Assembly (NCBI RefSeq): GCF_000973085.1 | Contig: NZ_CP011280.1 | Coordinates: forward strand, 274,642-338,641 | From: Sneathia vaginalis | Lineage (GTDB): Bacteria > Fusobacteriota > Fusobacteriia > Fusobacteriales > Leptotrichiaceae | DNA length: 64,000 nt | Reading direction: 5' to 3' | Shown: positions 1-64,000 of the stretch, piece after piece | How positions within the stretch are numbered: the stretch's first letter is position 1 | Layout of the letters: each line of letters starts with the position of its first letter | Notes under the pieces: model-generated | What the model was told of the DNA's origin: nothing | Seen by the model: only the letters and a program-made list of their open reading frames with translations | The model's database searches: none | Position numbers and translations under genes: made by a program

Positions 1-240
1 ATAAATAAGGTAAGCTCATTAGAAGGACTAAAAGACCCAGAATATAGAGTTAAATCTATTAGAGAATGGCATAAAAACTACATGAATAATGTATTAGGAT
101 TCTTACCAGTAGCATTTAAGTTTGAATTAACTCCATATAATAAGAGAGTTAAGTTTGCTACTATGTCAATAGACCCTAAGGTATCTGAAGGTAAAGTAAT
201 GGCAGTAACAGCACAACAACCATATAAATCAACTAAATAA
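1..240 (+). CDS. C-terminal end of an unrecognised protein (partial)
   Basis: Frame 1 is open from the first base to a TAA at 238-240, giving the last 79 codons of a gene that begins outside the window. The visible segment is charged and mixed alpha/beta in character, with no membrane span. It contains the stretches SIREWHKNYMNNVLGFLP and FATMSIDPKV. I do not recognise the family and no catalytic motif is visible. A clear rho-independent terminator follows directly, so this is the last gene of its transcript and is separate from the lysine-riboswitch operon downstream. The antisense frame that is also open here has no supporting start or family signal. Confidence 0.6.
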   Translation: MNKVSSLEGLKDPEYRVKSIREWHKNYMNNVLGFLPVAFKFELTPYNKRVKFATMSIDPKVSEGKVMAVTAQQPYKSTK

Positions 241-243
241 GCT

Positions 244-274
244 AAAAAAATGTGGAGTTTATCCACATTTTTTT
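244..274 (+). terminator. Rho-independent terminator after the partial gene
   Basis: A run of seven A, the stem TGTGGA with loop GTTTA and complement TCCACA, then seven T. It begins 4 bases after the stop codon at 238-240. The A and T tracts extend the stem, so it could work weakly in both directions. Confidence 0.85.
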
Positions 275-275
275 G

Positions 276-304
276 TAGACAAAACTTTTTAATTGTGTTA
301 TCAT
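276..304 (+). promoter_or_regulatory. Promoter of the lysine-riboswitch operon
   Basis: TAGACA (276-281) and TATCAT (299-304) are separated by exactly 17 bases. Transcription would start near 311, directly before the 5' strand of riboswitch helix P1. Confidence 0.55.
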
Positions 305-311
305 TAATGTA

Positions 312-513
312 ATTAGATAGAGGCGCACTTTTTATAAGTATACTGTGGAGATGGCAATCAATGAAGTAGTAAAAAGGAAACGGTGCCGAAACACTAGTAA
401 GGCATTACTAGGAGTTGGGTATATAGAGAATATCTATGTAACTGTCATAATATTATGATGTGCTATCAGTATATATAAAATATACCACTGATAGCTAATC
501 TATCAGTTTTTTT
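312..513 (+). promoter_or_regulatory. Lysine riboswitch (L-box) with transcription-attenuation platform
   Basis: The leader carries the L-box signature elements in order: GATAGAGGCGC (316-326), AGTA (337-340), GGAAACGGTGCCGAAAC (376-392), GTTGGGT (414-420) and ACTGTC (441-446). P1 can form from GATAG (316-320) with CTATC (463-467). The 3' P1 strand is part of GCTATCAG (462-469), which can instead pair with CTGATAGC (488-495) as antiterminator. That same 488-494 segment pairs with CTATCAG (500-506) to form a terminator followed by seven T. So P1 closure with lysine bound should free the terminator and stop transcription. The family is known; the OFF-switch direction is inferred from the pairing. 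Confidence 0.9.
488..513 (+). terminator. Riboswitch-controlled terminator
   Basis: CTGATAG, loop CTAAT, CTATCAG, then seven T (507-513). It is mutually exclusive with the antiterminator helix 462-469/488-495 and ends just before the AGGAG ribosome-binding site of the importer gene. Confidence 0.9.
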
Positions 514-529
514 ATAGGAGATGATTAGC

Positions 530-1996
530 TTGAAAAAAATTATTTTAAGTTTTCTTTTATTCCTTGCTACTTTATCATGTGGTACAGATAATAGAAAAGT
601 TTTAAAAGTAGGAATGGAAGTAGGGTACGCACCTTTTAACTGGTTTCAAGAATCAGGTGAAAATGGTGCAGTAAAGATATCTTCAGGATATGCTGGAGGA
701 TATGACGTAGAAATTGCAAAGATAATTGCAGATAAACTTGATATGAAATTAGAAATTGTACCAAGTGACTGGGATTCATTATTAGGGCCAGCAGTTAATT
801 CTGGTAAAGTCGATCTTGTTATAGCTGGTATGTCACCAACTGATGAAAGAAAGAAAAGTCTAGATTTTACAAAATCATATTATGATTCAGATATAGTGGT
901 TGTAGTAAAAAAAGATGGTAAATTTAAAGATGCAAAGACATTAAATGATTTCAAAGGAGCTAGAATAACAGGACAATTAAATACTATACACTATGACTTG
1001 ATTAATCAATTAAATGGTGTAAAGAAAATGCCAGCAATGGATAATTTTCCTAGCATGGTTGTAGCATTGAATTCAGATAAGATAGACGGATATATGGCTG
1101 AAAAACCAAGTGCATTATCTGCAAAGTTTTCTGATCCATCAATTACATATGCTAATGTTGAAGGATTTAAGTACAATAAAGATGAAGTTAATGTTGCTAT
1201 TGGTATAAAAAAGGGTAATAAAGAACTTGTAAATAAGGTTAATGAAGCATTAGATGGAATAAGTAAAGAAAAAAGAGAAAAATTAATGGAATTTGCTATT
1301 AAGCATCAACCTTTAGGTAAAGATGTAAAGAGAAGCTTTATTGGTTGGATAGTAGAAATATTAACTACATACAGCAGTAAGTTTTTAATGGGTACATTGG
1401 TTACAATATTCTTAGCAATATTTGGAACTTTTGTAGGTGGACTAATAGGTATGATAGTAGCATTAGTTAATACAAGTAAGAAAAATAGGGTACTAAAGGT
1501 TATAAACTACATTTATGTGTTGGTATTTAGGGGAACACCGATGATAGTACAAGCAATGATATTTTACTATGGATTAGGGCAAATATTTGGTATTAACTTA
1601 AAACCATTAGTTGCTGCTATGATAATAATCTCAATAAATACAGGTGCATATTTATCAGAAATATTCAGAGGTGGAATAATTTCTATAGATACAGGTCAGT
1701 ATGAAGCAGCAATATCATTAGGATTTACTCACAGACAAGCTATGGAATATGTAGTTTTACCACAAGCATTTAGAAATGTATTGCCAGCAATAGGAAATGA
1801 ATTTATAGTAAATATAAAGGACTCATCAGTTCTTTTTGCGATAGGTGTAACAGAACTATATACAGTATCAAAACAAATTGCAGGAACAAACTTTAGATAT
1901 TATGAAGTATTTATCATTACTTGTGTAATATACTTCATATTAACAACTGTATTTAGTCGTTTAGTAGCATATATGGAACAAAGATTAGATGGGTGA
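530..1996 (+). CDS. Amino-acid (probably lysine) ABC importer, fused substrate-binding protein and permease
   Basis: A fusion of an SBP_bac_3-type binding protein and a His/Glu-type permease. The N-terminus is a lipoprotein signal (hydrophobic stretch ending LATLSC), so the binding domain should be membrane-anchored. The binding domain starts around [13 protein letters not shown]. Several membrane spans follow from about residue 275, and the EAA loop ([14 protein letters not shown]) lies near residue 390. TTG at 530 is preferred as start: AGGAG at 516-520 touches the in-frame ATG at 521 with no spacing but lies 9 bases from the TTG, which begins the natural LKK signal peptide. The L-box upstream makes lysine the likely substrate, as in the predicted LysX/LysY transporters; that is inference. 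The stop overlaps the next gene's leader. Confidence 0.9.
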
Positions 1997-2001
1997 TAAA
2001 A

Positions 2002-2703
2002 ATGATATTAAAAATAGAGGATTTAAAGAAAAAATATAAGGATAAAGAAGTTTTAAAGGGTATAAACTTTAGTGTTGAAAAAGGTGAGGTTATAAGCATA
2101 ATAGGACCATCTGGAGGTGGAAAATCTACACTTTTACGTTGTATAAATTTACTTGAAACACCTACTAGTGGTAATATATATTTTAAAGATGAAAAGATAA
2201 GTGCAACTGAAAAGTATAGACAACAAGTAGGAATGGTATTCCAAAACTTTAATTTATTTAATAATCTAACAGTTATAGAAAATTGCATATTAGCACCTAA
2301 AAAATTATTAAATTTAAGTGATAAAGAAGCAAGAGATCAAGCAAAAAGATATTTAGAAAAGGTTGGTATGCTAGACTTTATTAACGCAAGACCTAAAAGT
2401 TTATCTGGTGGTCAAAAACAAAGAGTCGCAATAGCAAGAGCATTATGTATGAAGCCAGAGATTCTATTATTCGATGAACCAACATCAGCACTAGATCCAG
2501 AAATGGTATCAGAAGTATTAAAAATCATTGTTTCACTAGCAAAAGAAGGTATGACAATGTTAGTTGTTACTCATGAAATGAGCTTTTCAAAGAATGTATC
2601 TGATAGAATATTATTCATGCAAAATGGAGTGATCGCAGCAGATATTAAACCTAGCGAAGTGGAAAAGAATGAAAGAGTAAGAGAGTTTATGGAAAAAGAT
2701 TAA
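2002..2703 (+). CDS. Amino-acid ABC importer ATP-binding subunit
   Basis: A polar amino-acid ABC ATPase of the HisP/GlnQ/ArtP type that energises the preceding fused binding-protein/permease. It has Walker [10 protein letters not shown] (about residues 35-43), Q-loop VFQNFNLF, signature LSGGQKQR, Walker [13 protein letters not shown] and switch His in VVTHE. At 233 residues the length is normal. ATG 2002 is chosen over GTG 1993 because GGTGAT (1992-1997), complementary to the 16S tail, lies 4 bases before it. It is co-transcribed under the lysine riboswitch and ends at a terminator. Lysine specificity is inferred from the riboswitch, not from the ATPase itself. Confidence 0.93.
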
Positions 2704-2707
2704 AGAC

Positions 2708-2736
2708 AAAAGCACTTAATTTTTTAAGTGCTTTTT
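2708..2736 (+). terminator. Terminator of the lysine importer operon
   Basis: AAAGCACTTA, loop ATTTTT, TAAGTGCTTTTT. The stem has 10 bp and ends in a T run 33 bases after the stop codon. Confidence 0.88.
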
Positions 2737-2750
2737 GCTTATACTACACT

Positions 2751-2789
2751 TTTTTTCATAGCCATTACACCATATTTGGCTATGAAAAA
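2751..2789. repeat. Isolated long inverted repeat
   Basis: TTTTTCATAGCCA (2752-2764) pairs with TGGCTATGAAAAA (2777-2789) around a 12-base loop. The T tract is on the 5' side and the A tract on the 3' side on both strands, so it lacks the 3' T tail of a terminator. It sits between the two convergent operon terminators. Confidence 0.6.
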
Positions 2790-2814
2790 TCAATAATAGC
2801 GAGATTATACAAAT

Positions 2815-2840
2815 AAAAAAGTGCCAAAGTAATTTGACAC
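2815..2840 (-). terminator. Terminator of the ptsH-rpsA operon (minus strand)
   Basis: Read on the minus strand: GTGTCAAA, loop TTAC, TTTGGCAC, then six T, about 18 bases after the rpsA stop codon. Confidence 0.85.
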
Positions 2841-2857
2841 TTTTTCTTTATAGTTAA

Positions 2858-4408
2858 CTATTCGTTTGCACCATATTTTTTCATTAATTCATTCATTTCT
2901 GATTTTTGTTCGTTTTCTTTAACTCTTTTTTCAGAAAGGATGATAGATGATTTCTTTTCATTTGAATCGATTATAGTTGCTGTTATTGTATCACCAACTT
3001 TGTAATCACCAACAACTTCTCTTTGAGGTATTAAACCTTTAAATCTTTCAGTTAATTCAACTAATAGACCACCTTCAAGTTTATCTGTAACAGTTAAATC
3101 TAGAACTTGTCCAACCTTGTATTGTTCCATAGCTTCAACCCAAGGTGAGATGTACATTTCTTTTATAGAACCAGATATTTTCTTGTTTTCTTTGTCTATA
3201 TCTATAATTCTAAATTCAATTTCATCATTTTCGTTGAATACAGTTAATTCACTCTTAGTCCATGCATATTCATTTCTACGAATAAATGCTTCTAATCTAT
3301 TATCCATTTCAACAAACATTCCATAGTCTTGAGCAAATAGGACTTTACCTTTAACTATATCTCCTATACTGATAATATCATCAATGTTTTCCCATAATTC
3401 ATCTAAAATAGCTTTTGCACTAAGAGATATTCTTTGTTTTTCATCATTTAATTGTTCAATAACAAAAGTAATTTTATCTCCAACTTTAAAGTTTTTATCT
3501 AGTTTAAAGAATTTTCTGTAATTAATATCAGAGATGTGCATGAATCCTTCATCATTTGTACCATCTATGTTAATTACTAAACCAAAATCAAGTATTTCTT
3601 TTACTACTCCAGTTCTCTTTTCTCCTACCTTGTATTTTTCTCTAGTTGTAAGCCAAGGATCTGGTGTTAATTGCTTTATACTAAATTTAATTTTAGCTTT
3701 TTCTTTATTTAATTCAATAATTTTAACTTCTACTTCTTGTCCAACTGAAAGAACAGATTTAATATCTTTTGTTTGTCCCCAACTTAGTTCAGATATGTGT
3801 AATAGACCTGTAGTAGGACCTAATTCAAGTATAGCACCAAAATCAAGTATTTCTTTTACTTTAGCCTTAACAACATCACCAAGTTGTAAAGTGTTAATGA
3901 AGTCTAAAACTTCTTTTCTCGCTAGGTCAGTTCTAGATAATGTGATTCCCTTCTTTGTTTTTTCTTTAATTAAGAAATCAAAAGTTTTACCTACAATTTC
4001 ATTTCCTTTTGCACCTGAAAGTGAAAGTGGTAAGAAGGCATTAACATTCTTAACCTTTACGTTATATCCACCCTTGATTTGTTTAATAACAGTTCCTGAA
4101 ACTACATCTGAAACATTGTAATTTTCAAGTTCACGAACTCTATCAAGAGCTAATTTAGATACTATTACGAAGTCTTCCTCAGTTCTGATGACTTGTACAG
4201 AAACTTTATCACCAACATTCAAGTCGCTTATTTCAAATGATCTGATTCTCCCTTCTAGTTTACTACTAATATCTAGAAAAGAATAATCAACATCCTTTCT
4301 TGTAATAGTAGCTTCAACTACTGCTCCAGATTTATAGTCCCCTGGAAGGTAGTCGTTTAATAGTTGTTCAAAACTCATATCGCTCATAAAATAATTCTCC
4401 TTACTCAT
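2858..4408 (-). CDS. rpsA: Ribosomal protein S1-like RNA-binding protein, six S1 domains
   Basis: The 516 residues consist almost entirely of six OB-fold S1 repeats beginning near residues 20, 100, 185, 270, 355 and 440. Repeats 3 and 4 are the most canonical (VKEILDFGAILEL with LLHISELSW, and VKEILDFGLVINI with FMHISDI). The first two are the divergent ribosome-binding type. Bacterial S1 helps the 30S subunit capture mRNA. In some Clostridia and fusobacteria this protein is fused behind IspH; here it stands alone, starting directly with repeat 1. It overlaps the 3' end of ptsH by 8 bases and shares its promoter. A terminator follows the stop. The family is certain; equivalence to E. coli S1 in essential function is inferred. 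Confidence 0.93.
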   Translation of the reverse strand: MSKENYFMSDMSFEQLLNDYLPGDYKSGAVVEATITRKDVDYSFLDISSKLEGRIRSFEISDLNVGDKVSVQVIRTEEDFVIVSKLALDRVRELENYNVSDVVSGTVIKQIKGGYNVKVKNVNAFLPLSLSGAKGNEIVGKTFDFLIKEKTKKGITLSRTDLARKEVLDFINTLQLGDVVKAKVKEILDFGAILELGPTTGLLHISELSWGQTKDIKSVLSVGQEVEVKIIELNKEKAKIKFSIKQLTPDPWLTTREKYKVGEKRTGVVKEILDFGLVINIDGTNDEGFMHISDINYRKFFKLDKNFKVGDKITFVIEQLNDEKQRISLSAKAILDELWENIDDIISIGDIVKGKVLFAQDYGMFVEMDNRLEAFIRRNEYAWTKSELTVFNENDEIEFRIIDIDKENKKISGSIKEMYISPWVEAMEQYKVGQVLDLTVTDKLEGGLLVELTERFKGLIPQREVVGDYKVGDTITATIIDSNEKKSSIILSEKRVKENEQKSEMNELMKKYGANE

Positions 4409-4682
4409 TGAATTTCAAGACTTCTACTAGATTCTTCAATTTACTTAAAATATCAATTTCATCTTTTTCATTTCCAGTTATAGAATTGGCTTCTACAACA
4501 AACTCATCGCCTAAACCTAATGATAAAAGCATAAGACCCATAATATTTTTACCGTCCACCCTTTCACCGTTAGCGATTACTGATATATCTCCATTGAAAT
4601 TTTCGGTAAAATTAACAAATTTAGTTGATGGTCTTGCGTGAAGACCTTGTTCGTTCTTAATTTTTAATTTAATACTTTTCAT
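4401..4682 (-). CDS. ptsH: Phosphocarrier protein HPr of the PTS, lacking Ser46
   Basis: HPr carries phosphate from enzyme I to the EII components. The active-site motif GLHARPS is intact with His15 (and Arg17). The conserved regulatory Ser46, target of HPr kinase in Firmicutes, is Asn46 here: the motif reads GKNIMG where KSIMG is usual. The 93-residue length is only slightly above the typical 85-90. AAGGTGA precedes the ATG, with a strong promoter upstream. It is the first gene of a two-gene operon with rpsA. It would serve the fructose PTS at the end of the window. Asn46 implies no HPr(Ser-P)-based catabolite control; this is an inference from one residue. Confidence 0.95.
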   Translation of the reverse strand: MKSIKLKIKNEQGLHARPSTKFVNFTENFNGDISVIANGERVDGKNIMGLMLLSLGLGDEFVVEANSITGNEKDEIDILSKLKNLVEVLKFNE

Positions 4683-4700
4683 AACTTCACCTTAAATAAC

Positions 4701-4729
4701 ATTATATACTAAAATAGTATAAAATGCAA
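4701..4729 (-). promoter_or_regulatory. Promoter of ptsH-rpsA
   Basis: On the minus strand, TTGCAT (4724-4729) and TATAAT (4701-4706) with a 17-base spacer, just ahead of the AAGGTGA ribosome-binding site of ptsH. Confidence 0.8.
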
Positions 4730-4749
4730 TTTATAATTTATTTTTTGTG

Positions 4750-4758
4750 TGGTATAAT
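4750..4758 (+). promoter_or_regulatory. Extended -10 promoter of the 4.8-13.6 kb operon
   Basis: TGGTATAAT is a perfect extended -10 element; no good -35 hexamer is seen at 17 bases. AAGGAGG lies shortly downstream, before ATG 4787. It is divergent from the ptsH promoter. Confidence 0.65.
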
Positions 4759-4786
4759 AGGGTTACTAAAAATAAGGAGGTAAATC

Positions 4787-5293
4787 ATGTTTGGTTTAAT
4801 TTTGATTTATGTAGGGCTAGTTTTAATAAATAATGGATTAGCAGGAGTAATAGGGTTTGATAAAAAAGCAACAGCTGTATTAAACTTAATTTGTGGTTGT
4901 ATAATATTTTTCTTTAATGTAGTATCAGCCGTACTTTTAGTAACAAGTGGAGCACAAAGTACTTCATTTTTCGGACCAGCAGTAGGATTCTTATTCGCAA
5001 TAACATACTTTTTCCTATTTGCAAATACAGTATTTTCATTAGATGTAAGACCATTTGGATATTTTTGCCTATTCGTATGTATTAACGCATTAATAGCAGC
5101 ATATCTTGATAAAGCAAATTTATATGCACTTTTAATATGGATAGCTTGGGCATTCTTCTGGTTCTTAGGTTTTGTTGAATGTAGTTTGAATAAGAGTTTA
5201 GGTAAGTTTTCATCATATGTTGCAATAGCTGAAGGTATATTTACAGGATGGCTTCCAGGATTATTAATCTTATTAGGTTTATGGAGTTGGTAA
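4787..5293 (+). CDS. UreI/AmiS-family urea/amide channel
   Basis: A six-span membrane protein of 168 residues matching the AmiS/UreI family throughout: an N-terminus like MFGLILIYVGLVLINNG, a central FFGPAVGFLF...SLDVRPF, and a C-terminal LGKFSSYVAIAEGIFTGWLPG. Family members are hexameric urea or short-amide channels of the inner membrane. It is shorter than Helicobacter UreI (195 residues), lacking most of the second periplasmic loop, and contains no histidine at all. The His-based proton gate is therefore missing. No urease or amidase gene lies in the window. It is first in a long operon with an excellent AAGGAGG site. Substrate is uncertain: urea, formamide or acetamide are all possible. 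Confidence 0.85.
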   Translation: MFGLILIYVGLVLINNGLAGVIGFDKKATAVLNLICGCIIFFFNVVSAVLLVTSGAQSTSFFGPAVGFLFAITYFFLFANTVFSLDVRPFGYFCLFVCINALIAAYLDKANLYALLIWIAWAFFWFLGFVECSLNKSLGKFSSYVAIAEGIFTGWLPGLLILLGLWSW

Positions 5294-5296
5294 TAG

Positions 5297-5656
5297 ATGA
5301 ATGATTATGAATTAGAATATTTTGTTGCAACAGAAGAGTTAAAACATAGATATATAGATAGTGAAACTTTAAAAAAAGTAAGAAAAGTTAGAAGCAGAAT
5401 ACTTAGAAATGCACTATTAATATATACAGTTCTTTTGGTTATAATAGTCTTTATTTTATTTCACGTATTAATACGTATACCTAATGAAACAGTAAGCCTT
5501 ATTTTAGGTATTATAGTTTTAATTTTGATTATAGCTCTTCAAAGACCTTGTGTAGATAAAATGTATAGATTTTTAATGAAGAAAAAGTATAAAAAATACT
5601 TGAGCAAAGAGTTTGTAGAAAGGCTAAAAAATGAACATAAATATTACGAAGATTGA
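5297..5656 (+). CDS. Small membrane protein of unknown function
   Basis: The 119-residue product has a charged N-terminal 35 residues, two adjacent hydrophobic spans (about 37-56 and 63-82) and a very basic C-terminal tail rich in Lys and Tyr. This suggests a two-helix hairpin with both ends cytoplasmic. I do not recognise a family. It begins 3 bases after the UreI-like gene and its last 26 bases overlap thiI, so it is translationally coupled to both. The coupling supports its being a real gene, but function is unknown. Confidence 0.7.
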   Translation: MNDYELEYFVATEELKHRYIDSETLKKVRKVRSRILRNALLIYTVLLVIIVFILFHVLIRIPNETVSLILGIIVLILIIALQRPCVDKMYRFLMKKKYKKYLSKEFVERLKNEHKYYED

Positions 5657-6818
5657 TGCCATAGGTTTAGGATATGGTGAATTAGTTTTAAAAGGTAAAA
5701 ATAGAGGTACATTTGAGAGAAACATAAAGAAAAGACTTAAGAATAAATTAAATAATTTATCTTTTGAAACTACTTTATCAAATGATATGTCAAAAGAGTT
5801 TATACTTTTCCCTAAGGGTAATGCAAAAGAAGTATTGGAAGCAATAAAGAATGTATTTGGTATAAACAGCCTATTTTTAACTGAAAAAGTAGAAAAAGAT
5901 ATAGATAAAATAAAGGAAAAAGTCTTAGAAGTAGCAAATGAAGTATACGATAATGGAGCAAAGAATTTTAAAGTAGAAGTAAATAGAGCAGATAAGACTT
6001 TTCCAATAAACTCTATAGATTTTGCAAAAGAATTAGGTGGTCATATATTAGTAAATTCAAAATTTACTGATGTAAAAATGAAAGATCCAGACCTATTAAT
6101 CTATGTAGATATTAGAAAAGATGTATATGTATATACAGAAAAAAGAAAAGCCTATGGAGGTTTACCACTAGGAAGTGCAGGACATGGACTATCGCTTATC
6201 TCAGGAGGTATAGATAGTCCAGTTGCCTCATTTTTAATGGCAAAAAGAGGAATGAAAATGTCTTATGTAACTTTTCATAGCTTCCCATTTACATCACAAA
6301 AGGCATTAGATAAGATAGAAGAATTAGTGCGTATATTAACACAATATAATGGGGCTAGTGCATTTTTCAAGATGAACATATTAAAAATGCAAGATGCTAT
6401 AAAAAAATATACGAATGTAGACTATACTACTATTTTAACAAGAAGATGTATGATGAAGTTAGCACAAAGACTGGCAAATGAAAATGAATATAAGGCATTG
6501 GTTACAGGTGAAAGTTTGGGACAAGTAGCATCACAAACATTGTGTGGACTTACATGTACTAATGCTAGTGTAGACTTACCAGTATTTAGACCATTAATAG
6601 GACAAGATAAGATAGAAATAATGGAAAAAGCTAGTGAAATAGGGACATATGAAAAGTCAATAGAACCTTATGAAGATTCATGTAGTATGTTTGCACCAAA
6701 ACATCCTGTTACTAATCCTAAAATAGAAGATGTTTTAAGAGAAGAAGCAAAAATAGAAAATTATGATGAAATAATGAATGAAATATACATGAATAAAGAA
6801 ATGGTAATAGTTAGATAG
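5631..6818 (+). CDS. thiI: tRNA 4-thiouridine synthase ThiI (no rhodanese domain)
   Basis: ThiI adenylates U8 of tRNA and transfers sulfur to make s4U; it also supplies sulfur to thiazole in some species. Visible are an N-terminal ferredoxin-like region, a THUMP domain (about 60-165), a PP-loop ATP pyrophosphatase motif SGGIDSP near residue 190, and the C-terminal DSCSMFAPKHP segment. The protein ends there at 395 residues, without the rhodanese domain of E. coli ThiI (482 residues), as is usual in Firmicutes-type enzymes. The sulfur donor would be a cysteine desulfurase such as the one at 61.1 kb. The start overlaps the preceding small membrane gene. Confidence 0.95.
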   Translation: MNINITKIDAIGLGYGELVLKGKNRGTFERNIKKRLKNKLNNLSFETTLSNDMSKEFILFPKGNAKEVLEAIKNVFGINSLFLTEKVEKDIDKIKEKVLEVANEVYDNGAKNFKVEVNRADKTFPINSIDFAKELGGHILVNSKFTDVKMKDPDLLIYVDIRKDVYVYTEKRKAYGGLPLGSAGHGLSLISGGIDSPVASFLMAKRGMKMSYVTFHSFPFTSQKALDKIEELVRILTQYNGASAFFKMNILKMQDAIKKYTNVDYTTILTRRCMMKLAQRLANENEYKALVTGESLGQVASQTLCGLTCTNASVDLPVFRPLIGQDKIEIMEKASEIGTYEKSIEPYEDSCSMFAPKHPVTNPKIEDVLREEAKIENYDEIMNEIYMNKEMVIVR

Positions 6819-6826
6819 GTGTAGAA

Positions 6827-7990
6827 ATGAAAAAGATTATTAAGTCATTATCGAGAAATTTTGTTAATGCAAAAATAGGGGATTTAGCAACGAATTTAAC
6901 ATATGTTTCTTTCATTTCTATATTCCCCCTAGTTGCTGTTGTTATGGGACTATCAAAAGGATTTGGACTAGATAGACTCTTAGTTAATAGGTTAAAAGAA
7001 TATGTACCAAGTTCTGAAACACAGTTGAACTATATACTAGAAGTTGCAGAAAAGTTGATAAACTCATTAAATTCTAGTGTATTATCAGGTGTTGGTTTGG
7101 TTATTATATTATGGTCAGTAATTAATTTGTTGATGATATTAGAAAAATCAATAAATATTGTATGGCAAGTTAGGGAAAATAGAAATCTATCAAGAAGGAT
7201 AATAAACTACATTGCAATAATATTTATTATTCCCATAGTACTATTACTACTAATAGGTACAAATGATAAAATATTACAAATTCTATCATCATTTAGTAAA
7301 ATAGGGATTTTTACTATAGTTATAATGAACATATTAAAACTTTTAATTATGATAAGTATAGTAACCTTTATGTATTACGCAGTACCTAATACCTATGTAA
7401 GTTTAAAATCTTCTGTTATATCTGCAACAACAGTAATATTAACCTTATTAGTACTTAGTAATTTTTATGGTTTCGTACAAAATAGCATATCAAAATACAA
7501 TGCAATATATGGAAGTTTGGCATTTGTACCACTATTTCTTGTTTGGGTCAGATATTTATGGATAATAGTTCTAACAGGTGTACAATTAACATATATTTTA
7601 GATAGTAAAGATTTTAGCTTTGAGAATAAGATAAATATCTTGAGCAAAAAAAGCCTATGTATACAGGTATATGCTTTAATAGTAAGTAGATTCTTTGAGA
7701 ATAAGAATCCATATTCTGTAAAGCAAATAAGTGATAAATTGGGTATAAACATACAATTGATTTTACACACACTTAGATGCCTTGAAAATATGGGATATGT
7801 TGTTAAGCTTGAAAGAAGAACGCTCTTTTATCAAGTAAATATTAATCCAGAAAATATTACTATAAAAGACGTATTAGAAAAATTTGAAAAGAAAGATTCT
7901 AAAACTCTTACAAATATACAACTTTATCAGGAATATCCAGTTGATACTTTAATAAAAGATGTATGGAAGGAGAAAAATGCTAATAATTAG
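6827..7990 (+). CDS. YihY/BrkB-family membrane protein with C-terminal winged-helix domain
   Basis: Residues 1 to about 265 form a YihY/virulence factor BrkB domain with six hydrophobic spans and the typical start LATNLTYVSFISIFPL. Residues about 275-385 are soluble and look like a winged helix (VKQISDKLGINIQLILHTLRCLENMGYVVKLE, slightly segmented by a wing). The family was once called ribonuclease BN, but that activity belongs to another gene; its true role is unsettled. The C-terminal DNA-binding-like extension occurs in some homologues and may be a membrane-tethered regulator. It sits 8 bases after thiI and overlaps rmuC by 14 bases. Confidence 0.88.
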   Translation: MKKIIKSLSRNFVNAKIGDLATNLTYVSFISIFPLVAVVMGLSKGFGLDRLLVNRLKEYVPSSETQLNYILEVAEKLINSLNSSVLSGVGLVIILWSVINLLMILEKSINIVWQVRENRNLSRRIINYIAIIFIIPIVLLLLIGTNDKILQILSSFSKIGIFTIVIMNILKLLIMISIVTFMYYAVPNTYVSLKSSVISATTVILTLLVLSNFYGFVQNSISKYNAIYGSLAFVPLFLVWVRYLWIIVLTGVQLTYILDSKDFSFENKINILSKKSLCIQVYALIVSRFFENKNPYSVKQISDKLGINIQLILHTLRCLENMGYVVKLERRTLFYQVNINPENITIKDVLEKFEKKDSKTLTNIQLYQEYPVDTLIKDVWKEKNANN

Positions 7991-9305
7991 CTTGATGCTT
8001 TTCGTTGTAATTTTACTTTTAGCATATTTAATATATATCAATAGTAAGAAGGACTTAAAGTATGAGATAACAGAAAAAATAGTCGATAAGAACAATGAAA
8101 TAAAAGAAGGAATAACTAAAAATATTTTTGATAATAAAAAGGATATTATAGAACAACTGAATTTATTCAAAGATAATGCTAGAGAAACTATTGATAATAA
8201 TATGGATAATCTTACAAAAAAATTAGAAGATAAATTAAAAGATTCTAATAGTATAAGTCTTGATATAGTTAAAAATATGACTACTTTTAAAGAAGATATA
8301 CATAAGAATATCGATGAATTGATAAATAAGAATATTGAAAAGTTAGATACAAATTCAAAAAATATTACAAGTTTTAAAGAAGAAATACGTAATGAGATAT
8401 ATAAGAACTTAGATATACTTCTAAAAAGAGTAGAGGAGAAATTAGAACAAAGTAATAAACTAGATAAAAATACTAAGGATAGTATAAATAATTTTAAAGA
8501 GATAGTAAGTTTAAAATTAGAAGAAAGTCTAAAAGAAGGATTTAAAAAATCTAATGAAACTTTCGCATCAGTTTTAGAACGTTTATCTAAAATAGATGAA
8601 GCACAGAAAAATATAGATAAATTATCACAAAATGTTTTAGAATTACAAAAAGTTCTGACTGATAAGAAACTTAGAGGTAATTTTGGTGAAGTTCAACTAT
8701 CACAAATTCTATACAATGTATTTGGTGAAAAGGGAAAACTATATGATCTACAATACGCAATGAAAGAAAAAAAGGTTGTAGATGCTATTATCTTTTCTAA
8801 AGAACCTCTAGGGTTATTACCAATAGATTCTAAGTTTCCATTGGAAAATTTTAATAGAATACAAGAAGGGCTTGATGCTAGAAAGAGTTTTGTGGATGAT
8901 GTAAAAAAACATATAGATGATATATCTAATAAATACGTTGTAATTCAAAACTTAAATCAAGCTATTATGTTTATACCTTCTGAGGCAGTATACATATATA
9001 TTTTATCTAGTTGCCCAGAGCTTATTAACTATTCATATGAAAAGAAAGTGTGGATAGCATCGCCAACAACATTAATGGCAATAGCTACAACAATACAGTT
9101 GTCTATAATAAATATAGAAAAGAATGAAAATGCTGAAAATCTCTATGAAAGTTTGAGAATTTTAGCACCAGAATTTAAAAGATACAAAGAACGTTGGACT
9201 ACCCTTATAAAAGATTTTGAAAAAATAGAAAAAGATATGAAGGAGTTAAGTACAACAAGTAAGAAAATAGGAGATAAATTTGAAAAAATTAACACAGCAC
9301 AATAA
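7977..9305 (+). CDS. rmuC: RmuC-family DNA recombination protein
   Basis: It has an N-terminal membrane anchor (about residues 2-20), a long Lys/Glu/Asn-rich coiled coil to about residue 225, then the RmuC domain starting at LRGNFGEVQLSQIL (about residue 232), with VDAIIFSKEP and LLPIDSKFPLENF resembling the restriction-endonuclease-like core. RmuC limits inversions between short inverted repeats in E. coli. ATG 7977 is chosen over 7959 because GGAAGGAG lies 6 bases upstream. It overlaps yihY and the first chromate-transporter gene. Confidence 0.92.
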   Translation: MLIISLMLFVVILLLAYLIYINSKKDLKYEITEKIVDKNNEIKEGITKNIFDNKKDIIEQLNLFKDNARETIDNNMDNLTKKLEDKLKDSNSISLDIVKNMTTFKEDIHKNIDELINKNIEKLDTNSKNITSFKEEIRNEIYKNLDILLKRVEEKLEQSNKLDKNTKDSINNFKEIVSLKLEESLKEGFKKSNETFASVLERLSKIDEAQKNIDKLSQNVLELQKVLTDKKLRGNFGEVQLSQILYNVFGEKGKLYDLQYAMKEKKVVDAIIFSKEPLGLLPIDSKFPLENFNRIQEGLDARKSFVDDVKKHIDDISNKYVVIQNLNQAIMFIPSEAVYIYILSSCPELINYSYEKKVWIASPTTLMAIATTIQLSIINIEKNENAENLYESLRILAPEFKRYKERWTTLIKDFEKIEKDMKELSTTSKKIGDKFEKINTAQ

Positions 9306-9831
9306 AATTTCATTATTTAAAATTTTTGTAAGTTTACTTAAAATTAATACTTTTACCTTTGGTGGAGGTTACACAATAGTCCCTATTATAAAACAAGAAT
9401 TTGTAGAGAACTTAAATGCTATGAGTGAAGAAGAGATGATGAGTTGTGTATCATTATCAGCTAGTGTTCCAGGAGCTCTTGCAATATCTACATCATATTT
9501 GGTAGGGTATAAGTTAAGAGGAATATTAGGTGGTATTACTGCAGTATTAGCTTCTGTTTTACCATGTCTTGTAATTATTTCGTTGATTTCAATAGCTTAT
9601 CATAGCTTTATAACCAATATATACATAAAAGCAATATTACAAGCAGTGGGTGCTATGGTTAGTGCAATACTGGTAGTTACTGTAATTAAGATGATAAAAA
9701 AAGTGGAATATAAGTTTATTCCCTTACTAGTAATAATGTTTATTCTAAGCTATTTCTTTAAAATTAAGCTTGCAATATTATTAGTAGTGTCAGCAGTAAT
9801 AGGTTTAATAGAAGGGATTAGAAGATGTTAA
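9280..9831 (+). CDS. Chromate-transport (CHR) family protein, first half-subunit
   Basis: A 183-residue half-size CHR protein with the family motif FTFGGGYTIVPII near the N-terminus, a Pro-Gly motif (SVPGALAISTSYLVGYKL), and about five hydrophobic spans. Bidomain ChrA proteins consist of two such halves; here the halves are separate overlapping genes, as in many Firmicutes and fusobacteria. Start TTG 9280 is preceded by AGGAG with 6-base spacing and lies inside the end of rmuC. Chromate efflux is the activity of characterised ChrA; in an anaerobe the natural substrate may be another anion, so the substrate is uncertain. Confidence 0.9.
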   Translation: MKKLTQHNKISLFKIFVSLLKINTFTFGGGYTIVPIIKQEFVENLNAMSEEEMMSCVSLSASVPGALAISTSYLVGYKLRGILGGITAVLASVLPCLVIISLISIAYHSFITNIYIKAILQAVGAMVSAILVVTVIKMIKKVEYKFIPLLVIMFILSYFFKIKLAILLVVSAVIGLIEGIRRC

Positions 9832-10358
9832 TATATTTACAACTATATTTCGTTTTTTTTGAAATAGGATTATTTGCCTTTGGTGGTGGTTATGCAGCAC
9901 TACCATTAATACAAGAATATATTGTTAATAAACATGGGTGGATAAATGCAAAAACCATGTTGGACATTGTATCTATTTCTCAAATGACACCAGGTCCTAT
10001 TGCGATAAATTCAGCAACATTTGTGGGATTGACTATTGGAAAACTACCAGGTGCTATAATAGCAACATTAGGTGTTGTAACACCACAAATAATAATATTA
10101 ACAATATTTTTAAAAGTTATAGGTACAGATAACAAATATGTTAAGTTTATGTTAAAAGGTATATCAATAACAATAGTTGCTCTAATAGCAGTAACAAGTA
10201 TAGACTTAGCAAGATCAGCTGTTTTTGAAAATATTAATGTTATTACAATATTAGTATTTGTACTAGGTTTAATTTTGTACTACAAGGGAGTTAATTTAAT
10301 AAAATTAATTGTTTTTTCAGGGATTATAGGTTTTTTAGGAGTATTAATTCATGCTTAA
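9825..10358 (+). CDS. Chromate-transport (CHR) family protein, second half-subunit
   Basis: The partner of the preceding gene: 177 residues with FAFGGGYAALPLI (residues 16-28) and SQMTPGPIAINSATFVG, which is the more canonical CHR pair of motifs. The two halves probably insert in antiparallel topology and form a heterodimer. It overlaps the first half by 7 bases and folA by 8 bases, so all three are translationally coupled. The transported anion cannot be told from sequence. Confidence 0.9.
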   Translation: MLIYLQLYFVFFEIGLFAFGGGYAALPLIQEYIVNKHGWINAKTMLDIVSISQMTPGPIAINSATFVGLTIGKLPGAIIATLGVVTPQIIILTIFLKVIGTDNKYVKFMLKGISITIVALIAVTSIDLARSAVFENINVITILVFVLGLILYYKGVNLIKLIVFSGIIGFLGVLIHA

Positions 10359-10803
10359 AATAATAGTGGCAACAGGTAAAAATAGAGAGATAGGTAAAGA
10401 TAATAAGTTATTATGGCATTTACCAGAGGACTTGAAACATTTTAAAAATTTAACTAAAAATTCAACTGTAATTATGGGATATAATACATATCTTAGCATA
10501 GGTAGACCTCTACCAAATAGAAAAAATATAGTGATTTGTGACAAGGATATTGAAATTGAAGGTGTCATAATATATAACGATTTAAAAAAATGCTTATCTG
10601 AAAATACAGATGCATATATTATAGGTGGACAAAGTATTTATGAACAAACACTAGATTATGTATCTGAGTTACATATTAGCTATATAGATAAAGCATATGA
10701 AGATGCAGACACATATTTTCCAGAATATGAGGATAAGTTTAAATTAAAATATAGTGAGAAAAAAACAGGCTTTGAGTATAGAGTATATGAAAAAATGGAG
10801 TAG
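10351..10803 (+). CDS. folA: Dihydrofolate reductase
   Basis: Reduces dihydrofolate to tetrahydrofolate with NADPH. The 150-residue product shows the start IIVATGKNREIGKDNKLLWHLPEDL (broken by natural variation), with the catalytic acid in LPEDLKHF, the folate/NADPH segment VIMGYNTYLSIGRPLPNRKNIVI, and the nucleotide motif IIGGQSIYEQ. Length is slightly short of E. coli FolA (159). No thyA lies nearby, so the folate context is not clustered here. Its start is within the CHR gene and it ends 2 bases before the P-type ATPase gene. Confidence 0.93.
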   Translation: MLKIIVATGKNREIGKDNKLLWHLPEDLKHFKNLTKNSTVIMGYNTYLSIGRPLPNRKNIVICDKDIEIEGVIIYNDLKKCLSENTDAYIIGGQSIYEQTLDYVSELHISYIDKAYEDADTYFPEYEDKFKLKYSEKKTGFEYRVYEKME

Positions 10804-10805
10804 TT

Positions 10806-13172
10806 ATGAGAAAAAATGTAAATAAAAGAATTTCATCATATATTTTTAGATCTTTTGTAACTCCATTTTCAACTATACTTTTTTGTTTGGCATTGCTTTC
10901 ATCTTTAACGCAAAAAATCTTCTTATTCTTAGTCATACTATTAAGTGGACTAATACATTTTACTCAAGAATTAAGAGCAAAGATAATAACAGACAAGTTA
11001 TTAAAGTTAGTTAATACAAAAGTTAAAGTATTAAAAGATGATAAGGTTATAGAAATAAGTTCGGAGCAACTAAAATTAGATGATAAGATTGTATTAGAAG
11101 CAGGGGATAGAATACCAGCTGATGTAAAATTGTTAGAAACATCAGACTTTTTTGTGTCCCAGTCCGTTATAACTGGTGAGAGTGGCATAGTAGAAAAAAG
11201 GGCTACTAATACAGCTTTTTCAGGTACTAGTGTAGTTGGAGGTAGAGCAGTAGCCAAGGTTATTGCCCTAGGTAAGTCTACAGTATATGGGAACTTAGCT
11301 ATTAATAATGTAGTTAAGAAAAGACGTTTTGACGAAGGTGCAAAATCAATCTCTATAGTACTAGTAAAATTTATGGCAATATTGCTACCAATAGTTTTTC
11401 TTATTCTAGGTATAACTAAGGGTCTTTGGTTAAGAGCATTTGTATTTTCATTATCTGTTGCTATAGGATTGACACCAGAATTACTTCCTATGGTAATATC
11501 TGCTTGTTTAGCAAAGGCAAGTAGTAGCTTATACAAGAAAAAAACTATAGTTAAAAATATAAATGCAATGCAGGCTTTAGGGAGTATGGATGTATTGTGT
11601 GTAGATAAGACTGGTACTCTAACAAAAGATGAAGTTATACTTGAATATTATCTAGATATTTTAGGTAATGAATCACAAAAAGTATTAGACTTTGCATATT
11701 TAAATAGTTACTATCATACGGGTGCAAAAAATCATTTAGATAGAGCAGTCTTAAAGTGTGAGAATGCATATTTAAAAAAATTAGTTAATGAGTATAATAA
11801 GATAGATGAAATCCCTTTTAATAATGAGAAAAAATATGCTAGTGTGCAAGTAAATGACTTGATAATTTTAAAAGGGGCATATAAGGAAATACTAAAAAAA
11901 TGTTCATATATCGAATATAAAGGTAAAATAATCAAAATTGAAGATGATAAGCAAGAAAGCGTAAGACATATAGTAGATGAGATGACAGAAGATGGAATGA
12001 GAGTCTTAGCTATTTGCTATAAAAAAACAAATAAAACATACATAGATGATGAGGATGATTACATATTGTTAGGATATATTTCATTCTTTGATGCTCCAAA
12101 AAGTAGTGCAACTAGTTCCATATCTAAACTAAATAATTTAAATATAGATATTAGAATCTTAACGGGTGATAATAAAGGGACAACCATAGCAGTATGCAAA
12201 AGAATAGGTATAAAATGTAATAAGGTACTAACAGGAGAACAGATAGATAAGCTAGAGGGTGATGATGTATATACTACAATAGAATCTACTAATATTTTCG
12301 TAGAATTAAGCCCTAAACATAAGGCAAAAATAGTGGAAATTTTACAAAAAAATGGACACTTTGTAGGATTTTTAGGAGATGGTATGAATGATTTACCAGC
12401 TCAGTTGAAGGCTAATGTAAGTATATCTGTGGATAATGCTGTAACAGCTTTAAAAGATAGTGCAGATATTGTGTTGTTGAAAAAGGACTTAAATATATTA
12501 GAAGATAGTATAATAGAAGGAAGAAAAGCCTTTGTAAATATGGTTAAATATATTAAGATAACAGCATCATCTAATTTTGGAAATATTTGTGCGATAGTTT
12601 GTGCTAGTATATTTTTACCATTTTACCCCATAACTTCTGTGCAAATTCTTTTAGTTAATACATTATATGACATACTATGCTTAATTCTACCTTGGGATAA
12701 TGTAGATAAAGAATTAATCAAAAGGCCACTAGAATGGTCTGGTAAGACATTAGAAAGATTTATGATATATTTTGGGCCTTTAAGTTTGATATTTGATATA
12801 TTAACTTTCTTCTTCTTATACAAAATATTAGCACCAAGTGTAGCAGGAACTAATTACAAACAAGTTGTAAGTATATGTCAAACTGGATGGTTTTTAGAAA
12901 CATTATGGACACAGGTTTTAATATTACATCTTTTAAGAACAGAAAAAATACCATTTATTCAAAGTAAACCATCAAAATTAGCAATGTTTACAACAATAAG
13001 TGGATTAATATTACTAAGTCTATTAACTATAAGTCCTTTGGGTAATTTGATAGGATTTACTACATTGCCACTTAGTTATTACATATTCTTAGCAGTAATA
13101 GTTTTATCATATATGATTTTAGTAACCATTTTTAAAATCTTTTATGTAAGAAAATACAAGAAGTTATTATAG
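10806..13172 (+). CDS. MgtA-like P-type ATPase, N-terminally short paralogue
   Basis: A P3B-type (Mg2+-importing) ATPase of 788 residues. All catalytic motifs are intact: TGES (123-126), TPELLPM in M4, DKTGTLT with phosphorylated Asp267, nucleotide-binding KGA, TGDN, and GDGMND near residue 524. The C-terminal six spans match MgtA. It lacks roughly the first 80-110 residues of the paralogue at 13.7 kb, and the M1-M2 loop is shortened. The gene begins 2 bases after folA, leaving no room for the missing part. This could be a functional divergent pump or a specialised relative. Residues around the hinge differ (GDGMNDLPAQLKANVSI versus [17 protein letters not shown]), so transported ion and direction are uncertain. 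Confidence 0.88.
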   Translation: MRKNVNKRISSYIFRSFVTPFSTILFCLALLSSLTQKIFLFLVILLSGLIHFTQELRAKIITDKLLKLVNTKVKVLKDDKVIEISSEQLKLDDKIVLEAGDRIPADVKLLETSDFFVSQSVITGESGIVEKRATNTAFSGTSVVGGRAVAKVIALGKSTVYGNLAINNVVKKRRFDEGAKSISIVLVKFMAILLPIVFLILGITKGLWLRAFVFSLSVAIGLTPELLPMVISACLAKASSSLYKKKTIVKNINAMQALGSMDVLCVDKTGTLTKDEVILEYYLDILGNESQKVLDFAYLNSYYHTGAKNHLDRAVLKCENAYLKKLVNEYNKIDEIPFNNEKKYASVQVNDLIILKGAYKEILKKCSYIEYKGKIIKIEDDKQESVRHIVDEMTEDGMRVLAICYKKTNKTYIDDEDDYILLGYISFFDAPKSSATSSISKLNNLNIDIRILTGDNKGTTIAVCKRIGIKCNKVLTGEQIDKLEGDDVYTTIESTNIFVELSPKHKAKIVEILQKNGHFVGFLGDGMNDLPAQLKANVSISVDNAVTALKDSADIVLLKKDLNILEDSIIEGRKAFVNMVKYIKITASSNFGNICAIVCASIFLPFYPITSVQILLVNTLYDILCLILPWDNVDKELIKRPLEWSGKTLERFMIYFGPLSLIFDILTFFFLYKILAPSVAGTNYKQVVSICQTGWFLETLWTQVLILHLLRTEKIPFIQSKPSKLAMFTTISGLILLSLLTISPLGNLIGFTTLPLSYYIFLAVIVLSYMILVTIFKIFYVRKYKKLL

Positions 13173-13180
13173 GAGGACTT

Positions 13181-13648
13181 ATGAAAAAAAATATAGAACA
13201 TTTAATAATAGATAGTCTAACTATAGAAAAAATAATTGAAGAATATGAAAATACCAATGTATTAACAGAGTCTCTAAAAAACCTATTATCCGAAGATATA
13301 CAAATGTTGGTTATTGAAAAAAAGGATAGCGAAAAAAGAAATAATGGTGTAATACAGATACAGGACCTATCTATTTACCCTATAGCAAGAAAGATATTAA
13401 AAAAAGATGAAGAAATATTTTTAACACCTAAGGAATTTGATATACTATTATTCCTAGCTAAAAATAGGGGAGAAGTTTTTACAAAAGAACAAATATATAC
13501 AGCAGTTTGGGCTGATGACTATTTAATGGATGATAGTAATATAATGGCATTTATACGGAAAATAAGGAAGAAAATAGAAGATAATCCTGATAATCCTAAG
13601 TACATTTTAACTATTTGGGGTATAGGTTACAAATTTAATGAAAAGTAA
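13181..13648 (+). CDS. Orphan OmpR/PhoB-type winged-helix regulator without receiver domain
   Basis: Residues about 60-153 form a Trans_reg_C DNA-binding domain: EIFLTPKEFDILLFLAKNRGEVFTKEQI, followed by the recognition-helix segment DDSNIMAFIRKIRKKIED and the wing ending IWGIGYKF. The first 60 residues replace a normal receiver and have no phospho-Asp pattern. No histidine kinase is nearby. It lies 8 bases after one mgtA-like gene, just before the second, and is the last gene before a terminator. Control of one or both ATPases is the obvious hypothesis, but it is unproven. Start ATG 13181 follows AGGAGG. Confidence 0.82.
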   Translation: MKKNIEHLIIDSLTIEKIIEEYENTNVLTESLKNLLSEDIQMLVIEKKDSEKRNNGVIQIQDLSIYPIARKILKKDEEIFLTPKEFDILLFLAKNRGEVFTKEQIYTAVWADDYLMDDSNIMAFIRKIRKKIEDNPDNPKYILTIWGIGYKFNEK

Positions 13649-13654
13649 GAAAAT

Positions 13655-13692
13655 AGCAAGAATTTAGCCATAACATATTTCTTGCTTTTTTT
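13655..13692 (+). terminator. Terminator of the 4.8-13.6 kb operon
   Basis: AGCAAGAA (13655-13662) pairs with TTCTTGCT (13679-13686), followed by six further T. The loop is long, at 16 bases. Confidence 0.75.
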
Positions 13693-13710
13693 GTACAATA
13701 TGAGTGTAAT
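13682..13710 (+). promoter_or_regulatory. Possible promoter of the second mgtA
   Basis: TTGCTT (13682-13687) and TGTAAT (13705-13710) are 17 bases apart. The -35 lies inside the 3' arm of the preceding terminator. No M-box or other leader RNA fits in the short gap. Confidence 0.4.
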
Positions 13711-13729
13711 AGAAAAAAGGAGGGATAAG

Positions 13730-16426
13730 ATGGAAAAGAAGACTAAGAGCGAAAGAATACATTTTTGTGCAACACACTCAATAATTGAAACATTAAATTG
13801 TCTAGAAACAGTACTTACTGGTTTAGATCAAGAAGGTGTAGAAAAAAGTAGAAGCTTAAATGGAGTTAACAAGGTTACAAAAGAAAAGAAAAAATCTTTA
13901 TTAAAAAGAATAATAGAAGCATTTATTAATCCATTTACAGCAATATTACTTTGTATAGCAATTGTTTCTAGTATGACAGATATAGTGTTTCCATATTTCA
14001 ATTTATTTGGAAGTAATAAACAAGATCTTAACTACTTTACTGTTAGTATAATTATTATACTAATAATAATATCAGGTACATTAAGATTTATACAAGAATC
14101 TAGAAGTGGTAATGCAGCAGAAAAACTATTATCTATGATTACAACTACTTGTACAGTAACAAGAAAAGAACAAAAGAAAGTTGAAATACCACTTGATGAA
14201 TTAGTAGTTGGGGATATAGTGCATTTATCAGCTGGAGATATGATACCTGCAGATTTAAGACTATTAGAAGCTAAGGACTTATTTATTAATCAATCTAGTA
14301 TAACTGGTGAAAGTGGACCAGTGGAAAAGTTTTCACAAGTAAATGAATATAACGGAAGTATAACAGAATATACGAATATAGCGTATATGGGCACTAATGT
14401 AATTTCAGGTTCAGCAACAGCTGTAGCTGTAAATGTTGGAGATAATACACTATTTGGTGCTATGGCTAGTGCAGTTGCTAAAGAAGCTGTAGAAACTAAC
14501 TTTACTAAGGGAGTAAACTCTGTAAGTTGGTTATTAATCAAATTTATGCTACTTATGGTACCTTTGGTATTTATAATAAACGGAATTACAAAAGGTGATT
14601 GGGTGTCAGCCTTTCTATTTGGTATTTCAATAGCCGTAGGTTTAACACCAGAAATGTTACCTATGATAGTTACAACAAGCCTTGCAAAAGGGGCTGTATC
14701 TATGAGTAAAAAAAATACCATAGTAAAAAATATTAACTCTATACAAAATTTTGGAGCAATAGATATTTTATGTACTGATAAAACTGGAACTATAACTCAA
14801 GATAAAGTTGTATTGCAATATTACTATAACATAGAAGGTAATGATGATGTTAGAGTATTAAGATATGCATATTTAAATAGTTTCTTCCAAACAGGTTACA
14901 AAAACCTTATGGACTTAGCGATAATAAAAAAGACAGAAGAATTAGAAAATCAAGATAAAAATTTAGAAGATTTATCTGAAAATTATGAAAAAATAGATGA
15001 AATTCCTTTTGATTTTAAAAGAAGAAGACTATCAACTGTAGTAAAAAATATGAAGACTGGTAAGATAAAAATGGTTACAAAGGGTGCTGTTGAAGAAATG
15101 TTATCAGTTTGTAAATATGTAGAAGAAAAAAGAGAAGTAAAAGAAATAACAGAAAAATTAAAAGAAAAAATCTTATGCACCGTAGATGAATTGAATAAAA
15201 AAGGATTCCGTGTTTTAGCTTTAGCTAAAAAAAATGAAGGTAAATTAAATGAAGAAGATATGATTTTAATAGGTTATCTAGCGTTCTTAGATCCACCTAA
15301 AGAATCAACTGAAGCTGCTATAAAGGCACTAAAAAAACATGGTGTTTCTACAAAAGTTTTAACTGGAGATAACGATCTTGTAACTAGAACTGTTTGTGAA
15401 CAAGTTGGTTTGAAAATAACTAATATGTTTTTAGGTAGTGAAATTGAACAAATGGATGATAAAAGACTTAAAATTGCTGTTGAAGTTGCAGATGTATTTG
15501 CAAAATTAAGCCCAGAACAAAAGACTAGAATAGTTAGTATGCTAAGACAAAATGGTCATGTTGTAGGATTTTTAGGAGATGGAATAAATGATGCTGCAGC
15601 TATGAAAGCAGCAGATATAGGTATATCTGTTGATACAGCAGTAGATATTGCAAAAGAATCAGCTGATATAATATTACTTGAAAAAGATTTAGGAGTATTA
15701 GAAAAAGGTATACTTGAAGGAAGAAAAACTTATGCAAATATGATAAAGTATATAAAGATAACAGCGTCTTCTAATTTTGGTAATATGTTATCTGTATTGG
15801 TTGCCTCAACAATGTTACCATTTTTACCTATGGAAAGTTTACATTTAATAATATTAAATTTAATATATGATTTATCTTGTACTGCAATACCTTGGGATAA
15901 TGTAGATGAAGAATTGTTAGATAAACCTTGCCAATGGGAAGCAAAATCAATAAAAACATTTATGTTATGGATAGGGCCTATAAGCTCAATATTTGATATT
16001 ACAACATATATCTTTATGTATTTTGTACTTTGCCCATTAGTTGTTTCAAATGGTGTTTTATTCCATAATTTATCTAGTGTGTATCATGGCACACAATTAA
16101 GTGTAGTAAGATTAGGATACATAGCTTTATTCCAAACAGGTTGGTTTGTTGAATCTATGTGGAGTCAAAGTCTTGTAATACATATGATAAGAACAATAAA
16201 ATTACCATTTATACAAAGTAGAGCATCTTTCCCAGTTACAACATTAACAATATCAGGTATATTACTATTAACAATAATACCATTTACAAAACTTGGAGCA
16301 TATTTAGGATTTACTAACTTACCATTTGACTATTTCCTATACTTAATACCTTGTATAATTGTATATATGATTTTAGCAACAGTAATAAAAAAACTTTATG
16401 TTAAACACTATAATAGGTTGTTGTAA
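13730..16426 (+). CDS. mgtA: Magnesium-transporting P-type ATPase, full length
   Basis: An 898-residue P3B ATPase that imports Mg2+ across the inner membrane. It has a complete N-terminal cation-ATPase domain, SSITGESG in the actuator domain, TPEMLPM in M4, DKTGTIT with catalytic Asp350, KGA nucleotide site, TGDND, and [10 protein letters not shown]. Ten membrane spans are expected and the C-terminus matches MgtA/MgtB. ATG 13730 is chosen over the upstream in-frame ATG at 13682 because AAAGGAGGGAT is correctly placed before it and the extra 16 residues fall in the terminator/promoter region. It lies next to a second, shorter paralogue, with an orphan winged-helix regulator between them. Confidence 0.94.
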
Positions 16427-16492
16427 AATATTATTATTGAAATAATTTTAAATTAAAGGTAAAATTGTTGTATACTTGAGAGAGTGGTGAAA

Positions 16493-16675
16493 ATGAAAGA
16501 AATTATAAAAAAATTAGATAAATTATTTGATTGGAATTGTAAAAATACAGATATTATAAAAAAATTTCCTTCAAGATTTAATAAAGATGATGCAAAAGCT
16601 TTAAAAAGTGATTGGCAGAAAGTTGGAGCAGATTTAATGTGGGCAGTAAATGAATATGGTAAGAAAAGCAAATAA
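16493..16675 (+). CDS. Small protein of unknown function (60 residues)
   Basis: A short, lysine-rich soluble protein with a central FDWNCKNTDIIKKFPSRFNK and a C-terminal DWQKVGADLMWAVNEYG. There is no membrane span and I do not recognise the family. ATG 16493 is preferred to GTG 16484 because AGTGGTGA precedes it by 2-3 bases. A TATACT -10-like element lies at about 16470-16475. It sits between mgtA and a strong terminator, followed by an overlapping short frame described separately. A real but lineage-restricted gene is likely. Confidence 0.6.
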   Translation: MKEIIKKLDKLFDWNCKNTDIIKKFPSRFNKDDAKALKSDWQKVGADLMWAVNEYGKKSK

Positions 16676-16754
16676 GCCAGTAAACATAGAGAAAAAAAGT
16701 TTAAAATTAGTTTCTGAAACTTTTTCAGGTCCATTACCACATCCTGATGTATAA
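16650..16754 (+). pseudogene. 34-codon frame resembling the N-terminus of a DUF2335 membrane protein
   Basis: This frame overlaps the end of the 60-residue gene in the +1 register and ends at TAA 16752-16754. Its tail LVSETFSGPLPHPDV closely resembles the FSGPLPPPEIL signature that precedes the membrane spans of DUF2335 (phage/plasmid-type) proteins. In those proteins about 100 residues follow; here the frame stops exactly there. It may be a truncated relic, or the two short frames may be one gene joined by frameshift. Recognition rests on a single motif, so confidence is modest. Confidence 0.35.
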
Positions 16755-16773
16755 AAAAAGAAATTGTTGTATC

Positions 16774-16803
16774 AAATAGCTAGTTTTATCTAGCTATTTT
16801 TTT
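16774..16803 (+). terminator. Terminator after the mgtA / small-gene block
   Basis: AAATAGCTAG, loop TTTTAT, CTAGCTATTTTTTT: a 10-bp stem with a seven-T tail. Confidence 0.9.
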
Positions 16804-16827
16804 GTAGAAAAACAATCTTTTTTGTAG

Positions 16828-16833
16828 TATAAT
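16828..16833 (+). promoter_or_regulatory. -10 element of the yitT-to-ntpD operon
   Basis: A perfect TATAAT between the terminator and the AAGGTGAT ribosome-binding site of the next gene. The -35 is poor (best TTGTAG at 16802-16807, spacing 20). This is the only obvious promoter before about 17.5 kb of continuous genes. Confidence 0.5.
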
Positions 16834-16860
16834 ATTATATATTAACAAAAAGGTGATGTG

Positions 16861-17724
16861 ATGAAAAATAAAGCAAATGAAAAGAAAAGGTTAATAGTAA
16901 GTATATTGTTAACTATAGGCTCAGGAATAATCCAGGCATATATTATAGAGTCTATGATGAGGCCATCTGGGTTAATTTCTATGGGATTTACAGGATTAGC
17001 ACTGTTACTACATATGGGACTTGAAAAGATACATATAAATTTATCGGTTTCATTCTTTTTGATAGTGTTAAATTTACCAGTCGCTGTAATTTGTGCTAAA
17101 GCTATTAGTAAAAGATTTACTATATTATCTTTACTGCAGATTTTAAGTGCTTCAGTGTGTTTAATGATATTTGATTTCAAACCATTTTTTAGCTCCGTTA
17201 TTTTAAATATAACGGTAGGGGCATTTGTGTATGGAATACAAATAGTTATGGCACTAAAAGCTGGTGGTTCAACAGGTGGAACAGATTTTATCGCTCTATA
17301 TGTTTCAAATAAGATAAATAAGGCAATATGGGAGTATATATTTGTATTTAATGCATTGCTTTTAATAATTTTAGGTTTCTTATTTGGTTGGGATAGAGCA
17401 GGATATTCGTTAATATTTCAATTTGTGACTACATATACAATCTCAAAATTTTACACAAGATATGCAAGGGTTACAATTCAAGTAATTACTGCGTATCCAG
17501 ATGAAATAATATCAGACTATATGAAAATAATACACCATGGTATAACAAAAGCAAAAGGTATAGGTGGTTATTCAAACAAGGAATACGGTATCCTATATGC
17601 AGTCGTATCTTCTTATGAGGTAGCAGAAGTTGTTAATGTAATAAAGAATATAGATAGTAATGCTATTATCAACATATACAAAACTGAAGACTTTTATGGT
17701 AAATTTCATCTTGATCCTATTTAA
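16861..17724 (+). CDS. YitT/DUF161-family membrane protein with C-terminal DUF2179 domain
   Basis: 287 residues: five to six hydrophobic spans (residues about 12-190) with the typical GLISMGFTGLALL and ALKAGGSTGGTDFIALYVS segments, then a soluble DUF2179 domain (about 200-287) with KGIGGYSNKEYGILYAVVSSYE. The family is widespread in Firmicutes and fusobacteria and its biochemical role is unknown; a transport function is suspected. ATG 16861 is chosen over GTG 16858 by spacing to AAGGTGAT. It leads the long operon and is followed after 14 bases by a DUF1858 gene. Confidence 0.9.
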   Translation: MKNKANEKKRLIVSILLTIGSGIIQAYIIESMMRPSGLISMGFTGLALLLHMGLEKIHINLSVSFFLIVLNLPVAVICAKAISKRFTILSLLQILSASVCLMIFDFKPFFSSVILNITVGAFVYGIQIVMALKAGGSTGGTDFIALYVSNKINKAIWEYIFVFNALLLIILGFLFGWDRAGYSLIFQFVTTYTISKFYTRYARVTIQVITAYPDEIISDYMKIIHHGITKAKGIGGYSNKEYGILYAVVSSYEVAEVVNVIKNIDSNAIINIYKTEDFYGKFHLDPI

Positions 17725-17738
17725 AGGAAGTGGATATA

Positions 17739-17966
17739 ATGAAAAAAAGAGTAACAGGAGATATGAATATATTAGAAGCGGTTGAAAAATACCCAATAAT
17801 AGCAGAAGTTTTAATGCGTTATGGATTAGGATGTTCTGGTTGTTTCATTTCTGAAATGGAAACAGTTTATGATGGTATAGCTGTGCATGGCTTAGATCCA
17901 GATATAGTTATAGACGAAATAAATATGTTAATCGAAATGCAAGAAAATGGAGAATTAGATTATTAA
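17739..17966 (+). CDS. DUF1858-domain protein
   Basis: A 75-residue protein matching DUF1858: TGDMNILEAVEKYPIIAEVL, then the GLGCSGCFISE cysteine motif (CxxC) and a helical tail. Such domains occur alone or fused to ScdA/RIC-type di-iron or hybrid-cluster proteins and may take part in redox or metal-related processes, but no biochemical role is established. ATG 17739 follows AAGGAAG; the in-frame GTG at 17730 lies too close to it. Its last base is the first base of the next gene (TAATG arrangement). Confidence 0.85.
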   Translation: MKKRVTGDMNILEAVEKYPIIAEVLMRYGLGCSGCFISEMETVYDGIAVHGLDPDIVIDEINMLIEMQENGELDY

Positions 17967-18532
17967 TGAAAACAACGGGTAATATTTTAAAACAATATAT
18001 TAAAGGTAAGATAAAAAGAGATGATTTTTCAAAGCTTTTAGGTATAAGCCCACAATATTTGAGCAATATTTTAAGTGATAAGAAGAAACCATCTTCAAAA
18101 CTCTTGTATAAATTAATAATATCTCTTGGTATAACAAGTGAAGATGAAAAGAATATAAGAAAATATGAAGAATTAAGAACAAAAAAAGTTTACTATAACA
18201 TAATAAATAAAAAAATGACGAAGGAAGGCTTAAAAGGTAATGAAAAAGAAAGAATTTACTCAAACAGAGGAAAGATATTTGGAACATTAACTGATTTAAG
18301 TCTTTTTATTACACTAGAATATGACTTATTTGATTTTAAAAAAGGTGATGTATTAGTTTTTAAAAAATATGAAGATGAAGAGATAAAAGAAGCGTATATA
18401 ATATACGATAATAAGATAGCAAAGCTAAGAAAAGTAGATAAGTCATATATATTAGAAACAGATGAGTTAAAAATATTACAAAATATATCAATAGAGTATA
18501 TTTTACTATATAGTATTAGGAGGAAACTATGA
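17966..18532 (+). CDS. XRE-family transcriptional regulator with S24-like C-terminal half
   Basis: Residues about 5-60 form a helix-turn-helix: IKRDDFSKLLGISPQYLSNILSDKKKPSS fits the XRE pattern. The C-terminal half (about 95-188) has short beta segments such as FDFKKGDVLVFKKYEDEEIKEAY, reminiscent of LexA/cI peptidase folds. No cleavage site or Ser-Lys dyad is evident, so proteolytic activity is unlikely. The target is unknown. Its start overlaps the stop of the DUF1858 gene and its end overlaps glmM by 4 bases, suggesting a housekeeping rather than phage role. Confidence 0.75.
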   Translation: MKTTGNILKQYIKGKIKRDDFSKLLGISPQYLSNILSDKKKPSSKLLYKLIISLGITSEDEKNIRKYEELRTKKVYYNIINKKMTKEGLKGNEKERIYSNRGKIFGTLTDLSLFITLEYDLFDFKKGDVLVFKKYEDEEIKEAYIIYDNKIAKLRKVDKSYILETDELKILQNISIEYILLYSIRRKL

Positions 18533-19893
18533 GTAGAAAGTATTTTGGTACTGATGGTATCAGAGGAGAAGCAAACAAGGATTTAAACATTGAACTTGTT
18601 ACAAGATTGGGACTAGCATTAGGATATTATTTAAACAAGAATAATAAGAATAAGGATGTTAAACCTAAGATAGTATTAGGAACAGATACAAGAATATCAG
18701 GGTATATGATACGTTCTGCATTTTCAGCAGGACTTACTGCAATGGGAGTAAATATTGACTTTGTTGGAGTTTTACCTACACCAGGTATAAGCTATTTAAC
18801 AAGAGTAAAGGGTGTAGATGCAGGTGTAATGATATCAGCTTCACATAACCCAATAAAAGATAATGGAATAAAGATATTTAGTAGTAATGGATTTAAATTA
18901 CCTGATGAAATAGAAGAAGAATTAGAAGGATACATGGATAATAAGGAATTAATGATGCAAAATCTAGTTCCAGCAGAAAGATTAGGTAGATTTATCTTCG
19001 TTGAAGATGATATGAAAATGTACAGAAGATTTTTAAGAAGTACAGCACACATAAAGTTTACAGGATTTAGAATAGTAATAGATACAGGTAATGGAGCAGC
19101 ATACCGTGTTGCAGCAAAGGTTTTCCAAGGATTAGGTGCTGATGTAATAGTAATAAATAACATACCAAATGGTAAGAATATAAATGTTAACTGTGGTTCA
19201 ACACATCCTGAACTATTACAAGAAATGGTTAAATTATACAAAGCTAATATAGGTCTTGCATACGATGGTGATGCAGATAGATTAATAGCTGTTGATGAAA
19301 AGGGTAATATAATAAACGGAGATTTAACAATAGCAATAATAGCAATGAATCTTAAAAAACGTGGACTACTTAATTCAAATACAGTAGTTACAACAGTATT
19401 AAGTAATATGGGATTTGAAAAGTACCTACAAAAGAAAGGTATAAGATTAGTTAGATCAAATGTTGGTGACAGATATGTACTAGAAAAGATGCAACAACAA
19501 TCACTAAACCTAGGTGGAGAACAATCAGGACATATAATAATGTTAGATCACAATACTACAGGGGACGGTGTATTATCATCTATACAATTAGTACAAGCTG
19601 TAATAGAATCAAAGAAAAAATTAAGCGAATTAGTAGAAAAAATAACATTATGGCCTCAAAGAATGGAAAATATACAAGTTGCAAAAGAAAAGAAGTTAAC
19701 ATGGCATGAAAATGAAGCAATAATCAATGCAATAAAGAAGGCTAGTGAAGAATTAACTGGAGTTGGAAGAGTCTTAGTTAGACCATCAGGAACTGAATCA
19801 TTGATAAGAGTAATGGTTGAAGCTAAAGAACAAAAACTAGTTGATAAGTATGTAGAAGAATTAAGCGATGTAGTTAGAAATGAGTTATGCTAA
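18529..19893 (+). CDS. glmM: Phosphoglucosamine mutase
   Basis: Converts glucosamine-6-phosphate to glucosamine-1-phosphate for UDP-GlcNAc synthesis. The 454-residue product begins KYFGTDGIRGEAN and has the phosphoserine loop ISASHNP (Ser105), metal-binding DGDADR, the sugar-binding GGEQSGH, and the phosphate-binding RPSGTESLIRVM near the C-terminus. These motifs distinguish GlmM from general phosphoglucomutases. AGGAGG precedes ATG 18529. It overlaps the regulator gene by 4 bases and the methyltransferase gene by 7. Together with the DAP genes downstream it supplies peptidoglycan precursors. Confidence 0.96.
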   Translation: MSRKYFGTDGIRGEANKDLNIELVTRLGLALGYYLNKNNKNKDVKPKIVLGTDTRISGYMIRSAFSAGLTAMGVNIDFVGVLPTPGISYLTRVKGVDAGVMISASHNPIKDNGIKIFSSNGFKLPDEIEEELEGYMDNKELMMQNLVPAERLGRFIFVEDDMKMYRRFLRSTAHIKFTGFRIVIDTGNGAAYRVAAKVFQGLGADVIVINNIPNGKNINVNCGSTHPELLQEMVKLYKANIGLAYDGDADRLIAVDEKGNIINGDLTIAIIAMNLKKRGLLNSNTVVTTVLSNMGFEKYLQKKGIRLVRSNVGDRYVLEKMQQQSLNLGGEQSGHIIMLDHNTTGDGVLSSIQLVQAVIESKKKLSELVEKITLWPQRMENIQVAKEKKLTWHENEAIINAIKKASEELTGVGRVLVRPSGTESLIRVMVEAKEQKLVDKYVEELSDVVRNELC

Positions 19894-20582
19894 TGCATAA
19901 AGAATTTGCTAGTATATATGATGAATTCACAAAATATGTAGACTATAATTCATGGTATAAGTTTTTAAGAAAATACATTAAAAAACCTGATAAAATATTG
20001 GATATAGGTTGCGGGACTGCAACAATAACAAGTATGTTTTTTAAAGATAAGTTTGATGTAGTAGGTCTTGATATATCAGAAGAAATGTTAAAGTATGCGA
20101 AAATAAAAAACAATAAGATTAAGTATGTGTGTTTAGACATACAAAAAGAATATATACAAGATAAATTCAAATATATTACTTGTAACTTTGATACAGTAAA
20201 CTATTTAGAAGATTTTAATAAATTCATTAGTCATTGTTCAAAGATGCAAGATGAGGGTGGAATATTAATCTTTGATATAGTAACAGAAGATATATTCGAT
20301 GAGATATTTGAATCTGATATATTTCTAGATGAAGAAGAAAACTATACAGCAATTTGGACTCATAAAAAAGAAAAAAAGAATAGACATCGTATAGACATTA
20401 GTATATTCAAAAAAGAAAAATCTAATATCTATACTAGATATGATGAGCATCATAAAAAATATATATACGAAATGGAAGAAGTCATTGATGGATTAAATAA
20501 TAATGGATATGTACTTTATGATGTAGCTAAAAATCCTAAGTATGGATATTCTCGTATATTTGTTATAGCTAAGAAAGAATAA
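19887..20582 (+). CDS. Class I SAM-dependent methyltransferase
   Basis: 231 residues with motif I ILDIGCGTATITSMF (about residues 37-51), motif II VVGLDISEEML, and a post-motif with TCNFDTVNYLEDF. These define a small-molecule-type Rossmann methyltransferase (YjhP/UbiE-like architecture). Substrate cannot be told from sequence. The start lies within the last codons of glmM; an alternative ATG at 19893 would shorten it by two residues. It ends 2 bases before a small membrane-protein gene. Confidence 0.85.
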   Translation: MLMHKEFASIYDEFTKYVDYNSWYKFLRKYIKKPDKILDIGCGTATITSMFFKDKFDVVGLDISEEMLKYAKIKNNKIKYVCLDIQKEYIQDKFKYITCNFDTVNYLEDFNKFISHCSKMQDEGGILIFDIVTEDIFDEIFESDIFLDEEENYTAIWTHKKEKKNRHRIDISIFKKEKSNIYTRYDEHHKKYIYEMEEVIDGLNNNGYVLYDVAKNPKYGYSRIFVIAKKE

Positions 20583-20584
20583 AT

Positions 20585-20926
20585 ATGGATAAAAAGTTTG
20601 ATAATTTACATGAATTAAAAGATTCTGAATTTGCAGATTTAATGGAAAATACTAAATTTGTAGAACAAGATGAAAGTAAGTATGATGAAGATGGAGATGA
20701 AAAAAAAGCGGTGAATAAGACAAAGTTTGCAAGATATATATCAACAGCAACAGGATTTATCTTCACACTTTCATCACCTTGTATACTACTTCTTTGCATA
20801 TACTACATCTTGCGTAAATATTGCTTTCATAGAAGTAGACCAGGAATACTAATATTCTTAATAGTATTAGGAATCTTTACAGGATATTGGTCTTTATTTA
20901 AAGAAATAGGAGGTACAAAAAAATGA
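20585..20926 (+). CDS. Small two-span membrane protein, possibly AtpI-like
   Basis: 113 residues: an acidic N-terminal 50 residues, then two hydrophobic spans (about 58-78 and 87-103) separated by a basic loop, with the second span ending GIFTGYWSLFKEI. This two-helix pattern and the Gly-x-x-x-Gly ending resemble AtpI-type ATPase-accessory proteins. The gene is six genes upstream of the V-ATPase in the same operon, but the similarity is weak and no residue proves it. The next gene overlaps it by 4 bases. Confidence 0.6.
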   Translation: MDKKFDNLHELKDSEFADLMENTKFVEQDESKYDEDGDEKKAVNKTKFARYISTATGFIFTLSSPCILLLCIYYILRKYCFHRSRPGILIFLIVLGIFTGYWSLFKEIGGTKK

Positions 20927-22344
20927 AAAAGATATCAATATTTTTTATACTACTATCCCTTATTTCTTTCTCATCAAAAATTAAATTAAGTTTGAATGAG
21001 AATTATACTGCAACGATGACAAATGATAAGGCATTAATATCTGTAATATTTAAAGATAAATTAGAAGAAAATAAGCTACAGAATGAATTAAACTTATTGA
21101 ATTCTAAATTGACTTTTTTAAATTATGAGAATGATACAAAAGAAAAAATAGGTTCATATACAGCGAAAATAGTTTTAAATAAGGGATATGATATATATAA
21201 GAAAAGAACTGCTAAAACAGAAAAGGAAGCTATACAAGATTTAATATTAGACTTAAAAGATATTAAAGGTGCAAAATTAGTAAGTTTTGATATAGAGAAA
21301 AAATATGATATAGATAAATGTAAGATTAATAAAAAGTATTTAGTTGAAGTAGATAATTTGAATAAGATAAATAATATCCTTGATGTATTAAAAAAATATA
21401 ATGGAAATATCAGTAATCCAAAGTATGTATCAAATGATGCTACCAATCTATACTCTAAGATATTGTCTAAAACAGATTTAAAAGCAAAAAATATTGCAAA
21501 TATATTGGGGTATAAATTACAAGATAATATAGATATAGAAGAATTGAAGGATAATAAACATATTTACTTTGATAGGGCAATGTACTTATCAGAGTCTAAT
21601 AGTAACTTTAAAGTGGATGATGCAAAAACAACTTTAAATGCAAATGTAACTTATACATTAGTAAATAATGCTAAGGATGAATATAAGTCTAGTATTAAAA
21701 TCTATGGTACGGCAACTGAATATATCACACCTAAGAGTGTTAATATTCAAATAACAGTTGATAATGATGAAATATTAAATCAGCTTAAGGAATATGATTT
21801 TAAAACAAAAGTATATAATACATATGAAGAAGTAGAAAAAATACCTACAGAAAACTATATACAAATTAAGCTTGAAGCTAGTAAAATAAATGATATGGAG
21901 TATTTAATAAATAATATAGATAGTTTGACTATAAAAGCAAAAAGTGAAAAAAAAGTTAACGAAATATTGAATGAAACTATTAACAAATTCAAAAAGCATG
22001 GTATAACAGTTATTGTTAAAGAAAAAAATATCATACAAGATGAAAAAGAAATACGCCAAAAAAAGGTTTATCATGTATTGAGCTTAAATGTTAATAGTAT
22101 GGAAAAATTTAATAAGATATATCTAGATTTAGTTAATAAGGGGATAAAAAATATAGACTTAAAATACGAAATTGATGATAGCACTGTATATCAAAAAGCA
22201 TTATACAACGCTTTAGATAAATTAAAAACTTTCAAGGGATATAGTATAAGATCTATAAAAGAAATAAAAGATGATTCTGATTATTATGATATTCCTGTAA
22301 AGCTAACTAGAAACATAATAGTAGAAGCGGGAATAGAAAGGTAA
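20923..22344 (+). CDS. Exported SIMPL (DUF541)-like protein, apparently tandem
   Basis: The 473-residue protein has an N-terminal signal peptide (hydrophobic residues 4-18) and no lipobox cysteine. Two divergent SIMPL-like units can be seen. The first ends with a VEVDNLNKINNILDVLKKY region and the typical LYSKILSKTDLKAKNIANILG. The second starts near residue 260 with KIYGTATEYITPKSVNIQITVDN and repeats the pattern. SIMPL proteins are periplasmic or outer-membrane and poorly understood. The tandem reading is my inference from segment order. It is tightly packed with the genes on both sides (ATGA overlap upstream, 4-base gap to lysC). Confidence 0.7.
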   Translation: MKKISIFFILLSLISFSSKIKLSLNENYTATMTNDKALISVIFKDKLEENKLQNELNLLNSKLTFLNYENDTKEKIGSYTAKIVLNKGYDIYKKRTAKTEKEAIQDLILDLKDIKGAKLVSFDIEKKYDIDKCKINKKYLVEVDNLNKINNILDVLKKYNGNISNPKYVSNDATNLYSKILSKTDLKAKNIANILGYKLQDNIDIEELKDNKHIYFDRAMYLSESNSNFKVDDAKTTLNANVTYTLVNNAKDEYKSSIKIYGTATEYITPKSVNIQITVDNDEILNQLKEYDFKTKVYNTYEEVEKIPTENYIQIKLEASKINDMEYLINNIDSLTIKAKSEKKVNEILNETINKFKKHGITVIVKEKNIIQDEKEIRQKKVYHVLSLNVNSMEKFNKIYLDLVNKGIKNIDLKYEIDDSTVYQKALYNALDKLKTFKGYSIRSIKEIKDDSDYYDIPVKLTRNIIVEAGIER

Positions 22345-22348
22345 GTAA

Positions 22349-23545
22349 ATGGTAGTACATAAATATGGAGGTTCATCAGTTGCAACAACTGAAAAGATAC
22401 TAGATATAGCTAAGAGTTTAAAAGAGATATATGATAAAAAAGAACAAATAGTTGTCGTAGTTTCAGCAATGGGTAAAACAACAAATAAGCTAATAAGTTT
22501 AGCACATGAAATTACCTCAAATCCAGATAAAAGGGAAATGGATAGATTGATGTCTACTGGAGAAAATCAAACTATAGCCCTACTTTCAATAGCACTAAAT
22601 AGTTTAGGTGTACCAAGTGTCTCATATACAGGAGAACAATTAGAAATTAAAACTAAAGGCGTACACATGAAAAATACTATTGAAAGTATTAATAAGGATA
22701 AGATATTAAAGGCCTTAGATGAAAATAAGGTAGTAATAGTAGCAGGATTTCAAGGTGTGAATGCTATAGGAGATGTAACAACTTTAGGTAGAGGAGGATC
22801 CGATACAACAGCTGTTGCACTTTCTTGTGTTTTGAAATGTAAGTGCGAAATTTATACTGATGTAGATGGTATTTACAGAATAGATCCAAGAATATATAGT
22901 GATGCTAAAAAAATACAAAATATTAGCTATGAAGAAATGATGGAATTAGCATATTTAGGTGCAGGGGTTATGGAACCAAGAGCCATAGAATTAGGATATA
23001 AATATGGTGTCCCTATATACGTAGGTAAAACATTAGGATTAAAGAATGGAACAAATATAACTAAGGAGAGAAACAATATGGAAGATCAAGAAATAACAGG
23101 TATATCTGTTAATTCTAATACTTTAATGGTTACAATTGATGGTATACCTACATATGCACATAATTTAGAACCAATATTTCAAAAAGCGAGTGAATTAGGA
23201 ATTAATATAGATATAATAAGTCATAATGATGTAATATCAGAAAATGGTAGTATAGCATTTACTACACCTAGAACAGATGAAAATTTAATAAAAGAACTAT
23301 TTGATAGCGTAAAAATTAGTGCTGATACAAAGATATTGATAAATAAAAATGTTGTCAAAGTTTCATTAGTTGGTATAGGTATGATGACACATGGTAGCGT
23401 AGTAGCTAAGATATTTAATGTGTTGTCTGAAAATAATTTGAGCTTTCACCAAATATCAACATCAGAAATTAGTATTTCATTAATAGTAGATGAAAGTATA
23501 TCAAATCAAGTAGCCAGCTTATTAGCAAAGAAATTTAATATTTAG
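22349..23545 (+). CDS. lysC: Aspartate kinase
   Basis: Phosphorylates aspartate, the first step to lysine, DAP, threonine and methionine. The N-terminus VVHKYGGSSVAT carries the catalytic KYGGSS loop; GRGGSDTTAVAL is the aspartate/ATP site. Two ACT domains follow from about residue 250 (GISVNSNTLMVTIDG and VSLVGIGMMTHGSV). At 398 residues it resembles the monofunctional lysine-sensitive class. It is the first of four adjacent pathway genes. No riboswitch lies immediately upstream, unlike the lysine importer. Confidence 0.95.
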   Translation: MVVHKYGGSSVATTEKILDIAKSLKEIYDKKEQIVVVVSAMGKTTNKLISLAHEITSNPDKREMDRLMSTGENQTIALLSIALNSLGVPSVSYTGEQLEIKTKGVHMKNTIESINKDKILKALDENKVVIVAGFQGVNAIGDVTTLGRGGSDTTAVALSCVLKCKCEIYTDVDGIYRIDPRIYSDAKKIQNISYEEMMELAYLGAGVMEPRAIELGYKYGVPIYVGKTLGLKNGTNITKERNNMEDQEITGISVNSNTLMVTIDGIPTYAHNLEPIFQKASELGINIDIISHNDVISENGSIAFTTPRTDENLIKELFDSVKISADTKILINKNVVKVSLVGIGMMTHGSVVAKIFNVLSENNLSFHQISTSEISISLIVDESISNQVASLLAKKFNI

Positions 23546-23554
23546 GAGAAAAAT

Positions 23555-24418
23555 ATGAGATTATTTGGAGCATACGTAGCATTAGTAACACCATTTAAAG
23601 ATGATTTAAGTGTGGACTATGAAAAATTAAAAGAATTAGTAGAATTTCAAATAGAAAATAAGATATCTGGTATAGTAGTTTGTGGAACAACAGGAGAAAC
23701 ACCTACTCTAACAGATGAAGAATATGAAAAAGTTGTTGGGACTGTTGTAAAAACAGTTAATAAGAGAGTGCAAGTCATAGCAGGTGCTGGGTCAAATTGT
23801 ACAAAAAAAGCAGTAGACTTAGCTAAAAAATGTAGAGAACTTAATGTAGATAGCATATTAGTTACTTGTCCTTTCTATAATAAGCCAACACAAAGAGGAT
23901 TAATGAGACATTATGAAGAAGTAGCAAAAGTAGGATTACCAGTAATAATATACAATGTTCCTGGTAGAACTGGTGTAAATATTTTACCAGAAACTGTAGC
24001 AGAATTATCTAAGATTCCTAATATTATAGGAATAAAAGAAGCAAGTGGTAGTATAGAACAAATGATAGAAATACATAAATTATGTAGACCAAACTTTAAT
24101 ATATTATCAGGTGAGGATCATTTAATAATGCCTATGAGTGCTATAGGTTGTACTGGTGTAATATCTGTTACAGCTAATATATTACCAAAAAGAGTTTCAG
24201 AATTCTTCACTTTAGAAGGAGAAGAAAAATTAGCAATGCATGAATACCTATATGATATAAGTAGAAACCTATTTATCGAAGGTAATCCTGTTACAATAAA
24301 AGAAGCAATGGACATATTAAATTTATGTAAGAATAATTTAAGATTACCACTAGTTAAGGCAAGTAGTGAAACAAGAGAAAAATTAATAAAACTATTCAAA
24401 TCTAAGGGGATTTTATGA
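23555..24418 (+). CDS. dapA: 4-Hydroxy-tetrahydrodipicolinate synthase
   Basis: Condenses pyruvate with aspartate semialdehyde at the branch to DAP and lysine. A TIM-barrel protein of 287 residues with GTTGETPTL at the substrate site, YNVPGRTGVN including the catalytic Tyr, and Schiff-base Lys161 in GIKEASG. Ordinary length. AGGAG lies upstream, and its stop overlaps dapF by 4 bases. Lysine feedback sensitivity cannot be judged from sequence alone. Confidence 0.96.
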   Translation: MRLFGAYVALVTPFKDDLSVDYEKLKELVEFQIENKISGIVVCGTTGETPTLTDEEYEKVVGTVVKTVNKRVQVIAGAGSNCTKKAVDLAKKCRELNVDSILVTCPFYNKPTQRGLMRHYEEVAKVGLPVIIYNVPGRTGVNILPETVAELSKIPNIIGIKEASGSIEQMIEIHKLCRPNFNILSGEDHLIMPMSAIGCTGVISVTANILPKRVSEFFTLEGEEKLAMHEYLYDISRNLFIEGNPVTIKEAMDILNLCKNNLRLPLVKASSETREKLIKLFKSKGIL

Positions 24419-25119
24419 GATTTACAAAATATCAAGGTTTAGGTAATGATTTTCTAATAGTAGATGAAGAACTAGATGAAAAAACAATAATCTTCTTATG
24501 TGATAGACACTTTGGAGTGGGTGCAGATGGTGTAATTATACAAGAATTTAAAGATAATGTACCATTTATGAAGTTTTTTAATCAAGATGGAAGTCGTGCT
24601 AAAATGTGTGGTAATGGTATTAGATGTTATGCAGATTATCTTTATCATAAGAATTTAGACTATACAACAATAGATACTTTAGCGGGCCTAAAAAAAGTAG
24701 AAAAAGTAGGCAGTGAGTATAAGGTATTTATGGGTAAGGCAGAAAATCTTGAAATAAAGGATGGATACTATAACATATTTACAGGGACTAATCATTTGGT
24801 GATAATATCTAATAAAGGAATAGAATATTTAAAAGAAATAGGTCCTAAATTACAAAAAAAGTATGACACAAATGTAAATTTAGTTAATGTATTAGATAGA
24901 GAAAATATAGACATATACACCTATGAAAGAGGTGTTGGTATAACACTTGCTTGTGGAACAGGAGCTTGTGCAAGTGCTTATGTGGCAAATAAATTAAATT
25001 TAGTAGATAAAAATGTTAATGTTCATCTATTAGGAGGAGATTTAAAGATATTCTTAACTGATGAAGGTATATATATGCAAGGAAGTGCAAAAAAAGTATT
25101 TGAAGGAGAAATAAAATGA
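24415..25119 (+). CDS. dapF: Diaminopimelate epimerase
   Basis: Interconverts LL- and meso-DAP. Both catalytic cysteines are visible: Cys65 in KMCGNGIRC and Cys180 in LACGTGACASA. The start MRFTKYQGLGNDF matches the family's substrate-binding Asn motif. At 234 residues it is about 40 shorter than the usual 270-280, mainly in the middle and C-terminal half, but all motifs are present. It overlaps dapA upstream and asd downstream by 4 bases each. meso-DAP production implies DAP-type peptidoglycan or lysine synthesis; dapB and the acylase or aminotransferase steps are not in this window. Confidence 0.95.
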   Translation: MRFTKYQGLGNDFLIVDEELDEKTIIFLCDRHFGVGADGVIIQEFKDNVPFMKFFNQDGSRAKMCGNGIRCYADYLYHKNLDYTTIDTLAGLKKVEKVGSEYKVFMGKAENLEIKDGYYNIFTGTNHLVIISNKGIEYLKEIGPKLQKKYDTNVNLVNVLDRENIDIYTYERGVGITLACGTGACASAYVANKLNLVDKNVNVHLLGGDLKIFLTDEGIYMQGSAKKVFEGEIK

Positions 25120-26096
25120 GTGTAAATGTTGCAGTAGTAGGAGCAACGGGTTTAGTTGGTCAAACAATGTTAAAGGTATTAAATGAAAGAAATTTTCCTA
25201 TTAATAAGCTATACCTTTATGCATCTAAAAGATCTAAAGGTAAGAAGATAAAATATCAAGATAAGGAATATACAGTAATAGAATTGACTAAGGAAAATAT
25301 AGCAAACGATATAGACATCGCCCTATTTTCAGCAGGAGCTAGTACATCTAATGAATTTGCACAAGAATTTGTAAATAAAGGTGCAATAGTAATTGATAAT
25401 AGTAGTTGCTTTAGAATGGATGATGATAAAGCTTTAGTAGTACCAGAAGTTAATAGTGAAACTATACCAGATAAGGGAATTATTGCCAATCCTAATTGTT
25501 CTACTATTACAGTTATGCCAGCACTAAAATACTTAAGTGATAAGTATGGTTTAGAAAGAGTTGTATATTCTACATATCAATCTGTTTCAGGAGCTGGAAT
25601 GGGTGGACTAAATGATTTAGATAATAATCTAAAAGGAGAAAAGAGTCAAAAATTTGATGATCAAATAGCTTTTAACTTAATACCATATATAGATAAATTT
25701 CAAGATTCAGGTTATACAAAAGAAGAAGAAAAAATGATAAATGAATCAAGAAAGATTTTAGGATTAAAAGATTTAAGAGTTACAGCAACTTGTGTTAGAG
25801 TGCCAGTTAGATACTCACATGGGGTAAGTGTAAATGTTGAATTAAAAAAAGATTTTGACTTAAAAGATCTAATAGAAGGATTAAGTAAAGCAAAGGGAGT
25901 TGTTGTTTCAAATGAAATTCACCCTACTCCTTTAAAAGTTGAGGGTAAAGATGAAACATATGTTGGTCGTATTAGAAGAGATAATTCGGTAAAATATGGA
26001 TTGAATCTTTGGATAGTTGCAGATAATATTAGAAAAGGGGCAGCGACAAATGCAGTTGAAATAGCACAAGAAATTTTAAAAAAAAGGGAGGAATAA
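25116..26096 (+). CDS. asd: Aspartate-semialdehyde dehydrogenase
   Basis: Reduces aspartyl phosphate to aspartate semialdehyde with NADPH. The 326-residue product has the N-terminal nucleotide motif VGATGLVGQTML, catalytic Cys128 in NPNCSTI, the QSVSGAGMGG segment and the C-terminal VADNIRKGAATNAV. All key residues are intact. Last of the lysC-dapA-dapF-asd block; the V-ATPase operon starts 3 bases after its stop. Confidence 0.96.
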   Translation: MSVNVAVVGATGLVGQTMLKVLNERNFPINKLYLYASKRSKGKKIKYQDKEYTVIELTKENIANDIDIALFSAGASTSNEFAQEFVNKGAIVIDNSSCFRMDDDKALVVPEVNSETIPDKGIIANPNCSTITVMPALKYLSDKYGLERVVYSTYQSVSGAGMGGLNDLDNNLKGEKSQKFDDQIAFNLIPYIDKFQDSGYTKEEEKMINESRKILGLKDLRVTATCVRVPVRYSHGVSVNVELKKDFDLKDLIEGLSKAKGVVVSNEIHPTPLKVEGKDETYVGRIRRDNSVKYGLNLWIVADNIRKGAATNAVEIAQEILKKREE

Positions 26097-26099
26097 GCA

Positions 26100-26408
26100 G
26101 TGAAAGAGGCTATGGAAAAAATAAAGATAGCAGAAGAAAATGCCAATAACATTGTTAATGATGCTAATACAAAAGCAAAAGAAATACTTTCTGAAGCCAA
26201 AAAGAAATCCTTAAAATTCTACGATGATACTATACAAAAGAATAAGGAAGATTTTGAAAAAAAATTGAATCAGTCTGTTTCAAATTTAAAAGATGAGTTA
26301 AGCATAGAAATAGAAAATGCTTTAACTAAAGCAAAAGAGATAACAGATAGTGCAAGAAAGAATGGAACGGATGTTGCGAATAAGATATTAGATGAATTGT
26401 TAAAGTAA
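26100..26408 (+). CDS. ntpF: V-type ATPase peripheral-stalk subunit (NtpF / subunit G-H type)
   Basis: A 102-residue, almost entirely helical, Lys/Glu/Ala-rich coiled coil (IKIAEENANNIVNDANTKAKEIL), the form expected of the EG peripheral stalk. It is first in the order F-I-K-E-C-G-A-B-D, identical to Enterococcus hirae ntp. GTG 26100 follows GGGAGG with 8-base spacing; an internal ATG at 26112 is possible. It should pair with NtpE (28.8 kb) to tether the V1 head to NtpI. Confidence 0.88.
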   Translation: MKEAMEKIKIAEENANNIVNDANTKAKEILSEAKKKSLKFYDDTIQKNKEDFEKKLNQSVSNLKDELSIEIENALTKAKEITDSARKNGTDVANKILDELLK

Positions 26409-26417
26409 GGTGTTAAA

Positions 26418-28340
26418 ATGGCTATATTAAACATGAGTAGATTTAATTTAATAGTATTTGAACATGACAAGAAAGAAATATTGAATTCATTACAAAATTT
26501 CAGAGAAGTAGACTTTAGACAAAGTGATATAAAGGAATTTGGATATGACAATTTTCTTTCAAGTGATATAGAAGAAATTGAAGATAATATTTTTAAATTA
26601 GATCAAGTAATAAAAAAATTAAGAAAGTATGAAAAAGCAAAAGGAGCACTAAAGAGTCTAAAAGACGGCCAAAAGACTTTTACTTATTCAGAACTTAAAG
26701 AATTTACTAAAAATCATGACTTTAAAAAAGTCGTAGATGAAGTAACAAAATTACAATTTGATTATGATGCAAATTTAAAGACTATTGAAAATGCAAGAAT
26801 AAAGATACAAGATTATACACCTTTATTAGAATTAGATATATCTAATAAGGAAATACACAGTTTAAAACAAGTATTTTGTAATATAGGTATGATACCAACA
26901 AAATATTTAAGTAATTTAGAAAATGATGAAATATATTACGAAGTAATAAATAAGACTGTAAAGGAAAGTCTAGTTTGTATTGTTTCAAAGAATAATAATA
27001 AAGATTTAGTAAAAGAAATATTGAGAAAAAGTAATTTCAATAAGCTAAGTCTTAGTTTAGAAAAGAAGCCTTGTGAATATATCGAAGAGTTTAATAAAGA
27101 AATCGAAGAAAAGACTAATGTAAACAACGATATAGTAGAAAAATTCAAACAATATGCTGATGATATCGAAGATTTAGAAGTATGTTATGAATACTATTGC
27201 AATGAAAAATTAAGAGAAATAAAGAGTGAAGGCTTTGGAAAAACTGATGAATTAGTAGTATTGGAAGGATTTATTCCAACTGAAAAGGAAAATGAATTTA
27301 AAAAACAAATTGAAGATGTATGTAGTAACTACTATTACCTAACAATGGAAAAAGTTGCTAAGACTTCAAATGATGCACCTATAAAATTAAAGAACGGTAA
27401 GTTCTCAGATGCATTTGAAGGTTTAGTTAAAACATATTCAATGCCAAGCTATAATGAAATAGATCCTACTCCATTAGTAGCACCATTCTATTGGCTATTC
27501 TTTGGTATGATGGTAGCAGACTTTGGATACGGATTATTAGTTACAATACTATCAGGTATAGTTCTTAAAACTTGTAACTTAAAGGAAGCAATGAGAAAGA
27601 ATGTTAAATTCTTCTTCTACTTAGGATTTTCAATAATGCTTTGGGGAGCAATATATGGATCATACTTTAGCTTGCCACTAGGTATACCTGGTTTAATTAA
27701 TCCAACAACAGACTATAACACAATATTGAAATTATCAATTGTTATCGGTTTAATTCATGTATTTGTTGGACTTGGTGCTAAAGCATATATGCAAATAAGA
27801 GATGGAAAACCTTTAGATGCCTTTTATGATGTAGGATTATGGTATTTAACTTTAACTACTGTAATATTACTACTATTAGGAAAGTATATGGGATTCAACC
27901 CAATAGCTATGAAGGTAATTAAATACATAATGATACTTTCAATGATAGGTATAATCCTAACTGGAGGTAGAGAAGTTAAAAATATAGGTGGAAGAATAGG
28001 TCTTGGAGTTTATTCACTATATGGAATATCTGGATATATGGGAGACTTAATATCATATGCACGTTTAATGGCTCTAGGTCTATCAGGTGGATTTATAGCA
28101 TTATCAGTTAACCAAATTTGTGCAATGGTAGGATTTAAACCAGCTACAATAATATTTGTAATTATCATCTTTGTGTTTGGACAAACATTTAACATACTAT
28201 TATCACTATTAGGTGCATATGTGCACTCAGCAAGACTAATATATGTTGAATTCTTTGGAAAATTCTATGAAGGTGGAGGAAAAGAATTTAAAGATTTTAA
28301 AATAGACGAAAAATATATTAACATAAAAGAAGATAAATAA
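26418..28340 (+). CDS. ntpI: V-type ATPase subunit I (a-subunit)
   Basis: 640 residues: an N-terminal cytoplasmic arm of about 330 residues with coiled-coil segments, then seven to eight membrane spans from PLVAPFYWLFFGMMVADFGYGLL onward. The C-terminal half includes SYARLMALGLSGGFIALSVNQ, the region with the essential arginine facing the rotor. It provides the ion half-channels for the NtpK ring. It is somewhat shorter than E. hirae NtpI (664). It sits 9 bases after ntpF and is followed by the proteolipid gene with an AGGAGG site. Confidence 0.96.
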   Translation: MAILNMSRFNLIVFEHDKKEILNSLQNFREVDFRQSDIKEFGYDNFLSSDIEEIEDNIFKLDQVIKKLRKYEKAKGALKSLKDGQKTFTYSELKEFTKNHDFKKVVDEVTKLQFDYDANLKTIENARIKIQDYTPLLELDISNKEIHSLKQVFCNIGMIPTKYLSNLENDEIYYEVINKTVKESLVCIVSKNNNKDLVKEILRKSNFNKLSLSLEKKPCEYIEEFNKEIEEKTNVNNDIVEKFKQYADDIEDLEVCYEYYCNEKLREIKSEGFGKTDELVVLEGFIPTEKENEFKKQIEDVCSNYYYLTMEKVAKTSNDAPIKLKNGKFSDAFEGLVKTYSMPSYNEIDPTPLVAPFYWLFFGMMVADFGYGLLVTILSGIVLKTCNLKEAMRKNVKFFFYLGFSIMLWGAIYGSYFSLPLGIPGLINPTTDYNTILKLSIVIGLIHVFVGLGAKAYMQIRDGKPLDAFYDVGLWYLTLTTVILLLLGKYMGFNPIAMKVIKYIMILSMIGIILTGGREVKNIGGRIGLGVYSLYGISGYMGDLISYARLMALGLSGGFIALSVNQICAMVGFKPATIIFVIIIFVFGQTFNILLSLLGAYVHSARLIYVEFFGKFYEGGGKEFKDFKIDEKYINIKEDK

Positions 28341-28354
28341 TTAGGAGGAAGTAA

Positions 28355-28816
<462 letters not shown>

Positions 28817-28833
28817 TCGGAGGAGAAAGTAAA

Positions 28834-29376
28834 ATGGGAAATTTAGAAAGAATAACAGCTAAAATAGTAGAAGAAGCTAACGAAAAGGCTAATTTCATTC
28901 TGAATGATGCTAAAAACCAATCTGAAGATATTTTAGTAAAAGCAAATATTAGAGCTAATGATGCTGTAGAAGAATTAAAAAAAGAATACGACTCAAAAGA
29001 AAAAACAGAATTAGATAGAGTAAGATCTAGTATTGCATTAAAAAGTAGAAATACTATACTTAAAGCAAAACAAGAATCAATAAGCTATATATTTGATGAA
29101 TTGTATAAAAAGATTAAAGGACTTCCTTTAGACAAAATGAAAGAATATATACTTAAAACATTAAGTGGAAGAACTTTAAAAGAAAATGAAAAATTAGTAT
29201 TACCTAAAGAATATGAAGGAATGGATTTAGGAATAGAATATGTATTAAGTGATAAAATAGATACAGGATTTTTAATTGAAAAAAATGGAATTTATGAAAA
29301 CTATACTTTGGAGGCTTTAATTGAACTTAAAAAAGATGAAATTGAAGCTCAAATACAAGAAAATATATTTTTCTAG
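28834..29376 (+). CDS. ntpE: V-type ATPase subunit E
   Basis: 180 residues: an N-terminal helix to about residue 85 (IVEEANEKANFILNDAKNQ) and a C-terminal alpha/beta head ending TLEALIELKKDEIEAQIQENIFF, as in NtpE/AtpE. It forms the peripheral stalk with NtpF and binds the top of the V1 head. A GGAGGAG site precedes it. Its neighbours are ntpK and ntpC. Confidence 0.93.
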   Translation: MGNLERITAKIVEEANEKANFILNDAKNQSEDILVKANIRANDAVEELKKEYDSKEKTELDRVRSSIALKSRNTILKAKQESISYIFDELYKKIKGLPLDKMKEYILKTLSGRTLKENEKLVLPKEYEGMDLGIEYVLSDKIDTGFLIEKNGIYENYTLEALIELKKDEIEAQIQENIFF

Positions 29377-29388
29377 AGGGGGTTTTTG

Positions 29389-30297
29389 ATGATAGACAGA
29401 ATGAATTATGTTCAAACTGCAGCCAGAGTAAAAGTAAAAGAAAAAAAATTACTAAATAAAGCAAAATTAAATCGTATGATAGATGCAGACAGTGCATTAG
29501 ATATACTTAAAATATTAAGCGAAACTGACTATAGTAAAAGTATGGCAGGTGTAAGCGATAATAATTCATTTGAAGAAATTTTGAAAAATGAATCAGAAAG
29601 AGTGTATAAGTTTGCAACTGATGTAGCTAAAGATTGTCAAGATTGTGTTAAAGTATTTAAGCTAAAAGGTATATTTCAAAATTTAAAATTAACCTTGAAG
29701 AATAAGATAAAGGGTGAAAGTGTAGAAGAAATTGATGAAGAATACCTTGGTGAATATGATTTAGCAATGAAAGAATACGAAAAGAATAAAGATGTACAAG
29801 CTGCGGTTATACTACTTGATAGATTGTATTTTGAAAGATTAGAAAAGCTTTGTAAGAAGTTAGATCTTGAAATATTGAATGAATACTTTAAACTTAGTCT
29901 TAATTCATATAACTTATTAACTTTTTTAAGACTTAAAAATCAAAAAAGATCATATAAATATGCAAAGTTCTGTATATTTTTTGATGATGACTTGTTAAGA
30001 ATATATGAACAAGATTCAAACTATATTGCATCATTGGAAAAATATTTCGATGATAAAAATATGTGGTCTTTATACCAAAAAGATCAAAAGATATCAGTTA
30101 TAGAAAAGGTATTGGAAAATAAGGTTGTTGAATTAATAAAAAAATACAAAAATATCAATTATGGTATAGAACCAGTAATAACATATATACTAGCAAAAGA
30201 ATATGAAATGAAGGCTATTAGATTAATAATGACAGGTAAGATTAATAAGATACCTAATGAGGTAATAAAAGAAAGATTGAGGGAAATTTATGTATAA
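29389..30297 (+). CDS. ntpC: V-type ATPase subunit C (AtpC/d-type)
   Basis: An all-helical protein of 302 residues with the start NYVQTAARVKVKEKKLL and the closing IRLIMTGKINKIPNEVIKERL, both characteristic of V-ATPase subunit C/d. It forms the socket linking the central stalk to the proteolipid ring. ATG 29389 is chosen over TTG 29386 by spacing to GAGGGGG. The last 8 bases overlap ntpG. Confidence 0.93.
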   Translation: MIDRMNYVQTAARVKVKEKKLLNKAKLNRMIDADSALDILKILSETDYSKSMAGVSDNNSFEEILKNESERVYKFATDVAKDCQDCVKVFKLKGIFQNLKLTLKNKIKGESVEEIDEEYLGEYDLAMKEYEKNKDVQAAVILLDRLYFERLEKLCKKLDLEILNEYFKLSLNSYNLLTFLRLKNQKRSYKYAKFCIFFDDDLLRIYEQDSNYIASLEKYFDDKNMWSLYQKDQKISVIEKVLENKVVELIKKYKNINYGIEPVITYILAKEYEMKAIRLIMTGKINKIPNEVIKERLREIYV

Positions 30298-30619
30298 ATT
30301 AGCAGTAATTGGTGACAAAGATTCAATAATTTCCTTTAAAGTATTAGGTGTTGATATATATCCTGTAGATTTTACAGAAGATACTGAAGAATTAGCTAAC
30401 AATATTAAAAAAGTAATAGAACACCTAGTATATAAGGGATATGGAATAATATTTATTACTGAAGAATATGCAAAATATTCTAAAAATGTAATTGATAGAT
30501 ACAAAGGACAAACACTACCTATGATTACATTGATTCCAAGTAATAGAGGAAGTTTAAATATTGGAATGAGTAAAATTGATGAAAATATTGAAAAAGCAAT
30601 AGGTACAAATATATTATAG
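30290..30619 (+). CDS. ntpG: V-type ATPase subunit F (NtpG)
   Basis: 109 residues with a small Rossmann-like fold: [21 protein letters not shown] at the N-terminus and [12 protein letters not shown] centrally, as in subunit F. It is part of the central stalk with NtpD. It overlaps ntpC and lies just before ntpA, matching the E. hirae order. Confidence 0.93.
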
Positions 30620-30629
30620 GAGGAAAGTT

Positions 30630-32390
30630 TTGAAAGTCGGTAAAATAGTAAAAGTTTCAGGACCCTTAGTTGTAGCGGAAAACATGGACGAAGCAAATGT
30701 GTATGACGTTGTTAAAGTTGGGGAAAAGAAACTTATAGGTGAAATAATAGAAATGAGAGGCGATAGAGCTTCAATCCAAGTCTATGAAGAAACAGCTGGA
30801 ATAGGGCCTGGAGAACCTGTAATTTCAACAGGAGAACCTTTAAGTGTTGAATTAGGACCAGGATTATTAGAAAATATGTTTGATGGTATTCAAAGACCAC
30901 TAGATATGATTAGAGAACAAGTTGGAGACTTCTTAGAAAAAGGTGTAGAAGTAAAGCCATTAAATAGAGAAAAGAAATGGACATTTAAGAAATTAAAAAA
31001 TGTTGGTGATAAGGTAAGTACAGGTGATATTTTAGGAGTAGTACAAGAAACTGAAGTAATAGAACATAAAATAATGGTTCCATATGGAGTTGAAGGTATT
31101 GTTGAAGACATTAAAGAAGGTGACTTCACAATAGAAGAAACTGTTGCTGTAGTCGCAGGAAAGAATATATGTATGTTACAAAAATGGCCAGTACGTCGTG
31201 GAAGAAGATATAAGAAGAAGATAAACCCTACAGAACCATTAATAACAGGACAAAGAGTTATAGATACATTCTTCCCAGTAACTAAAGGAGGAACTGCCTG
31301 TGTACCAGGTCCATTTGGATCAGGTAAAACTGTAGTACAACACCAATTTGCAAAATGGGGAGATGCACAAATAGTTGTGTATATCGGATGTGGTGAACGT
31401 GGAAATGAAATGACAGACGTTTTAATGGAATTCCCAGAAATTATAGACCCTAAGACTGGACAATCACTTATGAAAAGAACAGTCTTAATTGCAAATACTT
31501 CAAATATGCCAGTTGCAGCCCGTGAAGCTTCAATATATACTGGTATAACAATAGGTGAATATTATAGAGACATGGGATATTCAGTTTCAATAATGGCAGA
31601 TTCAACATCAAGATGGGCAGAAGCATTAAGAGAAATGTCAGGTCGTCTAGAAGAAATGCCAGGGGACGAAGGATATCCAGCATACCTTTCATCAAGAGCA
31701 GCAGAATTCTATGAAAGAGCAGGAAAAGTAGTATGCTTTGGTGAAGGAGATAGAATAGGAGCATTAACAGTTATAGGTGCTGTTTCACCTCCAGGTGGAG
31801 ATATATCAGAACCAGTATCACAAGCAACACTTAGAATAGTTAAGGTATTCTGGGGACTAGATTCAACATTAGCATACAGAAGACACTTCCCAGCTATAAA
31901 CTGGTTAAATTCATATTCTCTATACCAAACAAAAGTAGACGAATGGATGGATCAAAATGTTTCTAGTACTTTCTCTAAGAGAAGAAAACAAGCTATGAAA
32001 CTATTACAAGAAGAATCAAATTTACAAGAAGTTGTTAGATTGGTAGGTAAAGATACATTATCACAAGAAGATCAATTGAAATTAGAAGCTGCTAAGAGTA
32101 TAAGAGAAGACTTCTTACAACAAAATGCCTTCCATGAACAAGATACATTTACATCATTAGATAAACAAGATAAAATGTTAACTATGGTTCTAGATTACTA
32201 TAACGAATCAGTAAAAGCTCTAAAAAATGGTGTATATCTTGGGAATCTATTAAATTTACCTATAAGAGAAAAAATAGCAAGAGCAAAATATGTAGATGAA
32301 AAAGAAATATCTAAGTTAGATGATATTATTAAATCAATACCTAAAGAAATTGAAGGTTTAATTAGTGCAGTTAAGGAGGAAGTATTATGA
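30630..32390 (+). CDS. ntpA: V-type ATPase catalytic subunit A
   Basis: 586 residues, the ATP-hydrolysing subunit of the V1 head. Walker [10 protein letters not shown] lies at about 227-235, the catalytic Glu in the [18 protein letters not shown] segment, and [19 protein letters not shown] further on. The V-type non-homologous insertion (about 100-200) is present. The start codon is TTG 30630 with AGGAGG 5 bases upstream. It overlaps ntpB by 4 bases. It could synthesise or hydrolyse ATP; with a Na+ rotor and a fermentative host, Na+ extrusion is the likelier role. Confidence 0.97.
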
Positions 32391-33766
32391 TAAAAGAGTA
32401 TCAAACAATTAAAGAAATTGTTGGTCCTTTGATGACTGTTACTGGTGTAGAAGGTGTAAAATACGAAGAATTAGTTGAAATAGAAACACAAACTGGTGAA
32501 CACAGAATGGGTAAAGTCTTAGAAATTGATGGAGATAAGGCAGTTGTACAACTATTTGAATCAGCAGCAGGAATTAATATGAAAAATTCAAAAGTTAGAT
32601 TTTTGGCAAAACCATTAACTTTAAGAGTTTCAGAAGATATGATAGGTAGAGTATTTAATGGATTAGGAAAAGAAATGGATGGAGGTCCAAAGATAATACC
32701 AGAAAAGAAATTAGATATTAATGGTATGGCAATAAATCCAGTATCAAGAGACTATCCATCAGAATTTATACAAACAGGAGTTTCAGCTATTGATGGATTA
32801 AATACACTAGTTCGTGGACAAAAATTACCAATATTCTCTGGAAGTGGACTACCACATGCAGAACTTGCAGCACAAATAGCAAGACAAGCAAAAGTATTAG
32901 GAAGTGGAGAAAAGTTCGCCGTTGTATTTGCTGCAGTTGGTATAACTTATGAAGAAGCTGAATTCTTTATAGACGACTTCAAAAAGACAGGATCTATAGA
33001 TAGAGCAGTATTATTCATAAACCTTGCAAATGACCCAGCAGTTGAACGTATTGCAACACCAAGAATGGCACTAACTTGTGCTGAATACCTAGCATTTGAA
33101 AAAGGTATGCATGTTTTAACAATAATAACAGACTTAACAAATTATTGTGAAGCTTTAAGAGAAATATCAGCAGCCAGAAAAGAAGTACCAGGTAGACGTG
33201 GATATCCAGGATATCTATATACCGATTTATCAACACTTTATGAAAGAGCTGGTAAAATTAAAGGTAGACCAGGTTCAATAACACAAATACCTATACTAAC
33301 AATGCCAGAAGATGACAAAACACATCCAATTCCTGACTTAACAGGATATATAACAGAAGGGCAAATAATCTTAAGTAGAGAATTATACAAGAAGAATATT
33401 ATGCCACCTATTGATGTATTGCCATCATTATCAAGACTTAAAGATAAAGGAATAGGGGACGGTAAAACAAGAGAAGACCATGCAGATACTATGAACCAAT
33501 TGTTTGCTGCTTATGCAACAGGTAAGGAAGCTAAGGAATTAGCAGTAATATTAGGGGAATCTGCATTATCAGATACAGATAAATTATTCGCAAAGTTTGC
33601 TGAAAGATTTGAAGAAGAATATGTAGGTCAAGGATTTGAAGAAAATAGAACTATAGAACAAACATTAAATTTAGGATGGAAACTATTAAGAATATTACCT
33701 AGAACAGAATTAAAGAGAATTAGAGATAAATATCTTGAAAAATATCTTGATAAAAAGGAGGATTAG
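32387..33766 (+). CDS. ntpB: V-type ATPase non-catalytic subunit B
   Basis: 459 residues, with the family pattern [20 protein letters not shown] at the start, [20 protein letters not shown] in place of a Walker A loop, and [21 protein letters not shown]. It alternates with NtpA in the V1 hexamer. Ordinary length. Starts within the last codon of ntpA and is followed after 3 bases by ntpD. Confidence 0.97.
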
Positions 33767-33769
33767 TTA

Positions 33770-34399
33770 ATGGCAAAGCTAAATGTTAATCCAACAAGAA
33801 TGGAATTAAGTAAGCTTAAAATTAAACTGGTCACTGCTATAAAAGGGCATAAATTATTAAAAGATAAACAAGATGAACTTATGAGAATTTTTATTGAAAT
33901 GATAAAAAAGAATAAGGAAGCAAGATCTAAAACAGAAAAAAAAGTTGAAAAAGCTTTAAAGAACTTCCTTTTAGCTAGGGCAATAATGACGGATGAATCA
34001 TTTAATGAAGCAGTTTGTATGCCTAAGATGGAATTTAAAATAGACGTATCAAAGAAAAATGTTATGAGTGTTAGAATTCCAGTTTTATCACTAGATGAAA
34101 ATTTGAGTAATCCAGATTTAACTGATATATATCCATATTCATATGGTAGTACATCAGCAGAATTAGATGATGCAGTTTATGAATTGAATAGTATAATGCC
34201 AGATTTAATAAGATTAAGTGAATTAGAAAAATCTTGTCAATTAATGGCAGATGAAATTGAAAAGACAAGAAGAAGAGTAAATGCACTAGAATATATGACT
34301 ATACCTCAATTAGAAGAAACAATCAAGTTTATACGTATGAAGTTAGATGAAAATGATAGAGCAAGTACTATACGGTTAATGAAGGCTGGAATAAATTAA
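33770..34399 (+). CDS. ntpD: V-type ATPase central-stalk subunit D
   Basis: 209 residues, mostly two long helices: LNVNPTRMELSKLKIKL at the start and RRRVNALEYMTIPQLEETI near the end, both diagnostic of subunit D, the rotor shaft that turns inside the A3B3 hexamer. It is the last gene of the operon. No ntpH or ntpJ-type K+ uptake gene follows, unlike E. hirae. A terminator begins at the stop codon. Confidence 0.96.
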   Translation: MAKLNVNPTRMELSKLKIKLVTAIKGHKLLKDKQDELMRIFIEMIKKNKEARSKTEKKVEKALKNFLLARAIMTDESFNEAVCMPKMEFKIDVSKKNVMSVRIPVLSLDENLSNPDLTDIYPYSYGSTSAELDDAVYELNSIMPDLIRLSELEKSCQLMADEIEKTRRRVNALEYMTIPQLEETIKFIRMKLDENDRASTIRLMKAGIN

Positions 34400-34427
34400 A
34401 AAAAGGAGCAGAGATGCTTCTTTTTTT
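34400..34427 (+). terminator. Terminator of the V-ATPase operon
   Basis: An A run, AGGAGCA, loop GAGA, TGCTTCT, then seven T; one G-T pair in the stem. It overlaps the stop of the broken gene on the other strand. Confidence 0.8.
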
Positions 34428-34684
34428 ATGGTTTAAGTTTTGTAATAGGCACAACATATATTCCGTCTTTTCTCTTGTACACGTAAGGTGCGTTTGCACA
34501 TAGTATTAGTAGGAAAGATGGTTTTTTCATACGTGTTGTATCTATCTCTATAATGATAAATAGTCCCATCTAAAAAGTCTGCATATATTCTTAAATCTCT
34601 AATACATAAATTTTCAAATAAAAATCCCATAGTATTTAAGTCATCTAATAAATCTTGTGGTCCAATTCCTATATAAATATTTTT
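34426..34684 (-). pseudogene. Remnant of a DUF4143-type AAA ATPase gene
   Basis: The minus strand reads a continuous GIGPQDLLDDLNTMGFLFENL...RDLRIYADFLDGTIYHYRDR segment, which matches the C-terminal DUF4143 region of AAA_14-type ATPases (GFLFESLVIRDLRIYA...VYHYRDK). Shortly after, the frame shifts, and the conserved tail continues in another register as MKKPSFLLILCANAPYVYK and GIYVVPITKLKP, then stop. The part between (the PD-D/ExK-like core) is deleted, and the whole N-terminal ATPase domain is absent. The 5' break lies 3 bases from the tandem repeats at 34688. Recognition is from family motifs; it cannot encode a working protein. Confidence 0.75.
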
Positions 34685-34687
34685 TTA

Positions 34688-34778
34688 TTTTTCATTCCAG
34701 TATTTGGCTGTTTTTCATTCCAGTATTTGGCCGTTTTTCATTCCAGTATTTGGCTGTTTTTCATTCCAGTATTTGGCT
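34688..34778. repeat. Four tandem copies of a 23-bp repeat
   Basis: Units at 34688-34710, 34711-34733, 34734-34756 and 34757-34778 (the last lacks its final base). The unit is TTTTT, CATTCCAGTATTTGG, CTG; only copy 2 differs, with CCG at the end. Each contains the near-palindrome CCAGTATTTGG. There are no spacers. The array lies between the broken DUF4143 gene and the clpB promoter. Confidence 0.95.
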
Positions 34779-34811
34779 ATAATTTTTTTAAAAAAATTGT
34801 TTAAAAAACAT

Positions 34812-34840
34812 TTGACAAAACAAATAAAAGGTGCTAACAT
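34812..34840 (+). promoter_or_regulatory. clpB promoter
   Basis: A perfect TTGACA (34812-34817), 17 bases, then TAACAT (34835-34840). The CIRCE-like operator starts 8 bases downstream. Confidence 0.7.
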
Positions 34841-34847
34841 ACAATTG

Positions 34848-34874
34848 TTAGCAGATAAAGATGTTGAGTGCTAA
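34848..34874 (+). promoter_or_regulatory. CIRCE-like HrcA operator of clpB
   Basis: TTAGCAGAT, nine bases, GAGTGCTAA. The right half is a perfect CIRCE half-site, the left matches 6 of 9, and the spacing of nine is exact. An additional GTGCTAAC at 34831-34838 faces the left half and can also pair with GTTAGCA (34847-34853), giving a third half-site. Confidence 0.75.
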
Positions 34875-34893
34875 TTAAAAAGGAGTGATATAT

Positions 34894-37386
34894 ATGGATA
34901 ATAAATATACAGAAAAAGCTACATTGGCGTTGTCAGAAGGTCAAAATTTTGCTAAGAAGTATTCTAATTCAGAGTATAAGGTAGAACATTTACTATTAGC
35001 ATTAATTGGACAACCACAAGGCTTAATACCTAACATATTAGAAAGAATAGGTTATGATGTAAATAAATTACAAAAAGAATTAATGAATAGGATAGATAAA
35101 TTTGCAAAGGTAACAGGAGGTAATTTGAGTGTAAGCCAAGAATTATCTAATGTTATAGTTGATGCACAACGATATATGGAAAAAATGGGAGACCAGTATA
35201 TAAGTGTGGAACATTTATTCTTATCTATAATGGATAATACAAAAATATTAAAAGAACTAGGTGTGGATAGACAAAAGTTTGTTAGTATCCTAGAAAAAGT
35301 TAGAGGAGGACAAAAGGTTATGAGTGAAAATCCAGAAAATACATATGAAGTACTAGAAAAGTATGGTAAAGATTTAGTAGAACTTGTAAAACAAGGTAAG
35401 ATAGACCCCATTATTGGACGTGATGATGAAATACGTAGATCAGTTCAAATATTATCAAGAAGAAATAAAAATAACCCAGTATTAATTGGTGAACCTGGTG
35501 TAGGTAAAACAGCAATAGTTGAAGGTATTGCATGGAGAATAGTAAAAGGTGATGTTCCAGAAACATTAAAGGATAAAAAGATATTCAGCCTAGATATGGG
35601 TGCATTAATTTCAGGTGCTAAGTATAGGGGTGAATTTGAAGAAAGATTAAAAGCAATAATAAATACATTGGAACAATCAAAAGGTCAAATTATACTATTT
35701 ATAGACGAAGTGCATAATATAGTAGGAGCTGGTTCTAGTGAAGGAAGCATGGATGCTTCAAATCTTCTAAAGCCTATGCTTGCAAGGGGTGAAATAAAGG
35801 TTATAGGTGCTACAACATTAGATGAATATAGAAAGTATATTGAAAAAGATGCAGCACTAGAAAGAAGATTCCAACCAGTATTAGTTGAAGAACCAACAGT
35901 TGAAGAAACAATTTCTATACTCCGTGGTTTAAAAGAAAAATTTGAACAATTCCATGGTGTAAGAATAACAGATAATGCATTAGTAGAAGCTGCAAAGCTT
36001 TCTAGTAGATATATTTCAGATAGATTCTTACCAGATAAGGCAATAGACCTATTAGACGAAGCTTGTGCTAAGTTAAAAACAGAAATAAATTCTATGCCAA
36101 CAGAATTAGATGAATTAACTCGTCAAGTAACACAATTAGAAATTGAAAGACAAGCCTTAAAGAAAGAAGAAGATGAAGCTAGTAAGAAAAGATTAGAAGA
36201 CCTTGAAAAAGATCTTGAAGAAAAGAAAGCTACTCAAAAAGAAATGTTAGCTCAATGGGAAAAAGAAAAGAATAAAGTAGTAGAAATTAAGAAATTACAA
36301 GGTGAATTAGAAAAAGCAAAACTTGACTTAGATGAATATAGTACAAGAAATATAGACTATGAAAAAGCAGGGCAATTAAAATATCAAATAATACCACAAA
36401 TAAAAGAAAAATTGGAAGCTTTGAAGAACAAGAATGAACAAAAAATGGTAAGTCAAAAGATAACAGAAGATGAAATAGCAGAAGTTATAGCTGCATGGAC
36501 ACATATACCAGTTACAAAACTTATGCAAGGTGAAAAAGAAAAATTATTGAATCTTGATGAAAAGATAAAAGAAAGAGTAGTAGGACAAGACGAAACAGTT
36601 AGAAAAGTTTATGAAACAATTTTAAGATCACGTGCTGGATTAAAAGATCCTAATCGTCCAATAGGTTCATTTATCTTCTTAGGACCAACAGGTGTAGGTA
36701 AGACATATCTTGCTAAGACATTAGCATACAATCTATTTGATGATGAAAGCAATATGATAAGAATTGATATGAGTGAATACATGGATAAATTTAGTACATC
36801 AAGATTAATAGGTGCTGCTCCTGGTTATGTTGGATATGAAGAAGGTGGACAATTAACAGAAGCTGTTAGAAGAAAACCATATTCAGTAATATTATTTGAT
36901 GAAATAGAAAAAGCTCACCCAGAAGTATTTAACCTATTATTACAAGTATTAGATGATGGTAGATTAACTGATAATAAGGGTAAAGTTGTAAACTTTAAAA
37001 ATACTATAATAATAATGACATCTAACTTAAAAGAAGAAGATTTGAAACATTACTTCAAACCAGAATTTTTAAACAGGGTTGATGAAATTACAGTATTTAA
37101 TAGTTTAACTAAAGATAATGTTGCTAAGATTGTTGAAAAAGAAATTAATGAATTGAATAAATTATTAGTTGATAAATTTATTACAATTAAAGCAGATAAG
37201 AATGCTATAGACTATATTGTAGATAATTCTTATGACAAAGAATATGGTGCAAGACCAATTAGAAGATATGTGCAACGTAATATAGAAACAGATTTATCAA
37301 AGATGTTATTAGAAAACAGAATACCTAATAATTCAACAGTTGTTATTGGTGTTAAGGATAATAAGTTGGAATATAGTGTTAAGTAA
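34894..37386 (+). CDS. clpB: ATP-dependent disaggregase ClpB
   Basis: A Hsp100 chaperone of 830 residues that threads aggregated proteins with DnaK. Visible are an N-terminal Clp repeat domain (1-150), AAA1 with Walker A GEPGVGKTA near residue 199, a middle coiled-coil domain (about 395-520, rich in Glu/Lys), AAA2 with GPTGVGKTYLAK near 598, and the C-terminal D2 domain with YDKEYGARPIRR. The middle domain separates it from ClpC/ClpA. ATG 34894 is chosen over GTG 34885 because AAGGAG precedes it with normal spacing. Heat-shock control is indicated by the CIRCE-like operator. It is monocistronic, with its own terminator. Confidence 0.96.
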   Translation: MDNKYTEKATLALSEGQNFAKKYSNSEYKVEHLLLALIGQPQGLIPNILERIGYDVNKLQKELMNRIDKFAKVTGGNLSVSQELSNVIVDAQRYMEKMGDQYISVEHLFLSIMDNTKILKELGVDRQKFVSILEKVRGGQKVMSENPENTYEVLEKYGKDLVELVKQGKIDPIIGRDDEIRRSVQILSRRNKNNPVLIGEPGVGKTAIVEGIAWRIVKGDVPETLKDKKIFSLDMGALISGAKYRGEFEERLKAIINTLEQSKGQIILFIDEVHNIVGAGSSEGSMDASNLLKPMLARGEIKVIGATTLDEYRKYIEKDAALERRFQPVLVEEPTVEETISILRGLKEKFEQFHGVRITDNALVEAAKLSSRYISDRFLPDKAIDLLDEACAKLKTEINSMPTELDELTRQVTQLEIERQALKKEEDEASKKRLEDLEKDLEEKKATQKEMLAQWEKEKNKVVEIKKLQGELEKAKLDLDEYSTRNIDYEKAGQLKYQIIPQIKEKLEALKNKNEQKMVSQKITEDEIAEVIAAWTHIPVTKLMQGEKEKLLNLDEKIKERVVGQDETVRKVYETILRSRAGLKDPNRPIGSFIFLGPTGVGKTYLAKTLAYNLFDDESNMIRIDMSEYMDKFSTSRLIGAAPGYVGYEEGGQLTEAVRRKPYSVILFDEIEKAHPEVFNLLLQVLDDGRLTDNKGKVVNFKNTIIIMTSNLKEEDLKHYFKPEFLNRVDEITVFNSLTKDNVAKIVEKEINELNKLLVDKFITIKADKNAIDYIVDNSYDKEYGARPIRRYVQRNIETDLSKMLLENRIPNNSTVVIGVKDNKLEYSVK

Positions 37387-37393
37387 AAACGTT

Positions 37394-37429
37394 AAAAATG
37401 TGTATGGATGTATCTGTACACATTTTTTT
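37394..37429 (+). terminator. clpB terminator
   Basis: AAAAATGTGTA pairs with TACACATTTTTTT around a 12-base loop. Confidence 0.85.
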
Positions 37430-37456
37430 GTAAATATAAATAAAAAAAGAAAAATG

Positions 37457-37485
37457 TTTACATAAAAAGTAAATAAGAGTATAAT
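37457..37485 (+). promoter_or_regulatory. Promoter of the ABC exporter pair
   Basis: TTTACA (37457-37462) and TATAAT (37480-37485) with a 17-base spacer; AGAGG lies before the first ATG. Confidence 0.75.
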
Positions 37486-37518
37486 AAACTAATCAATAGA
37501 AAATAAAAGAGGTAGAAA

Positions 37519-39075
37519 ATGAAGCTTAAAGAATTTTTGTTGTACGTTGTATTGTTTATAAAAAAAGTAATATTTATATGTACTTTAATAGCACCAATGT
37601 TTATTGTAAATAGCCTATTTTTAAAAGATATAAAATCAATATGTTTTTTTATAGTAATTCAATTTATACTATATATTATTGATGTTATCTTTGGATATCT
37701 TTCTGAACTTTTTATGGAAAAACATTTAGAAGAAAGGAAATTAAATTTAATAGATACACTTATTGATAAAATAACAAAACAATCTAATGATAAATTTAAG
37801 TATAGAGATAAATATATATCATGGATAATAAATGATATGAACATTTTAAAATATGAATATTTTAAACCAAAAATAGAAATATTCTTTTTAATTTTTGAAA
37901 TAGTTATATATTTACTAGGATTGATATATTTTGGAGTTGCATTTTTTATCGTAAATATATTAGGAACATTATTAATTACCATATATACAAGCAGCAAGTC
38001 TAAAAATTATAGTAATGTAAATAGTGATATTTCAAAACTATCTGAAAATAAGACAAAATTTATAACTAATTTATTTGAAAATATATTTACTTTTTGGTTT
38101 TCAGGAGATATGAAAATCTTTAAAGAAAAAAATGTGGAATATAATGAAGTGTTTCTAGGTAAAATGAAGAAAGTTATAAAGCCATTATATATTTTTTTAA
38201 CACAAAAAAATATACTTTTGATACTGATTCAAACTATAAATATAATACTTGCAATTTACTATATTTATAAAGGTAAAATAAGTTTAGGAGCATATAGTGT
38301 TATAGGTAGCTTTTCAGGATATTTAACTAATACCTTTAATCTAATTATTCAAAACTATGTTTCAATAAAAAAATCTAAAGAAGTACTTAAAAGATATGAT
38401 GAAGAACTTATTAGTGAAAAACAAGGAGAAGTTGTTTTATCTGATATAGATACAATAGAATTTAAGAATATATTTTTTAAGGATGTATATAATAACTTCA
38501 ATTATACCTTTGAAAAGAATAAAAAATATTTGATTATAGGAGAATCAGGCTGTGGTAAATCAACTTTAATGAATTTAATATTAAAAAATATTGAAGATTA
38601 TACAGGTGATATATATATTAATAATCATAAATTAGAGGGCATAAATAAATATTCGATATATAAAAATATTGAATATATGAATGCAGATAACTTTATTTTT
38701 TATTCTACTATAGATAATAATATTAGTATGTTTGATGATGAAATAAATAAAAATAAGGTTAATAATATATTAGAAAATTTAAATTTAGAGAATAGAAGTG
38801 AAGAACTTACTGAAAATGGTGTATCTTTAGGACAAAAACAAAGAATAAATTTAGCAAGAGTCTTATATATGGATAAACCTATTATCATATTAGATGAAGC
38901 GACATCAAATTTAGATAAAAATAATAGAGAAAGAATAGAAAATATGTTCTTGAATTTAAATAAAACAATAATATTTATAACACACTATTATGATGAGAAA
39001 TTTATAAAAAATTTTGATGAAGTACTTTTACTAAAAAGAGGTGGTAAATATGAAAGACATATTGTTTCAAAATGA
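37519..39075 (+). CDS. Divergent ABC exporter half-transporter, subunit 1
   Basis: 518 residues: about six hydrophobic spans in the first 280 residues, then a nucleotide-binding domain with Walker A GESGCGKST near 341, signature-like VSLGQKQR, Walker B IIILDEATSNLD (catalytic Glu kept) and switch His in ITHYYDE. The Q-loop reads YMNADNF where VPQD is usual, so the glutamine is missing. The sequence is richer in A/T, Asn and Ile than its neighbours. Organisation resembles heterodimeric type-IV exporters for peptides, lipids or drugs; no precursor peptide, peptidase C39 domain or modifying enzyme is seen nearby. It overlaps subunit 2 by 26 bases. Substrate unknown. Confidence 0.85.
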   Translation: MKLKEFLLYVVLFIKKVIFICTLIAPMFIVNSLFLKDIKSICFFIVIQFILYIIDVIFGYLSELFMEKHLEERKLNLIDTLIDKITKQSNDKFKYRDKYISWIINDMNILKYEYFKPKIEIFFLIFEIVIYLLGLIYFGVAFFIVNILGTLLITIYTSSKSKNYSNVNSDISKLSENKTKFITNLFENIFTFWFSGDMKIFKEKNVEYNEVFLGKMKKVIKPLYIFLTQKNILLILIQTINIILAIYYIYKGKISLGAYSVIGSFSGYLTNTFNLIIQNYVSIKKSKEVLKRYDEELISEKQGEVVLSDIDTIEFKNIFFKDVYNNFNYTFEKNKKYLIIGESGCGKSTLMNLILKNIEDYTGDIYINNHKLEGINKYSIYKNIEYMNADNFIFYSTIDNNISMFDDEINKNKVNNILENLNLENRSEELTENGVSLGQKQRINLARVLYMDKPIIILDEATSNLDKNNRERIENMFLNLNKTIIFITHYYDEKFIKNFDEVLLLKRGGKYERHIVSK

Positions 39076-40597
39076 ATATATAAAAAAACTAAGATTAAAG
39101 AATTTTTTAATCTCAATCTTATACGTCATACTATCATTGATTAATGCATTAATACCACTATCTTTAATTAAAGTATTAGATTATATAATACAAAAAAAGG
39201 TTAAATTTGCAATTTTTGCAATGATAACAGTATCAATACTGTATATATTACTTGTATGCCTTAAATCACTAATTGAATACAGTTCAGTTGTTGTAAAAGA
39301 AAGAAATAAAATAGAGATAATAAGGGTTTTAATTAATAAAATTTCAAAGCAAAAAACAAGTTCAATTGATACAAATAAATATTTGTCATGGATATTTAAT
39401 GATGTGGAAAGCATAATAAATTTGTATATTACAAATTTATTCAATCTATATGCATGTATATCAATGCTAATATTCTCTATGATATCAATATTATATATAA
39501 ATAAATATATTATGGTTTTAGTTATTGCACTATCTATAGTATCTTTAGCTATTCCTAAAATTTTTGTTAAAAGATTAAAAATTGTTCAAAAAAAATTAAA
39601 TGATTCTCAAGAAAAGCATTTATTTAAAATAAAGAATTTTTTATTAGGTATGATATATTTTATATATAATAATAAAAGAAGTAAGTTTATCAACCTAATT
39701 AGAAAAGAAAATTTAAAATTAAAAGAAGCAACAATATTAAATTTTAAAGAAAATGATATATATGAAAGTATTATGAATTTATTTAGTGTATTATCAAAAT
39801 TTTTAATCAGTGCTGTTATATGTATCCTAATATATTTAGGTAAGGTTAGCTTTGGTACATTTTTTGGAATTGTAAGTATATATAATAATTTTTTAAATTC
39901 ATTTTTAACTTTATCAGGAATTGTTGGAAGAATAAAGGTTGGTAAATCTATATTCGATAAATTTGATCTAGAAGTTTTAGAAGAAACTGAAAATAGAATA
40001 AAAATAGATAAGATAAATAGTATTAGTATGGAAAATGTATCAGTTGCTAATAAACTTAAACCATTAACAACATCATTTCAAAAAAGTAATAAATATAGTA
40101 TTGTTGGAGAATCTGGTAGTGGTAAAACTACATTAATAAGAACAATATTAGGTTTTGAAAAATATGATGGTAATATTTTAGTAAATGGTATAAATATTAA
40201 AAATATAGATATGAAAAATGTATATAATGAAATTGACTATGTTAATGATGATAAAAATATATTGTTAGGAAATATATATGAAAATATATCGCTATTTAAG
40301 CAATATAATAAACAAAAGATTGATAAGATATTAAATCTTTTAAATTTAACTCATTTAAGTACCTATGATATTTTATCTAATGATAAGTTGTCAACAGGAG
40401 AAATTGCTAGAGTAAAATTAGCAAGGTTGATATATGATGATAAGGATATATTGATTTTAGATGAAGCTTTAGCAAATATTGATGTAAAAAATAGAGATAT
40501 TATTAATAATTATTTATCTACAACAAATAAAACTATTATTGAAGTAACACATCATTTAGACGAAAAATTAAAATATAATGTGATAGCATTAAAGTAA
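39050..40597 (+). CDS. Divergent ABC exporter half-transporter, subunit 2
   Basis: 515 residues: about six membrane spans (1-290), then Walker A GESGSGKTT near 353, a degenerate signature KLSTGEIAR in place of LSGGQ, Walker B ILILDEALANID and switch His VTHHLDE. The Q-loop reads YVNDDKN, again without glutamine. One canonical-like and one degenerate signature suggest an asymmetric heterodimer with subunit 1. ATG 39050 is favoured over GTG 39041 by the AGAGGTGG site before it. It is the last intact gene before a degraded sugar-permease fragment. Substrate unknown. Confidence 0.83.
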   Translation: MKDILFQNEYIKKLRLKNFLISILYVILSLINALIPLSLIKVLDYIIQKKVKFAIFAMITVSILYILLVCLKSLIEYSSVVVKERNKIEIIRVLINKISKQKTSSIDTNKYLSWIFNDVESIINLYITNLFNLYACISMLIFSMISILYINKYIMVLVIALSIVSLAIPKIFVKRLKIVQKKLNDSQEKHLFKIKNFLLGMIYFIYNNKRSKFINLIRKENLKLKEATILNFKENDIYESIMNLFSVLSKFLISAVICILIYLGKVSFGTFFGIVSIYNNFLNSFLTLSGIVGRIKVGKSIFDKFDLEVLEETENRIKIDKINSISMENVSVANKLKPLTTSFQKSNKYSIVGESGSGKTTLIRTILGFEKYDGNILVNGINIKNIDMKNVYNEIDYVNDDKNILLGNIYENISLFKQYNKQKIDKILNLLNLTHLSTYDILSNDKLSTGEIARVKLARLIYDDKDILILDEALANIDVKNRDIINNYLSTTNKTIIEVTHHLDEKLKYNVIALK

Positions 40598-40599
40598 AA

Positions 40600-40801
40600 T
40601 ACAATTCTGCAATACTTATACCTTTCCAAGCAGTTACGATACCATTGATTTCACTATTTGGTAAAGAACATATGTTAAATATAGTAGGTTTAATATTTAT
40701 GTATTTAGGATTTGGTTCAAGCTTATCAATTTTTTATACCACTACTTAAACCAAACACAGTAACAGCTGCTATATTAAATACTATTTGGATTGTGAAATA
40801 A
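40600..40801 (+). pseudogene. Remnant of a sugar ABC transporter permease (MalG/MsmG type)
   Basis: Directly after the exporter stop, the frame from 40600 reads NSAILIPFQAVTIPLISLFGK, then GLIFMYLGFGSSLSIF, a close match to the mid-region of carbohydrate permeases. It then ends at a TAA; in another frame the sequence resumes as IPLLKPNTVTAAILNTIWIVK and stops. The intervening EAA loop and the N-terminal spans are gone. So this is a deleted, frameshifted relic. A related intact gene may exist elsewhere in the genome. Confidence 0.8.
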
Positions 40802-40832
40802 AAATGGCGAGAAAAAAACTCGCCTTTTTTTT
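40802..40832. terminator. Bidirectional terminator between the ABC block and aphA
   Basis: GGCGAG (40806-40811), loop of A, CTCGCC (40819-40824) and eight T. On the minus strand the same hairpin is followed by ATTTTT, so it also serves aphA, whose stop is at 40834. Confidence 0.85.
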
Positions 40833-40833
40833 A

Positions 40834-41553
40834 TCACCATGCAGAATTAATTAATACTTCTTCGCCGTATCCACCATTCATTTTTTGAGGGTTAGTTGAG
40901 TTGTAGGCACGTTGTACTCTAATACCCCTTATACCAACTTCTCTTGCAGCTAGGATATCGTCATCACTGTCTCCATAGTGTATAGCTACATCATGTTTTT
41001 TTATGTAGTATGATTTATCATATTTATATCCACCAGTTGGTGTATCTCTTGTGTATTCAACATAAACTTCGTATGGAAGATTAAAGAATCTCTTTAAAGT
41101 TCTTGATAATCTAGTTGAAGTATAGTTTTTTTGACCATGAAGTGGAGTTCTACCTGTTATGAAGAAGATTCTATCTCCTCTTTTTAAGTGCATATTTATT
41201 AAATCTTGTGCAGATTTTTTAGGTATAGAAAGTTCATCTCCACTTTTTGAAACAAAGTCCCAGAACTTTTGATTGTATAAATAGCTTACTGGATTTTTAG
41301 AATCAGTTTGGAAGTGATCTTGACCATATCTAAAATATCCACTAGAGTGAACTAGAGTATCATCAATATCAAAACTTACGTTGATAGGTGGTTGACCTTT
41401 TAAACTGTTTTCAATATCTTCTACTGAAACGAAATGTACTGCCTTTTGCACATTGTCAGTTGAATAAAAACCTTGATGTGTGTAAGGTACTTTTGGACCT
41501 TTAGCCATAGCTAAAGTAGCTAATGTTAAGAATAATAAACTAACTTTTTTCAT
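40834..41553 (-). CDS. aphA: Class B acid phosphatase, periplasmic
   Basis: A secreted non-specific phosphomonoesterase of the HAD superfamily. The 239-residue protein starts with a signal peptide (KKVSLLFLTLATLAMA, cleaved near residue 17). Its catalytic FDIDDT motif has Asp62, Asp64 and Thr66, FITGRT is motif II, and YGDSDDDILAA is the metal-binding motif; VSFDIDDTLVHSSGYF is characteristic of class B (AphA/OlpA). ATG 41553 follows AGGAGG; the upstream in-frame ATG would add 14 residues before the signal peptide and is rejected. It may scavenge phosphate or dephosphorylate nucleotides in the periplasm. It has its own promoter. Confidence 0.95.
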   Translation of the reverse strand: MKKVSLLFLTLATLAMAKGPKVPYTHQGFYSTDNVQKAVHFVSVEDIENSLKGQPPINVSFDIDDTLVHSSGYFRYGQDHFQTDSKNPVSYLYNQKFWDFVSKSGDELSIPKKSAQDLINMHLKRGDRIFFITGRTPLHGQKNYTSTRLSRTLKRFFNLPYEVYVEYTRDTPTGGYKYDKSYYIKKHDVAIHYGDSDDDILAAREVGIRGIRVQRAYNSTNPQKMNGGYGEEVLINSAW

Positions 41554-41583
41554 ATATATCCTCCTATATTTAATATGCAATAA

Positions 41584-41611
41584 AGTGTACCTCAAAATTG
41601 GGAGATGTCAA
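41584..41611 (-). promoter_or_regulatory. aphA promoter
   Basis: On the minus strand, TTGACA (41606-41611), 16 bases, TACACT (41584-41589). Confidence 0.7.
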
Positions 41612-41621
41612 TATATATTAT

Positions 41622-41648
41622 AAAAAAAAGATTAATTACTTAATCTTT
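41622..41648 (-). terminator. Terminator of tRNA-Gln (minus strand)
   Basis: Read on the minus strand: AAAGATTAA, GTAAT, TTAATCTTT, then further T. It lies 12 bases after the tRNA 3' end. Confidence 0.75.
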
Positions 41649-41659
41649 AAATGGTAATA

Positions 41660-41734
41660 TGGTTGGGCTGGCTGGATTCGAACCAACGCATGGTGGAGTC
41701 AAAGTCCACTGCCTTACCGCTTGGCTACAGCCCA
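41660..41734 (-). tRNA. tRNA-Gln (anticodon TTG)
   Basis: Acceptor TGGGCTG pairs with CAGCCCA, followed by encoded A-CCA. Anticodon loop CTTTGAC contains TTG; T-arm GGTTCGAATCC is standard. It has its own consensus promoter and terminator. Confidence 0.95.
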
Positions 41735-41750
41735 TCAACTGACAAACAAA

Positions 41751-41779
41751 ATTATATAATCAATAATGATATTTGTCAA
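41751..41779 (-). promoter_or_regulatory. Consensus promoter of tRNA-Gln
   Basis: On the minus strand, TTGACA (41774-41779), 17 bases, TATAAT (41751-41756): a perfect sigma-70-type promoter, 7 bases downstream of the ybaB stop. Confidence 0.88.
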
Positions 41780-41785
41780 GAATAT

Positions 41786-42139
41786 TTAAAATAATCCAGG
41801 AATCTTAAGACCACCTGTAACTGTTTCCATTTCAGATTCAGCTAATGCATCAGCTTTAGCTGTAACTTCTTTAATAGCAGTTAGGATTAAATTTTCAAGT
41901 TCTGAAGCATCTTTTTCAGATACAGCTTCTTCTAATATTTCTTTACTTATTTTTATATCAACTAATTCCTTTTGTCCGTTAGCTTTAACAACTATTTGTC
42001 CACCAGCAACAGAGTGTTCAATGATCTTATCTTTTAAATCATCTTGAATTTGAAGCATAGCTTCTTGCATTTGTTTTGCTCTTTTGATTATATCTACTTG
42101 ACTAGTAGATGAACCAGCAGATTTTATCTTTCTTACCAT
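41786..42139 (-). CDS. YbaB/EbfC-family nucleoid-associated protein
   Basis: A 117-residue DNA-binding protein: a helical dimerisation part with KRAKQMQEAMLQIQDDL, then the family strands VAGGQIVVKANGQKELVDIKI and helices ending LAESEMETVTGGLKIPGLF, the usual EbfC tail. It is slightly longer than most (100-110) because of a 15-residue polar N-terminal extension. It is preceded by CGGAGGAG and begins 25 bases after the 3' end of tRNA-Tyr with no hairpin between, so it is probably read through from the tRNA promoter. It usually neighbours dnaX/recR; that context is absent here. Confidence 0.93.
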   Translation of the reverse strand: MVRKIKSAGSSTSQVDIIKRAKQMQEAMLQIQDDLKDKIIEHSVAGGQIVVKANGQKELVDIKISKEILEEAVSEKDASELENLILTAIKEVTAKADALAESEMETVTGGLKIPGLF

Positions 42140-42164
42140 AACTCCTCCGATTAAAAAAAAAAGA

Positions 42165-42249
<85 letters not shown>

Positions 42250-42251
42250 AG

Positions 42252-42327
<76 letters not shown>

Positions 42328-42334
42328 ATATTAA

Positions 42335-42411
42335 TGGCGGAAGTGACGAGACTTGAACTCGCGACATCTTGCGTGACAGGCAAGCACTCTAACCAACTGA
42401 GCTACACCTCC
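42335..42411 (-). tRNA. tRNA-Asp (anticodon GTC)
   Basis: 77 nt; acceptor GGAGGTG pairs with CACTTCC (one G-T pair), discriminator G and CCA encoded. Anticodon loop CTGTCAC gives GTC. Confidence 0.95.
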
Positions 42412-42416
42412 GCGTA

Positions 42417-42492
42417 TGGTGGTCACAATTGGGCTCGAACCAATGACCCCCTGCTTGTAAGGCAGGTGCTCTCCCAACTGAGCTATGCGACC
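42417..42492 (-). tRNA. tRNA-Val (anticodon TAC)
   Basis: 76 nt; acceptor GGTCGCA pairs with TGTGACC, A-CCA encoded. Anticodon arm CCTGC-CTTACAA-GCAGG gives TAC. Confidence 0.95.
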
Positions 42493-42502
42493 ATATATTG
42501 TT

Positions 42503-42577
42503 TGGTAGGGCCTAGGAGAATCGAACTCCTGTTGCCGGGATGAAAACCCGATGTCCTAACCACTAGACGAAGGCCCC
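42503..42577 (-). tRNA. tRNA-Glu (anticodon TTC)
   Basis: 75 nt; acceptor GGGGCCT pairs with AGGCCCT, with one G-T, then A-CCA encoded. Anticodon loop TTTTCAT gives TTC. First tRNA of the Glu-Val-Asp-Thr-Tyr cluster. Confidence 0.95.
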
Positions 42578-42581
42578 AAAC

Positions 42582-42601
42582 CTTGTTCCCCTTGGAACAA
42601 G
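42582..42601. repeat. Perfect palindrome in the tRNA operon leader
   Basis: CTTGTTCC, CCTT, GGAACAAG: an 8-bp inverted repeat between the -10 element and tRNA-Glu, covering the expected transcription start. Confidence 0.8.
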
Positions 42602-42605
42602 ATAT

Positions 42606-42633
42606 ATAATATCAAAAAAAAAATGATTGTCAA
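42606..42633 (-). promoter_or_regulatory. Promoter of the tRNA-Glu-Val-Asp-Thr-Tyr operon
   Basis: On the minus strand, TTGACA (42628-42633), 16 bases including a ten-T tract, TATTAT (42606-42611). Confidence 0.78.
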
Positions 42634-42652
42634 CAATTTTTTATTAAAAAAA

Positions 42653-43150
42653 TTATTTTATCCATTTGACCATCTCTTCCTTGTAGGAAATATGAGGTCT
42701 TCTTTCTTCTGCCTTATACCCAATAGCCATGATAGAAATTGGAATTAGATTACTAGGCAAGTCTAAAATTTCTTTTGTAATTTCTTCGGCATTATCATTA
42801 TCTAATATACCCATCCATACAGTTCCAAGTCCCATATGCGTAGCCATTATAGCTATATTTTCTAAAGATGCTGCACAGTCTTGTATTAAAAATGTCATAT
42901 TAGGATCTTTTGATTTATCACCACATGCTAAAATTGCAACTGGTGCAGTTTCAAAAGCCTTACCATAAGGATGTTTTAAGAAAAATTCATGTAAGACATC
43001 TTTGTTTTCAATGACATAAAAAATTCTAGGTTCTTTTTTATGTGCAGATGGAGCAGCAATTGCACCTCTTAATAGTTCTTTTATAGTATCTTCATCTAAA
43101 TTTTGACTAGTAAAACTTCTTATGCTTCTTCTATCAAAAATTTCTTTCAT
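42653..43150 (-). CDS. Nitroreductase-family FMN oxidoreductase
   Basis: A compact flavoprotein of 165 residues. The N-terminal motif RRSIRSFTSQNLDEDTI provides FMN-phosphate contacts, AAPSAHKKEP follows, and MGLGTVWMGI and ISIMAIGYKAEERRP are typical of the C-terminal half. Enzymes of this group reduce nitro compounds, quinones or flavins with NAD(P)H, and may activate nitroimidazoles such as metronidazole; the physiological substrate is unknown. GAGGTGGT precedes the ATG. It is divergent from gyrB and monocistronic. Confidence 0.9.
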   Translation of the reverse strand: MKEIFDRRSIRSFTSQNLDEDTIKELLRGAIAAPSAHKKEPRIFYVIENKDVLHEFFLKHPYGKAFETAPVAILACGDKSKDPNMTFLIQDCAASLENIAIMATHMGLGTVWMGILDNDNAEEITKEILDLPSNLIPISIMAIGYKAEERRPHISYKEEMVKWIK

Positions 43151-43169
43151 ATTACCACCTCTATTACTT

Positions 43170-43178
43170 ATTGTATCA
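43170..43178 (-). promoter_or_regulatory. Extended -10 of the nitroreductase gene
   Basis: On the minus strand, TGATACAAT; no convincing -35. Confidence 0.5.
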
Positions 43179-43207
43179 TTAAAAAACTAGAAAAAAAAGG
43201 ATATAAA

Positions 43208-43216
43208 TGATATAAT
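43208..43216 (+). promoter_or_regulatory. Extended -10 promoter of the gyrBA operon
   Basis: TGATATAAT, with no clear -35. It lies 30 bases before gyrB and 29 bases from the divergent nitroreductase element. Confidence 0.6.
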
Positions 43217-43246
43217 GTACATATTAATATAAATAGGGAGAAGAGT

Positions 43247-45181
43247 ATGGAAAATAAAAATTATGGTTCAGATGACATAACTGTCCTTGAGGGATTAGAA
43301 GCTGTTAGAAAAAGACCAGGTATGTATATAGGAACAACATCATCAAGAGGTTTACATCATCTAGTGTGGGAAACAGTAGATAATAGTATAGATGAAGCAT
43401 TAGCTGGCTATTGTGATACTATAATTGTTAGAATGTTAGAAGATAATTACATAGAAGTTGAAGATAATGGACGTGGTATTCCTATTGATATGCATAAGAC
43501 TGGTAGACCAACACTTGAAGTAGTAATGACAATACTTCATGCTGGTGGGAAGTTTAATGACAAAAATTACACTTACTCAGGTGGACTACATGGAGTAGGA
43601 GTTTCTGTAGTTAATGCGTTATCAACAAATTTGATTGCAACTGTTACAAGAGATGGAAAAATAGTAAGACAAACATTTTCAAAAGGTAAGCCTACTACAG
43701 ATTGTACACAAATAGGTACAGCAAGTCTTGATAAACATGGGACAATAATCAGATTTAGACCTGATGAAGAAATATTTGAAGAAGTTCTATTTGAATATAA
43801 TATACTAAAAGAAAGATTAAAAGAACTAGCATATCTTAATACAGGATTAAAGATAATATTAAGAGATGAAAGAGATTTAGAAAGCATAAAAGAAGAAGTA
43901 TTCCATTTTGAAGGTGGAATAAAAGATTATGTTGGAGAATTAATTAGTGATGATAAGGTAATATCACCAATAATCTACATGAAAGATAATGCAAAAATAA
44001 CTGGTGGTAAGATTGTTGAAGTTGAAATAGCTCTTGCTTATAGAGAAAATACACAAGCAATAGTGGAACACTCATTTGTAAATAATATTAATACATATGA
44101 TGGTGGTACACATGTTCAAGGATTTAGAACAGCTTTAACAAGAACAGTTAATGATGTTGCAAAGAAATTAAATTTACTAAAAGATAAAAAAGATGAAAAT
44201 CTACAAGGTTCAGATGTTAGAGAAGGTATCGTTAGTGTTATAAACATAAAATTCCCTGAACCACAATTTGAAAGTCAAACAAAATCAAAATTAGGAAGTA
44301 GTGAAGCTCAATCAGCAGTTTCTAGTGTAGTTAATAATAAATTAAAACTATACTTAGAAGACCATCCTAAAGAAGCAACAGCTATAATAGAAAAGATGAT
44401 AATATCTAAAAAAGCTAGAGAAGCTGCAAAAAATGCAAGAAACAACATATTAAGAAAAAATCCATTAGAAATAGGGTCACTACCAGGTAAGTTAGCAGAT
44501 TGTTCATCTAAAAAGAGTGAAGAATGCGAAATTTACATAGTCGAAGGAGATTCAGCTGGTGGATCAGCTAAACAAGGAAGAGATAGAAAAATTCAAGCTA
44601 TACTACCACTTAGAGGTAAGATATTAAATGTTGAAAAAGCTGTATTACATAAGATGCTAGAAAACAATGAAATAAAAGCTATGGTTACAGCATTTGGTAC
44701 TAATATAGGTGATAATTTTGATATTTCAAAATTAAGATATGGTAAGATAATAATAATGACAGATGCTGATGTTGATGGAGCACATATTAGAACATTGATG
44801 TTAACATTCTTCTTTAGATATTTAAGAGAATTAATTAATCAAGGTCATATATATATAGCACAACCACCTTTATACAAAGTACAAGTAGCAAAGAAAATAA
44901 AATACGCATATTCAGATGACGAATTAAAGAAAATAACAGGTGTTTTAGAAGAAGAAAGTAAAAAATATACTATACAAAGATATAAAGGGTTAGGAGAAAT
45001 GAATCCTGAACAATTATGGGAAACAACTATGGATCCAGAAAATAGAACATTACTTAAGGTAACATTAGAAAATGCAAGTTATGCAGACAAGATGTTTAAC
45101 ATATTAATGGGAGATAAAGTAGAGCCAAGAAGACAATTTATAGAAGAACATGCAAAACATGTTAAAAACTTGGATATTTAG
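43247..45181 (+). CDS. gyrB: DNA gyrase subunit B
   Basis: The ATPase subunit of the enzyme that introduces negative supercoils. 644 residues: GHKL ATPase domain with WETVDNSIDEALAG and the GGLHGVGVSVVNAL lid motif, transducer domain, TOPRIM with EGDSAGGSAKQGRDRK and DADVDGAHI, and the C-terminal gyrase tail ending HAKHVKNLDI. It is the short Gram-positive-type length, without the 170-residue insertion of E. coli GyrB. AGAAG-type site before ATG 43247. It heads an operon with gyrA 9 bases downstream. Confidence 0.97.
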   Translation: MENKNYGSDDITVLEGLEAVRKRPGMYIGTTSSRGLHHLVWETVDNSIDEALAGYCDTIIVRMLEDNYIEVEDNGRGIPIDMHKTGRPTLEVVMTILHAGGKFNDKNYTYSGGLHGVGVSVVNALSTNLIATVTRDGKIVRQTFSKGKPTTDCTQIGTASLDKHGTIIRFRPDEEIFEEVLFEYNILKERLKELAYLNTGLKIILRDERDLESIKEEVFHFEGGIKDYVGELISDDKVISPIIYMKDNAKITGGKIVEVEIALAYRENTQAIVEHSFVNNINTYDGGTHVQGFRTALTRTVNDVAKKLNLLKDKKDENLQGSDVREGIVSVINIKFPEPQFESQTKSKLGSSEAQSAVSSVVNNKLKLYLEDHPKEATAIIEKMIISKKAREAAKNARNNILRKNPLEIGSLPGKLADCSSKKSEECEIYIVEGDSAGGSAKQGRDRKIQAILPLRGKILNVEKAVLHKMLENNEIKAMVTAFGTNIGDNFDISKLRYGKIIIMTDADVDGAHIRTLMLTFFFRYLRELINQGHIYIAQPPLYKVQVAKKIKYAYSDDELKKITGVLEEESKKYTIQRYKGLGEMNPEQLWETTMDPENRTLLKVTLENASYADKMFNILMGDKVEPRRQFIEEHAKHVKNLDI

Positions 45182-45190
45182 GAGAAGATA

Positions 45191-47683
45191 ATGAACGAAA
45201 ATGATGAAAATAACAAAAGAGTAGACGAGGTTATGGACACGTCTAAAAAGGAACAAGAAATCCCTATATTCATAGAAGATGAAATAAAATCATCATATCT
45301 TGATTATTCTATGAGTGTCATAGTTTCACGTGCATTACCAGATGTACGTGATGGTCTTAAGCCAGTGCATAGAAGAGTCTTGTTTGCTATGAATGATATG
45401 GGAATGACATACAATAGTCCATATAAAAAATCAGCAAGAATTGTTGGGGAAGTTTTAGGTAAGTACCACCCACATGGTGATACTGCTGTATACAATACAA
45501 TGGTAAGAATGGCACAAGATTTTAATAGTAGATATATGCTAGTTGATGGACATGGGAATTTTGGTTCAGTTGACGGAGACTCAGCAGCAGCTATGAGATA
45601 TACTGAAGCAAGAATGGCAAAGATTGCTAATGAAATGCTTTTAGATATCAATAAAAATACTATAGACTTTAGAAAAAACTTTGATGAAACTCTAGATGAA
45701 CCAGTTGTATTACCAGCAAAATTACCTAACTTACTAGTAAATGGTACAACAGGTATAGCAGTAGGTATGGCTACAAATATACCTCCACATAATCTAGCAG
45801 AAGTTTGTGATGGTATAGTTTCATTAATAGATAATAGAGATATAACTATAGATGAATTAATAGAACATATTAAAGGACCTGACTTTCCAACTGGAGGTAT
45901 AATAAATGGTAAACAAGGTATTTATGATGCTTACAGAACAGGTAGAGGTAAGGTACAAGTTGCAGGTAAGGTAGATATACAAACAAATGCACATGGTAAA
46001 TCAAGCATAATAATTACAGAAATACCTTATCAAGTTAATAAGGCAAAGCTAGTTGAAAAAATAGCAGAACTATACAGACAAAAGAAAATTACAGGTATAA
46101 CAGATATTAGAGATGAATCAAATAAACATGGAATAAGAATAGTAATAGATGTTAAGAAAAATGAAGAACCTGAATTAATCTTAAATATGCTATATAAATA
46201 CACAGATTTACAAACAACATTTGGTGTAATAATGTTAGCGTTAGTTAATAATGTGCCTAAAGTACTAAATTTAAAACAAATACTATCTAAGTATCTAGAA
46301 CATAGATATGAAGTTGTAGAAAGAAGAACTAAATTTGATCTTGATAAGGCTAAGAGAAGAGCTCATATTTTAGAAGGATTTAGAATAGCATTAGATAACA
46401 TTGATGAAATAATTAAATTAATTAAATCATCTAAAGATGCTAATATTGCAAAAGATAGATTGATGAGTGAATTTATGTTCTCAGAAATACAAGCTAAATC
46501 TATACTAGACATGAGATTACAAAGACTAACAGGACTTGAAAGAGATAAGATAGAACAAGAATATAGTGAATTACTAGCACTAATTGAGGAGTTAGAAGAA
46601 ATTTTACAAAGTTCAGATAAGAAGTATGAAATAATAAAACAAGAAGTATTAGAATTAAAAACTAATTATGGAGATAAAAGAAGAACAGAAATACAAAATA
46701 AGCGTAATGAAATTGATGCAGAAGATTTAATAAAAGAAGAAGATGTAGTTGTAACTATAACTAACAAAGGGTACGTTAAAAGAATAACTACTGCTTCATA
46801 TAAGTCACAAAGAAGAGGTGGAGTTGGAGTAAATTCAATTAACACAGTGGAAGATGATGAAGTAAGTGACATATATACAGTTAAAACTCTAGATAGATTA
46901 TTAGTCTTCACTGATAAAGGTAAAGCATATAGTATAAAAGTATATGAAATACCAGAAGCAAGTAAACAAGCAAGAGGAAGATTAATTAGTAATATAATAA
47001 ATCTTGGAGAAAATGAAAATGTAAGTGCAATACTTAATACTTCAGGTTCAAATGAAAATTCACAAATTTTAATAGTTACAAGAAAAGGTATAGCTAAGAA
47101 GATGGATATTAAGCTATTTATGAATATTAATAAATCAGGTATAAGAGCAATAACTCTTAAAGAAGATGATGAATTAGTATTTACAGATATATGTAGCGAA
47201 GAAAATGAAGTGTTTGTTGCAACAAAGAAGGGTCTTGCTATAAGATTTGAGTCTAAAGATATTCGTGCTATGGGACGTAGTGCAAGTGGAGTAAGAGCAA
47301 TTAAATTAAATAAAGACGATATAGTAGCAAGTGCATGTATTGTAGATAAAAATAAGAAAAATGAAGTATTAACTGTAACTAGTGAAGGTTATGGAAAAAG
47401 AACTGATATAGAAGAGTATAAGGTTCAAAATAGAGGTGGAAAGGGATTAAAGAACTTTAAGATAACACCTAAAACAGGAGATATAGTAAGTTCTATACTA
47501 GTAGATGATAGTGTTAAAGAAATAATGCTAATAACTAAAGAAGGAACATTAATAAGAACAAAAATAAATGAAATTTCAAAAATTAGTAGATCTACATCAG
47601 GAGTTAGAATTATGAAACCTAAGAATGATGATGTTGTAACTTCAGTTGCATTAGCACCAGAAGGAGAGGAAGAAAATGACTAA
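45191..47683 (+). CDS. gyrA: DNA gyrase subunit A with Thr/Asn at the quinolone positions
   Basis: The DNA-cleaving subunit, 830 residues. The breakage-reunion domain has catalytic Tyr137 in MRYTEARM, then a coiled coil (about 380-480), and a C-terminal six-bladed beta-pinwheel from about 515. Its gyrase box is QRRGGVG, which separates it from ParC. In the quinolone-resistance region the motif is [12 protein letters not shown]. coli Ser83 is Thr98 and Asp87 is Asn102. It has a 25-residue polar N-terminal extension. Its stop overlaps the next gene by 8 bases. Confidence 0.97.
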
Positions 47684-48437
47684 AAAAAGATTTCTATTTC
47701 TATTAACTAGTGAAGAGGAAATGGAAAAAGCAAGTAAGTTTTCAGAAGCTGTAAGAAAAAAGCTAAATGATGTTGATGTGATAGCTCTTTATGTTAAAGA
47801 TGTTATGAAATATGAAATGTTTTTAAATAACATGAATGGTTATGGTATACAAAGTCCAGCATCTATGGTTGTTGAAGAATACAGAGAAATAGAGACTAAA
47901 GTGTATGAAAAAATAAAGAAAAAAGCTGTAGAATATTTTGATAAAGTCTATAGTAAAGAAGGAGACACACACGAAGTCTTATTAGAAGAAATGAAGGCAT
48001 ATGATGCACTAGTAGTTGTTAAATCTGAAGATTTAACACCAGCTATGAAAAATCTTTTAAGAGATCACTATAAACCATTAATAATTTTAGGAGATAAAAA
48101 AGAATATTCAATAGACAAAATACTTATGCTAAATGATGGAGGATATAAGGTAAATAAATCTATATTTGCCTTCTTCCACTTGTTTGGTGAACAAAATATT
48201 GATGTATTAAGAGTAAATATAAATGAGACAAATAGATTAACTGAAAGATTTGGAAATGTTTGTAATGTAATAGATGAAACTAGTGATGATGTTTATTCTA
48301 CAATAATGGAATATGTACCTAAATATGATATGGTAATTATTGGAGAATTAAGATTTACTGTTTTATTTGAAAGATTAACAGGACAAACTGGTATAAAAAT
48401 AATTGAAAATACAGATACTACAATATTTATGGGGTGA
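47676..48437 (+). CDS. Uncharacterised protein, possibly tandem universal-stress-protein fold
   Basis: A soluble protein of 253 residues with two alpha/beta halves. The first contains [20 protein letters not shown]. The second contains [21 protein letters not shown] and ends YDMVIIGEL...[15 protein letters not shown], in the style of Usp domains. The Usp ATP-binding GxxG-GS/T motif is not seen. It is placed between gyrA (8-base overlap) and a membrane-protein gene. Function unknown; Usp assignment is by overall pattern only. Confidence 0.6.
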
Positions 48438-48442
48438 TTATT

Positions 48443-49792
48443 TTGGAAGATAAAAATTTACATGTTAAATTATCTGTAAAAGTTTTTGAGACTATAATTT
48501 CATGGTTATTAGGTTTTAATTTTTTAATAGCAATATTGCTATTTTTCAAAGGTTTAAAAATATTTAATATGTTACATAAGAGCTTAACATTAAGCTCTTC
48601 ATTTGTTGATTTAGTAACAGTTTTAGTTAAAAATGATGGTGAATTAAAAGGCTTACAAAAACTGATGGAAATTTATCACATTTTCACTATTATAACTGTA
48701 ATAGTGGTAGCGATATTTATAATAATAAGGCTTGCTAGAAGAGAACAAGATAAATTACTTAAATTTATGTATATAATAATGATAAGCTTTATAATCTTTG
48801 CAAACTTTTTAATATATTTAACTAATGACCTATTTTATGCATTAAAGAGCATAAATGAAAGAATATATACACAAGAATTATCTAAAGTTTTGCACCTTTT
48901 ACAAAAAATGCAAAATATTAAAGATACAAGATATATAATATTAATTACGTTTGGAATAACAATGCTATTAGGTTTAGTATCAATAATAGTATATATATAT
49001 GAGGTTGTTCAAAAGAAAGATGAAGTATTTTTCCCAAGACTAAATCGTTTCCTATACTTACTACCAATACTAGTGTTTATTGTATTAGCGGTATCAAGAT
49101 ATACTGTAATTAAAAATTCAAGTGTAATAAAACCATTTGATTACTATATCCTAGGATATGACATAGATGAAAAGAATAACATAATACCTGTGTCTTATGT
49201 TAATAATAAGAAAATAGAAGAAAAATACCTAGATCCATATATAGCTAATTTCCTAGAAAAAGGATTAGCATTTGATATACAAAAAGAAGATAGAACTTTA
49301 GAAAAAAATAAGAGTATGAAAGTTTCAATTTCATATAATGTAGATCAAGCCAATGAATTGGGATTAAAGATAAAAGGTATAATAGGTTATGTAAAGAATA
49401 AGGATAAACCTGAACTGCTAAAAGATGTTAAGAAATTAAATAAAAAGTCACTCTTACACTTATTGAAAAAATATGAAATTAAATATATAAATAAGAATAA
49501 GAATGATGATATGTGTGGATATTATTATGGCACTGATAGAAATAATAATATTGAAGTGTTTGTCATATCAAAGGTAAATACAGATACTATACCATTAAAA
49601 TACAAACTAAGAATGCAACCTACAAATAGTGTCTTTGTATATCAAATACTTTATTTAGGTAATGTATTTATAAACCAAAAAGGAGATGCTATGGGCTATA
49701 CAGCTATTAATAACGAAAATGGTGTCTTATACGAAGGAGATAAACAACTAATTAATGAATATTTAAAAGAAAGTAAGATATCAAAATTTTAG
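48443..49792 (+). CDS. Membrane protein of unknown function with large C-terminal soluble domain
   Basis: About 449 residues. Four hydrophobic spans are seen at roughly 17-40, 80-98, 106-127 and 165-190, a fifth near 205-222, then a soluble part of about 220 residues beginning PFDYYILGYDIDEKNN. I do not recognise a family. TTG 48443 is chosen because GGGGTGAT (48431-48438) lies 4 bases upstream; the GTG at 48434 is part of that site and inside the previous stop. Its position between the Usp-like gene and pheS in a gyrase-led operon looks lineage-specific. Confidence 0.72.
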   Translation: MEDKNLHVKLSVKVFETIISWLLGFNFLIAILLFFKGLKIFNMLHKSLTLSSSFVDLVTVLVKNDGELKGLQKLMEIYHIFTIITVIVVAIFIIIRLARREQDKLLKFMYIIMISFIIFANFLIYLTNDLFYALKSINERIYTQELSKVLHLLQKMQNIKDTRYIILITFGITMLLGLVSIIVYIYEVVQKKDEVFFPRLNRFLYLLPILVFIVLAVSRYTVIKNSSVIKPFDYYILGYDIDEKNNIIPVSYVNNKKIEEKYLDPYIANFLEKGLAFDIQKEDRTLEKNKSMKVSISYNVDQANELGLKIKGIIGYVKNKDKPELLKDVKKLNKKSLLHLLKKYEIKYINKNKNDDMCGYYYGTDRNNNIEVFVISKVNTDTIPLKYKLRMQPTNSVFVYQILYLGNVFINQKGDAMGYTAINNENGVLYEGDKQLINEYLKESKISKF

Positions 49793-49807
49793 TAAGAAGG
49801 GATAAAA

Positions 49808-50824
49808 ATGGAAGATAAAATTACAAAAATAGAAGAACAAATTTTAAAAGAACTAAAAAATGTAATTAGTCTTGATAAGTTAAATGAAGTTAGGGTAAAA
49901 GCCTTAGGTAAAAAAAGTGAATTTAGTATGCTTTTAAAAGAAATGGTTAACCTTAGTGGAGATGAAAGAAAAGAATTAGGTAAAAGAATAAATGAAACAA
50001 AAAATTTAATCAAGGATAGAATTGATGAGGCAGCACTTAATATTAAAGAAAATATAAAGAAAGAAAGAATTAAAAGAGAAAGTATAGATATTAGCTTGCC
50101 AGGTAAAAAACAAAATCATGGAAGCTTACATCCAATTACAAAAACAGTTTTGGAAATTAAGTCTATTGTTTCTGAAATGGGATTTGATATATCAGATGGA
50201 CCAGAAGTTGAATTAGTGAAATATAATTTTGATGCATTAAATATACCTAAAACACACCCTTCAAGAGAAAAAACAGATACTTTCTATATTACAGATGAAG
50301 TAGTTCTAAGAACACAAACTTCACCTATGCAAATTAGATATATGCTAGAACATAAACCACCATTTAGAATGATTTCATTAGGTAAAGTATATAGACCAGA
50401 CTATGATGTCTCTCATACTCCTATGTTCCACCAAGTAGAAGGTTTAATGGTTGGTGAAGATGTATCATTTGCTAACTTTAAAGCAATGTTAGAATTAATA
50501 GTAAAAAGAATATTTGGTCAAGAAAGAAAAGTAAGATTTAGACCTCATTTCTTCCCATTTACAGAACCTAGTGCAGAAATGGACGTAGAATGTGGTGTAT
50601 GTAAAGGTAAAGGATGTAGAGTTTGTAAAAACAGCGGTTGGCTTGAAATTTTAGGTAGTGGTATGGTTAATCCTAAAGTATTAGAAGCTGGAGGAATAGA
50701 CCCTAAAAAATATCAAGGTTTTGCATTTGGAATAGGGCTTGAAAGAGTAACAATGCTAAAATATGGTATAGATGATTTGAGAGCATTTTTTGAAAATGAT
50801 ATTAGATTCTTGGAACAATTTTAG
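49808..50824 (+). CDS. pheS: Phenylalanyl-tRNA synthetase alpha subunit
   Basis: The catalytic subunit of 338 residues. An N-terminal coiled coil (1-85) contacts the tRNA, motif 2 is around FRMISLGKVYRPDYDVSHTPMFHQVEGL, and motif 3 is FAFGIGLERVTMLKYGIDDLR. A CxxC-like cluster CGVCKGKGCRVC occurs near residue 263, as in many bacterial PheS. AGAAGGG site before ATG 49808. Forms an (alpha-beta)2 enzyme with the next gene. Confidence 0.97.
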   Translation: MEDKITKIEEQILKELKNVISLDKLNEVRVKALGKKSEFSMLLKEMVNLSGDERKELGKRINETKNLIKDRIDEAALNIKENIKKERIKRESIDISLPGKKQNHGSLHPITKTVLEIKSIVSEMGFDISDGPEVELVKYNFDALNIPKTHPSREKTDTFYITDEVVLRTQTSPMQIRYMLEHKPPFRMISLGKVYRPDYDVSHTPMFHQVEGLMVGEDVSFANFKAMLELIVKRIFGQERKVRFRPHFFPFTEPSAEMDVECGVCKGKGCRVCKNSGWLEILGSGMVNPKVLEAGGIDPKKYQGFAFGIGLERVTMLKYGIDDLRAFFENDIRFLEQF

Positions 50825-50836
50825 GGGGTATTAAAA

Positions 50837-53197
50837 ATGTTAATTTCATTAAATTGGTTAAATGAATATGTAGATATAAAGGATAAGAGTACTAGCGAAT
50901 TAGAAAACGCTTTAACCATGATAGGACAAGAAGTAGAAAAAATTGAAGTTAAATACGATTACTTAAAAACAGTAGTAACTGCAAAAATTGTAGAATACAG
51001 TAAAGTAGAAAATTCAGATCACTTAACTTTATGCAAAGTAGATACTGGTGATGAAATATTACAAGTAATATGCGGAGCACCTAATCATAAATTAGGAGAT
51101 ATAGTATGTCTTGCTAAAATAGGTACAAAATTAGATGAAGATTTTGAAATAAAGAAGGGTAAGATAAGAGGAATTGAATCTTACGGTATGCTATGTTCTA
51201 TGAAAGAATTAAAGTTAGGTGAAGAATCTGATGGGATAATAATACTTCCTCAAGACACAAAATTAGGTGTACCTTTAAGTGAATATTTCGGTAAGAGTGA
51301 TACAGTATTTGAATTAGAAATTACTCCTAATAGACCTGATTGCTTATCATATTTAGGTATAGCAAGAGAATTGAGTGCTTACTACAACATAGAACTTAAA
51401 AAACCACAAATTAGTATAAATGAATGTAGTGAAGATATAGACTATAAGGTGAAGATTCAAGATCCTACATTATCAAATAGATATTTAGTTAGAATAATCA
51501 AAGGAATACAAGTTAAAGAAAGTCCTGAGTGGTTAAAAGATAGACTTGAAGTATTAGGAATTAAGAGTATTAATAATATAGTGGATATATCAAATTATGT
51601 AATGTTAGAACTAGGACAACCTAATCATATATATGATTTAGATAAATTAGCAAGTAGTCTAGAAATTAGAAGAGCAAACGATAAAGAACATTTTGTTTGT
51701 TTAGATGGAAAAGAAATTGACCTAACAAATGAAGATATAGTTGTAACTTCAAATGATAAGCCAGTTTGCCTAGCAGGTGTTATGGGTGGTTTAGATACTA
51801 GTGTGACATCAGAAACAAAAAATATATTAATTGAAACAGCACATTTTGAAAATATAATGGTTAGAAGAAGTTCAAGACGTCATGCTATCTTCACAGAATC
51901 ATCATATAGATTCGAAAGATGGGTAGATACAATATCACTTGATAATGCTTCAAGAAGAATAGCACAATTAGTAGAACAATTAGCTGGGGGCAACTTACAA
52001 AAAGGCTATGTAGAAGATTATACTCATAAGCCAGAATTACCTACATCAACTTTAGAATTATCAAAATTAGCTAAGTTTATTGGTAAAGTAGTTCCAAAGG
52101 ATAAAGTTTTAGATATATTTAAAAAGCTTGAAATAAAGGTAGAAGATAAGGGTGAACAATTAGTATTAACACCTCCATGCTTTAGATCTGACTTATTAGT
52201 CCCACAAGACTATTATGAAGAAGTAATAAGAATGTATGGTTTTGATAATATAGAAAATATATTACCTAAGTTAGATATTAAAAAAGATCTATTAATGGAT
52301 AATACAAAATTAAATTGTGATGTAAAATTAATACTAGCATCATTAGGATTAAGAGAAGTAATAAACTATAGCTTCATACCTAAAGTAGCATTTGGACAAA
52401 TAAAATGTGATGAAAAGGATTTAATAGAAATTTCAAATCCAATAACTGAAGACTTTGCAGTAATGAGACCTACATTTATGTATAGTTTAATAAAAAATGC
52501 AGTAGATAACTTTAATAGAAGTGTGCAAAGAATACATTTCTTTGAAGTAGGTAGAGCCTTTGTTGAAGGAAAAGAACTTACAAAAATAGGTATAATATTA
52601 TCTGGTACAAAACAAAAGGATATATATAACGCTGAAACACAATATGATTTTTATGATATGAAGGGAATAGTAGAAGAACTATTTACTAGATTAAATATAA
52701 AGTCATATACAATTACAAGAAGTGAAAATAAGAGCTTACATGGTGGAAGATCAGCAGATATTTATGTAGGTAAAAATCTTTTAGGTTCATTTGGACAAAT
52801 ACATCCAGACCTAGAAGAAACATTCAATTTAGAAGGTAAGTCTACTATATACTGTGAACTAAACTTAGATGAAATGAAGAAATATATAAGTAAAAACTTT
52901 AAATACAATACACTAAGTAAGTATCAATTAGTTACAAGAGATATTGCATTTGCTGTAACAGAAGATACTATGGTAGGTAATGTTATTAAATCTATCGAAA
53001 AAATAGATAAGTTAGTTAAAAAAGTTGAATTATTCGATGTATATAAGGGAATAGGTGTAAGCAGTGGATATAAGAGCTTTGCTATAAAAATATATATGAT
53101 AGATAATGAAAAGACTTTATCAGAAAATGAAATAAATAAAGTAATAGAAAAGATAAAAAATAAGGTAATAAACCAATATGGTGCAAGCGTAAGATAG
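50837..53197 (+). CDS. pheT: Phenylalanyl-tRNA synthetase beta subunit
   Basis: 786 residues with the full bacterial domain order: B1/EMAP tRNA-binding domain (about 40-150, VENSDHLTLCKVDTGDE), B3/B4 editing domain (about 210-370), B5 DNA-binding-like domain (about 405-475), catalytic-like core (to about 690) and the C-terminal ferredoxin-fold anticodon-binding domain (SKYQLVTRDIAFAV onward). AGGGGG site before ATG 50837. Confidence 0.97.
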   Translation: MLISLNWLNEYVDIKDKSTSELENALTMIGQEVEKIEVKYDYLKTVVTAKIVEYSKVENSDHLTLCKVDTGDEILQVICGAPNHKLGDIVCLAKIGTKLDEDFEIKKGKIRGIESYGMLCSMKELKLGEESDGIIILPQDTKLGVPLSEYFGKSDTVFELEITPNRPDCLSYLGIARELSAYYNIELKKPQISINECSEDIDYKVKIQDPTLSNRYLVRIIKGIQVKESPEWLKDRLEVLGIKSINNIVDISNYVMLELGQPNHIYDLDKLASSLEIRRANDKEHFVCLDGKEIDLTNEDIVVTSNDKPVCLAGVMGGLDTSVTSETKNILIETAHFENIMVRRSSRRHAIFTESSYRFERWVDTISLDNASRRIAQLVEQLAGGNLQKGYVEDYTHKPELPTSTLELSKLAKFIGKVVPKDKVLDIFKKLEIKVEDKGEQLVLTPPCFRSDLLVPQDYYEEVIRMYGFDNIENILPKLDIKKDLLMDNTKLNCDVKLILASLGLREVINYSFIPKVAFGQIKCDEKDLIEISNPITEDFAVMRPTFMYSLIKNAVDNFNRSVQRIHFFEVGRAFVEGKELTKIGIILSGTKQKDIYNAETQYDFYDMKGIVEELFTRLNIKSYTITRSENKSLHGGRSADIYVGKNLLGSFGQIHPDLEETFNLEGKSTIYCELNLDEMKKYISKNFKYNTLSKYQLVTRDIAFAVTEDTMVGNVIKSIEKIDKLVKKVELFDVYKGIGVSSGYKSFAIKIYMIDNEKTLSENEINKVIEKIKNKVINQYGASVR

Positions 53198-53209
53198 AAG
53201 GTGAATAGT

Positions 53210-53701
53210 ATGAAAAAAATATTATCTAGTTTAGTGTTGATATTGTCTATTATGGCATGTTCAATGGGGCCTAGAAAGGTATATTTATCAAATGGAGAAA
53301 TAAATACATTTGCAACTAAGAAAATTAATGTTTCTGCAAATGCAATAGTTGGTAATGTAAGGTTAAGAAATAATAATACTATGGTTAAAAATGGATACAT
53401 TTATTCAGATATAAACTATAGTTGTAAGATACTAGGTGGAGCTTTAGCTAATGTTGAAGGTATTGTGAAGATAAAATATGAATTAGAAGTAGTGGATAAT
53501 AAGTTGTTTATAAAATCACCAGAATTACTTTCAATAAAGACAAATAATAATCTAATACCAGATTCAACTGTTAGACAAGCAGTCTCTAGTATTGTAGTCA
53601 ACACATTAGAATTAAAAGAACTACATGACTTTAGAGAAAATCATGTTGTAGTAAAAGATATTGTAATAGGATCAAATAATATATTATTAGTAACGGAGTA
53701 A
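53210..53701 (+). CDS. Lipoprotein, possibly DUF1439/YceB-like
   Basis: 163 residues with a lipoprotein signal (KKILSSLVLILSIMAC, lipid-modified Cys17). The mature part is beta-rich, with a middle VVDNKLFIKSPELLSIK and a helix SSIVVNTLELKEL near the end; this general pattern recalls DUF1439 lipoproteins but is not conclusive. ATG 53210 is chosen over GTG 53201 by spacing to GAAGGTGA. It lies between pheT and pepF in the same operon. No function is proposed. Confidence 0.78.
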   Translation: MKKILSSLVLILSIMACSMGPRKVYLSNGEINTFATKKINVSANAIVGNVRLRNNNTMVKNGYIYSDINYSCKILGGALANVEGIVKIKYELEVVDNKLFIKSPELLSIKTNNNLIPDSTVRQAVSSIVVNTLELKELHDFRENHVVVKDIVIGSNNILLVTE

Positions 53702-53705
53702 GTAA

Positions 53706-55448
53706 ATGGAAAATAACAAGTGGGATTTAACCTATATTTTTAAAACAGACAAATTATGGAATGAAAGCTTTGATGAAGCAAAGGAAGTAATTAAAGATAT
53801 AAAAAAATATGAAGGTAAAATTACAAAGAGTTTAGAAGGATTTAAACAATTTTTAAAAGAAAAGGAAATAATAGATTTAAAAGTTGAAAAACTATACATG
53901 TATGCACATTTAAATCATGATGCAGATACAAGTGTTTCAAAGTATCAAGAAATGTTTTCTAAGATACAATCATTATATGCAAAATATTATGAATATTGTT
54001 CATTCATTGTAACTGAAATGAAGGATAATAAAGATAAGATAGAAGAATATCTAAAAGATGATGAATTAAAAGAATATAGACAACATTTTAAAGAAGTATT
54101 TTTAAGATTCTCTCATGTATTAAGTGAAAAAGAAGAAAAAATATTAGCAAGTTTTTCTGAAATATCACAAGCACCATATAATATATTTACATCATTAAAT
54201 GATACTGACATCACTTTTAAAGATGTAATGGGAGAAAATTTAAATGATAAGAATTTTACAGTCTTTTTAGAATCAAAAGATAGAGAAAAAAGACGTATTG
54301 CTTATGAAAATCTTTATGAAGGATACAAACAATTCAGTAATACATATGCAAACATTTTATCTACAAATGTAAAAATGAATAATTTAAACGCAAAATTGTT
54401 AAAATATGATAGTGCAAGACAACAATCAATGCTTCAAGATAATATAGATGAAAAGGTTTATGATAATTTAGTAGAAACTGTTAATAAGAATCTATATAGA
54501 CTACATGAATATATGGAATACAGAAAGAATATACTAGGTTTAGATAGACTTAATATGTATGACTTGTATGTCTCAACAGCAAAGAATTTTGATGTAAGCT
54601 ATACTATAGAAGAAGCTAAAGAAATTATGTTTGAAGCATTAAAACCTTTAGGACAAGATTATTTAAATATCTTAAAGAAGTGTTTTGATGAACATTGGAT
54701 AGACTTTACAGTTAATGATAACAAGATGGGTGGAGCATATTCTAGTGGAGGATATGAAACTAAGCCATATATACTAATGACATGGAAGGATAATTTATCT
54801 TCACTATTTACATTAGCACATGAAATAGGGCATAGTATACATTCATATTACTCAAGACATAATCAAACATATATTAATTCATCATATAAGCTATTTTTAG
54901 CAGAAATTGCATCAACAACTAATGAAAATCTTTTAACTAATTATCTATTAGAAAAGTATAAAGATAATAAGGAAGCATTAATCTGCATATTAAATGATCA
55001 CTTAGATGGATATAAGGGAACAGTATTTAGACAAACACAGTTTGCAGAATTTGAACAAGAAATACATAAATTAGATAAGAATGGTGAAGCTCTAACAGCT
55101 AAAAGATTATGTGATAGTTACAAGAAAATAAACGAAAAATATTATGGTAATAATGTAATAACAGATGATATGATATCATATGAATGGGCAAGAATACCAC
55201 ATTTCTACTATTTCTTCTATGTATATCAATATGCAACAGGATTTAGTTGTGCTGTATATTTTGCAAATAGTATATTAAATGGTGGAAAAGAAGCTGTAGA
55301 AAGATATATAAACTATCTAAAAGCAGGATGTTCAAAATTCCCACTTGAAATATTAAAAGATGCAGGTGTTGATATTTTAAACGGAACAGTAATAAATAAA
55401 GCGTTGGAAGAGTTTTCTAACAAATTAGAGGTATTGAAAACATTGTGA
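53706..55448 (+). CDS. pepF: Oligoendopeptidase F (M3B metallopeptidase)
   Basis: A cytoplasmic zinc peptidase for 7-17-residue peptides. The 580-residue product has the zinc motif LAHEIGHSIHS near residue 371, with the third ligand Glu in FLAEIASTTNENLL, and the substrate-binding IPHFYYFFYVYQYATG near the C-terminus. N-terminal helical M3 domain present. Length is slightly below the typical 600. It is the last gene of the gyrB operon, and its final codons contain the eno promoter. Confidence 0.95.
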   Translation: MENNKWDLTYIFKTDKLWNESFDEAKEVIKDIKKYEGKITKSLEGFKQFLKEKEIIDLKVEKLYMYAHLNHDADTSVSKYQEMFSKIQSLYAKYYEYCSFIVTEMKDNKDKIEEYLKDDELKEYRQHFKEVFLRFSHVLSEKEEKILASFSEISQAPYNIFTSLNDTDITFKDVMGENLNDKNFTVFLESKDREKRRIAYENLYEGYKQFSNTYANILSTNVKMNNLNAKLLKYDSARQQSMLQDNIDEKVYDNLVETVNKNLYRLHEYMEYRKNILGLDRLNMYDLYVSTAKNFDVSYTIEEAKEIMFEALKPLGQDYLNILKKCFDEHWIDFTVNDNKMGGAYSSGGYETKPYILMTWKDNLSSLFTLAHEIGHSIHSYYSRHNQTYINSSYKLFLAEIASTTNENLLTNYLLEKYKDNKEALICILNDHLDGYKGTVFRQTQFAEFEQEIHKLDKNGEALTAKRLCDSYKKINEKYYGNNVITDDMISYEWARIPHFYYFFYVYQYATGFSCAVYFANSILNGGKEAVERYINYLKAGCSKFPLEILKDAGVDILNGTVINKALEEFSNKLEVLKTL

Positions 55449-55462
55449 TACTATGTTATAAT
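55434..55462 (+). promoter_or_regulatory. eno promoter
   Basis: TTGAAA (55434-55439), 17 bases, TATAAT (55457-55462), also extended by TGT before the -10. The -35 lies within the 3' end of pepF. Confidence 0.85.
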
Positions 55463-55478
55463 GAATAAGAAAAATTAA

Positions 55479-56807
<1,329 letters not shown>

Positions 56808-56819
56808 TAATTTATATTA

Positions 56820-56854
56820 AGCAAGAACAACTAATAGGTTGTTCTGCTTTTTTT
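56820..56854 (+). terminator. eno terminator
   Basis: AGCAAGAACAAC, loop TAATAG, GTTGTTCTGCT with one bulge, then seven T. Confidence 0.85.
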
Positions 56855-56875
56855 ATAGAAAAAATTAATTTTTTA

Positions 56876-56884
56876 TGGTATAAT
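56876..56884 (+). promoter_or_regulatory. Extended -10 promoter of the thrS operon
   Basis: TGGTATAAT, 32 bases before ATG 56917. The short leader leaves no room for a T-box. Confidence 0.65.
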
Positions 56885-56916
56885 TTTAATATTAAAATGA
56901 ATACGGAGGGACTAGA

Positions 56917-58821
56917 ATGTTTGAAATTAAGTTACCAGATGGTAGTGTGAGAAAATGTGAGCAGGAACTTACTGTTTTAGATTTTGCTAAAAACCTTTCT
57001 ATTAGCTTATCTAAAAAAACAGTAGGAGCAATATTTAATGGCGTGCAAGTGGATGTATCTTACACCTTAAAAGAAGCTGGAGAACTGAAATTAATCACGT
57101 TAGATAGTGAATTAGGAATTAATATCTTAAGACACAGTACAACACATATTATGGCACAAGCTGTAAAAAGATTATACCCTAATACAAAATTAGCAATAGG
57201 TCCAGTAATTGAAAATGGATTTTACTATGATTTTGATCCTGAAAAGCCATTTACAGATGAAGATATACAAGCTATAGAAAAAGAAATGCATAAGATTATC
57301 AAGGAAGATTATAAGTTTGTAAGACATATGTTTAGTGTAAATGAATTAATAGAAAAGTATGAAAAAGAAGGAGAAATATATAAGGTAGAAATATTAAAAG
57401 GACTAGATTCTGATGAAGCTAGTGCATATACACAAGGTGAATTTTTCGATTTATGTAGAGGTACACATTTACCTTCAACAGGATATGTTAAGGCATTTAA
57501 ACTAATGAGTAAAGCTGGTGCATATTGGAGAGGTAAATCAGAAAATAAGATGCTACAAAGAATATATGGTGTAGCCTTCCCTACAAAAGCTGAATTAGAT
57601 GCATATTTAAATATGTTAGCTGAAGCAGAAAAAAGAGACCATAGAAAATTAGGAAAACAATTAGGATTATTCTTCCTAGATGAACATGGTCCTGGATTCC
57701 CATTCTTTTTACCTAAAGGTATGACTTTATTCTTAAGATTACAAGACCTATGGAGAAAAGAACATATAAAGGCAGGTTATAAGGAAATTAGAACACCTAA
57801 TATGCTTGATAAAGAATTATGGGAAATTTCTGGACACTGGAAGAATTACAAAGAAAATATGTATACATCTGAAATAGATGAAAAAATATTCGCTATTAAA
57901 CCTATGAATTGCCCAGGAGGGTTATTAACATACAAGAGTGAATTAAGATCATATAAGGATTTACCATTAAAATTAGCTGAAATGGGACATGTACATAGAC
58001 ATGAATTCTCAGGAGCATTACATGGTTTAATGAGAGTAAGAGCATTCACTCAAGATGATACACATATATTCTGTACAAAAGATCAAATAGAAGATCAAAT
58101 TAAAGAAATAATAAGTCTGTATGATAGATATTATAAGCTATTTGGATTTGAATATAATATTGAATTATCAACTAAGCCTGAAAAAGCAATAGGTGATGAT
58201 GCACTATGGCAAACAGCAGAAAGTGCCTTAGAAAGAGCATTAAAAGCTGCAGGTAAAGAATTTAAATTAAATCCTGGTGATGGAGCATTTTATGGTCCTA
58301 AGATAGACTTTAAGATGAAGGATTCATTAGGTAGAATTTGGCAAACTGGTACAATACAATTAGACTTTAACCTACCAGAAAGATTTGATGCAACATATAT
58401 AGGTGCAGATGGTGAAAAACATAGACCTGTAATGTTACATAGAGCTTTATATGGAAGTTTAGAAAGATTTATGGGTGTATTAATTGAACACTATGCAGGA
58501 GCATTCCCAGTATGGTTAGCACCAGTACAAGTTAAAATAATGTCAATTTCAGAAGAACAAAAAGAATTCTGTACAAACTTATATAACAAATTAATAGATT
58601 TAGGATTTAAGGCAGAATTAGATGTAAGAAACGAAAAGATAGGTTACAAGATTAGAGAAGCTAATTTTGTTGAAAAAGTACCTATTCAATTAGTAATTGG
58701 GAAAAAAGAATGTGAAACAAACAGTGTTAATGTTAGAAGACATGGTCAAACAGAAACACAAACTATGGGTATTGAAGACTTTATTTCTATGTTAAGTAAA
58801 GAAGTAGAACCAGAATTTTAG
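56917..58821 (+). CDS. thrS: Threonyl-tRNA synthetase
   Basis: 634 residues: N-terminal TGS domain (1-62), the editing/SAD domain (about 65-225, with RHSTTHIMAQAVKRL and DLCRGTHLPSTG), class II core with motif 2 around MGHVHRHEFSGALHGLMRVRAFTQDD, motif 3 HRALYGSLERFMGVLIEH, and the anticodon-binding domain (about 530-630). Zinc ligand Cys in KPMNCPGG. GGAGGGA precedes the start. Not controlled by a visible T-box. Confidence 0.97.
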   Translation: MFEIKLPDGSVRKCEQELTVLDFAKNLSISLSKKTVGAIFNGVQVDVSYTLKEAGELKLITLDSELGINILRHSTTHIMAQAVKRLYPNTKLAIGPVIENGFYYDFDPEKPFTDEDIQAIEKEMHKIIKEDYKFVRHMFSVNELIEKYEKEGEIYKVEILKGLDSDEASAYTQGEFFDLCRGTHLPSTGYVKAFKLMSKAGAYWRGKSENKMLQRIYGVAFPTKAELDAYLNMLAEAEKRDHRKLGKQLGLFFLDEHGPGFPFFLPKGMTLFLRLQDLWRKEHIKAGYKEIRTPNMLDKELWEISGHWKNYKENMYTSEIDEKIFAIKPMNCPGGLLTYKSELRSYKDLPLKLAEMGHVHRHEFSGALHGLMRVRAFTQDDTHIFCTKDQIEDQIKEIISLYDRYYKLFGFEYNIELSTKPEKAIGDDALWQTAESALERALKAAGKEFKLNPGDGAFYGPKIDFKMKDSLGRIWQTGTIQLDFNLPERFDATYIGADGEKHRPVMLHRALYGSLERFMGVLIEHYAGAFPVWLAPVQVKIMSISEEQKEFCTNLYNKLIDLGFKAELDVRNEKIGYKIREANFVEKVPIQLVIGKKECETNSVNVRRHGQTETQTMGIEDFISMLSKEVEPEF

Positions 58822-58837
58822 TATAAGAGGGGATATT

Positions 58838-59530
58838 ATGTATTACGATATAGATCAACATGAGATAAGAAATATAGTTGATAAAAAAATTAAAGGTAGT
58901 TTTTTATATATGAGTATAGCTTTAATTGTTACATTCTTAACAGGCTATTTTACAGTTACAAATGAAGCAGTAAGAAGTACTAGTTATACCCTATTACCAT
59001 TATTTTTAATATTACAATTTGTACTTCCTTTAAGTATGAGTTTGTTTATTTATAAGGCGAATGCTACTATATTAAGAGTAATGTTTGTAATATATTCAAT
59101 ATCAACAGGTGTTATATTATCATTTATTGCAGAATATTATACATTAGGAAGTGTTATAAGTGTATTATCAGGAACAATAGTATTGTTTTTAGTCCTAACA
59201 ATTTATGGATATACAACAAAAAGTAACTTACAAAGTTATACAAGTTTCTTATTTGTTGGATTAATTTCAATAATAATAATGTCTGTAATTAATATGTTTA
59301 TAGGAAGTAATACACTTGATTTACTATTATCAGCACTAGCAGTAGTAGTATTTGTAATTTATACAGCATATGATACACAAAGAATAAAAAATACTATTAT
59401 ATCACTTTCGTATCAAGGTCAATTAGATTTGTTAGATAGGGTAGAAATAATTGGAGCATTATCACTATACCTTGATTTTATAAACCTATTTATATACCTT
59501 ATTAGAATATTTGGAAGAAGAAAAGATTAA
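58838..59530 (+). CDS. Bax inhibitor-1/YccA-family membrane protein
   Basis: 230 residues with seven hydrophobic spans and the BI-1 end motif VVFVIYTAYDTQRIKN...LSLYLDFINLFIYLIRIFGRR. Bacterial relatives are pH-sensitive Ca2+-leak channels or interact with FtsH; the exact role here is unknown. AGAGGGG before ATG 58838. It lies between thrS and the GH57 gene, 16 and 22 bases away. Confidence 0.9.
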   Translation: MYYDIDQHEIRNIVDKKIKGSFLYMSIALIVTFLTGYFTVTNEAVRSTSYTLLPLFLILQFVLPLSMSLFIYKANATILRVMFVIYSISTGVILSFIAEYYTLGSVISVLSGTIVLFLVLTIYGYTTKSNLQSYTSFLFVGLISIIIMSVINMFIGSNTLDLLLSALAVVVFVIYTAYDTQRIKNTIISLSYQGQLDLLDRVEIIGALSLYLDFINLFIYLIRIFGRRKD

Positions 59531-59552
59531 TATATAAAGGTGGGATTAACTA

Positions 59553-61127
59553 ATGGAAGGATATTTCAGTTTAGTATTACATGCACATTTACCATACGTA
59601 CGTCATCCAGAATACAAAGAGTTTTTGGAAGAAGATTGGTTATATGAAGCAATTACGGAAACATATATTCCGTTCTTAATGATGTTTGAAAGATTACATA
59701 GAGATAATGTTGAATTTAATATAACATTAACTATGTCTGGAACATTAGCAAATATGTTAAAAGATGATCTATTAATGAGTAGATATTTACGTCATATGGA
59801 CAAAATGGTGGAATTATGCGAAAAAGAATTAGATAGATTAAAAGATCAACCAGCATTTTTAAAAGTAGCAAGACATAATTATGATACATACAGAAATGCA
59901 AGACAATATTTCTTAGATTGCAATAGAGACTTAGTATCAAAATTTAGATATTTCCAAGATCTAGGGCATTTAGAAATTATACCAGTTACAGCAACACACG
60001 GTATGCTTCCTATGATGAAAGATTATGATAAGGTTGCAAATGCTCAAGTTTTACAAGCAAAAATAGATTACATGGAACATTTTGGAAGAGAACCTAAGGG
60101 TATATGGCTTGCTGAATGTGCATATTATCCAGGACAAGATAAGTATCTTGCTGAAAATGGAATAAGATACTTCTTAGTTGATGCACATGGTATAATGCAT
60201 GCAGACCCAAGACCAATATATGGAGTTTATGCACCAGTTTATACAGAAAATGGTATTGCAGCTTTTGCAAGAGACCTTGAATCATCAGAACAAGTATGGA
60301 GTTCTGAAATAGGATATCCAGGTGATGGAACTTATAGAGAATTTCATAAAGATGCAGGTTATGAATTAGACTATGACTATATTAAACCATACTTACATAG
60401 TGATGGTGTAAGAAGAAATATAGGTATAAAGTATTTTGCAATAACAGATAAGAAAGGTACATATAAGGCAATATATGACCCAGAAGCAGCGTATAACAAG
60501 GCAAAACAACATGCATATGACTTTGTATTTAATAGATCAAAACAATTAGAATATTTAGCATCAAAAATGAAACATAGAAAACCAATAGTAATATCACCAT
60601 ATGATGCAGAACTTTATGGTCACTGGTGGTATGAAGGTCCAATATTCTTGGAATATGTATTCCGTGCTATGCAAATTTCAAACTTTAAGAGCATAACACC
60701 TAGTCAATACTTAGATAAGTATCCTATGAATCAAGTTGTAAATGTTAGTATGTCAAGTTGGGGAGCTAATGGATACTTTGATGTTTGGGTAGACGGATCA
60801 AATGACTATATTTATCGTCATTTGCATAAGGCTGCCGAAAAGATGTTAGAAATTGCTACATATGAACCAATGAATGATGTAGAAAGACGTGCAATGAATC
60901 AAATGGCAAGAGAATTAATGATGGCACAAACATCATGCTGGCCGTTTATAATGTTCACAGGAACAATGGTAGGATATGCACATAAGAAGATATCAGACCA
61001 CACAAATAGACTGTTCAAACTATATGAAGATATAAAACACCATAGTGTAGATGAAGAATGGTTAAGAGAAATTGAAAGTAGAGATAATATATTTAGAAAT
61101 ATAGATTATAGAATTTATAGAGGATAA
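59553..61127 (+). CDS. 1,4-alpha-glucan branching enzyme, GH57 family
   Basis: 524 residues with the GH57 start GYFSLVLHAHLPYVRHPE, putative nucleophile Glu in GIWLAECAYYPG (about residue 188), the acid/base Asp in SPYDAELYGHWWYEGP (about 350), and a C-terminal helical DUF1957 domain ending in CWPFIMFTGTMVGYA. These features match the branching-enzyme subgroup of GH57 (Thermotoga/Thermus type) rather than amylopullulanases. No glgA, glgC or glgP lies nearby; instead it is between a BI-1 protein and a cysteine desulfurase. It has no signal peptide, so intracellular glucan is the likely substrate. Confidence 0.92.
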   Translation: MEGYFSLVLHAHLPYVRHPEYKEFLEEDWLYEAITETYIPFLMMFERLHRDNVEFNITLTMSGTLANMLKDDLLMSRYLRHMDKMVELCEKELDRLKDQPAFLKVARHNYDTYRNARQYFLDCNRDLVSKFRYFQDLGHLEIIPVTATHGMLPMMKDYDKVANAQVLQAKIDYMEHFGREPKGIWLAECAYYPGQDKYLAENGIRYFLVDAHGIMHADPRPIYGVYAPVYTENGIAAFARDLESSEQVWSSEIGYPGDGTYREFHKDAGYELDYDYIKPYLHSDGVRRNIGIKYFAITDKKGTYKAIYDPEAAYNKAKQHAYDFVFNRSKQLEYLASKMKHRKPIVISPYDAELYGHWWYEGPIFLEYVFRAMQISNFKSITPSQYLDKYPMNQVVNVSMSSWGANGYFDVWVDGSNDYIYRHLHKAAEKMLEIATYEPMNDVERRAMNQMARELMMAQTSCWPFIMFTGTMVGYAHKKISDHTNRLFKLYEDIKHHSVDEEWLREIESRDNIFRNIDYRIYRG

Positions 61128-61128
61128 A

Positions 61129-62247
61129 ATGAAAGAAATTTATTTAGATAATGCTGCAACTACTAAAGCTAGAAAAGAAGTTGTAAACTATATGGTAGAT
61201 TGTATGGAACATAGCTATGCAAATGCAGATTCTATACATAATTTAGGCTTAAGTGTAGCAAAAAAAATAAATGAGAATAAGAAAGTTTTTGAAAAGTTAG
61301 GACTGCCTAAAGATAGTATATATTTCACAGCAGGTGGTGGAGAAGCTAATAATATATTAATTAAAGCTGTTTGCAACAAATTTAAAAAGGGAAGAATAAT
61401 ATCAACACCCATAGAACATCCGTCAATTATTAAAACATTAGAAAGCTTAAAGGGATTTGATGTTTGTTATTTGAAAGTTGATGAATATGGTAGAGTAGAT
61501 GAGAATTCTCTAAAAGAACTACTAAATGAAGATACAATACTAGTTACTATTGCCTATGTTAATAGTGAATTAGGAACTATACAAGATATACCAAAATTAT
61601 GTAGAATTACAAAGGAGAAAAATAAGGATATAGTTTTTCATACAGATTTTGTGCAAGGCTTAGGTCATGTAAAGGTAGATTTTAGTAAAATACCTGTTGA
61701 TGCAGTTAGTTTTAGCTCTCATAAAATATATGGACCTAAAGGTGTTGGAGCTATATACATATCAAAAAAAATAAAGTTACAACCTGTTGTTTATGGCTCA
61801 AATAGTGAAAATGCATTTGTACCAAGAACATTAGCGAATGAACAAGTTCTAGGCTTTTTAAAAGCTATTAGTCTGTTAGATGATCTAGATATTGAACACC
61901 TAAGAGAAATAAAGGAATATACTTTAGAAAGATTAAAAGAAATACCTAATATTAGAATAAATTCTCCAGAATTTTCAAGCCCTGGTCTTTTAAATGTTTC
62001 ATTTATTGGAGCAAGGGGAGAGATAATAATGAATTACTTATCAAGCATGAACATATATGTATCTACGGGTTCAGCGTGTTCTGTAAAGAAAGGTCCTAGT
62101 AGTGTAATAAAGGCAATAGGACTTGAAGATAAGTATTCTAGTGGAGTTATACGTCTTAGTTTTGGAAGGTATAACACTAAAGAAGATATAGATGAGTTCA
62201 TAACTCAATTAAACATAGTATTGGGAATGATAAGGAGTGTAGCATAA
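61129..62247 (+). CDS. Cysteine desulfurase (NifS/IscS type)
   Basis: A PLP enzyme that removes sulfur from cysteine for Fe-S clusters and tRNA thiolation. 372 residues: YLDNAATTKARKEV start, HTDFVQGLGHVKVD with the PLP-contacting His region, PLP-lysine in SFSSHKIYGPKGVG (about 198-203), and the persulfide cysteine in STGSACSVKKG (about residue 317). The short active loop places it in group I. No iscU or trmU is adjacent. It is a candidate donor for ThiI at 5.6 kb. Begins 1 base after the GH57 stop. Confidence 0.93.
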   Translation: MKEIYLDNAATTKARKEVVNYMVDCMEHSYANADSIHNLGLSVAKKINENKKVFEKLGLPKDSIYFTAGGGEANNILIKAVCNKFKKGRIISTPIEHPSIIKTLESLKGFDVCYLKVDEYGRVDENSLKELLNEDTILVTIAYVNSELGTIQDIPKLCRITKEKNKDIVFHTDFVQGLGHVKVDFSKIPVDAVSFSSHKIYGPKGVGAIYISKKIKLQPVVYGSNSENAFVPRTLANEQVLGFLKAISLLDDLDIEHLREIKEYTLERLKEIPNIRINSPEFSSPGLLNVSFIGARGEIIMNYLSSMNIYVSTGSACSVKKGPSSVIKAIGLEDKYSSGVIRLSFGRYNTKEDIDEFITQLNIVLGMIRSVA

Positions 62248-62270
62248 TGCTATATTCCTTATTTTATTTT
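62232..62270 (+). terminator. Likely terminator of the thrS operon
   Basis: AAGGA with TCCTT and GTAGCAT with ATGCTAT form an imperfect hairpin spanning the stop codon, followed by ATTTTATTTT. Stem mismatches lower confidence. Confidence 0.5.
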
Positions 62271-62290
62271 ACCTTATTTTGAAAAAAATT

Positions 62291-62325
62291 TTCATTTTTT
62301 TCAATTTCTTTCTTCATTTTTTTCA
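62291..62325 (+). promoter_or_regulatory. Two direct repeats, probable FruR operator
   Basis: The 13-mer TTCATTTTTTTCA occurs at 62291-62303 and 62313-62325, centre spacing 22 bases (two helical turns). The second covers the -35 position relative to TATAAT at 62336-62341. DeoR-type regulators commonly bind direct repeats near their own promoters. Confidence 0.6.
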
Positions 62326-62335
62326 TTTTATGTAA

Positions 62336-62341
62336 TATAAT
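62336..62341 (+). promoter_or_regulatory. -10 element of the fru operon
   Basis: TATAAT, with TTCATT of the second repeat 17 bases upstream as a weak -35. Confidence 0.6.
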
Positions 62342-62358
62342 ATATTGAGGTGATGGTA

Positions 62359-63069
62359 ATGTTATCTAAGCAAAGACAAGATAAAATTCTTGATATACTT
62401 AGGGAAAAGGGTAAAATAAGTTTCACAGACTTAGCAAAAAAGCTTAATACATCATATGCTACAATCAGGCGTGATTGTGAAAATTTAGAAAGTTTTAATT
62501 TAGTTACACGTATTTCAAAGGGTGTAGAACTAAATGAATTTAAATATGATATAGATATTTCATATAGACAAGTAAAAAATATTTCTAAAAAAAGAAAAAT
62601 TGCTAAAAGGGCTGCAAAATTCTTGAAAAGAGGTAGTTTCATATTTTTAGATTCAGGGACTACAGTTAATGAATTAATACCATATTTAAAAAATTTAGAT
62701 ATACGTGTTGTTACAAATGGTATTATGCACTTGCCTAAATTGATAGATAATAAGGTGGAGACAATTTTGGTAGGAGGTAGAGTCAAACCTACAACAAGAG
62801 CTATAGTCAGTCCAGAAGCTATTAAGCAAATAAAGAGATACAGATTTGATTATTGTTTTATGGGTGCTAATGCAATTAATGAAGAATTAGGATATATGAC
62901 TCCAGATCCAGATGAAGCAGAAATTAAAAGAGCAGTTATAGAGAGTTCAAAAGTAGCATTTGTTCTTGCAGAAAAATCTAAGTGTGATAAGATTTCAAAT
63001 GTTAGATTTTCTGAGTATGATAAATGCATATATATAGGGGAGGATAATGATATACACAGTAACGCTTAA
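62359..63069 (+). CDS. fruR: DeoR-family transcriptional regulator of the fructose operon
   Basis: 236 residues: a winged HTH (1-56, with KGKISFTDLAKKLNTSYATIRRDCENLE) and a DeoRC sugar-phosphate sensor domain (about 75-230; FLDSGTTVNELIPYL, VVTNGIMHLPKL, ILVGGRVKPTTRA, FMGANAINEELGYMTPDPDEAEIKRAVI). It probably represses the operon and responds to fructose-1-phosphate, as in related fru operons; this is inferred from context. ATG 62359 is chosen by spacing to GAGGTGAT; GTG 62350 and ATG 62353 overlap that site. Overlaps fruK by 23 bases. Confidence 0.92.
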   Translation: MLSKQRQDKILDILREKGKISFTDLAKKLNTSYATIRRDCENLESFNLVTRISKGVELNEFKYDIDISYRQVKNISKKRKIAKRAAKFLKRGSFIFLDSGTTVNELIPYLKNLDIRVVTNGIMHLPKLIDNKVETILVGGRVKPTTRAIVSPEAIKQIKRYRFDYCFMGANAINEELGYMTPDPDEAEIKRAVIESSKVAFVLAEKSKCDKISNVRFSEYDKCIYIGEDNDIHSNA

Positions 63070-63961
63070 TCCAGCATTGGATTATGATATTTATACAAAC
63101 AAGATACAATTAGGAGAGCTAAATGATTCTAATAAAGTAGAGTTTAGAGCAGGTGGTAAAGGTATTAATGTGTCTATAATGCTAAATAATATAAATGAAA
63201 GATCGATAGCATTAGGATATATAGCAGGATTTACAGGCGAATATATATTAAAAGATTTAAATGCCCAAAATATTATGAGTGATTTCATAAGTGTAAAAGG
63301 TAATACAAGAATAAATATTAAGTTAAAAAGTGAAGAAGTAGAAACAGAAATAGCTGGAATTTCACCAGAAATAACTAGAGAGAATTATGAAGAACTTCTT
63401 TTGAAAATAAAGAGATTGAAAACTGAGGATATTTTAGTATTATCAGGATCTATTCCAGGTTGTATGGAAAAAGATGCGTATAAAAAAATGGCACAAAGTA
63501 CAAAAGCACAAGTAGTATTAGATACAAGGGGAGACTTGTTAATAGAAAATATATGGAATAATCTTTTAATTAAACCTAATATCAAAGAATTAGAACAAGC
63601 GTTTAATAAGAAATTAAATACACATAGAGAAGTATATGATGCTTGTAAGATATTCTTTGATAAGGGTGTAAAATACATTCTAGTTTCTATGGGAGAAAAA
63701 GGTGCTTTATTAGTAAAAAAAGGTAGAATGTTTAGTGCAAATGTACCAAGTGGTGAAATGATAAATACAATAGGTGCAGGAGATTCAACAGTTTCAGGAT
63801 TTTTAAAAGGATATACAGAAAATTTAGAAGATAAAGAAATCTTGAAATTAGCAGTTGCTTGTGGTAGTGCAACAGCATATTCTTATGGAATAGGTAAGAA
63901 GGATAAAATAAATGAATTAATAAAAAATATAGAATGTGAGGAAGAAATTTATGAAGATTGA
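63047..63961 (+). CDS. fruK: 1-Phosphofructokinase
   Basis: Phosphorylates fructose-1-phosphate to fructose-1,6-bisphosphate. A PfkB-family kinase of 304 residues with TLNPALDYDIY at the start, FRAGGKGINVSIML (substrate and ATP loop), LSGSIPG, and the catalytic NTIGAGDSTVSGFLKGY near residue 243. TLNPA and GGKG patterns fit FruK/LacC; the position between fruR and a PTS gene points to FruK. GGGGAGG precedes ATG 63047. Overlaps fruA by 11 bases. Confidence 0.94.
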   Translation: MIYTVTLNPALDYDIYTNKIQLGELNDSNKVEFRAGGKGINVSIMLNNINERSIALGYIAGFTGEYILKDLNAQNIMSDFISVKGNTRINIKLKSEEVETEIAGISPEITRENYEELLLKIKRLKTEDILVLSGSIPGCMEKDAYKKMAQSTKAQVVLDTRGDLLIENIWNNLLIKPNIKELEQAFNKKLNTHREVYDACKIFFDKGVKYILVSMGEKGALLVKKGRMFSANVPSGEMINTIGAGDSTVSGFLKGYTENLEDKEILKLAVACGSATAYSYGIGKKDKINELIKNIECEEEIYED

Positions 63962-64000
63962 CGCATTATTTAACAAAAAGCTATTCATACCAGAATTAGG
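63951..64000 (+). CDS. fruA: PTS fructose transporter, N-terminal start (partial)
   Basis: An ATG at 63951 follows GAGGAAG and opens a frame to the window end (KIDALFNKKLFIPEL), compatible with the beginning of an EIIA-Fru domain. Its place after fruR-fruK, with an 11-base overlap, is the usual fruRKA arrangement. Only 16 codons are visible, so the assignment rests mainly on context. It would take phosphate from HPr (ptsH at 4.4 kb). Confidence 0.6.
   Translation, partial: MKIDALFNKKLFIPEL

What the first reader, a model, noticed from the sequence alone, without database searches (positions are those of the whole stretch)
37519..40597. Exporter pair in which both ABC domains lack the Q-loop glutamine
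Subunit 1 has NAD and subunit 2 NDD at the place of the usual PQD; signatures are VSLGQ and LSTGE. Walker A, catalytic Glu and switch His remain. Composition is more A/T- and Asn-rich than neighbouring genes, and the pair sits between decayed genes. This suggests recent arrival or rapid divergence, and possibly an unusual coupling mechanism or a narrow substrate such as a peptide.
Basis: partly seen in the sequence, partly recalled or inferred. Interest (0 to 1): 0.55.

Follow-up and report, generated by a model that had tools for sequence, protein, structure and literature searches.

The report
ABC exporter pair lacking Q-loop glutamines
Two adjacent genes encode the halves of a membrane pump whose ATP engines both lack a glutamine that most such pumps keep; the loss is old and shared with mycoplasma pumps that often sit beside enzymes making ring-bearing peptides, so it looks like a working variant and not decay.

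Summary
The central observation is right. Both half-exporters (A 37519-39075, Ala; B 39050-40597, Asp) lack the Q-loop Gln in gap-free alignments, while Walker A, catalytic Glu and switch His remain. It is not sequence decay, and nothing shows recent arrival. A second pair in the same genome and a pair in the sister species, 40-48% identical, carry the same kind of change (Ala/Ser in A, Asp in B); a third, more distant pair keeps Gln. GC3 lies at the low end of its neighbours'.

The six proteins group with Gln-less half-exporters of mycoplasmas. In a 91-protein set, 58 of 58 Gln-less proteins keep Walker A Lys, Walker B Asp/Glu and switch His. Of 24 mycoplasma loci with a class III lanthipeptide synthetase (LanKC) that I read, 18 have Gln-less exporter genes within about 2 kb, 3 Gln-bearing ones, 3 none. 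The window's genome has no LanKC, so its pairs are orphans.

Signature position 3 is non-Gly in 58/58 Gln-less against 4/33 Gln-bearing proteins; five Streptomyces pairs show this in trans.

Best reading: an active modified-peptide exporter, or orphan immunity pump, that couples without the Q-loop glutamine. Transport and cargo are untested.

The parts
37519..39075 (+). half-exporter A (518 aa), membrane part plus ABC domain; Q-loop Gln replaced by Ala, signature VSLGQ
   Evidence: ORF, PF00005 96.8 bits, gap-free alignment to PDB exporters, motif reading
39050..40597 (+). half-exporter B (515 aa from ATG 39050; 518 aa if GTG 39041), membrane part plus ABC domain; Q-loop Gln replaced by Asp, signature LSTGE
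   Evidence: ORF, PF00005 88.6 and PF00664 31.6 bits, gap-free alignment to PDB exporters
38539..38565 (+). Walker A of A (GESGCGKST)
   Evidence: translation, motif reading
38671..38691 (+). Q-loop of A (EYMNADN), Ala codon 38683-38685 at the Gln position
   Evidence: translation, alignments
40235..40258 (+). Q-loop of B (DYVNDDKN), Asp codon 40247-40249 at the Gln position
   Evidence: translation, alignments
37457..37485 (+). promoter-like TTTACA-17-TATAAT (11 of 12) in the intergenic gap before A; consensus match only (38 matches in the region, shuffles mean 40.5)
40806..40824 (.). bidirectional terminator-like hairpin closing the locus (2 hits, one on each strand; shuffles mean 0.3)
40598..40803 (+). 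remnant of a sugar ABC-importer permease, frameshifted; not part of the exporter
   Evidence: translations; 88% identical over remnant residues 3-45 to an intact gene in the sister species

Best explanation
The two genes encode the two halves of one heterodimeric ABC exporter of the half-transporter kind. It belongs to a Gln-less family otherwise found, in my samples, in mycoplasmas, where many loci lie beside a class III lanthipeptide synthetase. It most likely exports a small ribosomal (possibly modified) peptide, or serves as an orphan immunity pump against one. ATP is bound and hydrolysed at both sites (shown only as conserved Walker A, Walker B Glu and switch His). The Q-loop glutamine's contact to ATP/Mg and its relay to the membrane coupling helices is replaced: the loop carries a small or short polar residue (Ala/Ser, Asp), and the opposite subunit's signature motif carries a side chain at position 3 (Leu or Thr in place of Gly) that reaches the Q-loop (inferred). 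Shown: motif loss, its conservation, family grouping, retained catalytic residues, LanKC linkage in mycoplasma relatives. Inferred: heterodimer, transport direction, peptide cargo, compensation.
For: Gln absent in both halves of three pairs from two species (A: Ala/Ser/Ala; B: Asp/Asp/Asp) with near-constant signatures ((V/L)SLGQ; (L/I)STGE) at 40-48% identity. The 28 Gln-less proteins of the first tree other than two Lys-bearing ones form one clade: 99/91 with all columns, 91/77 with Q-loop and signature columns removed. 58 of 58 Gln-less proteins keep Walker A Lys, Walker B Asp+Glu, signature Ser and fourth Gly, and switch His. 18 of 24 mycoplasma LanKC loci read have Gln-less exporter genes within about 2 kb, and nine LanKC loci also carry in the cluster a short ORF with a Thr-x-x-Cys-type tail. 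Signature position 3 is non-Gly in 58/58 Gln-less against 4/33 Gln-bearing, and in trans in 5 of 5 Streptomyces pairs that have one Gln-less half. In human ABCB1 carrying G1178R, the position-3 residue contacts the backbone of both Q-loop glutamines in simulation (PMC7544095, passages).
Against: No LanKC in the window's genome or sister species (0 of 2) and no candidate peptide near the pairs, so cargo is homology only. The double mutant Q475A/Q1118A of human ABCB1 lost ATPase and transport (PMC7544095, passages), so a dead or non-transport pump is conceivable. Three LanKC loci have Gln-bearing exporters, so Gln loss is not needed for that cargo. Other motif positions are less constant in the Gln-less set: D-loop Asp 50 of 58 (32 of 33 with Gln), first Walker A Gly 55 of 58 (33 of 33). 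Gln-less proteins are one main clade plus few other lineages, so the position-3 association cannot reach significance once relatedness is counted. With more mycoplasma rows the Gln-less proteins are not one clade (at least 3 changes) and the deep branching is poorly resolved. A co-evolution study of CFTR NBD2 found no Q-loop coupling in the wild-type network (PMC6980524, passages; within one domain only, and sequences lacking the motifs were removed). Structure models were too poor to use (mean pLDDT 44 and 43).
Confidence: 0.65

Rival explanations
1. Decaying or inactive exporter: the Gln was lost by relaxed selection and the pair no longer pumps.
For: Double Q-loop mutant of ABCB1 is inactive (PMC7544095, passages); fast divergence; remnant gene next door; no cargo genes found.
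Against: Both frames intact in an A/T-rich genome; same pattern in a second pair and in the sister species; catalytic residues kept in 58 of 58 Gln-less proteins.
Confidence: 0.08
2. Ordinary multidrug or lipid exporter with a tolerated Q-loop change; the LanKC linkage of mycoplasma relatives says nothing about this pair. The Gln is dispensable for hydrolysis and the change is near neutral.
For: Murine P-gp Gln-to-Ala/Glu lowers but does not abolish ATPase, and CFTR Q1291A gates normally (passages of PMC4447984 reporting earlier work); 7 of the 12 mycoplasma genomes whose Gln-less pairs I read have no LanKC match; MsbA and multidrug models also match weakly.
Against: 83 of 87 ABC domains of half-exporter type in the survey keep Gln, so the change is not neutral in general; replacements are near-constant per subunit in three pairs.
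Confidence: 0.23
3. Coupling is not compensated by the signature motif; non-Gly at position 3 is only part of general relaxation at degenerate sites.
For: In the Streptomyces pairs the Gln-less half also lacks the catalytic Glu, so the deviations gather in one degenerate site; few independent events; D-loop Asp is also less constant.
Against: In the mycoplasma and Sneathia-type proteins the catalytic Glu is kept at both sites, so the sites are not degenerate in the usual sense; Deinococcus and Anaerococcus exporters repeat the pairing with Glu kept.
Confidence: 0.45

Closest known systems
RamA/RamB-type exporters of SapB-like class III lanthipeptides (Streptomyces; read on plasmid stretches L246, L247, L251, L252, L256; the Ram names are recalled, the records say only ABC transporter or ATP-binding cassette protein)
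   Same: two half-exporters beside LanKC and a SapB/AmfS-family peptide; one half lacks the Q-loop Gln (Ala, Glu or Asp)
   Different: only one half lacks Gln, and that half also has Asp for the catalytic Glu; here both halves lack Gln and both keep the Glu
Single-gene class III lanthipeptide exporters of Bacillota (Carnobacterium, Lactobacillus gasseri, Staphylococcus simulans and epidermidis, Streptococcus salivarius, Priestia, Jeotgalibaca)
   Same: exporter gene beside LanKC
   Different: one gene; Gln and Gly at signature position 3 present
GggC, streptosactin exporter (NF050039), and Mbov_0121-type peptidase exporter (NF045998)
   Same: among the best near-full-length model matches (108-131 bits)
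   Different: far below their cut-offs of 750 and 500; no peptidase domain here
Heterodimeric exporters with one degenerate site (such as TmrAB and the ABCC family; PMC7756269, passages)
   Same: two different halves or domains; deviating signature motifs (recalled)
   Different: those lack a catalytic Glu at one site and keep Q-loop Gln (Gln seen in passages for ABCC1, otherwise recalled); here the reverse

Membership tests
ABC half-exporter (6 TM + ABC domain) | ABC domain with Walker A, Walker B Glu, switch His | tested here: met
ABC half-exporter (6 TM + ABC domain) | exporter-type transmembrane domain (PF00664) | tested here: inconclusive
   B above cut-off (31.6 against 28); A not listed at E 0.1, though A aligns nearly full length to exporter models. 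The number of membrane helices was not tested with a usable model
ABC half-exporter (6 TM + ABC domain) | Q-loop glutamine | tested here: not met
   Ala and Asp; it works like an exporter by other features, and this is the variant feature
Exporter with one degenerate nucleotide site | loss of the catalytic Glu in one half | tested here: not met
   LDEA in both halves
Class III lanthipeptide exporter | gene cluster with LanKC | tested here: not met
   0 of 2 Sneathia-type genomes have an LanKC match at E 0.001; met for 18 mycoplasma loci with relatives
Class III lanthipeptide exporter | transport of a lanthipeptide | not testable with these tools
   needs experiment
Gln-less exporter family of mycoplasmas (defined here) | falls in one clade with Gln-less mycoplasma pairs | tested here: met
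   99/91; 91/77 with motif columns removed. In the larger, quicker tree the Gln-less rows are not one clade and the deep order is poorly resolved
Peptidase-containing exporter (C39, PCAT type) | N-terminal C39 peptidase domain | tested here: not met
   Pfam scans list no peptidase domain
GggC / Mbov_0121 equivalogs | score above curated cut-off | tested here: not met
   109.8 and 117.1 against 750; 107.9 and 130.5 against 500

The most novel reading that the evidence does not exclude
A class of ABC exporters that couples without the Q-loop glutamine: in modified-peptide exporters the Gln has been lost several times, in the cases read always opposite a side chain at signature position 3 of the partner domain, which takes over sensing of ATP and the link to the coupling helices. 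The mycoplasma/Sneathia family is the only one in the sample in which two different halves are both so converted while both catalytic glutamates are kept.
Probability: 0.3. Interest if true: 0.8.

Novelty: new variant of a known kind. Interest (0 to 1): 0.6.

Why it matters
The Q-loop glutamine is described as the residue that senses the ATP gamma-phosphate and ties it to the membrane domains (PMC7756269, passages), and the double mutant in human ABCB1 is reported inactive (PMC7544095, passages). A natural family in which both are gone, while Walker A Lys, Walker B Asp/Glu and switch His are kept in 58 of 58 sequences, would make the role of that residue directly testable, and the signature-motif pairing gives a concrete hypothesis for what replaces it. 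It also points to LanKC-like loci in 25 of 320 genomes of a mycoplasma order, some of them broken; in the one annotated record that I saw, the synthetase is called a hypothetical protein.

Tried and rejected
Recent transfer from base composition: rejected, GC3 is at the low end of the host genes and the low GC lies in amino-acid make-up. Misaligned Gln: rejected, gap-free in profile alignments. 'Between decayed genes': rejected for the upstream side. Degenerate-site heterodimer: rejected, both Glu present. Peptidase-containing exporter: rejected. Named relatives by the search for related loci: only six remote hits, not informative about this family. Structure prediction of A and B with two-row alignments: mean pLDDT 43.9 and 42.9, not used, and no fold search was run. 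Sign test of the position-3 association on the tree: too few independent pairs. Search for a precursor peptide with a Thr-x-x-Cys tail in the window and six Leptotrichiaceae loci: none; the looser scan of other loci in the same call also gave several chance-like hits. Literature: no paper on mycoplasma class III lanthipeptides appears among the listed results (78 hits, 15 listed; 37 hits, 12 listed), and none on a naturally missing Q-loop Gln among the 4 hits; the library is open-access only, so this is weak. Papers were seen as passages only (PMC7756269, PMC4447984, PMC7544095, PMC6980524) or as listings.

Rows dropped before counts. Tree: halves under 490 residues from the survey loci, L176 (one half split) and L031 (ABC domain only) were left out; L040 was cut to its last 590 residues; two short rows (L220, L226), the near-duplicate L223, L185, importer domains, and rows whose ABC domain began within 200 residues of the frame start were left out. 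The 58/33 set (6 Sneathia-type, 2 of the Lys lineage, 50 mycoplasma rows; 33 with Gln) was drawn from searches seeded with Gln-less proteins, so its proportions are not frequencies in nature. The replacement residue of a few divergent rows differs between the profile and the MAFFT alignment (L230, L232: Val, not Val); that it is not Gln does not.
Full report
What is there. Two overlapping genes encode half-exporters of 518 and about 515 residues. A starts at 37519; B most likely at ATG 39050, inside the end of A. A promoter-like site lies in the 132-nt gap after clpB and a bidirectional terminator-like hairpin at 40806-40824 closes the locus (consensus matches only). Pfam recognises the ABC domain in both and the exporter membrane domain in B. 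No NCBIfam model reaches its cut-off among the 25 shown for each.

In gap-free alignments to solved exporters the Q-loop Gln column holds Ala in A and Asp in B. Walker A, the catalytic Glu and the switch His are intact. Signatures are VSLGQ and LSTGE. Of 13 half-exporters of the genome that I read, 9 keep the Gln; the four without it are this pair and its nearest paralogue pair.

It is conserved, not decayed. The genome (1.33 Mb, one contig; taken to be a Sneathia from genome size and kin, an inference, no call names it) holds a second pair at 514-517 kb with Ser and Asp, and the only other genome held for the genus has a pair with Ala and Asp. These three pairs are only 40-48% identical per subunit, yet replacement residues and signatures are nearly constant. 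A third pair at 340-344 kb, 23-29% identical, keeps Gln in both halves. ClpB is 86% identical between the species, so the pairs evolve fast around fixed motifs. The loci are not syntenic: in the sister species clpB and the phosphatase gene are separated by one unrelated gene and no exporter; its own pair lies elsewhere, at a contig end.

Composition. The pair's GC is 0.20, but third-position GC is 0.121 and 0.114 against 0.122-0.201 in seven neighbouring genes; the difference lies mainly in amino-acid make-up, shared by the other pairs. This gives no support to recent arrival.

Relatives. A profile of the six proteins was run over 395 genomes of the class of G097 and 391 of the class of G096, after four genomes. 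Of 87 ABC domains preceded by at least 200 residues in the loci returned (best matches only), 83 keep the Gln; the four exceptions are the two halves of two pairs in small TGA=Trp genomes. I then searched 298 genomes of the order of one of these with a profile of subunit A; reading stretches gave 12 adjacent pairs without Gln in either half, one of them with a split half. I call this order mycoplasmas because of the TGA=Trp frames, the small genomes, and two named records with the same genes: Mesomycoplasma hyorhinis (pair with Ser and Gly, annotated only as ABC transporter) and Mycoplasmopsis gallopavonis (its record length equals that of a contig of G1141).

Family. In a 63-protein tree the 28 Gln-less proteins other than two Lys-bearing ones form one clade (99/91); with the Q-loop and signature columns removed support is 91/77. 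The six Sneathia-type proteins are one clade, A and B being sisters (100/97 and 96/97). With 91 proteins and a quicker method the deep order is poorly resolved, three Gln-less mycoplasma rows fall among Gln-bearing ones, and the Gln state needs at least three changes. Within Fusobacteriales, 9 of 96 genomes have any match to A at E 1e-30; among the matches read, Gln-less ones are the two Sneathia-type genomes, a lone ABC domain in G065 (Ser), and a separate Lys-bearing lineage in G084 and G095; one broken gene (L039) could not be read. Transfer between mycoplasma-like bacteria and Sneathia is the simplest account of this distribution, but neither it nor its direction is shown.

Neighbours in mycoplasmas. 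Beside three of the first 12 pairs lies a class III lanthipeptide synthetase (RamC_N 113-140 bits, cut-off 27; NF038151 169-261 bits, below its own cut-off of 575). The reverse test: 25 of 320 genomes of that order have an LanKC match. Of these I read 24 neighbourhoods: 18 have Gln-less exporter genes within about 2 kb (some with one half broken, or with extra copies), 2 near-identical ones a single Gln-bearing exporter, 1 a Gln-bearing pair, 3 none in the stretch; the G942 remnant was not read. Short ORFs in the cluster with a Thr-x-x-Cys-type tail were seen in nine loci (L171, L177, L178, L221, L222 with its near twin L223, L224, L225, L227, L234), eight of them just upstream of the synthetase and one (L177) upstream of the exporters; these are candidates only. 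Seven of the 12 genomes have Gln-less pairs but no LanKC match (one of these, G412, has an LanC-like piece beside the pair by eye), as in the window's genome and its sister (0 of 2). So orphan pairs are common in this family.

Site anatomy. Among 91 proteins, all 58 Gln-less ones keep Walker A Lys, Walker B Asp and Glu, signature Ser and fourth Gly, and switch His; D-loop Asp is kept in 50 of 58 (32 of 33 with Gln) and the first Walker A Gly in 55 of 58 (33 of 33). Signature position 3 is non-Gly in 58 of 58, against 4 of 33 Gln-bearing ones. Related class III clusters on plasmids extend this; I fetched 29 stretches of the hits. Two Deinococcus exporters have a Gln-less loop (LVEP, read by eye) with LSLGQ; an Anaerococcus prevotii exporter beside a radical-SAM peptide maturase has Ser with LSKGE. 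Of ten Streptomyces stretches fetched, five have a pair of half-exporters; in all five one half is Gln-less (Ala, Glu, Ala, Asp, Glu) and its own signature keeps Gly, while the partner keeps Gln and has Ser, Pro, Gln, Arg or Ala at position 3. Since the Q-loop of one domain faces the signature of the other, this is the trans pairing expected of contact. In these Streptomyces pairs the Gln-less half also has Asp for the catalytic Glu, so general relaxation of a degenerate site explains them as well. The intact Bacillota exporters read beside LanKC keep Gln and Gly.

Mechanism. Reported mutants say that the Gln is not needed for hydrolysis as such (murine P-gp, CFTR, MRP1; passages of PMC4447984 and PMC7756269), but that losing both in human ABCB1 stops ATPase and transport (passage of PMC7544095). 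The same paper describes a position-3 signature substitution (G1178R) bridging to both Q-loop backbones in simulation. Against a general pairing, a co-evolution study of CFTR NBD2 reports no Q-loop coupling in its wild-type network (passages of PMC6980524), though within one domain and with motif-lacking sequences removed. I favour a working exporter in which the opposite signature residue and a short Q-loop residue replace the Gln contact. Shown here: sequence facts, conservation, family grouping, linkage in relatives. Inferred: activity, direction, cargo, compensation.

Limits. One genome per species; strain variation, expression and transport were not testable. The structure models were unusable. 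The sample of Gln-less proteins was gathered with Gln-less queries. After rechecking I lowered confidence by 0.01 because the larger tree does not hold the Gln-less rows together and because two further motif positions are less constant than I had first written.

Noticed in passing
window 40598-40803: Frameshifted internal piece of a sugar ABC-importer permease; intact in the sister species (G001:C6, L082) next to a LytR-type gene whose homologue in the window's genome lies near the second Gln-less pair (L051). No other match to the piece in the window's genome.
   Followed up: partly
L031 (G065:C1), 1486-2106: 206-aa ABC domain with Ser at the Gln place and ISTGQ signature whose start looks like an ECF-importer ATPase, beside broken ECF-T-like frames: possible chimera of an importer ATPase and a Gln-less exporter (judged by eye).
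   Followed up: no
L030 1387-2943 (G084), L033 1390-2949 (G095): Second Gln-less lineage in Leptotrichiaceae: FIQKND (Lys at the Gln place) with ISSGE/ISVGE, no partner gene in the flanks held.
   Followed up: partly
L171-L235, 25 of 320 genomes: LanKC-like synthetases in mycoplasmas, one (M. gallopavonis, L250) annotated as hypothetical protein, several in pieces (L220, L224, L233, L234).
   Followed up: partly
L220 (G951): Several copies, some broken, of Gln-less exporter genes around one LanKC.
   Followed up: no
L239 (Anaerococcus prevotii pAPRE01), 204-8866: Radical-SAM peptide maturase with a Gln-less exporter directly next to a LanKC with a Gln-bearing exporter.
   Followed up: no
L050 3619-6736 (G000 340-344 kb): Third exporter pair of the window's genome, Gln in both halves, between a fructose-PTS-like gene and a ROK-like gene (names by eye).
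   Followed up: no
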